Source: Tomocerus qinae
Lineage: Eukaryota > Arthropoda > Collembola > Entomobryomorpha > Tomoceridae
Direction of reading: 5' to 3'
Assembly: GCA_020055645.1 (NCBI GenBank)
Contig: CM034546.1
Span: forward strand, 114,564,375-114,628,374
DNA length: 64,000 bases
In this document: positions 1 to 64,000 of the stretch, piece by piece
Layout of the letters: each line of letters begins with the position of its first letter
Numbering within the stretch: the stretch's first letter is position 1
Position numbers and translations under genes: made by a program
Notes under the pieces: model-generated
The model's database searches: none
What the model was told of the DNA's origin: nothing
The model's input: the letters and a program-made list of their open reading frames with translations, nothing else

Positions 1-83
1 CCCTGACATAGAATTGCATTATATGAAAGGGAATTTGACTATTGTTTAAGTAATAAACTAAAATTATTGTTATATATGAACAG

Positions 84-2158
84 AGAAATTGTTCGGATGG
101 GTAACAGCGGCCTTAGACGACGAGTCTTCGCTGCAGGCTCTTGTCTTGGCCAAATCTTTGAGACGCAGTATAACTAAGGCCCAGATAGTCGTCCTCACTA
201 CTCATCATGTGTCTGAATCCATTGTGTAAGTGAAATGTACATTTATTAATATTAGTGCGGAAATTTTATTACTTTTTGTTCAGTCGGATGCGAATTTCGG
301 ATTCTTTCAGCCGTAACCAACAACAGAATGCAAAAAACAATTTTCTCTGCAAAATTCCAATACGTGTTGTACATAAATTAAACCTGCTTTCAGTTTTTGC
401 AAACTATTACCATTTTGAACGTATTATTCCAAAGTACCTATATCTATCCGCTTGCTGTATCATGTATCTAATCTACAATGTAAAAGTAACTTTACATGTT
501 GCATCCAGTAAAGTTAATAAAATAGGTAATGGGTAATTATAAACAGTTCTTCTAAACTTTTTAAATTTTTTTTAGTCTGAAAGCATTTTTTGTTGTTTTA
601 ATTTATTGCTATTCTTCTGTTGTTTTCATTTCTAGTGAGATAATGAGTATCTTTTATGATAAAAACACGTAAAACGTAATGAATTGTACTACATGCAACT
701 ATAAATATTATCTAGTTGCGATGTCCTTATTTTCTATTACGAATTCATAGTGGGCAATTTGCCTACATTGCGCAAAAAATTGTTTTGGTTCTGCTTATTG
801 TAAAAAAATTGATACATATCTGCGTGAAATATATTTATGTGTTAGTAAATATATGTAAAGTATGTGGTATTATGTAATGCAGTAGTTTATCTCTGTTGAA
901 CATGCCCATAAAAAGGAATCCTTGAAATAAATGGAGAAGGTACTTTGGTTGAGGTTGGTTAGGTATGTTTGTGTTATTGGAGAATAAAATCAAGATAATT
1001 TAAAATTACAGAGATGCCCTAGCGGAAGACTTTGATGTAGTGGTAAATATCAACGCGGAATTGGATCCCACCCACGGACTATCCGCCCTTGATTATGCGA
1101 AATTGTTTTGCTGGAGTCTCACCTCCTACTCAAAATGCATTTTTGTGAATTCGGATATGATGATGCTGAAAAATTGCGATGAGTTGTTCGACCGCCCACA
1201 CATTACAGCTTTGCAACATTTGAACAAACCAGGAAACTTTGACTCATCGCTATTTGTCATAGAACCCTCTTACAAAGAGTACAAAAACATTTCCAAATTG
1301 TTGGAAAGCTCCACATATTTGTCCGGTATGTTTCTTATAAAAAGTTGTTGTTGCTACTGAGTTGTAGGCGTAGGATGCAATGATGTGTATTTTTACACGA
1401 AAACAATTTTTTAGTAATGCTTTATGACACGCATCTAATAATATGTTGGCAATGCGTGCTTTGCGTGTTGGTAAATAGCAACCTACTCAGATCCATCCTA
1501 ATCATACCGATCATAACAATTAAACCAATAATTGCTAACAATTTTTATGCAAATACTTTGAACTTTGAATTTTTTCTTAGGAAATGATTATCTCAATGAA
1601 TACTTCAGCAATTGGCAGAATGAAGACAAAAAATATCAAATCGACTCTGATTTCTGTATCCGTATTACAACAGATCCCGTTCTTGCAAAGTAAGTTTGTG
1701 TTTTGCAAAATGTAGAAGTTGAAGTTATATAATTTTATGCCGAAGCATGTATTAATATTTTATCGCAATTACAATGACTCAAAATAGTTTATTTCAGTTT
1801 GGATTAAAAACCAAAGAATAAGATTTTTAGATTACACTTACAAGCACTTCTATATTCATTTGGAATTTAGAATAAATGTTGGAAAAGATAATTAGGAAAT
1901 GAAAATTGCTCAATGTATTTTTTTCAGAATACCTGACACTGCAAAAATAGCACACTTCTCTGGTGTGAGATTATGGACTAAAATTTCTAATGCAGAGTGG
2001 CCAGACAATTTGGCAGAAAACTATGTAAGTCTAGATATGATATATACGAGGTTGTAACTGATTTAATTGAAACGAGGCTACAGAAAATGTAAATCAATCA
2101 TAAGCAATTATTTCCAAATTTTCAGAGGCAATTATGTAACTTATGGCTGGAGATATTC
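84..2158 (+). other. GT8 (glycogenin-like) domain exons of the fusion, catalytically degenerate
   Basis: The translated exons follow glycogenin from its first strand (WVTAALDDESSLQALVLA, then SLRR) through CWSLTSYSKCIF and CDELFDR to the final helix (LCNLWLEIF). Glycogenin makes UDP-glucose-dependent glucose-O-tyrosine and short glucan primers. Key positions differ here. The metal-binding DxD is NSD (Asn at 1148-1150, Asp at 1154-1156). The tyrosine acceptor stretch reads CIRITTDPVLA, with no Tyr. The HFxGxxKPW motif reads HFSGVRLW, without the lysine. The GADQG loop is shortened to GNDY. The exon at 84 begins in phase 2 with an in-frame TGA just upstream, so at least one more 5' exon lies outside the window. 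The domain ends directly where the PKS linker begins, with no stop codon between. Glucosyl transfer is probably lost or altered (inference). Confidence 0.85.
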
Positions 2159-5100
2159 ATGGATGAAGTTGTCCGTGAATTAGCTCCTGAGATTGCCCTC
2201 AACTTGGGAATAAATTGTAATTTCGAGAATACACCTTCCAAACCAGTTGAGATTTCCAAAGAAGACCACGAAAGTTTGAAGGACGCAATCGCAATCATAG
2301 GACACAGTTGTCGATTTCCTGGAGCAAACAATGTGGAAGAATTTTGGGAGCTTTTGAAAACTGGAGGAGATGGGATAACGTCCATTCCCTTGGAGCGTCT
2401 CAACGAGGTTGAACTTCAAGATCCTCTTTTGACATCTCTTTTAGCAGGATATTTGAAATGTCCGATTGACGAGTTCGACGCGAAATTCTTTGGAATAAGT
2501 CCTCGGGAAGCTGCATATATGGATCCACAACAACGTCTTTTGGTTGAAGTTGCTTGGGAAGCCCTGGAGAATGCAGCAATCAATCCGGCAAGTTTGAAGG
2601 GATCTAACACAGCGGTTTACTCCGGTGTTTGGACACATGACTACGAAAGGGTCGTTACAGAAAAGCCTTCTGCACATGATTTTCATCATGTAATTCTTGG
2701 AAATGCATTCAGTGCAACTTCTGCGAGAGTGTCTTACTTTTTAGGGCTGAATGGTCCAAATATTGTCACAGAATCAGGATGCTCTTCCTCAATGGTCAGT
2801 CTTCATCTCGCATGTAAGAGTTTGCGACGAGGAGAAACTAATCTAGCCATTGCAGGAGGTGTCAATTTACTAGTTGCTAAATTCCCTTATAGTGAAGTCC
2901 CAATTTTAGCCAAAGATGGGCATTGTAAAACATTTGATGAGTCAGGTGATGGTTTTGCTAGAGCTGAGGGAGTCGGTGTTGTAATTCTAAAGAGATACAC
3001 CGATGCTATTCAGGATGGAGACAGAATAATGGCAATCATCAGAGGTTCTGCTGTTAGTAATGAGGGAACAACTTCCAGTTTTGGGACCCCTAGCAAATAC
3101 TGCCAAGAGTTGGCGATTAAAGACGCAATAAAAGATGCCAACATTAATCCAAATCGTGTGGATTATGTTGAAGCACACGGAACAGGAACCCCGGTGGGAG
3201 ATCCTATTGAATTTGCAGCTATTGCATCAGGTTATGCAGGCCAGAGGGAAAACCCACTTATTGTAGGCTCCGTAAAAACGAATATAGGACATACTGAATC
3301 TGCTGCTGGACTCGCAGGTCTAATTAAAGTTATAATGTCTATGAAAAATGAAGTGATCCCTCCCCATGTTAATTTCAAAACACTAAATCCAAATATTAAT
3401 TTGGAAGTGCTTCCTGCAATCATTCCAGTCAGTGCCATAGAATGGCCGAAAAATTCTACTAGAAGAAGGATTGCTGGAATCAGTTCCTTTGGAATCAGTG
3501 GAACAAATGTGCATGTAATTGTTGAAGAACCACCAATGATTCACAAGAGTAAGATTTCAGATACTAAAGTAGATAGGCAACATCAAATTTTAACACTTTC
3601 AGCTAAAAATGAATCAGCTTTGAAAGATCTAATTGCAAAGTATGTTCATTTCTTTGAGGAGAATGCTAGTGTCAATTTACCCGATTTGGCATACACAGCT
3701 AATACAGGCAGAGCTCATTTTAAATACCGAGTGGCCGTTACGGGTAAAAATGTAGAAGAGATTAAAACTTCCCTTTCAAAACAGACACCAAATGGGCCGA
3801 AGAATGAAAAGCCAGTTGTTGCTTTTCTTTTCACAGGCCAAGGTTCTCAATATCCTGGTATGGCAAAGAATCTCTATGAAACGAATTCAGTATTTCGTCA
3901 TGCTTTTGATCAATGTGCCATACTTCTTGAAAATAACAATGATATTTCTTTAAAGGAGGCGATTTGGAAAGGATCACTAGAAAAAGAAGCAAATAATGGT
4001 AAACTGACTTTAAATCAAACTATTTACAGTCAAACAGCAATATTTTGTGTTGAATACAGTTTGCTAAAGGTATGGGAGAGCCTCGGTGTCAAACCTGAGT
4101 ACGTCCTTGGTCATAGTGTTGGAGAATTTGCTGCTGCCACAGCTGCAGGTATCATAACTGTCGAAGAAGCTATTTCCCTCGTCTACGAAAGGAGTCAGCT
4201 GATTTATCGATTGCCCCCAGGTGGTATGTTAGCGATTAGAACAAAGAAAGAATGCACGGAAAAATTAATTGCTACTTACGAGCAGGATAATACAGGTGAG
4301 TGGATTGACATTGCTGCTGTCAATTCCGAAGAAGAAATTGTAGTTGCAGGAAAACAAGAAACTTTAATCAGGTTCTCTGATTTTTGTAAGGAAAGGGAAA
4401 TTAAAACTCAGGTATTAGCAGCCTCGCATGCTTTCCATTCTAGAGACATGGAAGAGATGATGTATGATTTTGGAGTCGTAGCCAATCAGGTGAATTACAA
4501 AAGTCCCAAGTGTAATTATGTATCTGGCTCAACTGGCCAAATGCTACAGCCACAAAATGGTATCAACTCAAAATATTGGCAAAATCACGCCAGGGAAAGG
4601 GTTAACTTTTCTGCAGGAATCAAAACATTAGAAGACAAAGGGTGCAATGTTTACATTGAAATAGGAGCTCATCCAATTCTCCTTGCTTTGAGTATGTCAA
4701 ATGTCACGGCCAATACGATCCAAAATTCATTGTGGCTCCCTTCAATGAGAAGAAACGAAGAAGAGTGGCAGACACTCTTGGGAAGCGTTTCTAAATTGTA
4801 CATCAATGGTTTTGATTTTAAATGGGAAAGTTTGGATACTTCTTTTACTCGAGAAAAACTGGAATTACCAACTTATCCCTTCCAGAGACAAAAGTATTGG
4901 GTAGAACAAAGCAATGGGGATTCTGATGGAGTTACATTTTGTGGAAAATACATTCATCCTCTCCTTGGCAGTCAAATCCCATTGGCTGGGGTAAACGAAC
5001 ATATTTTCCAACATGTTTGGGATTTGAAAAATCTGTCTTATTTGCAAGACCATCAAGTAGCAAATGTTATCGTTTTACCTGGTGCTGGTTTTCTTGAAGT

Positions 5101-8100
5101 ATTATTAGCTGCAGCAAAGCAATGCGTTCCCAATAGCGAAGAAAAATTCAATATTGTCTTGGAAAATTTCGCAGTTGAAGCTCCTCTTGAGTTAGAAACT
5201 GGAAAACAATACCGAATTCAAATAGTAAAATCTGCAGATGCTGAAAATCCGGAAGCTTCAATTATCAAGCTCTTTATGTACCGCAATATCAACGGATACA
5301 ATGATGAAAAGGGATGGAAGTCCTATTCAAGTTGCAAATCCCTACATAATAAAGCATATGACCAAGGGGTTAAAGCTTCAATCAACGAAATAAAAGAACG
5401 ATGCCCCAATGAATCTTCTACAGAAGAATTTTACAAAAAGGCCCCTGAAATTGGTATATTTTTTGGACCGAACTTCCAAAGTATTACAAAGGTATGGAAA
5501 GGGACCAATGAGATTCTATCTGAGATACCGATTCCAACTAGTGCTGGAAACATAACAGAATATGTATTCCATCCCATTGTCCTCGATGCAATGATCCAAA
5601 CTTTTGGTTACAGTATTGGGGAAGACAAAAAGGAATTGCACTTACCTGTGGCAGTGGAGAAATTCGAAATGTTTTCAGACGCAAATGTAAAATCTAATTA
5701 TTATTTGGCCCACGCAACGTGGGAAGAGGGTACGAACAAAGGAGCAGTCAAACTGTATGACGAATTTGGTAAAATTATGTGCTCAATGGAAGGCATTAAA
5801 TTAGTTCGCACATCCGTGACTTCTTTCCTCAATGTTATCAATTCACAAAAGAATAAACTTCCAGGAATGTACCAAGAATTATGGAGAGCCAGAGATGGTC
5901 CTCTACAATCTAGAGTAGACTTGCAATCAATTCCTTCCTATGCAAAAATTCAAGAGTTGTTAGACAAAGATATGGTTGAACAAATGACGAGACATGAAAT
6001 AATACCCGAAGCTTTTCTCCAGGCGAATCGTGTGATTAGTACTTACGTTCTTGATGTTTTCAAGTGCATTGGCTGGAATCCTAATGTTGGTGACAAATTC
6101 GATTCTAAATCATTGATGAATGATTTAATTGTCACACCTGTACAGGAATCCTTGTTTGAAAGACTTCTTATGATTCTAGCGGAAGACAAATATTTGGCCA
6201 AAAATGTAGATGAAGAGTGCGGTGTTACAAATTTTGAGGTAATTCGCCAATTCCCAAAAGAATCAGAGTTGTCTAACCTCATTTACAATGAGGAAGAGAA
6301 TTTGAATAAAGTTCTGGTAAGAGCAAAGGAAGAGGTCGCTGAATTTCCAATAGCAAAATATTGCATGAAGTGTCTTCCTTCTGTTCTCCTCGGTAAACAA
6401 ACTGCAGTATCTGCATTGTTCTCCGAAGGTAACGATATAGATGTGTTCCGAGTTTACACCCATGGTATTGGTGTTGATTTAGCAAATATCAGGGTCAGTA
6501 AATTCATCCTTAATGCATTCATTAAATCCAGTGGTGGAATGCTCCGAATTCTTGAAGTAGGTGCAGGATCTGGTGCAACTACTAACAAAGTATTAACGGA
6601 CTTACAAAAGCAAAGTATCCCTTTCCGTTACACATTCACAGATATTTCTCCACATTTCTTGGATGCAGCTAAATCCAAGTTTAAGGGTATCAATGGGATA
6701 GAGTACAAAATATTAAATATTGAAAATGATCCTAAGAGTCAAGGGTTTGTTCCTAATCATTACGATGTAATAATAGCTGCTAATGTTATTCACGCTACTG
6801 AAAATATCCGACATGCGTCAACCAATGTAAGAAAATTATTGGCACCAGGAGGAATATTTGTTTTACAGGAAATGTTACAAGAAATTCGGCATATTGATAT
6901 GATTTTCGGTATGTTAGAAGGTTATTGGAGATTTAAAGATTTCGATCTAAGACAGTCTCATCCAACGATAAATCTTGAAAAATGGAGTAAAGTCCTTAAA
7001 GATTGTGGATTCACAACTACAGTAAATGTTTCTGATCCTGCAGAATATACATCAGTCCTTGTTTCAACAGCTAACAATTTTCAATCTTATTGCAGTACAA
7101 TTGATTTGATAGCACAGCCATTGAAACAAAAGCGCTGGGTCATGTTTAACGACGAAGGAGTATTGCACGAATTATTGAAAGAGAAACTTGAAAGCATTGG
7201 GGAAAATGTGTATCTAATCACAAAAGAAAGTTGTACAAACACTGAAGATACCAGTGCCTTATTAGACTCCATATGCAGCCAAGTTGAAATACAAGGTATA
7301 ATTTACCTCAGAGGATACGTATCCGATATTCAGCAAGAAAATTTCTGTTCCTGTTTGTTAAGCTTGTGCAAATACTTCATGAAAGCAAAAGATGTCCCAT
7401 TTCCTACTTTCTATGTTGTTACAAAAGGAATTCATTACATTGGAGACCAAAGTTGCGGGAACCCTGCCAATGCCACGATGTGGGGAATAATGAAATCCAC
7501 GAAAAATGAGAGACCAGATACAAATGGAAAAGCTATTGATTTGGATCCTGATAATAATGATCCACATGTAGACATGATGGAAGTATTTTCTGAATTGTGG
7601 AATACTGAAGATGAACCAATTATTGCCTTCAGAAACAAAAAGAAATACGTTGTAAGAATATCTTCCATTCCAAATCCTCCAGCCCCTCTGACTTTGCCCA
7701 ATCAACAAAGATATACTCTAGTTATACCCAAAACAAAAGCAATCAACGATGTTACATTCAGACCTATGGCAAAGGAAACTTTAGAAAAGAATTTCATGGA
7801 AATCTCAGTACGAGCTTGTGCCTTAAATTTCAGAGATATTCTCGTTATTTTAAAACCGGACATGTACCATACATTATTTGAAGCTGTTGGTACAGATTTT
7901 TCGGGTATTGTCACCGATATTGGTCCCGAAGTAACAAAATATAAAGTTGGTGATGAAGTATTTGGAATATCTAATGTCACAGCTGTAGCAAGTCATGTAG
8001 TTGTTCCGTCTGACTTATGTTTGTCAAAGCCAAGCCATTTCACACATGCTGAAGCATCCACTTTACCTTCCGTTTTTCTTACAGCTTACTACTGTTTGTT

Positions 8101-11100
8101 TAACGTAGCCAAATTAACAGCAGGTGAAACTATTTTAATCCACGTTGCTTCCGGAGGAGTTGGTCTAATTGCAATTCAACTAGCTAATTTAATCGGTGCT
8201 AGAGTTATAGCTACTGCCGGAAGTAAAAGAAAACGGGCGTTTTTACGCTCAATTGGGGTGAAGTACGTTTTCCACTCCCGAGACACAACTTATGGTGCAG
8301 AGATTGAAAAGGCACTAAATGGAAAAGGGGTCGATATGGTATTAAATTCGTTGACAGGTCCTAATTTCAAAGAAACTTCATTAAAAGCATGTAATAAAAA
8401 TGCTCGTTTTGTAGAAATGGGCAAAGTAAATATTTGGAAACCTGAAGAAGTTACAAATCTTCGACCAGATGTACAGTATACAATTGTAGATCTTGAAAGG
8501 GTTCAAAAAGCAGAAATGGCAGGTTTGTTTGATAGAATGGATGAAATTTTCAGAGCAGGGACAGTAAGACCTCTTGAATATACACGATTCGAAGTTACTC
8601 AGATCAAAGAAGCTCTAAATTATTTTCTCAAGGCGCACCACATCGGGAAGATTGTTGTCGCTATGCCTGAAATTCAATTATCAGTTGGAAAAATTGTTTC
8701 CAAAGATTTACTCTTCAATACTCAAAGTACATATTTAGTAACAGGTGGGTTAGGCGGCATTGGTTTCGAAGTTGCAAAATGGATGGTCACTTGTGGAGCC
8801 AAACACGTCGTTCTTGTAGGACGCTCCTCCCCAACTGAAAAAGTTTTATCTGTTTTAAAAACTCTGAATTCAAAAGGAGCAAACATAATGACAATGCAAG
8901 TTGACGTGGGAGATTGGAATCAATGTAAGAATTTATTTGATACCATAAAAAACCCGGATTTGCACCTGCCCCCAATTAGAGGTGTAATGCACTCTGCGGG
9001 TGCCCTTTCCGATGGAATCCTGGCCAATCAAACTTGGGACAAATTCAAAATTGTTTTCAATGCTAAAGTAAATGGAGGCTGGAATCTTCATAATCTAACA
9101 AAAGATTTATCACTGGAGCATTTTGTCCTATTTTCGTCAATGGCGGGCATTATAGGTAAGAAACATGTTTATTAAAATATACTAATCAACGCAGTATTCA
9201 TTTTTCCGCATTGTTTCATGTATTTTTTATTTTTTTGTTTCAGGACCCATGGGACAAAGCAACCACGCTGCTGCGAATATGTTTTTAGATTCTTTGGCCC
9301 ACTACAGACATTCTTTAGGATTGCCCGCTCAGGCCATAAACTGGGGTGCCTGGAGCGAAATCGGAGCGGCTATCCACACCGCTTTCGGAAATGAAGGATT
9401 ATTTGGGGTCAAGCCATTTACACCAAATCAAGGCTTAGCCGCATTGAAATTCATTATGTCCCGACCATTCACACAGATAGGAGTAGTAGAACTGGATGCT
9501 GCTGCCTTCAAAGAAAGTTTTGGTCACATAGGTAGCTATTTAGATGAACTTGACACAGGAACCCAAACAGTGTCCGCTCAACAATCTTCTGCTGAAGCTG
9601 AAACATTTTGGGCAGAAATTAAGGAGCTTAATGAAGATCAACGGGTTGTTTACATTAAAAAGCATCTTGAGACAATAATTAGGCAAACATTGAAATTGCC
9701 AGAATCGGAAGTGTTAGATGAACACCAAACGTTTTCTGAAATGGGATTAGATTCTCTGATGGCTGTAGAGATGCGTAACAAATTGCAATTGATTTTTGGA
9801 AAATATGTCACACTAAATGCAACATCCTTGTTAGATTACCCAACATTAGGAGGCTTGAGTAAATACTTAACAGAATTGACACTTAAAGCAGATTTATCCT
9901 CGATTGATGAACCTGCTGAAGAAGTATCTTCAGATGAGATTCGTAAGATGTTAATAGAAGACGCTATACTCCCTGCACATATAACTAAAGCAGATGATGA
10001 TTATATAGAGCCTTCAAAACTTCAAAATATTCTCATAACAGGTGCCACAGGACATGTTGGGGTTAATTTACTTTGTGAAATTTTGAAAATTAAACCTGAT
10101 GCTAAAATTTGGTGTCTCCTCCGGGGCAAAACTGTTGAGAATGCCAAGAAAAGATTAATGTCGACTTTGAAAAAGTTTGATTTGACAAAATCTATTGATA
10201 TCGAGAAAATCACGATAGTTTTAGGTAATGTTGCTCAAGAGAATTTGTCTCTGAGTCCGGAAATGTACGAAAACCTAGCGAAAAATATTGATTTAGTTGT
10301 ACATTGTGCAGCTAAGGTCAACCATTTAGAAGAATACAGAAAATCAAAATCCTTCTTTGATGTTCGGTCTGTAAATGTGTTAGGAACACTCCGCATACTA
10401 GAATTCGTATCTAGCTTTAAGACAAAGCATCTCGTATACCCTACTTCAGCAACAGCTGCAAATGTTATCAATGAAAATGGGTTCTTAGCTGAAGAATGTC
10501 CCACACTGGATAATAATGGTGACGGAATTAATATTAAATCTGGTTACGTCATCTCAAAATTCATTAGCGAGAAACTCATAGGTCAAGCTATTGCAAGAGG
10601 AATCCCATGCGTTGTTCTCAGATACACAAGTTTAGTTGGTCACAGTCAAACTGGATTATTTACTCTGGACACGAATTGGCTGATGGCAGCTTGCATATCA
10701 TTTGGTCAGATGGGTGTAATGCCCAATTTCTCCGGAGGTTGGCATACCATTGCTTGTGATGTGGCTTGCACTCTCAGCTGTAAATTAATGTTCAGTGACA
10801 AAAGACAATGTGGTCTTTACAATATTCTCCAGCCAAATACAATGACAAGTCATGAATTTGCTTCAATTGTCACAGATTTTGGTTTTAACTTAAAAGTTAT
10901 CGAAGTTAAAGAATTTGCAGAGAAAGTTAAAAATGAAGGAGAAAATTCCATGTTGGCCATGTTCAAGGATAAGTTTCCTGTCGGAGATAACATAGAAGCT
11001 CTCACAGGGGCTTGTCCAACTTTTAAATTAGGACTGGAGAAGGGTCAAACTATTTATTGCTTTAGTGAAAAGTTAGCAGAGATTGTACCTGGATTTCAGA

Positions 11101-11192
11101 GTCTAATCCCACTGCCTAAAGACACTGTTAGAAAACAATTAGTCTATGCCAAGAAAGCAGGGATTTTAAAAGCAGCTGGACTTAATGTATAA
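84..11192 (+). CDS. Glycogenin-like GT8 / highly reducing type I polyketide synthase fusion with terminal thioester reductase (5' partial)
   Basis: Exons: 84-225, 1012-1325, 1581-1689, 1928-2024, 2126-9155 and 9244-11192. Every junction is GT-AG and the phase carries through, giving about 3,212 residues plus a missing N-terminus. The GT8 domain comes first. PKS numbering below counts from the Met at 2159. KS has Cys208 (GCSSS), His340 (EAHGTGT) and His378 (NIGHTE). AT has GHSVGE with Ser653, and HAFH at 757-760, the usual malonyl-CoA signature. DH has His965 and Asp1143. MT has a SAM motif, EVGAGSG, near 1466. ER has HVASGGVG at 1995. KR has TGGLGGIG near 2194. The ACP serine (GLDSL) is at 9753-9755. 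The reductase has GATGHVG at 10041 and YVISK at 10545. This domain order matches fungal highly reducing PKSs and animal FAS-like PKSs. Inferred product: a reduced, possibly C-methylated chain released as aldehyde or alcohol. The KR tyrosine is replaced by His. PKS identity is certain; the fusion is strongly supported by frame. Confidence 0.92.
9156..9243 (+). other. Short intron inside the ketoreductase domain
   Basis: This 88-nt intron begins GTAAG and ends in a T-rich tract plus CAG. It splits a glycine codon (g|ga), so the protein reads AGIIG-PMGQSNH across it. It is the only intron within the PKS part and falls between the KR catalytic serine and the position of the catalytic tyrosine. 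Reading through it meets a stop after a few codons, so splicing is required to reach the ACP and reductase. Confidence 0.9.
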
Positions 11193-12950
11193 ATCCATTT
11201 TTCAACCACACACCTCTCTCACTTAACATGCACATTTGTAACTTCAACTTTCATCTCATTTAAGTAATTGATTGGGTCAGTAAAGAAAGTCAAACTTACA
11301 ATGCACAATGTATATACTTAATTTCAATTAGTTTAGTTGTAATTATTTTTATACTGCATTACTTTGTCGAATAATATTTAATACAAAAACCATAAAATTA
11401 GAGTAAGGTTAATACAGTAGTAGATATTATAGGAGTACAGATGTTTATTCCGAAAGATATTCTTCCAATTACCATAGACTATACTCCACAAATGAGACGG
11501 TGGGTAACAAAAGATACTTAGACCCGACTCTACCTTGTTTCTTGCTTCATTTCACACATTTTTACTCAATTCCATTCAAAAATTATCTATTAAAATTAAA
11601 CGCTGGTATTCTATATAGGAAGATGAATGTTTCAACCCTTATTTCCGTCTCATTCTTCTGAAATATATCTTATGCTACCAAAAGTATAATAATACTTAGA
11701 ATTACGTTACCATTACATACAGGTGTTGTATTTTGAGAAAATTAATTAATGCATGATTAATTCCATTATTGTGAAAAGTGTGGATTAAGCATAAGATGTT
11801 AGTGTAGATATTCAACTCGTGGCACACTTAAGCATGTATTCATGCAACGATTTCAGCAATTAATTGTCCGTATTGTGTCTCAATTCGATTTTCTAATAAT
11901 TCATTATCTAAGTTCATTTCTAGATTCTCCTCCAAATCATCCGTTTGCTAACGTACTTTACAATGTGTTACTGATACCAGAGATATGCAATGTGAATCAT
12001 GTAGATCTGCGTTAAATTATGTTACTGATTTTTACTATTTTTAGTTCCAATGTCTTCATCATACTTATCTGACTATTCTAAATTCTATGGCATATATTCT
12101 GTGCTTCCTTCTGTCCAATGATAAAATCTAAACTTTATTGAACACGAAATCTTGAATAAAACATTTATTAATAGAATTTCTTAACATCTTCACCGTTATT
12201 ATAATACCAGTAGTACAAGACATGCATTTTTCTCTAACCTAATCTAACCCATTAAATTCTTTTTATCAAACTTTCCTCAAAAATTGAATTTTATTCTACC
12301 AGATGACTGTACCAGATGACATGGAATGGTGAAATATTATGACCTATTACTATGGACTATGGACTATGGTTTTAAATGCATATGATTGCATTGGATCTCT
12401 CATAATGCCCCAAGGTACTTTAAAAGCTTTAAAATCCTTATACCAAGACAGTTAAAGTACCCTGGCAATATCCATTAAATCGCATTTTAGTGTTCCAGAA
12501 TTTTTACAGCCGGAATTACCTATAATGACTGTAATGATTTACATCCATACGGTAGTGATAGGCGTCGATTTTTAGTATTTACATACATTCACATAATAAT
12601 GAACATTAAAGAATTAGATTTGACAATTTGATATGCTTGACTAAGTTGTGTCATAATACAAGACATACTTTTCCGGTGGCATCCTCAATAGTTTTCACAT
12701 GACAACTACACGTTTATGATAACAATAATATCAATGCAACCAAACGAATATCTGCAAACTTCGCCGAGTGGAAAACAAGAATTCCACATTTGCCATGCAA
12801 AATACATTTTGAATAACCACTGCAGTCTCATCATCATCTTCTTAGCAGTCAATTTACAACCCCACAAAACTCTGCAATTCAACTGGTGCATGTGCATATA
12901 AAGCTATTACCTTACTTGACTTACTTTTGATGTGAAACCTACGTTTGGGA
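11193..12950. other. PKS 3' UTR and intergenic spacer
   Basis: This AT-rich stretch has no convincing coding sequence. The best canonical polyadenylation hexamer on the plus strand is AATAAA at 12155-12160, about 960 bases after the PKS stop; weaker variants occur earlier. A small duplication of ACCAGATGAC and a short ACTATGG tandem lie near 12300-12370. The two opposed ORFs near 12.7-12.9 kb overlap each other and look like chance. Confidence 0.55.
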
Positions 12951-13964
12951 ATGGAAGTTGATAACAGCAGCATAAGTACGACGAGACAATCAACAGTTCC
13001 GCAGGAGAGCAATAATATTGCCCTTTTGACATGTATCAGGACCACTCAGGCCCAACTCGGAAAACACATTTTAAAACCGCCTCTGCTTCTTAAGTACCTC
13101 GTCCAACCGCCGTTCCTCTTCTTCCATGATATCATCACTACTGTAATATTTTTGATTTTGAGTATCTTACTTCTTGAGAATCTTACCTGCACTGCTGCTG
13201 TTACATTTCCGAAGATTTCTCATAGTATCACCAAAAATGGAATTAAAATTGTCAATTCTTATTTCAGGTTATCAGAACAAAAGGTTTTCTCAAAGGGCTC
13301 TACACAGAAGATGAACTTGACCGCATTAAAGCACGGAGTCTCAAGGAAAATCGTATTCGTTTTTTCGACAAATTGATCAAGGCCCTGCGTAAGCGAATAA
13401 TTTAAATACATCAAACATGGAGAAAAATTATTACTAGTAGAAAATTAGAATTTTCCAGAGTTTTTAGTTGATATTTTTTAATATTTTCAAATTACAGAGG
13501 CAACGACAGGAGAGCGTTTTCCCAAATTTAACCTCGCGAAAATGTCGATTGGTAGACACCCGTTATCAGTGAACAGACTGCTTCACAGCATTGCTTTTGC
13601 TTTGGACATGGAGATGAACAGCGATATGGCTGTAATGAAAATCATTGGAGAATCCAGTTCAGATTATCAAAACCGAGGTGAAAAAAGGAAAATCTGTGAG
13701 AGCAGCATCGACGAAGATGAATATTTTGGAGACGATGAGAGTGAGATGCAGCCGAGATTCCACAAAGTACAAAATAAAAAAGGTATGAGGAGGGAAAAAT
13801 CTTTGATGACTCAGGTGGAAAATGATGACGCTGTTAGCATGGCTTACGAAAGCGACATGGTTTTATTAAACGGGCCCCATTTGGATTTTCAAAACAAAGT
13901 TATGAGACCACTATCATCTCTCTCCATTTATGATGACTCCGACAAAAAAATGGATATAATATAA
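12951..13964 (+). CDS. Short IFT54/TRAF3IP1-like protein, N-terminal MIP-T3 (CH-like) domain only
   Basis: Exons: 12951-13142, 13268-13388 and 13498-13964, all GT-AG, giving 259 residues. The N-terminal third matches the MIP-T3/CH-like domain of IFT54 (TRAF3IP1). It shows TQAQLGKHILKPPL, then PPFLFFHDIIT, and across the first intron VIRTKGFLKGLYTEDEL; LHSIAFALDME follows near the end of the fold. In known IFT54 this domain binds tubulin and a C-terminal coiled coil binds IFT20 within IFT-B, serving cilium assembly. Here the coiled coil is absent. After the domain come about 110 polar, acidic residues (SSIDEDEYFGDDESE) ending in DDSDKKMDII and a stop. Typical family members are around 600 residues. 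It is therefore a truncated paralog, a diverged ortholog, or a gene with missing alternative 3' exons. The start is the ATG at 12951; no other in-frame ATG lies between it and the domain. Confidence 0.82.
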
Positions 13965-14279
13965 AATACCTCTAAGTATAGTAATTCCTGAGAAAATATA
14001 TAGTTAGAATATTTGGGACTAAAATTAGTACAAAAAAATACGCTCAGAGGGCCATGATTATGATACAAATCATCAGACAAATAATTAAAGACAGAATTAG
14101 GAATGTTAAAAGTGTAACTAAATTATGAAGTTGGACACGTTGGAAATTGCAAAGTAATGTAATTGTTTTTATTAACCTTTTTGCCTTAAGCACATTATAT
14201 TTACTTATAATTACGCCTTGTTATAGCAGACAAAATTAAAATACCATCTCACGCTTATCTATATGTATGTAGCATGTCA

Positions 14280-14285
14280 AATAAA
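14280..14285 (+). terminator. Polyadenylation signal AATAAA
   Basis: A canonical AATAAA lies about 315 bases after the IFT54-like stop codon, on the same strand. It is the first canonical hexamer I noticed in a sensible place for the 3' end of that transcript. Confidence 0.5.
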
Positions 14286-16853
14286 TAGTTATCGGCAAAG
14301 TTGATAAATCAATTGAATACAACACCTACTTACGTTTCATTCGTATAAATATTGTTAATAATTTTTGCATTTCAATATTTTCAATCCATTTTGAGCTAGA
14401 TTGAGACATAGGTAGTTTAGTAGGTAGACTCTTGTCAATCCATCTCAGGATTGTTCATTCCAAAATAATGTACTTTGCTATATACTTAATTACTTATACT
14501 TATTTACATAGATTAGTTACATAATAGGAATACAGATAACCTATATGCAGATTTTAGATGTGGGTGACAAAGTCATTTGGGTGACTAAATTTACAACAAC
14601 ATTTTAAGCAGGTTAACGTAGTAATTAAATCCACTGCTTAATTATTTTGAATGATTCTCCTCCCGTTGAAGAGTCTCAACTTACATATAATACGACGAAT
14701 GCGAAGAACAAATATAGAGTAAGGTAGCACGAGTTAAACAATTATAGGCATCTTAAATGGCATCGGAAAATGTACATACTATAACTGAAAACACGTCTAT
14801 TTTTACTTTTTATCTGTTTTTAAAAAACGTTAAAAAATAATTTTATTTCAACCGAGGGTAACTAATGTGTCTCAAAGTCTATAATGTCATTATGTTCCTT
14901 CAGAATAACGTAATGTATCAATTACACAAGGTACCCATTTATAATGTTAGACTCGTGCTACCTTACTTGATAATACTACACGAAAACTTGACACGAAACA
15001 ATTACAAAATATGGACACTACATGTAGATACATTTAGGTAACACAAGTAACACATCAACATTAAGTTACATTTTTCGTACATTAAGCAACGATTTTAGTT
15101 TGTCGATAAATTGTGATAAGTACTGTTCATAGCTCACCATTCGTTTTAATGATATTTACTTACGAGTTTTTGTAATTGCTGACAACGAGGGAAAAGTATT
15201 TTAGACATAGTAGAAGATAGGTTACTCAACACACATTAAGATTTACAACTCTCATTTAATCACGAAACCGAGGACATAGCTTATCAATCTCACTCGCACC
15301 AGCAGGACATAAATTGCATGACGTATAAAATATAATAATAATAATTAACAAAGAAATCTATTTCTGTAAATGTTTAATAAGAAGTTATAAAATCGGACTA
15401 GAATTACTATAGGCAGTATTATGCAATATTTTATAACTGTATTGTTATTATAGGCATTTTTACGAATAACCAATTGATTGCATTTTTTCCGTACATTTAC
15501 AATCTGCTCAGGTTCCGGTTCACTGTTCATTATAGTACATTAACAATATTCTGATTTGGTTAAGGTTGGCTTTCCATTCCAACTCTTGGCATTTTGTGCC
15601 TCTCATAATCCACATTTTACAGTTAAGCTACCACACATTAATAATGTTGTAGCTTTTATTGTTTTTTTACAATTTATTTCTTTATTATCTACACTTTGCG
15701 ATACCGTATAATATACTATCTTTATGTACTATTTCAAAAACCAGTTTGTATCTGCTTCACGTTTCATTTGTAGAAAATTCAATATTAATGGTAACACAAT
15801 ATTATTGTTTCCCTTTCTCATTGTGATGGAGGAATCGAGGGCAGAAAGGATTAGCACAGTGTAAGCAACCTTGGGTATAATGTGGTTAAAGTAAGTAGGA
15901 ATAAAAATGTGTTTTTTTTAAATGCAGGTTTTCCTATTCGTAGATTTATTAGCACATTGCTTTTAAGAGAAAGCAAGGATTATAAATAGTACTTTCTAGC
16001 TAAGAATCCAGATAATCGCAAAGTTCAAGGTTCAAGTTGAAATTCATTTCACACTTCCATCATCAATCATATGATTATAGAGTAAACGCACATTCCTCAG
16101 CCGTCATTCGTAAGACACTTGGCAAAAAATAAAATGTTTCTTAATCTTCGGAAAAGTAGGTGTAAGATAGTCTATCTGTTGACTTTCTAAGTCTAGCAAT
16201 GCTAGGATAGATAAAGGACATCATCAAGTACACATTCCATACAATAGTCTAAACATTGAGAGAGATTGAATGAATATTATAAGTTTTGAAAATGTTTCTA
16301 AATGGTATCTTCACTGTGCCACTATCATTATCTACTTAGCAGGCTACATTAAGTAATATTAACTGTAGTTTAATTAGGTTGATTCAGACTACTTGACTAC
16401 TGCTATGTCTAATCCGACTACTTGTCTATTGTGTTTCTGCTAACTACTACAGCCTTGGCCAACCTTCAAGAATCTAGACAGTTAATAATTGTTATTACAC
16501 GCTGATTAATACAGTAGTATGCAATGTAATGTAATAATAATGCTAAACTATACTAAATATTGCTATAAGTATAAGAAACGACTGGTTTGGTAACATGATC
16601 TACTTAGTAAATGGCTAACTATACTAAGAGTACAACTGACTGTTATTTAATCTGTAACACTTGTGTAATAATAATGTTCAATGAATTGCGAAAGTGAACG
16701 GAAAATAAAGAAAGATTTTTACAAACCCCTATAGAAAAGGTTGAAGATAAATGTAGGCATATTATCGTTCGTTACTTTAGACTGCGAGAAAATTGTTCAT
16801 ATCAGACCATCATTTTGCATTCCGTGGGATTCAGTTAGAGATTAGCGTTTACA

Positions 16854-16859
16854 TTTATT
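16854..16859 (-). terminator. Possible polyadenylation signal for the RUSC-like gene
   Basis: TTTATT on the plus strand reads AATAAA on the minus strand, about 15 bases after the RUSC-like stop codon. That would give an unusually short 3' UTR. Other A-rich hexamers further down are equally possible. Confidence 0.35.
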
Positions 16860-16873
16860 GACTTTTTTTGGAT

Positions 16874-19800
16874 TTATCTTTTGTATCCGGTACCAGGTCT
16901 GACATTGCCAGTGCCTGTACTTTGTCCAGGGTAATTATTTCTCGTAGGGGAAGTGATTGGTCTGGGTATTCTCGAACCGACGAGACTAGGATTAGAATTG
17001 TTCGAGTTGGTTGTATTGGTACTGCTTGGACTAGGACTCGGGCTGACTTTTCTAGCTTCATCGCTGGACAAAAGTTCCCATTGCATTTGTAATTTGCGGA
17101 ACCTGTCAGGTTCTTTGGAACTTTCGCCTCCAGCTGCTCCACAGGGAGAGCCTTCAAAAGACCTTGGTCGTTGAGCCTTCGTAGGTTCCATCCCTTTTTC
17201 TCTACCTTCGTCTGCAGAGGTGGAAGCTGGTATTTTAGGTCTGGAGGGGAATCTAGCTAAAACCCCGGGCTTCAACTGCAACCGCTCATTGTTGACTATG
17301 TTCTGAGCTGTCTTGGATTTAGGAAGGGATGATTGAGCTTGTCTCGGGGCTTTGGGTCTTTCGTCTGAGAAAGATCTTTTCATTTGCGACTTCTTCAACT
17401 GATTTGCATAGTATTTGGAATTTTTCGACTGGACTTTGGCAGTTCGGGAATCGGCTGATGAGGATTTTCTCGTTGACGATGCAGAAGCTATTCTTGTTGA
17501 CGATCCTTTCGCCGAGTTTTTTCTAGAGATAGGGAGAGATGCACTGGATTTCGTTGGTGTTGCAGGATTCATAGATTGATGAAGTAGTTTTGTCTCGTGA
17601 AATATATCCAGCTGGAATTGAAAAGGGGGCTTGGAGAGTAAATGCATGTTCACTAGCATTTGGTCGTAGAGAAACCTTGTTGAAGTGTTGCACAGAAACA
17701 TAAAAGCTTCTGGCTCGTAGTGCGTTCGGAGTAGCCGTTCTTTCGTCCGCAGAAAGGTGAGCCAAGAACCCAGATTACGCAAACTGGAACAAAGTCATGA
17801 ATTTTAATTCTTCATTTCCCCTTTGATGTGTGAGTCGGGTGACAAACGAGACACAACAAATAAAGACTTACTTGAGCAAACCGCATACGAAAGCATTGAA
17901 CTTCATGGGTCCCTCTGCGAGCGACTCTTCACTGTTAATTCTCAAGACGAGTTCATTCAAAGTTTGGGCAGTTGGGCCTACAACACACGGAAATTGGATG
18001 ACCTTAAAAATGTCAGCACCTCCAGGGAAAACCAAAATAAAAAGAGTGATAAAAAGGAAATGCTGACTGACCGTATTGAATGGAGGCCTCAACGACACGC
18101 CAAACCGTATTTGGCACCCGTCCAAAGATCGTTTCCAGGAATGGGCATAGTCCATCACTGAGCAGAGAATACAAAGCCGGACACAGACTCTCCAGCACCA
18201 TTTTTCCTCCGGGAGACTGAGACATGAGAATTGGATTAGGACTCGCTCCAGCACCTGATGTCGTTGTCTTGTTATCTAAAACTGATTGAATTTGGGACAC
18301 TGCTCCTGCCACACCATCAGTTAGACCTGCACACAACAAGAGCACATTAAGATAATGAGAAAACACCATCCATGAATCTACACTACCTACTACCCGCTGC
18401 TGCTAAAACTAAACATTCTGTCCACTATGGTCCTAGTTCTGAGTAGGTGGCTCTACATCTGACAGCTTTACATTTTCTACTCCTCAGAAACTCAATAAAA
18501 TATCTCACCACAACAAGTCGCATAAATTATGGTCTGACTCAGAATGCAGGAAACTTTCCCATCTATGCTTTCATCTATGCATATTATATCAGTCAGATAT
18601 TGTTACCTATTTAGTATAATAGTATCATGTATTAGGAAAACAACTGACTTTGTTTTTCGGCCATGTCGATAGGATTTCGATGGTGTTTATTGGCAGATGA
18701 AGAGCCAGTACACATGGGAGCAACATGAGCGATGATTCTAGCAGCTGCGGCAGCTCCACCATCATCGAATTGGTGATGCGTCTTGAAATGATTGTCAAAG
18801 TCCACAAAGGAAGTTTGTTTAGGAGTATTTGTGGGGACCCGGCGGGTGCTTAGGGAATCCCCGGATGAATCAGCAGAAGGAATGTCATCTCCAGTGAGAT
18901 GCGAGTAGCTTTCTAGTTGTTCCAGGTTTCTCGCTATCTCCGTTGTAATCTCGGCTACTTCGGGTAAAGTTTCTTGCAGAGAGAATCTCTTGAATTTTTC
19001 AGCCATCGTGTTTCTATTGCGATTCCCTCCAGATGATTCATTCAAACTGTATCGCTTTGTGGGATTTGCACGGGTGTTCGTGAGTCTTTTGCGGAGTATT
19101 ACCGGCGACTCATTATTCTCCTGTCGATTATCTGCCACGTCTTCGGTGTCTTTTTCCGATTCGTCTCCTCTCTCCCGCTTGTCAATTGGTTTTATTTCAT
19201 GGAGAATGGATTGCACTTCAGTCGGTAGGAGGAAATTGAGAGATGGCCAATCTTTGACATGACTCAAGTCTCGACTTCGCAGCTCTTCAATATCATTGCA
19301 AGACATTGGTCTTCCTCTTCGTGGTACTTGAGGATTTGAGGCGCAGTCTCGTTTAGCACGAGTAGGTACTTTGTACTTCTGCGGCATAAGAAACACATCG
19401 TTTTTAGAGCGCTGCTGTGCCAAAAATCTTAAGTCGGGCAGAGTATAACTTGGAAAACAAATGTAAACAGGAGGAGGTGCTCCTGGAGTATTTGTTTGTG
19501 GTACTTTACTTTCTTCCTTTGATCTATTGATATTTGAATTGAGAATATATGAAGTTTGAATTTGAATACTTCGAGATTTCTTTATCGCTTCTGCCATTTG
19601 AGTCGTGGTCGTTACACTATTCCTTCCTCGTCGGTGTCCCGGATGTCTATTGTTGTTCCACGACTCGTCCATAAAATTATTATTATGTCGACCAGAAGAT
19701 CCTGAAGATCCGCTTGTTAATTGGTCTTCTAAAATCGAATTGTTTCTTCGCGGAAACATCTGAGCCACATTAACTGTCACAACATTTTGCATATCAAAAA

Positions 19801-22800
19801 GTTTTATGTTCCGTGTATTGTTTCGCAGGAGAAGCGGACTTCCTGGACAACTCTGAGTTAGTAAACTCTTTCTGAAGGAATACATGCTGGAAGTCAGTGG
19901 TGTCGTCACGTTTGTGTTTTCACTTGAGTCACTATTGCTCCCGTTATTGTTGTCTTGAGGTTTTCTGTATTTTTTATTCGACTTTAGCTGTCTCCAGTTT
20001 GTCATTTCACTCAGGTCAACCGGAGAGGTCAGAACTGCTGTCAAATCAGTTTCAGGTGCCGTTCTGTATGTACTAGTGGTCGTGGAACTTTCTTCCATCA
20101 ACCCATCAATCCCTTGGAATGCTATTGTATAATTATTACGATTTTGAGTTAAGCATGTCGCTAGCAGTTCTCCAGCTCGGGTGTCTAATGAATCCGTACT
20201 GAATGTCGATAATGGCAACTGCTGCTGGTTTTCATTTATAGGTGAAAACAAATTCTCGGATTTGCATATGGACATATCCATAGACTGCTGATTTTGATCA
20301 TCATCCTGTTCAACCCAAAAAACGTCATTACATTTTACAATCCTCATTACTATCATCACAACTTACACTAATCACACCAATTAAGTTTCCTACACTCCAG
20401 CAAAGGTTAAAGTCTAAAAAGTTATTACATTAGTTAGCGTAGTTATCAATCTTTCAACAGGAAACAATTTTGCTGAATGGGCAGGAAAGAAATCTTAAAG
20501 TAAGAGAAAAGTTTAGTGAGTTAATTTACCACAGAATGGGAATTAGGGCTCATGGAGTCCTCAAAGTCAAGCTGCTGCAAAATAGATCCGGTTATACTAG
20601 CTATAGTCTCGCCTTGATTAGGCTAATACAAATAAAACAAGAACTTTGTTAAACACGCCTTTAGTAGTGTGCTAATGCCAATAACACCACAAAAAAATTA
20701 GTACATTTACACTAAAGGTAAGGAAAACAAGGCGTGGGTGTTGAAGGTACACAATAACCATTCAGCAGATCTCACTCCCGCGTGGTGACTACAATAGTTA
20801 TTGCCATTACACACGAAATCAATCTAAGTTTCCTTAATGTATGTAATCATTACTTGTAGGTCGGAAGCGCAAAGTGGGGGAAGTCTCAGCAAAATATCCT
20901 GCGACTGGAAATCCTCAATGTCAATTTGAGCCATCGTCGCATCGAAGTCAAAGTCCTGTTGTTGATGACAAAGTCGACGCTGTTCTTCTTCAGTCCCAAC
21001 CAATCCGATACACAGAGGATTCGGGTAGTTCGGACTAACACCTGGCTCGCCGGCAACTCCATCCGTCTCAAATCTTCTCACAAACACAACAGACACAAAA
21101 TCAACACCAAATAACACTCTATTTACATTAGAGATTAACCTATAGTTGTGCAACACCAAATTACATGTGCATTCTCTATGTACACCGGAAATTTGTATTA
21201 GTCACTCTCCACTACTTAATTACAACTCTAATTAAGACCGTATTTAATATTGTTTATGTAAAATACATTTGTACTTAAATGTACATAAAATTACATGATT
21301 AAAATATGTCTGTCTTCTAGGAAGTTGACATTATAGTAGTCTGAATAGGGAGTTGAGTATTCGGTAGGAGCCGAAGTGATGTACTGAAAGAGGGAATCTA
21401 CTTGTAGTAAATGTCTCTGGTTGAACTCCCTACCAGTGGACTGACACCGAAATGAGTCATCGTGCTCCCTCATCTATCACAGTCTACTAAATATAAGGTT
21501 TTAGTAGGCAGGCTGCCTGCTACTCTCCAACTCTCCAACTGAATTATACATCAACCATCCTATGACTACTATACTTACAAACTCTACACAATTATGTATC
21601 ACCCTAACTAAACCTGTTTACTCCTCTGCTACACACCAAACTGCAAAATGCATTTATTTATACACATGTTGTTATATAATGGTGCAAGCATGCACTACTA
21701 AACTACTAACTAGTATAGATATACCATTCTGATAACGACACACAGCACGACTTTTGTATTTTGCTCGTAGGTATTTATAACTATGTAACTCACTATTATA
21801 TTATTGCATGTGCATATCGGATCTCTTAAGTGATATAATTATATAGCCACTCCTTTTATATAGAAGACAACTATCTTGCATTAGATCGCAGTAATTCAAG
21901 TGTGCAGATAACCTAAGAAACTTACTTCAGTAACTCATGTACAAAGAAAGAGTTCTTGTCGTTCCAGTAAAGGACCCTATCTTGACTGTCCAGAATGACA
22001 CTAATGTATACATTTCTGTACTTTCCTATTATAGTTATTAGTTATTATTATTCCAGGGCAGACTTTGATCTTTATGCCTTCTGTTTCTGCGTCCTTTGAT
22101 ATGAATTGCATATTGCTCTGTATAAGTAGTAATCTCATCATCAGAGGTAATCTTGTTAGTGAACCGAACACCCTACTGACTGACATGCTCGAGGAGAACA
22201 ATGCACACACAACCGGATTTTCCACTTCGAGTCCAACTGAATGAAGAGCACTAATGATAATGATGCTAAGGCTCACTGGGTTTCTTTTCCTTAAAACTGA
22301 AACTATACTAGAGAGCATTGGGTTAAAATGAAAATCCTTTGTTTCTCTACTACAAATCTACTTAGTCAACCAACCCAACAGTAGGTAATGCATAAGGAGA
22401 CTCACAATTGCTAAAATTGTGTTACAACTCCAAACAAGCTTTGTTGAAAGTCGAATTTTGACATTTGTGGTGTGGCCAAAGAAGCTACCCTTAGACGTCC
22501 CTATATTTATATTACACATAAATTTAATAGGTACATGTAATAAAAGTTAGATAGAAGTACGGATATTACTACCAATTTTCTCTAGCAATTATATTTATCG
22601 TTTCTAATTGGATCGCGGTTTCTTGGCTTTGTTCCACTATACTTGGAATTCTCTTGTGCAAATTTTCCAGTGGTAAACCCTTGACAGGTACTGCGAAATT
22701 TGTGTTTTCGGTTTACATTAAAGTGTCTTTTCGCATGATTGCTTATTATTGTTTGGAATTCTTCACAGGAAATGTTTATTTGCTGATCTTATACCTACCT

Positions 22801-25800
22801 ATCATTTATTATGCAAATTATTAAACACTAATCTATTCTTGTTGGACAAGATAAACAGTCAGGTAAGAATATCTGGTTCTTATTATGCAGTTATTTTAGT
22901 CAAGAACGGGTGAAAATGAAAGAAAATGAATGAATGGCCCAAGGTTATTTGTAGGTAACAAGAAAATGAGGTTTTCCATAAATATATAATAGAATTACCT
23001 TCACCTATTACGGTGCTATTTAATAAGATTGAAAATTTAAGCACGAAGGTCGGGAAAGTCGAATGCTGAATGCAGACCGGTTTTCCACGTAGTGGTTATA
23101 ATGCGATATTGCAGCTTTATGTCAAGGTTTTATTGTGAAAGTTAATTCGTGACGACTTAATGATAATTGTAGATGAAAGGTGTTGTTATTACTCGGATTT
23201 AATTATAGCTTATCACACATGCTGACTAGTTACAAGCTATTTTCTGTGTCGTGTGTCAGAAAAGTTGTGAAATTGAAAAATGAGAGGAGAAAAGAGTGTA
23301 CCCGCTCTCGGTGAACCACTGGTAGTCTGAATGAATGTCATCGAAATCGTCTTGGTAGCTAGCATCTAAGATAGGTTCCAGTGGCAAATGTCGGTGATTA
23401 TTTGAGAAAGAGACAGGGAGATTTTGGTGATCGAAAGAGACGGAGACGGAATCGTTTAAATCTGCGAGAAAAGATCCCGTTTGCTCATCCAACTGTTCCT
23501 CGTGTTCTTCAGCTTCCATTTTGACAGTTAGGCCTCCGGATTGAATTAATGGAGTTCTTACGGACTCACTTTTCTGAATCTCACTTCGAAGCAGACCTGG
23601 AATATATATTCATTTATCATTTTTTGACATCAAAACAGATCTGATATCAAATACCACTTTTACAGAAAATGGATTCACACTGAGCCCGCCTGGATTACCT
23701 TAGACAGCTACCTATGAATGCATCACGAGTTTTTCTATCTCTTCTTCTCAAACTTATCCCGGAGAACTGGAGAACACACAGCAAAACTATTGTGTACTCC
23801 CCATTCTTATTTTTATCCCGTTTTTCTACGTTATTATTACTCTCAGACGCCACTACTCTCATCTTATTTAATGTTTCGTGACGCAATGTAAGCGAAATGC
23901 TATATTATTGAAATGCGGAAAGGAATCTATATACCTAGCACAACTTACTTTAATGTTGGCGAAAAAAAGCTCATTTTTGAGTAAGCAATTGATCCAGGAG
24001 GCGATAATGTGAGTGATTCCTTGAGGCTTACTATAGCCATCAAAGCATAATAGGCAGAAAAACCGAATCCGGGTCGTACAATATATCAATCTATTTAGGT
24101 ACTTACTATATAACATTGCATAATGCTAAGGTACTCTTTTGTGAATGTACCCAACCTACTACCTAACTGTGTCTGTAGTAATACAATAATCTAACGGTTA
24201 GTCATTCTACTATTCTTGATAGGTACCTTATAGTAAATACACAAACCGTAGTAGTAATAGTGATAGGTACCAATAGTAAGAATATTATACGGTAGTTTGG
24301 AACTTAGAACCCGATCCCGCATCGGCGCTCTTGAGAAAATCAATGTAGGGTTAAAGTAAACTCAAATGAACACATATAGTCTAGAAGTATATCCCATATG
24401 GCTTATTCTAGTAAATATGTCTTACAGTCTGGCTTTATGCCTTACATACGAAAACAAAAGCTAAGTATGTATAATAGACGCAGAAGGGAATATGGCAAAA
24501 CGAGTTTAGACATAGTATAAATAGTATAGATGCTAATGTGCCTGTGTGACTTATGCCTTCTGAGTAATAAAGGAAAATGTACAGAGATGTAGTATGTATT
24601 ATGTATACTTAATAGTAATACATTGTATGTATAGCTATAGGGAAATGGAAAGATAACATTACACGACGACTTTTCTGTGATGTACCTATTTAACTGTATT
24701 ATATAGTAGTAAATGTGTTTATATAAGTATTAAGTTAATTTTTGCTTTTTCGCAACATTTTCTTCACGACATAACCGTAAAAGAGTTACCTACTCAGAAC
24801 TACTACGCTACGCTACATAACCCTGGTGGACAATGTGGCCTTATATATTACCTTCATTCAAGATTATGAGTGTGTAAGTATAACATCTCGAGGGTATAAA
24901 GGGAATAATAATGCATGCCACGAAATAAATCTAAAGTTTATGCAACAAAACACAAAGAAAATGCATTAAAGAAGTCGAAGAACGCTTCCCATCCGGGGAA
25001 TTTCTGCTCAACTCCGATATCTCGCTACAACAAAACTTTCATGCAATCACAGAACAGACTTTGTGAACGATAATGTCAAATAATTATACAGTCGACGGCT
25101 GGAAATGGCACTTATATTCCATACCATGCTACTACTACTACATACATCTATAACTATGTAGAAGTTTCTGCATACATTGTGGAAGGAATGAACTTTTGGC
25201 CTTTTCCTCCTTTGTGGCTACCAAAAGTGGCTACTCCACTTGCCTACTAATATACTACACTCTCTTTCTCTTTCTCTCTGCGACATAATTGTGTACGTAT
25301 ACGTACCTTTTAATAAGAAGTATCTCTCCACATATCTAACCTTCTGTAGTAGTACAGGTCGAGAAATAGCTACTACAACATTTCTCTACACTAGATACTA
25401 TTTTAATTTAGTACATTACTATTGCAAAGGGATGCAGGTACTCAACTACCGACCATCCATCAGAAAGTGTACCATCAGTATTCAGTATAGAGAAAGGAAG
25501 TATATTATTGTATTATAAAATATAGTACGTGACAGAGAAAAGGGAAAATTCATTTTCTGCAAGAATTTCATGGAATTCTGCACTAGACATCTTGTAGTGT
25601 TTACTAGAAAGTCAGCACTACCTCCTACCACTACATTCTTCAGTTTTAGCAATGCAGGACACATTGGAATGGCAATGCTAGCCTATTCCTCTGCCAAGGA
25701 AAATTACAGAGAACGAAGGCCGAAACTGACAACACTAAAGTACAAGTGCCGAATGTAATATGTATGTATAGAATAGTGCTACAAAGTACATACATTACGT

Positions 25801-28597
25801 ATACGTAGATAAATAAGATAAAATCCCACTCGATACTCGATTCACCTTCTACTACCAACAACAAATAGAGTCTGTTTGCAATGGAAAGGCTTTGAGTGTT
25901 AGTCATGCTTGAATGCACTTACTACAAGTAGCAATTCACATTTTATGAAATTGGTTAGATTGGTATGCACAGGACGTTATCTGTAATGTAAGCCACATAC
26001 AGATGCAAAAGGTTCCTGGGCATGCAATGCCGGGAGAGATAGCTGAATAGATAGCAACCCTTTGATTCCCCTATCTAATATCGACTCTCTTCCACTTGGC
26101 TAGTTTTTATCGGATTTCGACATATATTTAGTTATCCTGTAAGGATACTACTCCAGTTCATTCTTTTTTTACCAACAACTCTATAGAGATGTGCAAAAAA
26201 AAATTTCATCAGATAGAATAGAAAGGCTGGACGAAATTCTTTAGAGAGACAGAATCCACAAGTATTTAATGACATGCCATTTATCTCCAGATGACTTTTA
26301 CTCTGATTGATTGTAATAGAAGAGCCAGGTCAATCCACCTTCAAACTATTACTAACTAATTTAGACAAGAGATCGTTTTTTTCATTATTTTCCTAGACTC
26401 ATTTAATTGCTCACTAAGGCTTAGACGATTAGATACTGGACAACTTTTGTTTTATGCTTTTGTTAACTTTTCTCGGGAAACTGCGATGCTCTCTAAGTGC
26501 TTACGTACACTCTCTCTCACTAGTTTGTGATTGTTTTGATATAAATAGGAGAATAACTCCTATAGACGATGACGAAAGCACTATATATTCAACTGACACA
26601 CTTTTATTGTACCTAGTAGTAGTAATTCTATTTCCTGCGGATGAAACAACTTTCCCTGAAGTATACCTATAATGGTGAATTACTCAGAACACAACAATCG
26701 TATATAAAAGCGAGGAAAACAATTAGAGTTTTCAATAAATTACAATGTTCCACAGACAAAATGAAGTTAATGAGGAATAACGTAAAACCTGATTGGGATA
26801 ACTTCTCGAACATTTTCGACGATGTAGACGAAATCTGAGCTGCGATAAACCAACACAGAACAAACATGTCCAAAATATCTACAGTCTTTTACGATGAGTC
26901 ATTCTCACTTGGTGAGTTTCAAATGCCCGACGCAGGAATTACTTTTATCTCTATAGGTTGAAAGAATCCAATATAATGAAAACGTGAGGTAAACGTAAAT
27001 GTTGAAATTTTAAAATATTCATTGAAAATGAAATATTCTTTACTGTCTGCTGGCTACGTACTTTATGGGAGCAAAACGAAAAACAGCAGTCGTTTCAATT
27101 CTTAAGAGAACCAGACAAAATGCATCCATAACATGTCTTCTTGCTAAAACGACGAGTTGGGTAATCTATTTATAACTTTGGCTTTTTATCCCATCCTGCT
27201 CTTCCTTGCCCTCACTTCTCTAACAAACCATTGCTACTCTGCTCCCACGGAAAATCTACTTAAGACAGAAATTCTAAGAAGATGTGCTTCGTTACGCCAT
27301 ATGTCTCCGTATATAATTACATCTACTAGTTCCTCCATGGCTTCGGGATATCTTATTAGACCTTCTTTACCATTTACAATCTCTCAAAGAAATTCTACAC
27401 ACAAAATTAACAAGGTTTAAAAGAGCAGTCTAAAAAGATCAAATAAAATCAGAAAGACTCACAACCGCAGTTTCATTACTGAACTAAAAAGATATTATGT
27501 GAGGAAAGACACATTACATCTCATCACATTAGAATCTACTACAGTGCGAACTAAATACCTTTCCCTTTCATTTCATCTCTTTACTATCGTTTTTATTTCT
27601 CAGAAAGACCTCCATGCCAGTCCACAATGCACTCAAATTCAATTTCCAGATCCTATTGCTTCCCAGAAATTTGCTACACTTCTATGTAAACGGTATTACT
27701 ACAGCCTAGTGCATAGTGCATATTATATTTTTAAATTATTTCCATTACGTAATTCCAAATTAGTTTGCAGTCTGATCTTACCTATAAATACTACTGAAAG
27801 ATAAGCTATTCAACCCTGTCTTCATATTATTTCCGTATATCGAATCGTAATACACTGTTATCCAGTGTATGTACATAAGTGACTGCATAGAAAATCAAAT
27901 CATTTTCTACTTTGAACATATTAGTATTGAAAAATGTAGAGTTAGTCAGACTTCAACCTATGGTTTTGTACAATGTAATATTATTTCCTGAAGTTTTGGA
28001 AAAACAAAGCGTTAAAACGAACAAAATTACAATTTAATTTCCACAAATCATCATGTATGTTTGATCAATAGCTGAAACTATTTTTTTTAATGATTGTAAG
28101 TATGTTTAGAATTTTGAACGTATTAATTTAGTGAATATATAAACTAACCTTATGTTGAATGTTATTTAGGTGGCATATCGCAGTATCCAAGGATGATGTC
28201 ATCACAAAGCACAAACACCTTCACACACGAAATTCTTATTACATAGTCTTCAATTCCCAATGGTTGGAGTCAGAAGAGTATTAGCAGAATGGAAATGAAA
28301 TCGTCATTGTCACAAAGGAGCACAAAGGGATTTGGCATGAAAAAATTGGTAAAATTGGAAATAGTTTAAGATTGCAGAAAGTGAAGTACATTTACAATTG
28401 GCAATAGTATAGGGAATAAAGTAGGGTGCATAGGATTGCACAGTTCACTCTGTACGGGATTCTTTCGTTTCGGGCTGCGTCGTTCGGTCGGGATCGATTT
28501 CGGAGTTCGGGTGCGGGCGGAGAAACTCAAGAAACGACTTTTTGCTTGCACCCTTTTCTCCAGGATCCGTGGCGCCCGTCGCAGCCACTGCCACCAT
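16874..28597 (-). CDS. RUN-domain protein of the RUSC1/RUSC2 (iporin) family, without SH3
   Basis: Exons, in transcript order: 28597-28456, 23596-23302, 21076-20854, 20305-18649, 18326-18072, 17977-17872 and 17783-16874. Phases match at every junction, giving about 1,195 residues. The RUN domain spans the last three exons: LTDGVAGAVSQIQ, VLESLCPALYSLLSDGL, TVWRVVEASIQYG, FNAFVCGLL, LRNLGSWLTFL, and PPFQFQLDIFHE at the end. This order matches RUSC proteins, adaptors linked to Rab1 and AP-4 in vesicle traffic. The upstream 800 residues are mostly Ser/Asn/Arg-rich and disordered, with one ordered-looking stretch near DLSHVKDWPSLNFLLPTEV. The roughly 210-residue tail after RUN is Ser/Lys/Arg-rich and stops at GTGYKR, with no SH3 domain. 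Two donors are GTCAGT and two are GTACAC/GTACAG. The first exon (start context CGTAAGCATGG, in-frame TAG upstream) is joined by phase only and is the least certain part. Confidence 0.85.
18327..18648 (-). other. Intron of the RUSC-like gene
   Basis: This intron has donor GTCAGT and acceptor TGTGTGCAG on the minus strand. It splits the serine codon between EKQ and LTDGVAG. Nothing else is visible in it. Confidence 0.8.
18650..20305 (-). other. Long disordered-region exon of the RUSC-like gene
   Basis: This single exon of about 1,657 bases (last base at 18649) encodes 552 residues of low-complexity, Ser/Asn/Thr-rich sequence. It includes a patch of basic and proline residues (VPRRGRPMSC) and GGAAAAARI near its end. 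Reading upstream of 20305 remains open to 20359, but the acceptor TTGAACAG and the phase match to the exon ending at 20854 favour a start at 20305. Confidence 0.75.
21077..23301 (-). other. Intron of the RUSC-like gene
   Basis: This is a 2.2-kb intron with donor GTACAC and a T-rich acceptor ending GTTTGTGAG. An open stretch at 21291-21473 (minus) cannot be joined in phase from the upstream exon by any AG acceptor I tried, so I leave it out. Confidence 0.65.
23597..28455 (-). other. Large first intron of the RUSC-like gene
   Basis: This is 4.9 kb of AT-rich sequence between the proposed first coding exon and the exon starting at 23596 (acceptor TTCCAG). The short ORFs inside have no recognisable domains. 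An additional small exon could be hidden here, since only phase supports the direct join. Confidence 0.5.
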
Positions 28598-30759
28598 GCT
28601 TACGTCTTCTGAGTCAAAACAGTTACTTACATCACTTGCACACTTGTTCTTCTACGACGTCTGTACTTTTCCTAATCTGACCCAACAGCTTAAGCCTCCA
28701 GCTCAAATCCAATGCTTATTGCTCCTCTAACAATATCTCCAGAATCAAATGGAAAATTAGTTGCTTTCCTCGCTCTTTTGTGCAGTGAGGCGGTATGCAG
28801 CGGCAGAAACCTTAAACCAATTTATTGATTTTCCCTTTACCCTGCATCCGAATCGACTGACGTACTCCGATTGACGTTCTTTCTAACAAATTCTACTCCC
28901 AACTAATTAATAGGTGCTTTATGAATTTTGCACCTCATTAATTTCCAGACATTTTTTCGTTTGAAAGTTTCGAAACCAATGTCTTACTATTTTCTATAGT
29001 TTATAGAACTTCTGAACCAAAGATAATCTAACGTGAATAAGAATAACCAAAAAATTAGTAAACCATGAAATTGTTGAGAAAGTGCGTAAATTATACAAAT
29101 TTCAGATTTCTAAATAATTTCCAGAAAAAAACAAAATTTGATAACCATCTGTAGTAGAATATATAGTAATTCGCACTTCTTCGTGAAAAATTTCTAATCA
29201 TGGTTTTATTATGACTATGACACTCTGCATTTAATGACAAAGCGGTAATTCGAGCTTGAAGATACAATTTGGATATAATTTATCTTATATTATGACGTGT
29301 GTGATTACTACAGATGTATTTATCATTAGGACGTAAAGAAGTAGACAGGGTAGAGTTTTTGATTTTGTTATTTTATTTAAAACCCTTCGGCCAAAACACT
29401 GACAATGAAGAAATGAATATCACAAAATCACATGTATAGGTGAGACAGGTAAAAATAACTGGGAATTCTAAAACAACATCAAAGTACGTTCGTATAAATG
29501 TACTGAAAGATTAATCTCTGGGAAGTACTAAATAGATAAGTACATCTTTGTGTAGTTAAAGTAAGACTTAAATAAATTTCCAACCCGTTTATGTCCATTT
29601 AGAGGTACAGTAACATTTCTTAAGTAATCCCACGGCATTGTTCGAGATCCAGTGACTGCACGATAAAGATTATAAATAAATACTCTTGTCAGCTATTAAC
29701 TGTTGGTTAAATTATAGAAATTAGAGTGCAATTCACTTGAAAGGTAATTTGGAGGAACCGAGAGAGTTTTACGAATTGTACTAGAGAGACTATAATTATG
29801 TACAGATGATCTACTATATCTAACAAGACATGGACAGAACTTGGGATTTACTCTTTTTTGGCAGGAATCATTAATAATTCACGTACTTTCCATTTCCGAT
29901 AAATTGATGAGACAGAGAAGGATAGAGAGACGAACTGAAAAGTGTCAATAACTTTCATATTCGGAACGCTTATGTCTGTTGAGTGCAGAGTAATTAGAAA
30001 AGAGGACCATTTTGGCATGTGCTGATAAAAGTACGTTCTCATATTTTTTCATTTTGGCAGGATCGTGTGCAGAAGTTGTCCATTATTTTTATCACTCTCT
30101 AAGACTAGACTACCTAGTAGGCTTGTCTCCACCTAAACTAATATTAGTTACCAGATTATCATAGTGAAGTGCAATAATTAGTATATATTCGTATAATATA
30201 TGCATGTGTATGTAGTATTAGAGTGTACTGGTTTTCTTAGTAGTATGTAATGCAATGTAAATGTAATCCTCCACTCCCTACAACAACTATTTGTATACCT
30301 ACAATATTCATCTTTGGTAACAAGCTTGATCTTCCTCCTACTCACTCCAGTATTTTGTATGTCTTTCCTCTAATTTGGCTCCAGTGTACATTTCTATTGT
30401 TTCGCAAATCAAATTGTAATGAAATGAAAACATTCGAGTCACAGTCCAGCAATTGTATGAAAATTCAAGGTGTATTTTCTTAACTTGTCTAATTGGGATT
30501 CAAAACAACTCTATAGATTTTTAGATTATCTTGAATTATCAATGACTAGGATAGTACAATTTAGGCAGACTAGTTTTAGATAACCATAAGTTAGGAAACC
30601 AAAGCTCGTGGACTACTGTACTTTCTGATTTCACTCAGTGCTTTGCAAAAAGTCTAAAAATGTTTTCCATCTATTACAGTTTTACATTACAGTTTTAATA
30701 TAATTTGCCAATGCATGCTTTTCGTAGTTGTTCCACATGCACATTGAGGTATACATCTT
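28598..30759. other. Spacer between the RUSC-like gene and the small membrane-protein gene
   Basis: This stretch is AT-rich and holds the presumed 5' UTR and promoter of the RUSC-like gene just above 28597, plus the 3' end of the next gene. ATTAAA on the minus strand at 30699-30694, about 60 bases past that gene's stop, is a plausible polyadenylation signal. I see no other gene. Confidence 0.5.
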
Positions 30760-32292
30760 TTAGAATCGTTCTTTTTGAGGAGTGTTGGACCCCGAGGTCT
30801 GTTCTGAGTCCGAAGAGTCGCACGCTTCGTCTATTCCGGCCTCTCCATCGTCACCTCCGATTGCATTTGTCGCTCCCACTTTCAGGTCTTCCGTCTGCTC
30901 CTTTCTCACTTGCCAATAAAACCATCTGTCAAAACCCACAAGTTAGAATTACCAAATCATTCATCCACATCTAATACATATTCCTAGTAATAAATTCTTT
31001 TGAAAGATACATTTATTACTGCCATGTATCATTTCAAAGAGAATCATCATTGAAACAAGTAGGGAGGAGGAATGGGGAATGCAACGATGCAAATGATCGT
31101 AAATAATAATTTTAATTTCTTCTTATGCACTCATAAAGCAATTGGATGATCAACGAAGTCCAAAGAGGATTTCCTGTTCTCGTGTTTCAATTATGGTAAC
31201 CACATTCTGGATGTGGGTAGCATAAGGCTATTGCGTACTATATACATACAGGGTTATATTTAAGGACAGATGCAGTTGGTAGCAGGAAATCATTGATTAG
31301 AGAGACTGTATCAAATCCAATTGTATTGAGTAGCATATAAATTTCCTTTCTGTTGCGGTTGAATATTAATAAAGTGCATATGTATGTCATTGATAAGAGA
31401 TCTACTAGTATAAGAGCCTTATTACGCAGTATATTTTAATTTCGAGTGATCTCTGTATGAAAGACATAAAATAGAGCAAACAATATGCTTGCATGTTGTG
31501 TTTACAGAATCTAAACAGAGTGTTATATGGTAGTTGTTGAGTGGGATCTCAACTGGAGAGTTTTCTCGAGGGCTGTAAATAGATCAAGAGCCTTTGAACA
31601 TTCTAAAGGATTACAGATATATAGTTAGAGTAAGAGTCCCTATAATATCAGTACAGTGATATCCAATGTAATATCAGTCTCATATATCTTCACCTTCGTT
31701 TTCGTTTATTTACTAACAAATTTATATCACATTACTAGAGATTGCAATGTTGCTGGTAGTTTTTTGTGGTTGACCCCTTTAGACATAGATCCGCAGTAGG
31801 TCCTGATGTTGAGTTGTATACTAGAGCGGAGGTGAGGTGGTTTGGTTTACTTTCCACGGATTGCATCGTAGTTTACAGTTAGCAATCTTTGGTTTAAGTC
31901 TGATTCGGTAATACATATAGTGCACTAGCGACAATGTATATTTTGGGAAAAGTGTACTTAGAAAGTTTATATCAGGGAGAAAGTATATTTATAGATGTAA
32001 ACTGTAGAGAGGGGTGTAAATTGTGGAGGTAGCACTTTATAAGTGGATAGGGACTGAGTGAGTGACTTAATAGTGAAGAGAAGAGCACACCTGGAGTGCT
32101 TTTGGTTTTCTTTAGAGTATTCTCTTGTGAATGAGGATATCAGATGGCAGGAGGTTCCGGGATGCAAATGGATATAAATAAATATGTAAATAATTAGTAT
32201 AAATAAAATACTTACGCAAAAATGAGAAGAACTGGAACGGTGATGGCAGCAGAGACGAGGAAAAAGGCACCCGGGAAGGATGTGAGCGTCAT
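30760..32292 (-). CDS. 80-residue single-pass membrane protein, two exons
   Basis: Exon 1 is 32292-32216, with donor GTAAGT. Exon 2 is 30925-30760, with acceptor TTTTGACAG. The phase joins cleanly (gc|a). The protein begins MTLTSFPGAFFLVSAAITV and continues through one hydrophobic helix of about 20 residues. The helix ends at an aromatic/basic boundary (AWFYWQVRKEQ), followed by an acidic, Ser-rich tail (DSSDSEQTSGSNTPQKERF). Topology is probably N-out with a cytoplasmic tail. The plan (helix, W/Y-rich boundary, acidic SS/TP-rich tail) resembles small integral membrane proteins such as SMIM13, but the match is architectural only and I do not assign a family. It could also be the last helix of a longer transporter. 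An initiator cluster just upstream favours a true first exon. The flanking coding GC content stands out from the AT-rich surroundings. Confidence 0.7.
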
Positions 32293-32305
32293 GGCGTAAA
32301 AGAAA

Positions 32306-32350
32306 TCGGACTGACTGACTGAATGGACTGGGATCGAGAGGAATGACTGA
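32306..32350 (-). promoter_or_regulatory. Initiator cluster of the small membrane-protein gene
   Basis: Read on the minus strand, this segment holds three overlapping TCAGT units (TTCAGTCAGTCAGTCC) and another TCAGTCA further up. They lie within about 50 bases of the ATG at 32292. TCAGT is the arthropod initiator core, so transcription probably starts here and leaves a very short 5' UTR. A GC-rich segment of about 200 bases lies just upstream. Confidence 0.5.
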
Positions 32351-35300
32351 CTCTCCCACTCCGAAGAAAGAATTCGCTTTATGTCACCGAATTTATTTTG
32401 ACTTTCACTTTATGCTTATAGATTTAGCTGTGCGGTGTGTTGGCTATGTGCGGGGTTGCTGGAGCTGGAGACTGAGAGATCAGGATGGAGGATGGTGGCC
32501 GAGATCTCTCCTCTCCTCGCTGGAAGATGCATGCGCCGTTACTGGATCTGCGGAGATCTCTTTCTAATACGGGATGCTGTGCATGTACCGCCGCTCTTCA
32601 TCATATCCGACCAGAGGCCTTATTTACCCTAAGCCACTCTTTCTCTCTCTCTTTTATTTATACTTCCCTAATGCGATCCTAGCATAACCATTTACACGCT
32701 TCCATCTCCCACCAACAATTCTCCCAACAATAATATCATTACAATCCTCTCGCTAATAGTGCGTCAATATAAAGAATACCTTTCCCACTTCCGCTCCTCT
32801 ACATTCACCTCAGAAATACTTGGTGTGAAAATGGATCCCGTCCCGTAGCGTCTTCTTATATACTTCCTCACACACTGCTACATGATATCAATATATATGA
32901 ATCTACCTACACATATAATAACTGAAGTAGAACACCGAATCAATAAAAGATATGAAATAATCCTCCATGAGCAAATCAAATCTGCAGGCGAATTATTATC
33001 TTCAGATAGGCCATTCTTCCTTTCGACCTTATAACAAAAACTTTTCTTTGCTACTATGTTTAATATATAGATCTTCAAGATATACAAACTGTAAATTGTA
33101 TCAGTAAGTACATAAAATCATTATATCCACTTGCACTTGTTCTCATAGTGTAAGTCTTTATTTATTGGTAGTAGTGCATGGAAGGAGTAATCATATTAAG
33201 TTCAGATGGATACTTTCTCCATTTGAAGGACAAATACACTGTAATAATCAAGCTTTGGATCAATAGGATGTGGCTTTACCTTTCTTCTCCTAACAACCAC
33301 CTTTATTCAATGTAGCAGATGATTCTGGCTTTATGATTAGAAAATTCATGCTGCGACGTAGAACAAGAAAAGATACAAGAGATGGTAAATAGTAATGAAC
33401 TACAGAGGAGTTGAGACTTGGAGACGTGATTTCTAATTTACGGTGACATTGAGTTTTCTTTAGGGAATCGATTAATATTTTCTCAAGCACACACTACGAA
33501 ACTCTTACTCGCATACTAATGGACAGAGTAACTAAGGTTAGTTGCTCCTTCAAATCTTTGCCTTTTGCCAACTCCCTAAATAATAACTGAGCTTTCTGGA
33601 TTATACAATCCTAGTCTATATAGGTACATAGATATGAAAATTCATTTTCTCCCTGTCTTAATGTTAGCACTGCATATTTAATCCTTGGGCATAATGAACA
33701 CATCCTAATTTCTAGAAGTCCCCCTTCTCCCCATAATTAAATTGCTTTTGTATATCATTACTAACAATGTCAACTGAGCGTTTTGGTAATTCATCCGACT
33801 ACAACTACTTATGCGGAAAATAACTGAATTAAAACATAGTTTAGAAATCCATTTACGCGATAGGCATAGCGTCTTGAGAAAATACAATATAGTATCTTGG
33901 TGGAATATTTCGGAGAAGGCGACAGTTTAACCGGGCGTTCTGCAGAGAGTATTGTATAATCCTACATATAAGTGTAGAAGCTTAGGCGAAGAATGTTTTT
34001 ATTCGGAGCAAGTTGCCAGAAGACGGGAGAATATGGCTACAAACATTATTATTAAAAAATAACTCACGCTTCAAAATTCCTAGAGTTAATCTGTAGACGT
34101 AGTAGTCAGCAGAGTTTTTCAACGCTCTTACTGATTTTACTGATGCGAGATATTTGTCAGTAAACTGTAGGTAGGTATTGTATTTGTTTTATCCGGTTCT
34201 TTGCTTTTGTTGATGAAAGTAGTGAGTTTGTCCTAGCGGCTGAAAGAGAGTAGTATGCGTCAAAAGCGGAGAAGTGTAGTGAAGGCGGATCATCAAAAAG
34301 AGAAGACGAGGGCCAAGTTACATTCTTGCATGAAATATTAATAGGTTACATTGGTTTTTAGGAGAACTAAGCTGGGATCCCATTATGCTGTATTACTAAA
34401 GCTGAAGTTGAAGAGTCGTATAAACTTTAGGGCTTATTATGTTCAGTGGGTTGTCTTCTACGCTGCACTACATCCTACTCTGCACTTGTTCTCTATAACA
34501 AGTCGCTCTTCTATGTGGATTCAACTGTAAATGCTACTTTTGGCCTGTCTGCCCTACTAAGAACAGTGTACACAGCGGTTAGTCAATTATTGACTCAATA
34601 GTCACAAACTCTAGCAAACTAGTAGAGAAAAACTGCTGCCCAGAACTTAGAATTTCACTCCAGTCCTACAGTACCCGTCTCAATATAAGACTATCACATT
34701 TCTCCCCTATCAACACCAACAAACTTCTCGAACCCTATCGCTTCTAGATTTTAACAGTTCTGAGGATTGCATTGTGCTTTACTACTCTACTTAATATGTT
34801 CAGATGTAGAAAACCAAAGACCAAAGTAAAGAGTATACCTACTTGGATAAAATGTTTCTTCCCAACTTTCCGCACTAACTTTCCACAGAATTGTCTTCTA
34901 CATTCCAAATACATAATCTCTAGGTAGATCTCCACTTCTCATTAGATCAATAGTTCATTAACTCCTTTAATCTCTCATTTATTATTTACCCAAGTGCTAC
35001 CAAAGATTTTAAATCCTCTTCAAAATCACACAAGTGCAAGGGCCATCCATGTAGGCATTAATAACTACTTTTACCCTTATACCTAATGCTTTAACAAACA
35101 CTAATTAATTGTTTTCGCTAATAGTAGTTCAATTCATTGGACTCTATCCAATTAAATTAGCATTTGAGGCATTTGAGGCAACACATAATTGTATCAGAGA
35201 CCACGGAATGTTCCTTCAGTTTATTTAGACTATGGTACTTGTTAATTCGTCTTTTTTAGAAGTAGGAAAGCCTAACCTGCGGGTTTCTTTGCTAATTCAC

Positions 35301-35687
35301 TTTTATTTAATATCCGTAATCTGGGATGTCGTGTGCAACTACAACTTGAGATGAGATATGTGCAATCATGCTTGACGAATTTTTGACATAATCTTAGAAA
35401 TGAATGCATCATCGTGATGTTGAGCAAAAAGATCATTGAAGTTGGATAATTGGTTAAGCTTGAGGGCAGCTTTTATGGGCTCAATACCTGTGTAAAGCTA
35501 ACTGCTTACCACTCGTCCGCCGGATCTGAGAGTTAAGAACGTCTGTACATGGATTTAAAATAAACCATGTCCAATGGATGTAAAAAAGTAGCGGTGATAA
35601 CCAGAGGGTTTGCCACGTTAAATGATGTTATATTGCATTTTTTCAATGACCTTTGACCCAGATGACTTGACATTGATTTGACCTAAC
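32351..35687. other. Upstream flank and gene-poor sequence
   Basis: A GC-rich stretch at about 32430-32610 lies upstream of the small membrane-protein gene and may be part of its promoter. Beyond it the sequence is AT-rich with short ORFs in both directions and no domain signature. Near 33.93-34.07 kb and 34.23-34.33 kb, purine-rich stretches stay open for 35-45 codons, but neither has a start and a convincing splice pair. Confidence 0.45.
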
Positions 35688-35908
35688 AAATAACCTTTCG
35701 AACGAGCTATCTCATGACGTTCTACAATGTCGATAACTAAAGTTACACCAATTTTTAGTCTGTGTACCACGCCCACAGGCAGGGGGTGTGTCCGATGTTA
35801 ACCACATTCAAACTTTAACGAATAACCTTTCGAACGATCTATCTCATGACGTTCTTTTACACCAATTTTTAGTCTTTGAACCACGCCCACAGGCAGGGGG
35901 TGTGTCCT
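35688..35908 (+). repeat. Two direct copies of a roughly 90-105 bp unit with a GC-rich hairpin
   Basis: Copy 1 is 35688-35792 and copy 2 is 35821-35908. Both begin AATAACCTTTCGAACGA, continue ATCTCATGACGTTCT, contain ACACCAATTTTTAGTCT, and end CCACGCCCACAGGCAGGG then GGTGTGTCC. Copy 1 carries about 17 extra bases after ACGTTCT. The last segment can fold on itself (CACGCCC against GGGTGTG, with one G-T pair). The flanks (35.6-36.1 kb) also differ in texture from the rest, including CCCGGTTCGGTTCGCCCGAA. A fragment of a dispersed transposable element is the simplest reading. Confidence 0.75.
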
Positions 35909-38900
35909 AGAAATAATTAAAAAATACACTTACATTTACTCGAAAGCACTAAATACAGAGACACTAATTGCAATAAATAAATCCATAGTGTTGGATACAC
36001 ACGAAATGTCAGCTGAATAATTCACATCCATAAACACTGGCCCGGTTCGGTTCGCCCGAATATATTTCTACGGAGAGAAAGATAGATACGTTTACGGTTA
36101 CGTGAAAATTACGTGGAATTTGGAAATTGTGAAGACTTGCAATACTTAATAATAAAGAAGAAAATTTTGAAGACTTAATAAATACGGGCTATACTCTAAT
36201 TCTGAATAATATACTCAAAGTCTATGTTCAAGTTACCCCACTATTAATTTAAGTCTTATATACTCAATTGCAAAATATTGTCCATTTTAAATCTAAAGTA
36301 TAGCATATTGAGAGTATAAATATTGTTTTCTCAGTCATGCTATGTTTAAAGGCTCAAATTGTTTAAAGATCATCAAATACATGGGACAATAATTGAAGAC
36401 AAGACATTTTCGACAAAAAAATGTCATTTTCTTTCACTGCATAACTATAGGTAAATATTGTCTAACTAGATTATTATCTTCCTTTTGCCTACAATTAGTA
36501 AAAGTAAAAAATAAAGTAAAATATAAGAAAGGATTGATATTTAGTTCAATTCATCGTGGGTATGCATGCTCACATGACGCAAGCAAGAACATAATTAAGG
36601 ACGAAGAAATAGGAATCCACCTACTTTTTGAAAGCAAAACAAGTTGTCTAATGTAAATATTTTGTCAATTAGGATGGAACTGCTTTTAAAATTCTGATGG
36701 TTGTTGTTATATGTGAGAAGGAATGACGGCATGATGATCAGTGGGATGGATGATGATGGTTTGGTTGTTTGTGGAATTCGTCAAGGACTAGTAATTTGAA
36801 AGACAAACCATGGAGCTATAGTTAAATTCAGATTGAGAGACAACGGAGAAAGATTGAATGAGAAAGAAGACATCGTTGCACTGTGTGCTCCATTTAGAGT
36901 TGTATTGTCCGTATTCTTGGATCTCCCCTTTCTCCTTGGCTCTAATTGTAATTGCTTACATTGAGTAACAGTAACACTAATAGTAATAATAATAAAGAGT
37001 AATCACTGGTACATCTACGACCGACTGCCATTAGAGGTAATTGTTAAATAACTGCTGTGAATTCTTATGAGGGGGATTCTCAGAATTCTGGTTGGTGATG
37101 AATAATGGGCAAAAGCTTTTTGATGTTTAAATATAACATAGTAGTATCTTCAGAGTAGGTAGGTAGTTGCCTTATCTGCGTAGAACAACTATACACAATT
37201 ATCTATACCAAAAAGTTATACAAGTTATGGTGCCACCGCCAGAGATTAAAATTTACGTGGAATGGGGACTGTAATGTAATGCACCTTAGCGTAGCGATGA
37301 CTTTCTTTGCTCAACTTTTGGTCTGTACAAAAGTGCACTTCCTAGGTAGGTACTATTTGTGTAAGGATGTGGTGTATTACGAACGAAGGAAATTACAAAG
37401 GAAAAAGTAAAACTCTAGGGAATAGGGAAGGAACTCATCCTTTTTTCATATCTTTCTAATTTAACTAAGGCACACAGTACAGATAACACGTATTATTACT
37501 TATTTCATTCAAGTTGCATACTACTCATTTGCGATCTACCTAAGTCATCTCGACTCATGCTGCATAAATATAAAGATCTACATAATAGTACCATGATTGA
37601 AGATATGTAGTACATCCATGTAATATTCACATGTATGTAATAGGCTTTCCTACTTCAACCTTACAAAGGATTTAAAGGTAACTACTGAGAAAGCATACGC
37701 ATAACTTCTTTTCACAGGAAAATTAATGAGTAGTTACTACTTTCCTTGTCTTTGATTGCTCAGCCGCCTAAAATACTCTTTTATTACTACTCTTGTAACT
37801 CCTTGCTAAGCATAAATAGCTTTCACTAGAAACTTCATGCCACCTTTTTACAATACTTTTTTTCTATATACGGAAACTAAAATTACAAAGAAAAAAAAGA
37901 ATTCAACCAAGTATACATAATGTAATGAAAAATTAATGTTAATTAATTTTGGTAACTCGTTAATAAAAAAGTTGATTTGTAATAGAGGAATCAATGGGCA
38001 TGAGAAGAGATAAAAGACCTTATTGCCTCATGACAGTTGGGGACAGGACAGATGCAAACAGTTTTGAGATGTATTGTCGTCCTTGTAGATAGATATCGAA
38101 ATAAAAGAAAGAATCGTTTGGAAAAGAGGAATTTGTAGTTGAAAAGTTTCACGGATACACAACTAGCCGTAAAATATATCATAGTCACAATATTTGTTCA
38201 AGTTAAGTAAGTTGAAGAGGTAGCTGAGTGTAGAAGGAAACGCCAAGAGGAGAAAAGAATGGAAAGTTGACTTGTTCTCGCAGTCAGTTCAGTTCAACTC
38301 CGTTTGTTATCACATCAGTAAGAAAGTATCGAGATGGAAAAGTTTTTTCTCTCTTTTCACACGTATATTTATTTTCAGAAGGAGTTTCCTTCACAAAGGA
38401 TCCCTTATTCCGCAAAACATTTATATAAATGTACACACTTAAAATCTCTATATATACTCCGGCCCAACAGTTGCAGATACGTATCGGGATAGCCTATATA
38501 TCAAGTAGAGACGATGAATGTACTTTTAGGGTATACAGAAAAGTATACTTAAGCATAGGACTTAATTTCATAAGTTGGTGTGCATATAAGAGTGAGTGTC
38601 TAAATAGGTAGTGTTATGTTATGGTGTAATGCATAAGCTGGTAGCAATAAGACATGGGAGGGAGAAGGGAAAGCAAGTCAAGTGGTTGCTCAAGGAGAAT
38701 ACGTATTATCAGTGAAAAGTAAATCTGCGTAAATCACATATCTCCTTCCCTTTTCCATCTACAATTTATCCATAAAACTGAATTTTCCTTTTAGTGGAGG
38801 AGCGAGGAGATTAGAGCCAATCTTAGCTTGAGTTTCGCCAGTGAAAGCAATTTCCATATTGATGTAAAGCAATTAGTTACAACATAATAGAATTGGCAGT

Positions 38901-41900
38901 TTCCTATCTCCTTCTGACTGACTGACTGGCTCAGTGTAAATAGGATGATGTAAACTACGAGCTGAGGGAAGCTAAATCAAAATATAAGTAAAGAGCCGCA
39001 GATTAGTTCCATATATACGCCATAAACAAACATGTACACATCCAGAGCAAATATTATATCTTGTGTACTTGTGACATTGTATATACAATGGGTACTCTCT
39101 CCACTTGTTATACAGGATGTTGATGAGACTCCACAGCTCCATTTAGATATTGCTCAAGATAGCTACCAACACTTTTAGCCAATGTTATGCTAATCCCTAT
39201 CCCCTTGGCTTTCTACTTAAACTAGTTTCCACTTTTACATAGCAAATCTAATTAGAATTTACTTAATTCTATCTCACTATCCCCTCGTTCCCTCTCCATT
39301 ATCAATTACAGTTAACTAATAATTATTCCGATGTGCTTTACTGAATTACCTAATAAATCTCTTTTCAATCTCAAATACAACAACCATCTAGAGTTATGAT
39401 ATACATTTCTTTACATGCCTGGGGGACACGATAAGAAAAGATGCGCATGGGGAGAGAAAAGGGCGTAATGATATCAAACTAATGAGTTCAATCAAATACG
39501 AGGGCTACAAAATATTGAAAAGCCTGTGGGCGCCTGTCCAAATAAAATAGCGATAAAAAGCAGACTAATTTAACCCATTTGTCTTCATATTTTGGCTGCA
39601 TTACAAACTTTTTTCATTGTCCAACAAAAGACAATAGAACCAGTAGGATGCTTTTTTAATCTGCTCCTATACTATTATAGTAGAAATCTTCCAATCCCCT
39701 TATAATTTAGATCTATTACATTAATATTTATGTTTGTCATAGTTTAGTATGTAATTTAAGTATTGTAGAGTCTTGAGAATCATTAAAGAATAATTTTTTG
39801 TGTTGAGAATATACATCTATAGGGAGAGTTTGAGTATTAAAAGTATTTCAGGTGTGCATAAAAGGGAAAAGGGCAGAGTATGAGATTAATGGAATAAATA
39901 TATTAATGTCTGAATTAGGGAGAAAGGTGGAGGCTGTCATAAAACATTCAGATGTAAAGAGAGCGAGTTGTACTAATTAAAGTGACTACCTGAGTTGAGG
40001 TCGCAATGGAGAGAAAGAGAAGGAAATTGTAAAGAAAATGTGAAAGATTGGAGTGAGTGGTGGGATGCTATGCATGTATGTTCAGTGCGGAGTCTAAGAT
40101 TAAAAGGAGAAAGTTGAAAAGTGAAAGTGTGAGAGAAAGCGACAGGGGCTGAGAAAGTTAAGTGATTGAATCACTCGTGAAAGTTCTGTGAACTTTAGTC
40201 CTGCTGCATGCACCGACGTCTTTATATTATAGCCAGGCATGTCCTCCTCCGATTATGGACAGACTTAGGGAAATGGTTACTTATGTAAGTAGGTAGAAGC
40301 AGACGGAGATATAAAGGAAACGCGTGCTTATTGTTAGAACTGTATTGGGTGTACTTATTTTATTCAGTTCACTGGTGTATGAGACGAAGGGCGGAAAATT
40401 GTTCTTGAGTTTTCCAGTTGGACATTTGATCATTTTCCTCCGAGATGAAATTATTAATTAGGAATTCCGTTTTTATGAGCTAATTCTAGTTTGAAATGAT
40501 ATGAAGTTGGTTAGAGATTGGGCAGAGGTCTAATATTGACAGTGGATGGGATGATAGCTAGGTAAATATGGAAAGGAGTCCGATGTAATAAAATGGCTCG
40601 GAGGGAAAGTCATTAGTAGTAAGAAGTCTTAAGTAAATGGAATCTCTCACAGACGGAGTAATATGTTATCCATGAGATAATTAGTCTTGTGACTTGACTT
40701 GGCCTTAAAATGAATTCGATCGAGGTAATTAGGCGACTTGCCATACTGTACTATCTCTTTGAGAGGGGAAATGGTAGGAAATGGACTTGGACTCTAATTT
40801 GTGTCTGGCAGTTTACTTTACGACTTCATATTAGACGTGGCCCTTTTTTTCCATTTATTTAAGACTTAGTATTGATCAATTTGGTTTTTATGTTGTACAA
40901 ACTGTCATTTGATTTCAACGTGAGGGAAAATCCTTGATCAATTCAACATCCACCAACTCCTTTCATTTATTGTTTACCCATTCACTCCATTTTAACTGGT
41001 GGCTGGCTACTTGGCAGATGCATTTAAATTTCTTAGTGATAAGGAAATGTGTAACTCAAACTTGATGCTTAGTCAACGAACTGACTTTCATTTTATGTAA
41101 TATCCAGTAAACGGCTGTAGTACTATTCCATAGACTCCCACAAGTTAACATCACAACACATGGACAATAGTAGATATATAGACAGTATTGGTGGATGTGT
41201 ATGGATAAGGTATGGTTTAGTGCCCAATTTACATTTCCTGCAGGAGAAGGAGGAAACTACTAAAAGGAAACTTGTACCATGAGAGTTAAGTCTCCTCGCT
41301 TCGTTTTCCTTGTCTATCTCTTAGACTAGCTACTTGAGCATTTGCGGAAATCTCGTTACGACGAGAGATTCTGAAGTGACTTACAAACCAAACCAACTTT
41401 CTCATAAAAGTTTTCCTCCCGAATTCAATAAGATCACATTGCCCAGACTTTCTTTTCTGATTTCTATGCCACAATAATTCTTGCACAGATAAGTTACATT
41501 GTCAGTTTTACCATTTCCCCATCCTAATTCTATTCAATGTTTACTTTACACATTCCAAACTATCAACCACCTTCTCTATTAAAAGGCCTTCAATATCTAA
41601 AATCATTAATCCATGTAAACATTTTGAATAGCCACATGAAAATCAGGGCGATTCACTTTTAATTTTTAATGTTCTTTCCCACGGAAAGCATTTGTAATTT
41701 CCTAACCCCATTCAAAAAATGTACAACTACTTTACTTGGGTAGAATTGAAAAACTTGGTTGTTTAGGCATGGGAAGAAAAAGTAAAATTGTAATAAGATA
41801 TTAAGGTATGATAGCATAAAAAGGAAAGTAGTCCACGGAGACCAATCCTTATACAAGTGCCAAGATACGGGCAGCAAGCGCTGACAACATCGAATTTCAA

Positions 41901-43389
41901 AGTGCAATGTTCTTACTATATTTCTCTGATCTTTACCTACTCCAAGGATTTCTTATACGCAATGTCTTATACTAGATATGCCTTAAGCTAAAAGATCCTC
42001 CATAACTCCAATACATTTATATAGACAGTAACTTCGCATTGGCAGACACCAACTTTTTCGATAGCAAAAAGAAAGTGGTGTAGTCACTTACAATCAGCCA
42101 AGCCCAAGACCCCTGCCCCTTACCATTGTCCTCCTCCACATATACTTTGCTATTACGCAATAATACCCAGAGTATCTATCAAACTTAAAATGAATCCCAT
42201 AAATTCCTAGACAACTCATGTCTAGTCTACAGAGAATTCGAGTCTTAAACCTTTTATCATATATCCAATACGATCCAGCATTTTTAGTTGCCTGTTGAGT
42301 TGAATTTATACTTAGACCTTAGACAATATCCACCTGTCATTAACTTGGCTATGGTTTATATACCCAAGGTACCTTTTCTTATTGCTATTGTTCAATATCC
42401 TCCCCAACCTACGTCATATAATCCCACACATTATCCGAAATATCAGATCATATTTGCTCCTCGTATCAACGGCCATTTATGCAGTAGTAAAACATTTCAT
42501 AGTGTATTCACAGGAATCTACTGCAGTAAATTGAAATGTCTGTCACCTCTAACTCTAACTTACTCTGTCTCAACTCTTCCTATACAGCTTCTGTCACATA
42601 TGCTACATAAGACTAGACTACATTGACTTAAAATATTGTTACATAAATGTATTCTATGTATTTCATTTACATAAAATTACTATAAAAGAAGAATTTAAAC
42701 AGAAATGCGAGACTTTCTTCTATTTATGCTCTGTCCTTATTTATTAGTGCTACTCACCTAGGTCAACAAAATATCATCAAATATTACAGTTTACAGATAT
42801 CGGGATAATACACGGGGTGAGAAGCTATTCGTGAGAACCAGACAAATATACTGCAATTTTAACATGTTTCTCCTGTCTCCCATGAAACATGCAAGTCCTT
42901 ATCTTGTCACTTAAATGGACTGCCATGTCAGTCACAAGAAATCTATACCTACTTTCCACTACTGCAGTACAAGGTTATTGTGTCCCGAGGGAAATAACAT
43001 TATTAAGCCAAAATTTAACTCGTCAATATTTCAAAACTACAACTTCAAAAACCAGTTTTACTTACAAATAAGATTGATTTAACACGTAATTGCTTAAATA
43101 TAATATTTCGGCTTACATAATAATGCTGCATATTTGTATAAGCATAACGAAATAATAGGTCTTTCAATGTTCAGTAGTAGACTGAATACATGGGTACCCA
43201 TCTTAAACTTAGATATACCTTTACAAATGTTTGCAATATGCTAAGACACTCATAAGATGGTCAATGCCATTATTTCAATATTTAGAACATAATCTTTACT
43301 CTACATAAACATAATCTTTTAAACATAAACTGGGACATGCGCATGGAATTCTTTCACCATTCTTGTATTAAGGTTTGTATATTTGTCCG
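35909..43389. other. Gene-poor AT-rich sequence
   Basis: I find no supported gene. ORFs are short, lack domains and mostly overlap one another on opposite strands. A minus-strand frame near 36.75-37.0 kb stays open for about 68 codons without an early start and remains unassigned. A GACT tandem (CTGACTGACTGACTGGCTC) lies at about 38913-38931. Purine-rich plus-strand sequence dominates 39.8-40.7 kb. Confidence 0.45.
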
Positions 43390-43442
43390 TAATATTTTGT
43401 AATTAATGAGTAAGGGTAATATTTTGTAATTAATGAGCAAGG
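43390..43442 (+). repeat. 27-bp tandem duplication
   Basis: TAATATTTTGTAATTAATGA followed by GTAAGG is repeated immediately with a single change (GCAAGG). Only two copies are present. No coding sense is visible. Confidence 0.85.
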
Positions 43443-45493
43443 ACTAGACTATCAGTACTGAGTCTAATCAACGGTCCATGAAATTCGGGCCAATGCGCAG
43501 TAGCTTACTGATTTCAACATTTTCAAGCACACTTTATGTGCTAGGATTCAACTAGTAATATTTATAATGTTATATATAATATTAGAATATTTCAATATTA
43601 TTTAATCTTAAGAATCCACTCAATTTAAAATAAGATAATAATTTTTTATGTTGAACATTACTAATAGATATCCAAAGTTTGGGTTTCAGGTACATTTAGA
43701 AGCTATGTTTACTTCTCTAATGTTTTTGTTGATTTGAAAAGAATTTGAGAATTCAGTTATACAGGATTGGTTTTAAGAAGGAAAGGTATATCGTACAAAA
43801 TTCATTTAAGATCTGCCTTCAATGTAAGTATCATTTACCAAATTCAAGGTTAGACATCATATTACACATACTGGTAGCGTGTGCAACTGAAGCAAATAAT
43901 GTTTTCAGCGAGTCTCATGTTCGCCTGCAATATCATGTTAGTTTTATGTCTTAATTTTTTTTACAGTAGCTATAATATGTAGTGTAGCCTTTATTCTCAC
44001 CTTTCTTTCTAGATTCAATATAGATAAGGAATGTAGTACATTGTTTTGATTGCTGTCACTCATCTACATCTCGTGTCATAAAATCGATAGAGTTGTTTTA
44101 AGGATTCAATCCATCTTTCAATCCTTCGTTTAGAAAAGTAAAATCCTTGTCTGATTTTCAGAAAACAAAGAATGCACTAAATTCAGGAGTTGAATAACCT
44201 ACAAATTCAAAAATGAACTCCTTGTTGCTGTTATGAAAAAATTCTACGATGAAGCAACCCGTAAAAGTATTCATGAAGCATTTAGTCACAGTATTTCATG
44301 ACAGCAGAATTTGACAGAATGGATCACTTGATCTTCATATATATGGGACGTATATAACAAGATTCAACACAACACTCTGGGGTTAGTATCAAAATTAAGT
44401 AATTCCGAGGCAATGGCACATATTACTTACAGAGTGAGACACTTTTCCGGAACAATGGCACATTCCCCCTCGCATAAAGATTGCCTACACTTCCCTTACA
44501 ACGGGAGAGGTTCATGTAGAGTTAACATAGAGAAAGGGTCATTGATATCTGCAGAGAATATCACCTCGTAAAATAAGGATGTCCCTCCGCTTGGGCTGCA
44601 GATTTCTATCTTTTGCCGATGCATCGCAAATCGCTATGAATATTTCTTCATGATGTGAATTATGACAATTCATTATAACGTTTTTCTGGAAAATAGTCAC
44701 AAAAATGATTTCACTTTAGAAAGATTGCCTTCATTTATTGCATATCTCTCCAAAATTCATGAGAAAAATACTCGTTAAAATTCAAATACCCAAAAATCAA
44801 ATCTCAGAATAAATGCACCTTTAGACAAACCTAGACCAATTTAGACGAACCTAGACCAATTTAGACGAACAGCTGAACTAAGCCTAATTCGTTTTTATGG
44901 TGTCAGACTTGTTACATTTCTGTCTTCAAATGGCCCTTATTTGCTTAAATGCTAATGCTACCTATAATTAGTCGAGATTGCTGGAAATAGTGCATAATAT
45001 TATTGAAACTGTAGCCTTTCGTCTCTGCCTACCATACGTAGACACATAGATATATAGGTAGATAAAATTGCTTTATCAAGTCTACTATTATAATATAAAT
45101 AAAGCACCAGTATTGCTATTGAATTACAAAAGATTCACGTATCTTTTTTGATTCAATTTCGAAATATATCAATATTAACCCAGATGGCAGTCCATCGTTT
45201 TGTGTAATATGTATTACATAAACGCTTTCGCATTTTGGCTAACCGTACCATATAGTAGACAGGTAAAGCCGTTATAATATGGAAATGCTCAGAACACATT
45301 TTTTCATTACCAAATCATAGTTTCCAATCTAAACAAATGTTTTAACTATAAATTTTGGGTGAGTAAATCTCTTCTTGAAGCGTAAAACCATTCCATGACT
45401 AATTCTTACTACATTATTGCAAAATTACCGAGTAGATTCGGAGGTGATGTCACAGAGCTGTTAGAGTATAATTGTATATTTGATATTGTCAAA
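43443..45493. other. Gene-poor sequence
   Basis: No gene is visible apart from the 44.8-kb minisatellite listed separately. AT-rich blocks alternate with a slightly GC-richer piece near 44.45-44.65 kb that is closed in most frames. Confidence 0.4.
44821..44870 (+). repeat. 20-bp tandem repeat, 2.5 copies
   Basis: The unit TTAGACGAACCTAGACCAAT occurs twice in a row (the first copy has A for the G) and is followed by half a unit. The unit contains CCTAGACC, near a short palindrome. It is a minisatellite-like expansion in noncoding sequence. Confidence 0.85.
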
Positions 45494-45640
45494 TCAATTG
45501 AGTATGTACATAAGATAGGTTGAATGAAGATGGGACAGAGAGGAGGACTGGCCATCATCGTGTCCGAGGTCGTAAAATCCGTCGATGTTATTCCACTTAA
45601 TGCTAACTGTCCTCTTGATTTCGTAATCTTGCTTTGCTGT
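45494..45640 (-). other. Possible orphan coding exon
   Basis: On the minus strand, an acceptor (TATATTTACAG) is followed in phase 0 by 48 codons and a TGA. The peptide has a balanced, protein-like composition, including YEIKRTVSIKWNNIDGFYDL and GHDDGQSSS. The frame has no early ATG, so it would have to be a terminal or internal exon. I could not find partner exons above 45.7 kb and do not recognise the sequence. A chance ORF is possible. Confidence 0.3.
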
Positions 45641-48037
45641 CTGTAAATATATACTGGAATAACTATGCTTGGAATATCTAACGCGTCCTTATTGATTACA
45701 CTTTGAAGTCTTGCAAGATTACAATCATTCCAAGGAAAACATGCTTGAAAAGGTCAGCTTCTCTGATTGTATTGCGTCTCCTTTTTTGGTTGAAAAAATG
45801 CCGTCAAAGGGAAAATATTGTAATGGTGGAGGTTGTTTTCTGTCGAGTCATGGAATTGTGTGTAGGTAGTGGAGCTACAAAATGACCAGTTTGATTATCT
45901 GTAATAAAAATTCTAATTTATGGCATAACTTAACATTGATTACAGTTGGAGAGAGAAAGGAAGTGCTTAAGTTGGTATTTTGCAGCAGACAGTATAGATG
46001 CACTAATGGTAAATTCAATGGATGAGTGTGGAGAAAGTTCCGTGAATGGGAATGGGGTGAGCTGAGGAAGTGTACCGGGTATGAATGAAACTATCTCGGA
46101 GCTTTCGGTTTCAGTTTGAAGATGGAGTCGGTGCTCTATTTGTAGACGGGAAGTTGTCGCAGTCTACATTTGACATTATGCCAGAATCCAGGGCGATTAT
46201 CTACACCTGGGTTATGCTAAGCACCGATCCCCTATTGCAGTCAAGTATTCACATTCACATTCCTCCTATCCATAAATATTTCAATACTCTGCATTTCTTT
46301 CAATAATACATACAATGCCACGCTCCTCTGAACTTTCTCTTTTTTCCCAACATCAAAACAGAAATATTTTCTTTTTGACTTCTCCCCACGTACATACACT
46401 TATAGGAGAAAGGACACTTACAATAATCCCAAAGTGCCTCCTATACTTCTATTATACTTATCTTGTGAATCTGCACCAGTCTCTCCCATGATATTAAATC
46501 TCAAATATTAAATAAATTCACTGCTTTATCCTGATTCAAATGTCTGCAGTTCCAGTGAACATTTTCTGATAAGGCGACACGAAAAAGGAAATAAAAATGA
46601 AATACCTATGTATATTGACATTATCAATGAATTGTTAGCGAGTGTGGCAACTGTATTAGATGAGATATAGGAGAAAGTTCAAATAACATAGCTATATAGT
46701 CTATAGGGAGAATAGATAGAGAAAGCAAAAGATGGGATGGAGAGAGTGACTGATCTATGCAAACATTTTGGTTGTAAAAACAAAAGTTTAATGCTTTGGG
46801 AAGGAGAAAGCTCCACTTGATGCACCTATGGTGTTTAATTAACCTGTAAACAGTTCAGAGTTGTGGCAAATAATAATCTAATGCAATAACAACCATTATC
46901 CCATAAGCTACAGGTCTCCATCTAACAAATATAGGTTGTTCCTACTAAAGTGAACTACTCGATCCCAGTATACATGAGTGGGGTCGTAACTCAATTATTA
47001 ACAATATTACTTCTCCTTTCAGTTTATGCCTTATGCGATGTGTTCTTCTACTCTCCCCACACTTTCTATATATCCCTCATGGACTATCTGCACTTTCTAT
47101 CTTTATGGCACTAACTGTTTTCCACTTACATTTAAACAACCTACTTAACTACATGCAATTTGCAATTGTACTTATCTTTATATGCTTTCCCTATATAAAA
47201 ACTTGCGAAATTACTAACAACTTCAACTAGGTATGTGTCTTTGTGTTACCAGCTTGTCAAAATAAACTGATAGTGTCAGTTGCAATGGGAATTACATCAG
47301 GCTCTCTCCTTGAATCATGTATGAGGAGTTTGAGCTTTGAATATTATCGTTTATCTAAACAGATACAAGAGTCAATAGCCAATGCACATCTGACAACAAT
47401 ATTACTTTCTAGATAATTGCATGTCGCTGAATATATTATGCTTTGCTTCTAGGAATACAGTAATTCAATACATTAGCGATCACTAATTGCAATTTAATAC
47501 TGATTATGACTATGAATTGGCGCAAACGCGATAAATAACGATATGGATAGGTAACAATGCAGAATTCTTAGTTTGGCAGTTGGGAAAGTTTGTTTGTGTG
47601 GAAAATAATGGCAATAAAAATGGTGAGAGTGTCTGGGATAAAATGGCGGTAGTTGGAGATAATGGGAAAGGGAAGGATCTATCAGTGTAATAAAAGGTAG
47701 CAATTAATTAGGAGACAGCTTGTATTTTATGAGATGAATCAAAAGAGCATATATTATTCTTATTACTATATTAGAAGAGACATTGAGTTGAGATATAATA
47801 AGTAAAATGTCCATATAGCGTAAGTAGTCCATTAGTTGGTGAGTGAAGTGGTTCGTTCGTTGGGTTTATTAGCTGTTATAGCCAAGTATGTTATATACTC
47901 AGCGGGCACAACATGTTCTCAGCCCATTCACTAATTAAAGGCTAATGAAATCTAGTGGAAATGACAAGTCAGCCTATTGATACGGTTTTCATGCAATGCA
48001 GATAGCACTTTGTTTGGTGAGAGAGAATCCGAGGACA
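45641..48037. other. Gene-poor sequence with an ambiguous island at 46.0-46.25 kb
   Basis: The island near 46.1 kb is GC-richer than its surroundings and reads sensibly on both strands. The plus strand gives FQFEDGVGALFVDGKL; the minus strand gives MSNVDCDNFPSTNRAPTPSS. Neither strand has a clean splice pair, so I call no gene. Confidence 0.35.
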
Positions 48038-48283
48038 ATGGAACTCCCAAGAACGAATGTTACGCAAGTAAGTGAGGCGAACTGAAACTCGGGACTCTCG
48101 GCGGGACTCTCACTTACGTTGTCCTTCTTTCTAATTGACTACCTATACATAAAATATCAATGTATCTGTCAGGGTGAAATTGAATTAAATATTGTCTCTG
48201 AGCCTGTCGAAGAAAAAAGATCGCCGGGAGAGTATGGCCGTATTTTCCAGAGCCCTGTAGCCCTGCAGACTCTATCTACATAG
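48038..48283 (+). CDS. Possible two-exon small ORF (46 residues)
   Basis: An ATG at 48038 (context GACAATGG) opens a frame that reaches the donor CAA|GTAAGTG at 48068. It resumes after the acceptor CTGTCAG at 48173 in the same phase and stops at 48281-48283. The second exon reads GEIELNIVSEPVEEKRSP and continues GEYGRIFQSPVALQ, which is acidic and protein-like. An alternative acceptor (GCAATGCAG) at 48001 would make the first part an internal exon. I do not recognise it; perfect donor, phase match and composition are the only support. Confidence 0.3.
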
Positions 48284-48870
48284 ATAACAAGTATTATAAC
48301 ACCAGAAGGTTATATGTGTGTGTATATAGGGAAAGGCGAGAGAGAAAGCGAGTGCATGTAGAATGCAGACTGTTGAATGGCTGAGAGGCTGTCGCATGAA
48401 TGAGTAAGTACAAAAGATAATGCTATCTCTCATATGTACGATAAGGCTCTGTGTTCTATTGTCTCCGATTACACTTACTATTACGTTTACCCTCACTTTT
48501 ACTACGTCCTATTATGTATCTCCCATCTACGACTCACTGTTTTTGAACCTAAAGAAAGAAGAACCTAAACGCTCTATACACATTTGGAAAAACACAATGC
48601 TTTAGCAAAATGCAAACTCTAGTACCTACAGCAGTTTACGGAATTATGAAAATGCGCATCAATTTCCTCCCATTCATCCTACACAAGGTATCGACCTTAG
48701 GCTAATTTACCAATATTTGGCAGTATACAATACCGCAGTCTGTTTACTTCTCTTACTAATTATAGTCGTCGGGGTGAAAGTGAGTAGAGCATGATACATA
48801 ATACGCCCACTTAACTACACAGAAATGGTTTTTATCACACGTTTGGAAAACTTGGAGTATGACGTAGAAA

Positions 48871-49008
48871 ATGAAGTTTAGAGAGACGTCCTTTGTGACA
48901 TTTATTCCTATAGGGAAAGTATCTTGTATTTTTGCATTGCCACATCTGAATGAAGAGTATTTAAAATGGATGGAGTTGGATTCTTTTGACTGTGTGATCG
49001 GTCCGTAG
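48871..49008 (+). CDS. Possible 45-residue ORF
   Basis: This ORF starts at an ATG in a good context (GAAAATGA) and runs to a TAG. It contains TSFVTFIPIGKVSCIFALPH and then NEEYLKWMELDSFDCVIGP. It lies in a run of short plus-strand ORFs (48.0-49.6 kb) on a purine-rich strand, where stop codons are naturally rarer, so chance is likely. I do not recognise it. Confidence 0.15.
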   Translation: MKFRETSFVTFIPIGKVSCIFALPHLNEEYLKWMELDSFDCVIGP

Positions 49009-52000
49009 GCTTAAGTAATTGTTGGGAACTCCAAAAAGAAAAGTACAAAGTAAAATAAATAGTAATCTCACAGAGGAAGTGCTTTGAAGAGGAGAGAGAG
49101 ACAGTGTTTAAGTAGTACTAGAAGAGATATAATAGAAGGATGGTGGTTATAATGCTAGATAGATCTGTATAAATAATACGGTGTATGTGTAAGGTAAAAG
49201 GATTGAATTTCCTTTCGGAGGAAGATAATAGGGCGAGGACAGAAGGAGAAAGTGGAAGAAAGGAAAAGGGATTGGTCGTGTGTGGTCCAAGGTCGAATTA
49301 TCTTAAACTAGGTGTCCGTAGAGAGAGAAATGAATGTGTGGGTGATTTGATGTGTAGCTTATGTGTTTGACAGAGAGAAGGTGAGGCCGTGATAGAGAGC
49401 AAATGAAGTTAGAGCCAATTTCTCCTCTCAAGCTGCGTTCTATTTTCTCGGACATTTTTATAGTAAATGGCTCGGAGGAAGGGAAGAAGGTATTCGTGGT
49501 GATGCTCCATGCACAGATATATATAGTGTCTACCTACTCGATGCGAGTAGAACCGGATGCAGAGAAAAGTCCCGACCACTCAAACACCAAAGAGGAAGGA
49601 TAGCAAAAGAAAGTTTTTGTAAATTGAGCCAACATTGGGGGCTACGGTATAAATCCTCTTGTGAACGTCTGCCAACATTACTTTCAATTGATTTTTTACG
49701 GCGTCTATTGCTTAAAGTTTTCAATTTCTCTCCTGTTTCCCCCTTTTGAAATAGTTCTACCTATTACCTACTGCACACTATTACAATATACATAAGTATG
49801 TGAGACTTGCTCAATGCTCTTTGTGTTTGCCTTAAGTACATACATTACATTCAGATAAATAACTTGCATTGTTTTCTATTGCACTACATTTGTACTTTCT
49901 CCACTGGACTCTCTCCTGCCTATTTCCTTCGTTCAAATCCCTCGTTGCACTCTACTTTCCAATTCACTCTCCTTCATAAATATCTTTTACAAGTAGTCAA
50001 CCGTCTCCGTCCTTCTGTCATGTCAACTTAATGTCTCAGTCACGCAGACCATTTAAGCACCATGCACATCACATTACCTAACCTACTACATTAACTAGAT
50101 TCAAATACCTATACGTGCCAAAATATTTACAATAACTCCGTCTAACCTTCAAGCTACCAACTCCTTTGAGCTTTAAATAATTGCTAATTGAATCCGAAAC
50201 TTACGAAACTATGCGAGTTGTGACGCAACTTTATATCTACTACCTGTACAAGCGTAGCTACTACTATAATTAATTTATACTACACCTTTACTAGCTACAT
50301 AGCTACACAAAGTACACATTTGGTTGGGAAACACATCTACTTAATGATGCACCTGTTTACTTCAATTAACATTGTGAGAATGTTTGAGATTTCCAATTAA
50401 TAGTGGCCAAGTCTAAAATGGTAGTTCTTCAAAATGTTAAATTGTATAGAATTGCAAATAGGATAATGTTATAGAGGAAAGTGTTGTTACACAAGGTGCA
50501 ATTGGAAAGAACAGAGAAAGTTGAGAGAAAGTATAATAATATTGGAGCAGCGGGGGGAAAGAAAGAAAAAGCAAAGCAAGAACACTTTAGTTATTGAGAG
50601 TGAATCAGGATTCAGCGTGCGAAAGTATTTTCAGTGTGATATCTTTATATGCTACGGTATGTATTATCAGTGATGGCCATTCCTTCTTTGTACTTTCTCC
50701 AGAATTGAATAGGACAACAGAGAAGCTGACTTTCTATAGCCATGAAAAGATCCCGAGAATGAAAATGGCTACCTAGATAACTTCTTTTATGAGAGCTAGA
50801 CTTTCTGGCTCACTTTTTAATGGACTGCTATTTACGCCTTGGGCTCTTTACCTTACTTACTCTTACATTAGCACCACATTCAGATTTCTATCTCATATCT
50901 GTACTATGTAGCCATGTGCTCTCTCCTATAAACCCCTGCCATTTTTCCCGACAAGTCATGCCAACTCAAAGCAAACTACTGCACGGCTACGAAAACAACT
51001 CGTATGAATACATGTTCCTTTTCTTCTCTACCCCCATCAATTCAAACTATCCAACCAAATAAATGTAGTACTAGTACCTATTTAGATATACTTACCTATA
51101 CGGGCCTTTGCCAATCCTGCAATAAACTTTCCTTCTAATAATAACTAAAGTGCTTAAGTACCTATTTCTCTAAGTAATACACTTTTTGGTACCATTAGGT
51201 ACGGGAGGTTGTAAAATATGAAAATAAAAAGAAATCCCACATAACAATGTTTTTGATTTCCTTCCTTTTCCAAAAGGGAAATGGGGCAAGGGAAAAGAAT
51301 TCATCTTGAATCTATCTTTATTCGCTTATATATTATATATGCATCAATATATATACACTTGAGAGGTAGTAAAGAATGCACACTTCTTCCTAGGCCATGA
51401 GTACGTATAGAGGAAGGGAAAGAGGAGCGTGGAAGAACATTCAAGGCTCTGTAAAATAAACTTTGTGCAGAATTGTGTGGCACAGCATGGAGAGTGTATC
51501 TGGAGCCACCACCACCATCCACCGTTCTTGTACTCACACAAACAGAAGACAGTAGTAGGAGTAAAAGTAGCCTATCGAGTACCTACTTTTAAGTTTTCTT
51601 CGTTGTTTGTGGAGAAATGGAAAGTTGTGTTGGGTACGGCATGAGTTGTGGTAAGTCTCTTTGCCGAAAACATTCTCAACAACTATAGATTTATGTTTAT
51701 CCCAGAGTACTTTCCTCTGAATACACACTGACATGACATCTCTTACAACTCAACCCTTATTCACAAACTTACAAATACATTCGACTATTACTACTGCATC
51801 GTGATACAGAAAGGCTAGTATCTTGTCCTGCTTCTGAATACGTGCATACGTCCACAGTCCAAAATATTTACAACCTATACCAAATACTTTTCCTATTAGT
51901 GCTGTGGCCTGACAGAGTGCAAACTACTCTCTCTATCTCTATATCTACACTGGCTATACATTGGGATACCAATACGACCACTCACTTACGAATCTACTAC

Positions 52001-55000
52001 TCTACACGTAGAGGGCTACCTATTCTGAATTGCGATTATGTAGGCTAGAGACTATTACTCCAAAGACTCTTCGATCTCATACTCTCTCGCTCTTCAACTT
52101 CTACTCACCCACTACTACTACACACTCCTTAGCCCTTACTTATCTAATAATAACCCTATACAGAATCAAGAATACTCTACACAGACACTAAAATATCTTT
52201 TTCCGTCTCCATTCTATCATTCTGACCTTTTCGAGCTTTACGCAGTATAGATCCTCTTCCTCACAACAGAAGGACATTTTTCCAACTTCGCTTACCTACC
52301 TACATACCATTTCTTACTTTTTTCTAACTTCCGTATTTCTGAATTTTTATCAACTTCCTCTTCGGACAATTGTTTTTACCATTCATCAATTTAAAATTTA
52401 TATACTAATCAAATGTCAGGCAAAAACTGTGCGCTTTCAACAAAATTGGTAAATCTAAGCAAAGAATTCCATGTTGATTTACTAATTCATAAAATGCTAA
52501 CAAGCTCATCTTCGGACAATAATTGTTTTCACTTACCAACAATTAAAAATTATTATTATTATCAGATACAAAAAAAATTTTTCGTCAGCAGATTTATTAA
52601 ATCTAAGTAAAGAATTGTAAGTTGGCTAGATAAAATGCAAAAAACTTTTACCAAAATCCTCTTCGAACAATTGTTTTTACTTTTCAACCATTTATAAATG
52701 TATGTAGACATCAGAGGCCAAAGGTAATTGTGGTTTCACGAAGTGATTGACTGACGGATTAATAAAAATCTGTTTTGATAGTCGTTGAAGTAAAATAGTA
52801 AAATTTGAAGTAAAATAACATTATTGAGTTGCGAATAAAATAGGATGAGTAGAAAATGTCCGTGCTGAATTGTCACCGATGTTTGGCAAAGAATTTCACG
52901 GGAGAGAATGGATTTGTTCGATAGAGAGTATAGCTTAATGTATGTATATCGCAGATGTTAAGAGACGTAGCAATTTATTTCAACTCTGCTGGACGCTTCC
53001 TTCACATGTCGATATTTATTAGGTTATACGCTCTGTGAGCTAAGACGAGGGAAAGCCAGTCGAGGTAAGAGGGAACAGACATAACATAAGAGAACACTTC
53101 TGTGTCTCGTACTGAAGGCTTTTTAGTGGGAGCTGCTGACGCTAAGGAAATTCTACATACATTAGCCAAAGTACATTTATGGGTATAAATATAAGTCTGT
53201 CTAGTATAGATAAAGTATGCACATACATGCATAGGAAATTTCACACGGAGAGACAGAGTTGTACACACATACACAGAAATATATAGATAGTGTATATTGC
53301 ATTGGTTGAGCATTGCACTGTACTCGGTTTTATATTTAGTGTCACAGGATGGCCCTTTACTTAGCTTCGTCCCATGGATCTCAGACATTGCATCGTATTT
53401 AGATAGTGCTTCTAGCTATCTATATAATTCAGGAGTACACACACAGTCCTTCAATTGTATGTTACATTACTTACGTAAGTATGCCCTATTTTATATGGCC
53501 ATTGAACAGTTTTAGTATTTACGCGAGAGAGAAATGGTATTCCGACTGTTTTGAAAGAGGTGTAGTATGTAGTGGTGACGGTGACTGGTTCTAACTAACT
53601 GAGAGTAGCCAAGCAAGTAGTAGTAGAGAGTAGGTAAGTAAGTATAAGTAGGTAGTCTATATAGTTCTATTCAATTGAGGATTGAGAAAAGACATAGTCT
53701 CCTAGTACATGTCTCCGACTCCTGTACTTTGCCAAAACCTCAACATGAATAATGAATCACCTTTGAGAGATCCCTAATGCCTCACTTCCACTACTACTTA
53801 CTTACAACTAGACCATCATAACAGACAAAATTCTTAGAGAAATTCCACCATTTAGCACTGGAAACAGTGACTTTCTCTCCCTCAGTCTTTTCCGAATCAT
53901 TTCCACAGAATTTCTGCACTCACACCTCAAACTCACATGCAAATACATGAAAATATTCAAGGCATATTGAAAAGGACGGAGGGGGAATGTCTATGTGATG
54001 AGATGGATATTTTCCCTTGCTTTCTTGGCAAAGTAAGTCCATTACTCTCTGCTCTCTCTTATACCTAATGTGTTCTTTCAATAGGCAAAACTAGTACCAA
54101 TACATAACCAACTCTACAAAATTCTCCCTTTTATACTAACGGCACCACTTCCTTAATACCAAAACCAACGTAGAATCATTTTTATATGTGACTATATTAA
54201 CTATGTAAACCAAGGTGCATTATCTAGATAGAAATAAGGAAGTATTTGGGAGGAGACAGTACTTACACAGTAACTAACAGCAGTAGGGCTCTATGCTAAC
54301 AAGACTAATGTTATTTTATACGTTAACTTCCCAAACTCCTACCCTCCTTTAACATATATTTTACGCTGCAGACAGTCATATTCAGTAATTGAATTATTCG
54401 CTACATTATCTTTGTTTGTGACAGATTTTCAACGCAGTGGGAGATATTAAATCGAATTGAATTGTACAATCAGAGCAGAATTACCTGCTCTTGTCATTTT
54501 TTATCTATTCTCCACTTTATATACTCGTATTAGGGTTATATTTTTTTCCAGCCTATAATGACTACCTTTCCCTTCCACTTACAGTCATAATCAGTTTAGT
54601 GTCTACCGAGAAGAAAATGTAATATATAGGGGACGAAGACTACTATTAGAAGACAACAAGTATAAAGAGACGTAGTAGATAGTCAATTTACTTTGCCATT
54701 AATAAAGCCTGTTACATCACACTATCGAAATAGTGGATCGAGATTGAGAAATCATTTAAGTGGAATTGATTGAAGAAATGCCACTAGAGTGTCACGTTGA
54801 ATAATTAATCAAGATGTAATAGGAAAAGAAAACAAGGACGGGGAAGGCCAAAGGGTGAAGAAAAAGAATACATAGAAGGAAAGTAGGTTGGTTATTATTG
54901 AGTTTGAGTTGACTGCATTGCATACAGCCTCACAGGCATGCACAAGTCATCAGAAAAAGAGATGGGCATGGAGATAGGTATGCATAGGTATGGCAATGCA

Positions 55001-57000
55001 TACTACATTATAGTCCTGTATGTGTTGTTCTAAAATTTCCAATTATTTCCGTTATCTCAGGAGGAAAGTAGTATCAAGTTCGCTTCTCCGATTCCAACCT
55101 TACACTTTGTTCCTAGCTAGAGTGAAGTTGTGCCTTAATCTCCGCTACGATACGCTCCATCGTCCAATGAAGCAGACGTTACTTTGTATATCTAGAGAAA
55201 TGGCTGGGTAAGTAGTGCTTACTTACTTGGAATGTATAGCTAATAGTGAGTAGGCAGGAGGAAAACCAGCAGCTTGCAAACGACATTGTCTCTCCCAGGT
55301 GGCTTTTACTATTCCTACATTAAAAGGAAACGACAGACGACTATAGTTCTTCATATTTGAAAAATCTGGATTCTTTCTTACCTTAAATAAGTGGAGTAAA
55401 ACAAGGGAACTCAACTGAATTGACTGACTGAGCTGAAGGAGACAAGACAGGGCAATACTATACACAGTCAAAAGGATCTATATAGAGACAGAATAACAAT
55501 ATCTAAGAAACATGTACCTGTATTATTACATACACTACATTAAATATAGGAAGTAACAAGGGAAAAGTTTCTTTCTTCGTCCTATACTTGATTTATATTG
55601 TACACAGTTACATAGTAGTCCTCAAGTTTCCTCTTGAAATAATCACAAACAGATTGCTAAGTTTTTACATTGCCTAGTTGAAAATACAGATGAGATTTTT
55701 TTCCCTATTTTGTTTTTATGAGTTGCAGACTAGTCTTGTGTCGACTTGTAGAGTGAAGTGGATTGAAGTAAGTTGACTTGTCTCGGCTTTCTCTTTGTCA
55801 TAACATCGCATACATAAGTAACATAATCTACGCGGATTTTCCCCTACTGTTTCGCATTTTAGTTTCCCAACGTTTCGTAAAATTGTCAACTTCTATGTAT
55901 GTATATAAGTAGTCAAGGCTTTCATATCATGTACTAAGTAGACGAGAAGAGTAGCTAAACTTAAGCAGATTCATCATTCCAATGCATTCCTTACTATTTT
56001 ATTTACATGCATCCAGTTACATTACTGTTGCTCTACTCCTTTCTTTTATAATATGCATCATGTTTTATTCCATGTGCACAGAATAGTAAATATTATTAGA
56101 CTGTACTTACCTAATTACATGTATATACATGTACATATAGCTACTAGATGCTTAACTAGATCTCTAAGAATTATTTAAATTCTACAAAGAGGATGGTGAA
56201 AGTGGTTTGTAGATTGTCAACTGCTTGCTGTGCTCTGCTTTATTTATATTAACTTATTGTTGTCACATTTACGAGTATGAGACGAAGAAAGCAGCGGGCT
56301 CCTTAGTTAGTCTTTGTACTTGTGCTCCGACGACAGAGAAAGTAACAAATAAGTTAAGAGCGAGGGTAGGAAAACAATTTCTGAAAATCAAAATCATCAA
56401 CGGGATGTCATTAATCCGTCCCGTTTTAATCTAAACTTTGTCCATTTAAAAAGAGTGGGATGTTGAAGTGAATTTCAATGAGAAGATGAGAGTGAAAGCT
56501 ATCTAAAATGCAAATATGCAAAGCGACATTATCATAAGAGTAATTAGTTGAATCTGCTTCTAATGCATTATACTTACAATTTCACATTTGACGCATCCGC
56601 GCTTTCATTCCTTCCCAGCTCATATTATTATCTATTCCAAGTATTTCTATTGCGAGCATGACATAATGCAATTTAAGATAGGATAACAACAGACGAAGAG
56701 CGGCTATGTTACAATATTACTTCTAATAGACTATTATATATTATGTCTGCACTGTAGTAAAGGAAGAAAGGAGGAGAAAGTCTATCTATTCTTATCTATT
56801 TGCATTTGCTTAACTCTGGGCTCCCTTTGTACATATTCTCCTACACGTCTCCTCCTCAGTCACACGGCACTACTGTCCTCCTAGACTTTCTCTCTCCCTT
56901 TTAGTTAGTCAGTGTGTCTTATTCTCTATAAAGGACGGTCGTTAGTGGAGAGTGAGAGAGGAGTATGTAGTAATAGTGGAGTGGAGTGTATTAGACATGA
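49009..57000. other. Gene-poor sequence with alternating purine- and pyrimidine-rich blocks
   Basis: Several ORFs of 60-74 codons occur (for example 49185-49370, 49403-49603 and 50594-50776, all plus). They sit on purine-rich strands, and none has a domain, conserved motif or splice partner that I can see. GTA/TAC-rich tracts, such as the GTAGTAGTAGAGAG region at about 53.6 kb, are common. Confidence 0.4.
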
Positions 57001-60000
57001 TGTAGTAGTGTTAGTGGCTGTAGCTGTTGGAAGCACTTTCATGTCAACGCAAATGGATCTACTTCCATGATGACAGTCTATATATACACATTACACTATC
57101 CCTCCATTATTATATATATTCCCTTTTTAACTCACATTACATTCTTATACAACTTCTCTTTATTGTTTACTATAGCTTACATATGTTGCACTGAGCGAAA
57201 TACATTATAGCGCTTTACACTTTCTCCTTATTGTTTTTGACTTTGCCTCCTTTCTCCAATGACACTGACTTCGGCTTAACTTTCACTTATAGCTTTCTCC
57301 CACTCGCTTATCACACACAACTAAACTCTAAGGGAGGAACAGAGCTAGCTCCCAAGCCCTCCTTCTATTCTCTACTTTCTCTCTCTTCCAACCTCACAGC
57401 AGAAAAACTTGTTTTTAAATTTGTACAATGCACTCCTACACGTTGTAAATGTAAACCTTCAAATTGCTATTCCTTTACCTACTTTCCTTTCACAATGGAT
57501 TGTGCTATTTAAAAATAATTGTTCACAGTTCCTAGGAAAAAGCATCCTAATAGTACTTCACCATTTAAGCTCTATTAAATTTACTATCCATATTCATAGA
57601 GCATAGTCCAACAGGAGAAATAAGTCACCATAATGCAGAAGATGCTGTAATATATATTCTACTCCAACACATGTGTTCCTACTACCTAGCCGCCGCTTAA
57701 CTAAAACAAGTTAGCAAAAACAGGAGAATGTCTCCGGGTTTTCCTATTTAAATCATGTTTTTATATGATTTCCCCTCTGTGGATGGGTGTAGTGTAGGGG
57801 AAGCTTAAGATAAGCAAAGCTCCATCTGCTCCGGATTTATTTGGCGCATATTAATGCTTACATTATGCATGCTTTAGTGCTAACATACTGCCAAAAGTGC
57901 TACACAAACTAAACCCAAGTAGGTAGTATATATAAAGTTGTCTAGTCGAGCCTTTACAAGCACTGCCTGTCTTGTCTCAATTTTCAGGAGAAAGTTATTT
58001 CCACTTGCGGATTAACGTATTGTACTCATTCCTGTCTCTTTTACATATACAGGGTTGCAACTTTATCTTCCTAAATTGTCTCCACTGACAAATACATTGA
58101 AATGTAACCGACAATTTTCTACTAAAAAAGATATTCCACCAAGCGTGACCTCTAAAAGGTAACGTATAATTTATCAAATATACTTACAATGAGAATATTC
58201 TATCACCGTTTTTCAAACTTGGCTACCTACAACTTAAGTGAAAGGGGAGGGTTACACAAAACTACATTACCTTCACATTCATACTTTTTATATATTTACT
58301 CTACACCCTAATACTACTACGACTACTATCTATGTACTCTGTAAAGCCAACAACTTCTAACTTATGTACACTTTAAGTACATAGTGGCATTCACAACCCA
58401 CATGCCATATGTGTCTACATACAATATGCAATAGTAATCCTGTACCTATTCAATTCGCACATGTACTACTATATGCACACACGCAAATCATATCAGGGTG
58501 GTAGGTAGGCAGTTCTGTTTGTGTTTGCATGTAGTAGTAGTTATTAAAGTTTGTGGAGGAGCGTAACGTAGCGGAACACAAACTAACGCGGCAGAGGCCA
58601 GAGAGGCATGCATGGTATTATAATTATAGAATTATGTGCGAGTGATCATATATAGGAAGGTAGACACCCGTAAATAGAGGATTGTGAGAGAAAGAAAGAA
58701 TTCAGAATGAAAGTCCACCATTCTTTGATATAAAATGGTTTATTTAGTAGGAAAGTCGTACTACGTCCCTATTTAAGAAATCCGCTATGTGTATGTGTAG
58801 TATGAGTAAAGAAAAGATAATTTACGGCAATGAACACTTTTGCCGCAAAACTTTTCACTATCATAAATTTCCCGGCGCCTGACGTTTTTGAGCTTTGGAA
58901 AATTCTTACCGTCTTTTACCTTTTCTTTCCATGACATACTTTTCCTTTTCCCTATGGTCAATGCTTTCCCTTTCTTTACTCCTGGCTCACTTCCAATTCC
59001 TTTTTTACTTAACTCATCTAACCTTTACAAGACTTTTACACTCAATGCCTTTTACACTTTAGACAAGTTGCTTACTTTTTTATCTTTTACTTAGTACTAT
59101 CTTATCTACTCTTCTTACACATTCTATTATGCACATGACTATTTTAAATGCTTCTCAATCACCACACTCCACTACACAAAACTATTCTACTCCTAACCGC
59201 CACACCATTCATCCATCCAACACTCAACAAAACCAAACACACTTTCCCTCCCTCCTTTCTCCATACATCCATTGGCTACTTTCTCCTCAGGAAACCCCAC
59301 TGTTATAACACTAATAACATAATAGCTCCCTAATTGTCCTCCTACTTACCTCCTAGGCATAAGTACCATAACGTGTTCCCTATCTACAATAACATGCCCT
59401 ACATTATGTCCTCAGCACTACATAATTACACATTGCATAAACTATTTATGTAGACCTACATCTGATACAAAGCCCCACAAAAGCTCTATAGCCAACCTTC
59501 ACCTTTCACTGATATATTATAGCCCGTCACTACACAATTGTATTAAGTTGATATCTATCCTGTTCTATACCTTTGTATCCACTTTTTATCTATAAGCTAT
59601 ACAATCAAACCCAAACTCTTTTCAATATCCCACTTTCCTTTCTTCTCCACTCTATTCAGTTGTCGTAATTTTAATCTCTCTGCTTCATCCACTCTATTAA
59701 GCATTTAGAATACCTAACTCATCAACCCACCAATATACGTATGTAGCTCAACTAATTAGTCACAGATAAAAAGACTATGAATCTAATTAGATTAGTCCCC
59801 TCACTAATCTTCCAACAGCTAATACCGTATTCCGCATCTGTATCACTAATTGCTAGGCCATAATGTACCTAAATACAACCCAACCAGATACACATATTGT
59901 CTTTCATACCAACTTAATAGCTTTCTATTTATATCTACTTCTACAGGGTACTCAATGCAAAATTACCTTTAAACTATCTATTATTGCTTTATCTTAACAA

Positions 60001-63000
60001 GCAAAAAATTACATAGCTGTTCAATCTGTAAAGTACAGAGTCCCCTTAAAATAATTTCTATTGACATAATTTTATTGTTTACTACTATAACGCAGGTTGT
60101 CAACCACTTTGTTAATTTTCTGTATCATACTACAATTAATTACGTCTGTCGTTATTTGTAGATGATGGAGACGTCAGACTGTAAAACAGACATTTGGAGA
60201 GTTTGACATTTTTTATGAAATATTGTATGCCATAAATAAAGTTGAAGGTTTTGGTGTTTCTCGTAGTAGGATCGGAATAAATATACAGCTGTGACTTTGA
60301 ATTTTGCGTGTTTAAAGGTGCGACAGGTTGTTTTGGCTGTAATCTTTGAATAAAAGGAGTTTTAGCCTAGTTCTTCAACTTTGTGGCTTGCGTGACTCCA
60401 GTGATCAAATGGTTGATAATGACAAGGATCACGGGTTGAGTTAGCGGAGATGAAGAAATGGAGACCCTGTATTTGAGTTTAAGAATGAAGAGAGTCGGAA
60501 GAAATGAATGCTGTGTTTAGTGAGGATAGTGACTTGGTGACCGGACTGGTGAGTGAGTGAAAGGGTGAGAGAGTATATAAACAGAGTTATAAGGAAGTCG
60601 GTCTTGTAGTCTGGGTTGGTGTGTGGAAGAAGACTATCACCTTGCTCACGTATTAGTAGATTTTGGTAGAGGAACAACTGTGGAAATGAAAAGTGGGACA
60701 TTGTGTACAATATTAGGGAGTCAGAGTAATCTATCTGGAGTATTGTATTAAGAGTTAGGCCGGGTGGGAGAGATGGAAAGCAATTCGGCGGGTGTATGGA
60801 TGTCCCTATATGGTTGACTTGGAAGAGTGTGTGATAGGAAGGAGGTAGTATTGCTATTATATACAAAAGAGTTAGTATTGTAAGTGGTACAATGGGTAAC
60901 ATGGGTCTGAGGAAGAGAAGTACAATGTGCAGCCACAATAGACACAGTTGACTGGAGTTGATTTGACACTGGCATGGCCAGACCTGGTCTATAATACATG
61001 GCACACTGTGGCAATGCACAGATTGGATTTCTACTCACAGAATGAAATCGGCAGACCTCGTAATCATCCGAGAGAGAATGATTTAGAGAATCTAACTATC
61101 GCCATTTAATCTTATGCGACTTTTAACACATTTCCCCAACGGACCCTCCTTTCTAATAGAAAAAAATCCCGTACGATTTACTAACGATAAGTGAGAGAGA
61201 AATGCAATGGTTGTAGTTGTAGCTCAATAAAATCTGATAGAATGGCAGGGGATGGGATTGCATTGTACAGACGTATATCATAATAGCACGCTATTCTGTA
61301 CACTACACTACACTCATTCATTCCACAGGCTCACACATATACATGCACCCCATACCATCAGTTTTGCCATACAGGAAGACCGTCGTCGTAAAACACATTA
61401 CTACAGCATAGGAAACGATCAGAGCATAGGAAAAGAGCTCAAGACAATTCTTTTGGAGAAAGTCTTTAGAAAGTTGGAGAAATGGAAGTCAACGCAGTTA
61501 GCCCTCGCGTCGCCTGAGCTCAACTCAGAATTGGGCTCTTGTTCTCTGTGATTGTGCATGCTTCTTCCGTGAGTCACACATACTAGTCATCAGTGAATTA
61601 CATATAGGCTAATGCAGTACTAAAGGTGTATTACACACATTATATCTTACTAATACTATTATTTGCTTGTGTTGTGATGTGATGCGAACTGCTAACGATG
61701 CAGTGTATTGCCCTTGCAAGGATTTCAATAACTGAATCCATTCATCAATCCATATACTACTCTTCTATATTTAACCTGGTCGTATTCCTATAGGAAAATC
61801 AGATTGGCAAGAATAATATATGTACATAAGAAATCTAGCAACATGCTACCATTTCCTTCAACACCATAAAGATCTAGCCGAACTTACTATACAGAGTATT
61901 ATGAGGAGGAACGCTGTACATATGGTAGTACTATGTAGTAGTGATGCAAACGAGAGATTCAAATATGTTCAATGTCCATTTGATTCAGGGTAGCAATATA
62001 TTATTGTAAAGAAAAGGTTTTATGGTGGTTTTTTAAATGACCCTGTGAAGTATTGGAATGGTGTGGTTACACGGCCGTAAAGCACCGACTCCTATTTTAT
62101 GGACATTCGCCGATAGAAATGGACTTTCTATTTTATAGCCCAGATTACTTCGCTGCCATCACATACACATATTATACAGCATATGTATGTATGTACATAC
62201 ACGCAGTTATGTTATAAGTAGTACTACTACATACTAAGGCTTATGTAATGATATTAGTATAACTTTTACTATATAGTAAATATACACACACTTATAGAGA
62301 GAGAGTCACAGCGACGGATATGCCACAGTTATATAATATGCTTATAGAATTTTATGTATGAAAACCGCAGTAAGTGAAGTTGAGTGAGTCGACTGCTGCC
62401 TACTTGACTGGCCTTGCCTTAGTTTGGTTAAGGAGAAGATTGTATAGCTTATAGAGGAGTTGAGGCTCAGCTAACATTACTTTATGGTATAATATATCGT
62501 AGTTATATAATAATATAAAGTATAAGGCTAACAATAAGTTAGTAGTCGAATGTTGAAGTTGGAGGAGAGATGCTGAGGAGTAATAACGATCAGTATAGAC
62601 TAAACACAGCTTCGCTGTCAGTCGAATGGCCTTAAATAGTTGCCAAAAAGTGCAATATGTATGAAATCCAATTGGAACGAAAGCCAAAAGTCTGTATACA
62701 CATTAATTCGATACATTGAATTCTACTAATAGATAATTACATTATACGTATCCTGTACTATAGTTTCTCTATGAGAGATTTCAAGTTTTCTCCTTGACGT
62801 TTATTTATTCAGCGTTTGCTTTGCTTTGGGTAAACAGAATCTGAACCAACGTTAGTGTAAGCATGTAGGTACACAATCCTACTTGTCTTGCTTATGTATG
62901 ATATATTGAGACGAAACTGAAACGGCCAAGTCTTTCACTTGTTCTATCATATTTATTTAATGTCTTGAAAAATGACTTATGCACTGCCAACCAAGTAATC

Positions 63001-64000
63001 TAACTATCATTCCACTTACGATTGTACATATTGTCTGTGTACCTCAAATCATAAAGAACAGTATAAATGCATATAAATACTGCATGGATAAATAGGTAGC
63101 TTCACAAAATATCTATAAAGATAAGTGAAAGTAGAGGAGAGGCTCCATACAAATAGAACCATCTTCTCGAGAGAGAAAGTACCTAAGAGATGCTCGCATT
63201 GTCTCAGAAAAGAGAAATATGAAAATATGAAGGTACTCTACATCACGATCACGTTGCATAATACGAATCTGTAAAATATATTTCCTCCTATACAAGAGAC
63301 ACGAAAGAAATCTGGGAAAATGGGAATAGAATAACTTTGGAATTTCTTATTTCCATGCAAGAATACGAATGGCAGTAGTTTTTAAAGGATTGTGATGAAT
63401 GGGCAGTCGGTCATCTAGTTCAGCTCTCTCCTCAGTCAGACGAAGAGGAGTAAGTAGGAGTGTTACGTAGATCTCAAATCTTATATACGTATAATACTCG
63501 GCTGGTTGCTTCCTTGGTTGGTTGGCTGGCTGGTGTGTCCAGCCGAATGGAAAGAAAGAGAAAGTATTCGCAAGATATTACAAAGGGAATTTTCAGATGT
63601 CTTTTAGTTGGAACGTAGCGTAACGTATCAGGAGAAAGTAGAATGTGTAGTAAAGAAGAACATAGTGAAGTAGCATTAAGTGAAAGTAGGGGAAAGTTGA
63701 AATCTGTTGAGGGGAAGGAAGAACAAGGAAAGCATCTCAGCCAAATGAGCTTTACACGATCTGTCTATACTATAAAGAGAACTCACTCACGTATACTATA
63801 GCTGTACATAGTTATCATTCTATCAAATATACATTCTACCTCCTCCACGAATTGTATCCTGCATAGTTTGTACGTAGTCGTCGAAAGGAATCTCTCCTCC
63901 AGAATATCTTAAGAGACAATGGCCTTTGAACGATTAGGCTATCTACGATGGGAAAAATATTGCGTCGAAACCTCAAAATAAGTTTAACGAAAGGATCAAT
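57001..64000. other. Gene-poor sequence with a sharp strand-composition switch
   Basis: About 57.05-59.95 kb is strongly pyrimidine-rich on the plus strand, and about 60.15-61.0 kb is strongly G/purine-rich. ORFs here, including a 192-codon minus-strand ORF at 60441-61019, follow this skew. GTTGGTTGGCTGGCTGG at about 63.5 kb is a small degenerate tandem. No gene is supported. Confidence 0.45.

Follow-up and report, generated by a model that had tools for sequence, protein, structure and literature searches.

The window analysed here, i.e. a stretch of 64,000 nucleotides from the genome of the springtail Tomocerus qinae, harbours a gene in which a glycogenin-like GT8 domain is joined to a type I reducing polyketide synthase (PKS) with a ketosynthase (KS) as its first domain (Table 1).

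Table 1. Features of the GT8–PKS gene, with positions in the window
Feature	Position	Strand	Basis or remark
GT8 exon 1 visible in the window (glycogenin-like KLFGWVT...VSES)	84..225	+	frame, splice sites; an earlier coding exon is probably missing
GT8 exon 2, with degenerate DxD (NSD)	1012..1325	+	merges two exons that are separate in 25/27 sequences covering the site
GT8 exon 3	1581..1689	+	frame, splice sites, paralog models
GT8 exon 4, HFSG retained (His 212 equivalent)	1928..2024	+	frame, splice sites, PDB alignment
Glycogenin C-terminal helix (RQLCNLWLEIFMDEVV), then linker, both within the ketosynthase exon	2126..2218	+	PDB alignment
Ketosynthase domain, motifs ESGCSSS, EAHGTGT, NIGH	2285..3544	+	domain model match, motifs
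Long exon: KS, AT, DH, methyltransferase, ER, first part of KR	2126..9155	+	open frame, domain matches
Intron within the KR domain	9156..9243	+	KR matches on either side
Last exon: remaining KR, ACP (GLDSL), terminal reductase (NAD_binding_4), stop	9244..11192	+	frame, domain matches

All five introns (226–1011, 1326–1580, 1690–1927, 2025–2125 and 9156–9243) are of the GT...AG type, and the six exons join into a single open frame of 3212 residues that closes with a stop at 11192, while the same join contains 225 and 257 stops in the other two frames. The preliminary description had claimed five such introns preserving one frame from the GT8 domain to the end of the PKS, which is borne out. Its placement of the gene start at position 84, however, is most likely wrong: at all 18 loci inspected (the window included, and with AGs in other phases also present at nine of them), the first GT8 exon is closely preceded by an AG whose distance fits a phase-1 acceptor, and the same holds for the corresponding exon of an intact glycogenin gene in the same genome. 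Therefore, a first coding exon probably lies further upstream. No such exon shared between loci emerged from a comparison of forward-frame peptides upstream of 15 of them, the significant matches being restricted to near-duplicate pairs or to stretches at unlike distances.

In a PDB search, the first 260 residues of the window protein matched glycogenin-1 (E 1.7e-26, residues 5–237), and the alignment crosses the 2025–2125 intron into the KS-carrying exon (LCNLWLEIF versus LNVWWDIF), in agreement with the earlier statement that the glycogenin homology reaches close to the PKS linker. The Pfam model Glyco_transf_8 scored 21.5 bits in the window protein, i.e. under its cut-off of 24.3.

Downstream, models for KS, AT, DH, methyltransferase, ER, KR, ACP and a terminal reductase all match the protein; KS, AT, DH, ER, KR and ACP thus lie on one chain, with what we take to be the usual active-site motifs, as expected for a type I reducing PKS. 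The PKS looks complete, and its domains suggest that it makes a reduced, methyl-branched product which leaves the enzyme by reductive release, as an aldehyde or alcohol. A profile built from six KS sequences scored 510 bits against CurL and 304 bits against 5my0, a mammalian fatty acid synthase and the last row among the best 60 of 77 profile matches. Among the KS searched, with prokaryotic comparison genomes, the nearest relatives of this family were bacterial, at no more than 50 % identity to the best prokaryote loci found. The PKS half therefore looks bacterial-type rather than FAS-like, and we infer that it was acquired horizontally. No GT8 match was found at the 80 bacterial KS loci retained of at least 588 confirmed relatives; the same scan detected 11 of 11 loci of T. 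qinae itself, several of which had helped to build the HMM.

The window gene is one of many. In the 334 Mb T. qinae genome, no fewer than 83 of the 123 KS loci have GT8 exons within 15 kb upstream on their own strand: among the 150 GT8 matches listed (151 found), 136 were followed by a same-strand KS at a distance below 15 kb, touching 83 loci, a placement with a chance of 0.3 % for one random site. The PF01501 matches L001–L003 were not taken for glycogenin, since their translations read as other GT8 families. A path from GT8 to KS in one frame was obtained at all 31 modelled loci, which had been picked for a nearby GT8 and were modelled with a purpose-made spliced aligner that forbids stops within the alignment; the models are partial or doubtful in places for L050, L032, C1_71917k, L041 and L043. 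Intron sites also recur, the canonical glycogenin gene included: phase 2 in 23/25, phase 0 in 25/27, phase 1 in 26/30, phase 2 in 31/32 and phase 0 in 29/32 of the sequences covering the respective site, the third and fourth sites being scored over bands 9 and 11 alignment columns wide. With order, orientation, frame and intron sites in common among paralogs, the in-frame joining in the window is strongly supported, and the two parts are not always separate genes elsewhere, a pattern that would have spoken against it. Judged by gene structure, the fusion is real and not a one-off.

The canonical glycogenin gene is a separate, intact copy at C1:83795029-83799718, which keeps the DAD motif and the Tyr region and shares its intron sites and phases with the fused GT8 copies at the 31 modelled loci. 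Its Trp-rich helix exon was not found in the approximately 5 kb downstream of the last clear exon, and short last exons offered by the aligner were rejected, as they differed between runs.

One could still read the locus as two adjacent genes with an accidental common frame, i.e. a glycogenin-like gene ending soon past the 2025 donor, where read-through does reach a stop, and a PKS starting at Met 2159, an in-frame ATG that the window copy does possess. Against this, the glycogenin helix is coded within the KS exon, the phase-0 junction is found in 29 of 32 sequences, and 15 of the 31 modelled GT8-bearing loci lack any in-frame ATG in the stretch from the preceding stop to the KS, which leaves their PKSs unable to start there alone; such an ATG is present in all seven GT8-free relatives. 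We therefore regard two genes as highly improbable. If there is one protein, its GT8 part might be a working or altered glycosyltransferase adding sugar to the polyketide, the carrier domain or itself. The glycogenin homology is clear, and in the window copy the DxD (NSD) still has its second Asp, His 212 and Gly 215 are also retained, and Arg replaces Lys 218 (these and Tyr 15 and the acceptor Tyr 195 follow what we take to be the glycogenin numbering). However, none of the 26 copies with sequence at the DxD has both Asp; His 212 is kept in 2 of 31 and Tyr 15 in 0 of 22, while the column of the acceptor, where the alignment is loose, holds Tyr in 1 of 31 copies and Pro in the window; the intact glycogenin retains both DAD and the Tyr region. 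A working enzyme is thus very unlikely. With the DxD broken in 26 of 26 covering copies, the GT8 part is most likely a dead glycosyltransferase that lost its metal-binding motif and acceptor tyrosine, no longer transfers sugar and was retained as a scaffold at the N terminus. Among the three roles proposed in the preliminary description, glycosyl transfer is hence disfavoured and the scaffold is the most likely, while sugar binding is possible.

A dead domain might also be no more than an evolutionary passenger, the glycogenin half having supplied only promoter, start codon and splicing and doing nothing today beyond being translated. Besides the loss of catalytic residues, this would fit a clade of seven sampled genes which lack the domain and have their own ATG before the KS, indicating that it can be spared, and the GT8 dN/dS, which exceeds that of the KS in 9 of the 10 pairs with both values and hence points to looser constraint on GT8. 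On the other hand, among the ten pairs with at least 170 GT8 codons and dS <1.5, the GT8 dN/dS was 0.18–0.335 in eight (0.61 and 0.675 in the other two). The median over all 24 pairs with dS <1.5 was 0.72, with values of 0.46–1.52 in the remaining 14 pairs, for which only 41–67 codons were compared. Furthermore, recurring motifs in the GT8 copies include NCDELF and the Trp helix at the end of the domain, and GT8 exons persist at 83 loci or more. A mere passenger is therefore unlikely, albeit less so than either of the preceding readings. Given the purifying selection in close, well-measurable pairs, we regard the N-terminal GT8 part of the megasynthase as a pseudo-glycosyltransferase that still folds and most likely serves as a scaffold. 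Both glycogenin and PKS modules form dimers, the latter by way of the KS; a glycogenin-type dimer could therefore sit on top of the KS dimer, sharing its twofold axis, and could thereby aid assembly, partner docking or loading.

In a KS tree of 35 rows, the presence of GT8 takes two changes (one gain and one loss) if L042 is scored as carrying GT8, for which the evidence is weak (score 74 versus a shuffled maximum of 52), and three if it counts as GT8-free. Near-copies (L022, L027, L028 and L029) were left out before tree building, as was L076 for its long branch. The GT8-free L045 scored slightly over its shuffles (68 versus 58); L041, which like L042 would be GT8-free by distance, clearly bears GT8 (583 versus a shuffled maximum of 46). 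We consider it probable that a duplicated native glycogenin gene, introns included, became joined ahead of the frame of a foreign, bacterial-type reducing PKS, with start codon, 5' exons and splicing coming from the glycogenin half. The chimera would then have been amplified to at least 83 loci, its GT8 part now being dead and likely a scaffold, and one clade would later have lost the GT8 half, with a start codon beside the KS.

The claim that no GT8–PKS fusion had been described agrees with our literature search, which found none in the main texts of openly licensed papers, and to our knowledge no glycosyltransferase-fold accessory domain of this kind is known from any assembly-line synthase. 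The fused copies resemble glycogenin in catalytic-domain homology and in intron positions and phases, but lack the DxD and acceptor Tyr and continue into a ketosynthase where glycogenin has a C-terminal part of its own. With bacterial cis-AT type I reducing modules (CurL-like; mycocerosic acid synthase) they have KS, AT, DH, ER, KR, ACP and active-site motifs in common, from which they differ as a eukaryotic gene with introns, a methyltransferase, a terminal reductase and an N-terminal pseudo-glycogenin.

Among arthropods, the springtail Folsomia candida likewise has numerous type I PKS genes, with 30 type I PKS clusters, along with NRPS genes, and springtail PKS have been reported as horizontally acquired (PMC5490193); that paper does not contain "glycogenin" and treats glycosyltransferases as a CAZy class only, and 123 KS loci are found here in T. 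qinae. Chimeras in which a native animal gene shares one frame with horizontally acquired sequence, in many cases following duplication, are known as a class in arthropods (PMC13389597). Here, the interval of animal descent is the GT8 part, whose intron sites match those of the native glycogenin gene, and a contiguous chimeric transcript is predicted from the in-frame gene structure. The main text of that study, as available, contains no "polyketide", "glycos" or "ketoacyl"; since F. candida is its richest species, a GT8–PKS chimera could be listed in its data sets (PMC13389597). Animal FAS-like PKS (AFPK) are likewise type I megasynthases of animals, a few of which carry R domains, and "glycos" does not occur in the available text of the paper describing them (PMC10764717). 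The present fusion differs in that its KS is PKS-like, i.e. nearer to CurL (510 bits) than to 5my0 (304 bits), and in that it ends in a NAD_binding_4 reductase instead of a thioesterase.

Since one genome holds an intact glycogenin, fused dead glycogenins and GT8-free relatives, the role of an added pseudo-enzyme domain in a PKS is directly testable. Glycogenin and PKS gene numbers obtained automatically for animals of this kind may be misinterpreted. More tentatively, and with the balance somewhat against it, most polyketide genes of T. qinae, i.e. those at the 83 or more GT8-bearing KS loci out of 123, may be built on a single ancient chimera, the dead glycogenin being a new N-terminal PKS module that serves as dimer cap, docking platform or loading gate. 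Present in dozens of genes, the fusion of dead glycogenin and PKS points to a novel type of enzyme in animal chemistry, with a front part that is probably structural, and suggests a domestication route in which a foreign, intron-poor megasynthase lands in the duplicate of a native gene and subsequently expands into a large family.

The preliminary description's in-frame join of a glycogenin-like GT8 domain to a complete reducing polyketide synthase (PKS) was borne out: all five proposed introns are of the GT...AG type and the six exons form one open frame, giving a predicted spliced product of 3212 residues that ends at 11192, while the other two frames contain 225 and 257 stops. In a PDB comparison, the match to glycogenin-1 (residues 5-237 within the first 260 of the protein, E 1.7e-26) spans the 2025-2125 intron, and the C-terminal glycogenin helix (LWLEIF) is encoded by the KS-bearing exon. 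Pfam identified KS, AT, DH, methyltransferase, ER, KR (interrupted by the last intron), ACP and terminal reductase domains, with the GT8 model at 21.5 bits, slightly below its cut-off of 24.3. Active-site motifs of the PKS domains were recognised by pattern matching. Neither of two open frames on the minus strand of the window (306 and 576 residues; see table) matched a Pfam model.

The observation exceeds the original claim, i.e. the genome harbours an entire family of glycogenin-PKS chimeras. Across 334 Mb in 115 contigs, 127 KS matches correspond to 123 loci after merging of four second pieces, and the GT8 query gave at least 151 matches with 147 of 216 candidates scored. A same-strand KS lies less than 15 kb downstream of 136 of the 150 GT8 matches listed, with a 0.3 % chance of a random place falling upstream of a KS on the right strand; two of the other 14 are exons of the intact glycogenin gene. 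At least 83 of the 123 KS loci have one or more upstream GT8 matches, a lower bound since L041 and, weakly, L042 escaped the GT8 search. An in-domain stop codon occurs in two KS copies, and certain family members therefore look like pseudogenes. Earlier reports describe 30 type I PKS clusters in Folsomia candida (PMC5490193), a survey of AFPKs across arthropods (PMC10764717) and, in 2026, arthropod HGT-chimeras with F. candida as the richest species (PMC13389597). Titles and abstract openings of the openly licensed literature contained no GT8/glycogenin-PKS fusion among the matches listed.

Loci with sequence spanning GT8 to KS (31 in total, 16 of them chosen or completed for a nearby GT8 match) were modelled with a purpose-written spliced aligner, which allowed only GT-AG introns and no stops and whose profile was refined three times. 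One GT8-to-KS path was obtained in 31/31, a proportion not representative of all KS loci because those 16 were picked by GT8 proximity; small exons are doubtful in a few models, and only later GT8 exons lay within the sequence examined for L032, L035, L043, L049, L050 and L051. Whether one protein or two is made was also addressed independently of splice models, by reading the KS frame backwards to the first in-frame stop. An ATG before the KS motif was present in 7/7 GT8-free relatives and absent in 15 of the 31 fused loci, so the KS of about half of the modelled loci depends on an upstream exon; in the window such an ATG exists, inside the glycogenin helix. Upstream of the first GT8 exon, an AG leaving a phase-1 codon was found at all 18 loci inspected, including the window (AGs in other phases being additionally present at nine), and likewise in the intact glycogenin gene. 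The start codon of the window gene therefore probably lies in a further exon upstream, although comparing forward-frame peptides upstream of 15 loci revealed no such first coding exon.

The intact glycogenin gene, whose exons share 61-73 % identity with a presumed fly glycogenin sequence, has intron phases 2, 0, 1, 2 and 0 in its spliced model. With this gene counted, these sites were found in 23/25, 25/27, 26/30, 31/32 and 29/32 covering sequences, respectively. Because of gaps in the alignment, a tolerance of 9 columns was applied at the third site and of 11 at the fourth; at the fifth, the misaligned canonical tail was scored as a miss, though its donor position corresponds. The window copy lacks only the second site, and 15 of the 31 modelled loci have an extra phase-0 intron directly before the KS exon. 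Given the shared introns, we infer that the GT8 part descends from the native glycogenin gene by DNA-level duplication rather than from a retrocopy or a bacterium. Two copies, L012 (C4:9795763-9796080) and the window gene (1012-1325), have no phase-0 intron ahead of the xxKNCDELF exon, probably through two independent losses, the KS of L012 (L034) and that of the window not being sisters on the KS tree.

That tree, which has 35 rows and takes the multi-module PKS of C1:34-35 Mb as its root, requires three label changes when L042 is taken as GT8-free and two, read as one gain and one loss, when it is taken as GT8-bearing. In the 1500 bases upstream of the GT8-free clade (C1:53-57 Mb, seven genes sampled), the GT8 profile scored 39-68 vs shuffled maxima of 54-63, with one gene, L045, above its own shuffled maximum. 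Among the best 60 of 77 matches, a KS profile of six copies scored 756 bits on 7zma (a chain named putative polyketide synthase, in two stretches), 510 on CurL and 304 on a fatty acid synthase. KS identity to the best prokaryote loci reached 50 % among the matches listed, and no GT8 lay beside the KS in 80 bacterial loci, out of at least 588 confirmed relatives. A foreign origin of the PKS is therefore likely, as judged against prokaryote loci and PDB chains.

Coordinates of additional features in the T. qinae genome
Feature	Coordinates	Loci
Multi-module type I PKS	C1:34004020-34019998 and C1:35263003-35286506	L022-L027, L030
NRPS condensation domains	C1:108415927-108418740, C1:37-42 Mb, C1:60143135	L062, L063
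Full-length COX1 copy	C1:36670928-36672268	L060
KS copies with in-domain stop codon	C1:62385183-62385911 and C1:72027210-72027941	
Open frames, window minus strand	16874-17794 (306 residues), 18632-20362 (576 residues)	

The KS modules of the multi-module PKS are spaced about 7.6 kb apart, two lying in open frames of 3769 aa; the KS on contig C100 (L028, L029) match these in score and spacing and could be a partial duplicate of a C1 multi-module PKS. NRPS condensation domains gave 12 matches in this genome, nine above the cut-off and several in long open frames, resembling what springtails are reported to have. Within C1, a putative COX1 copy contains 12 TGA codons and reads through without stops if the invertebrate mitochondrial code is applied; it either entered the nuclear genome recently or was joined to C1 during assembly. 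The condensation domains, the abundance of PKS genes and this copy would all suit a springtail.

The GT8 domain is retained in well-measurable pairs, under looser constraint than the KS. Among 24 pairs with dS <1.5 (median GT8 dN/dS 0.72), ten had at least 170 codons, with dN/dS of 0.18-0.335 in eight and of 0.61 and 0.675 in the remaining two (dN >0.8); the other 14, mostly partial models of 41-67 codons, ranged from 0.46 to 1.52. KS dN/dS was below that of GT8 in nine of the ten pairs with a finite KS value. Regarding catalysis, we assume the usual glycogenin residue numbers and roles, and gaps were scored as not kept. The DxD site is covered by 26 of the 31 copies, with the first Asp kept in three, the second in three and both in none (NSD in the window); Tyr 15 is retained in 0/22, His 212 in 2/31 (the window being one), Lys 218 in 8/31 and a Tyr in the acceptor column in 1/31. 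The intact glycogenin gene retains DAD and the Tyr region. Scaffold, binder and working glycosyltransferase had all been offered as roles for the GT8 part; the absence of both Asp from all 26 copies speaks against a working glycosyltransferase, and the GT8 part of this family is most likely a dead enzyme serving as a scaffold.
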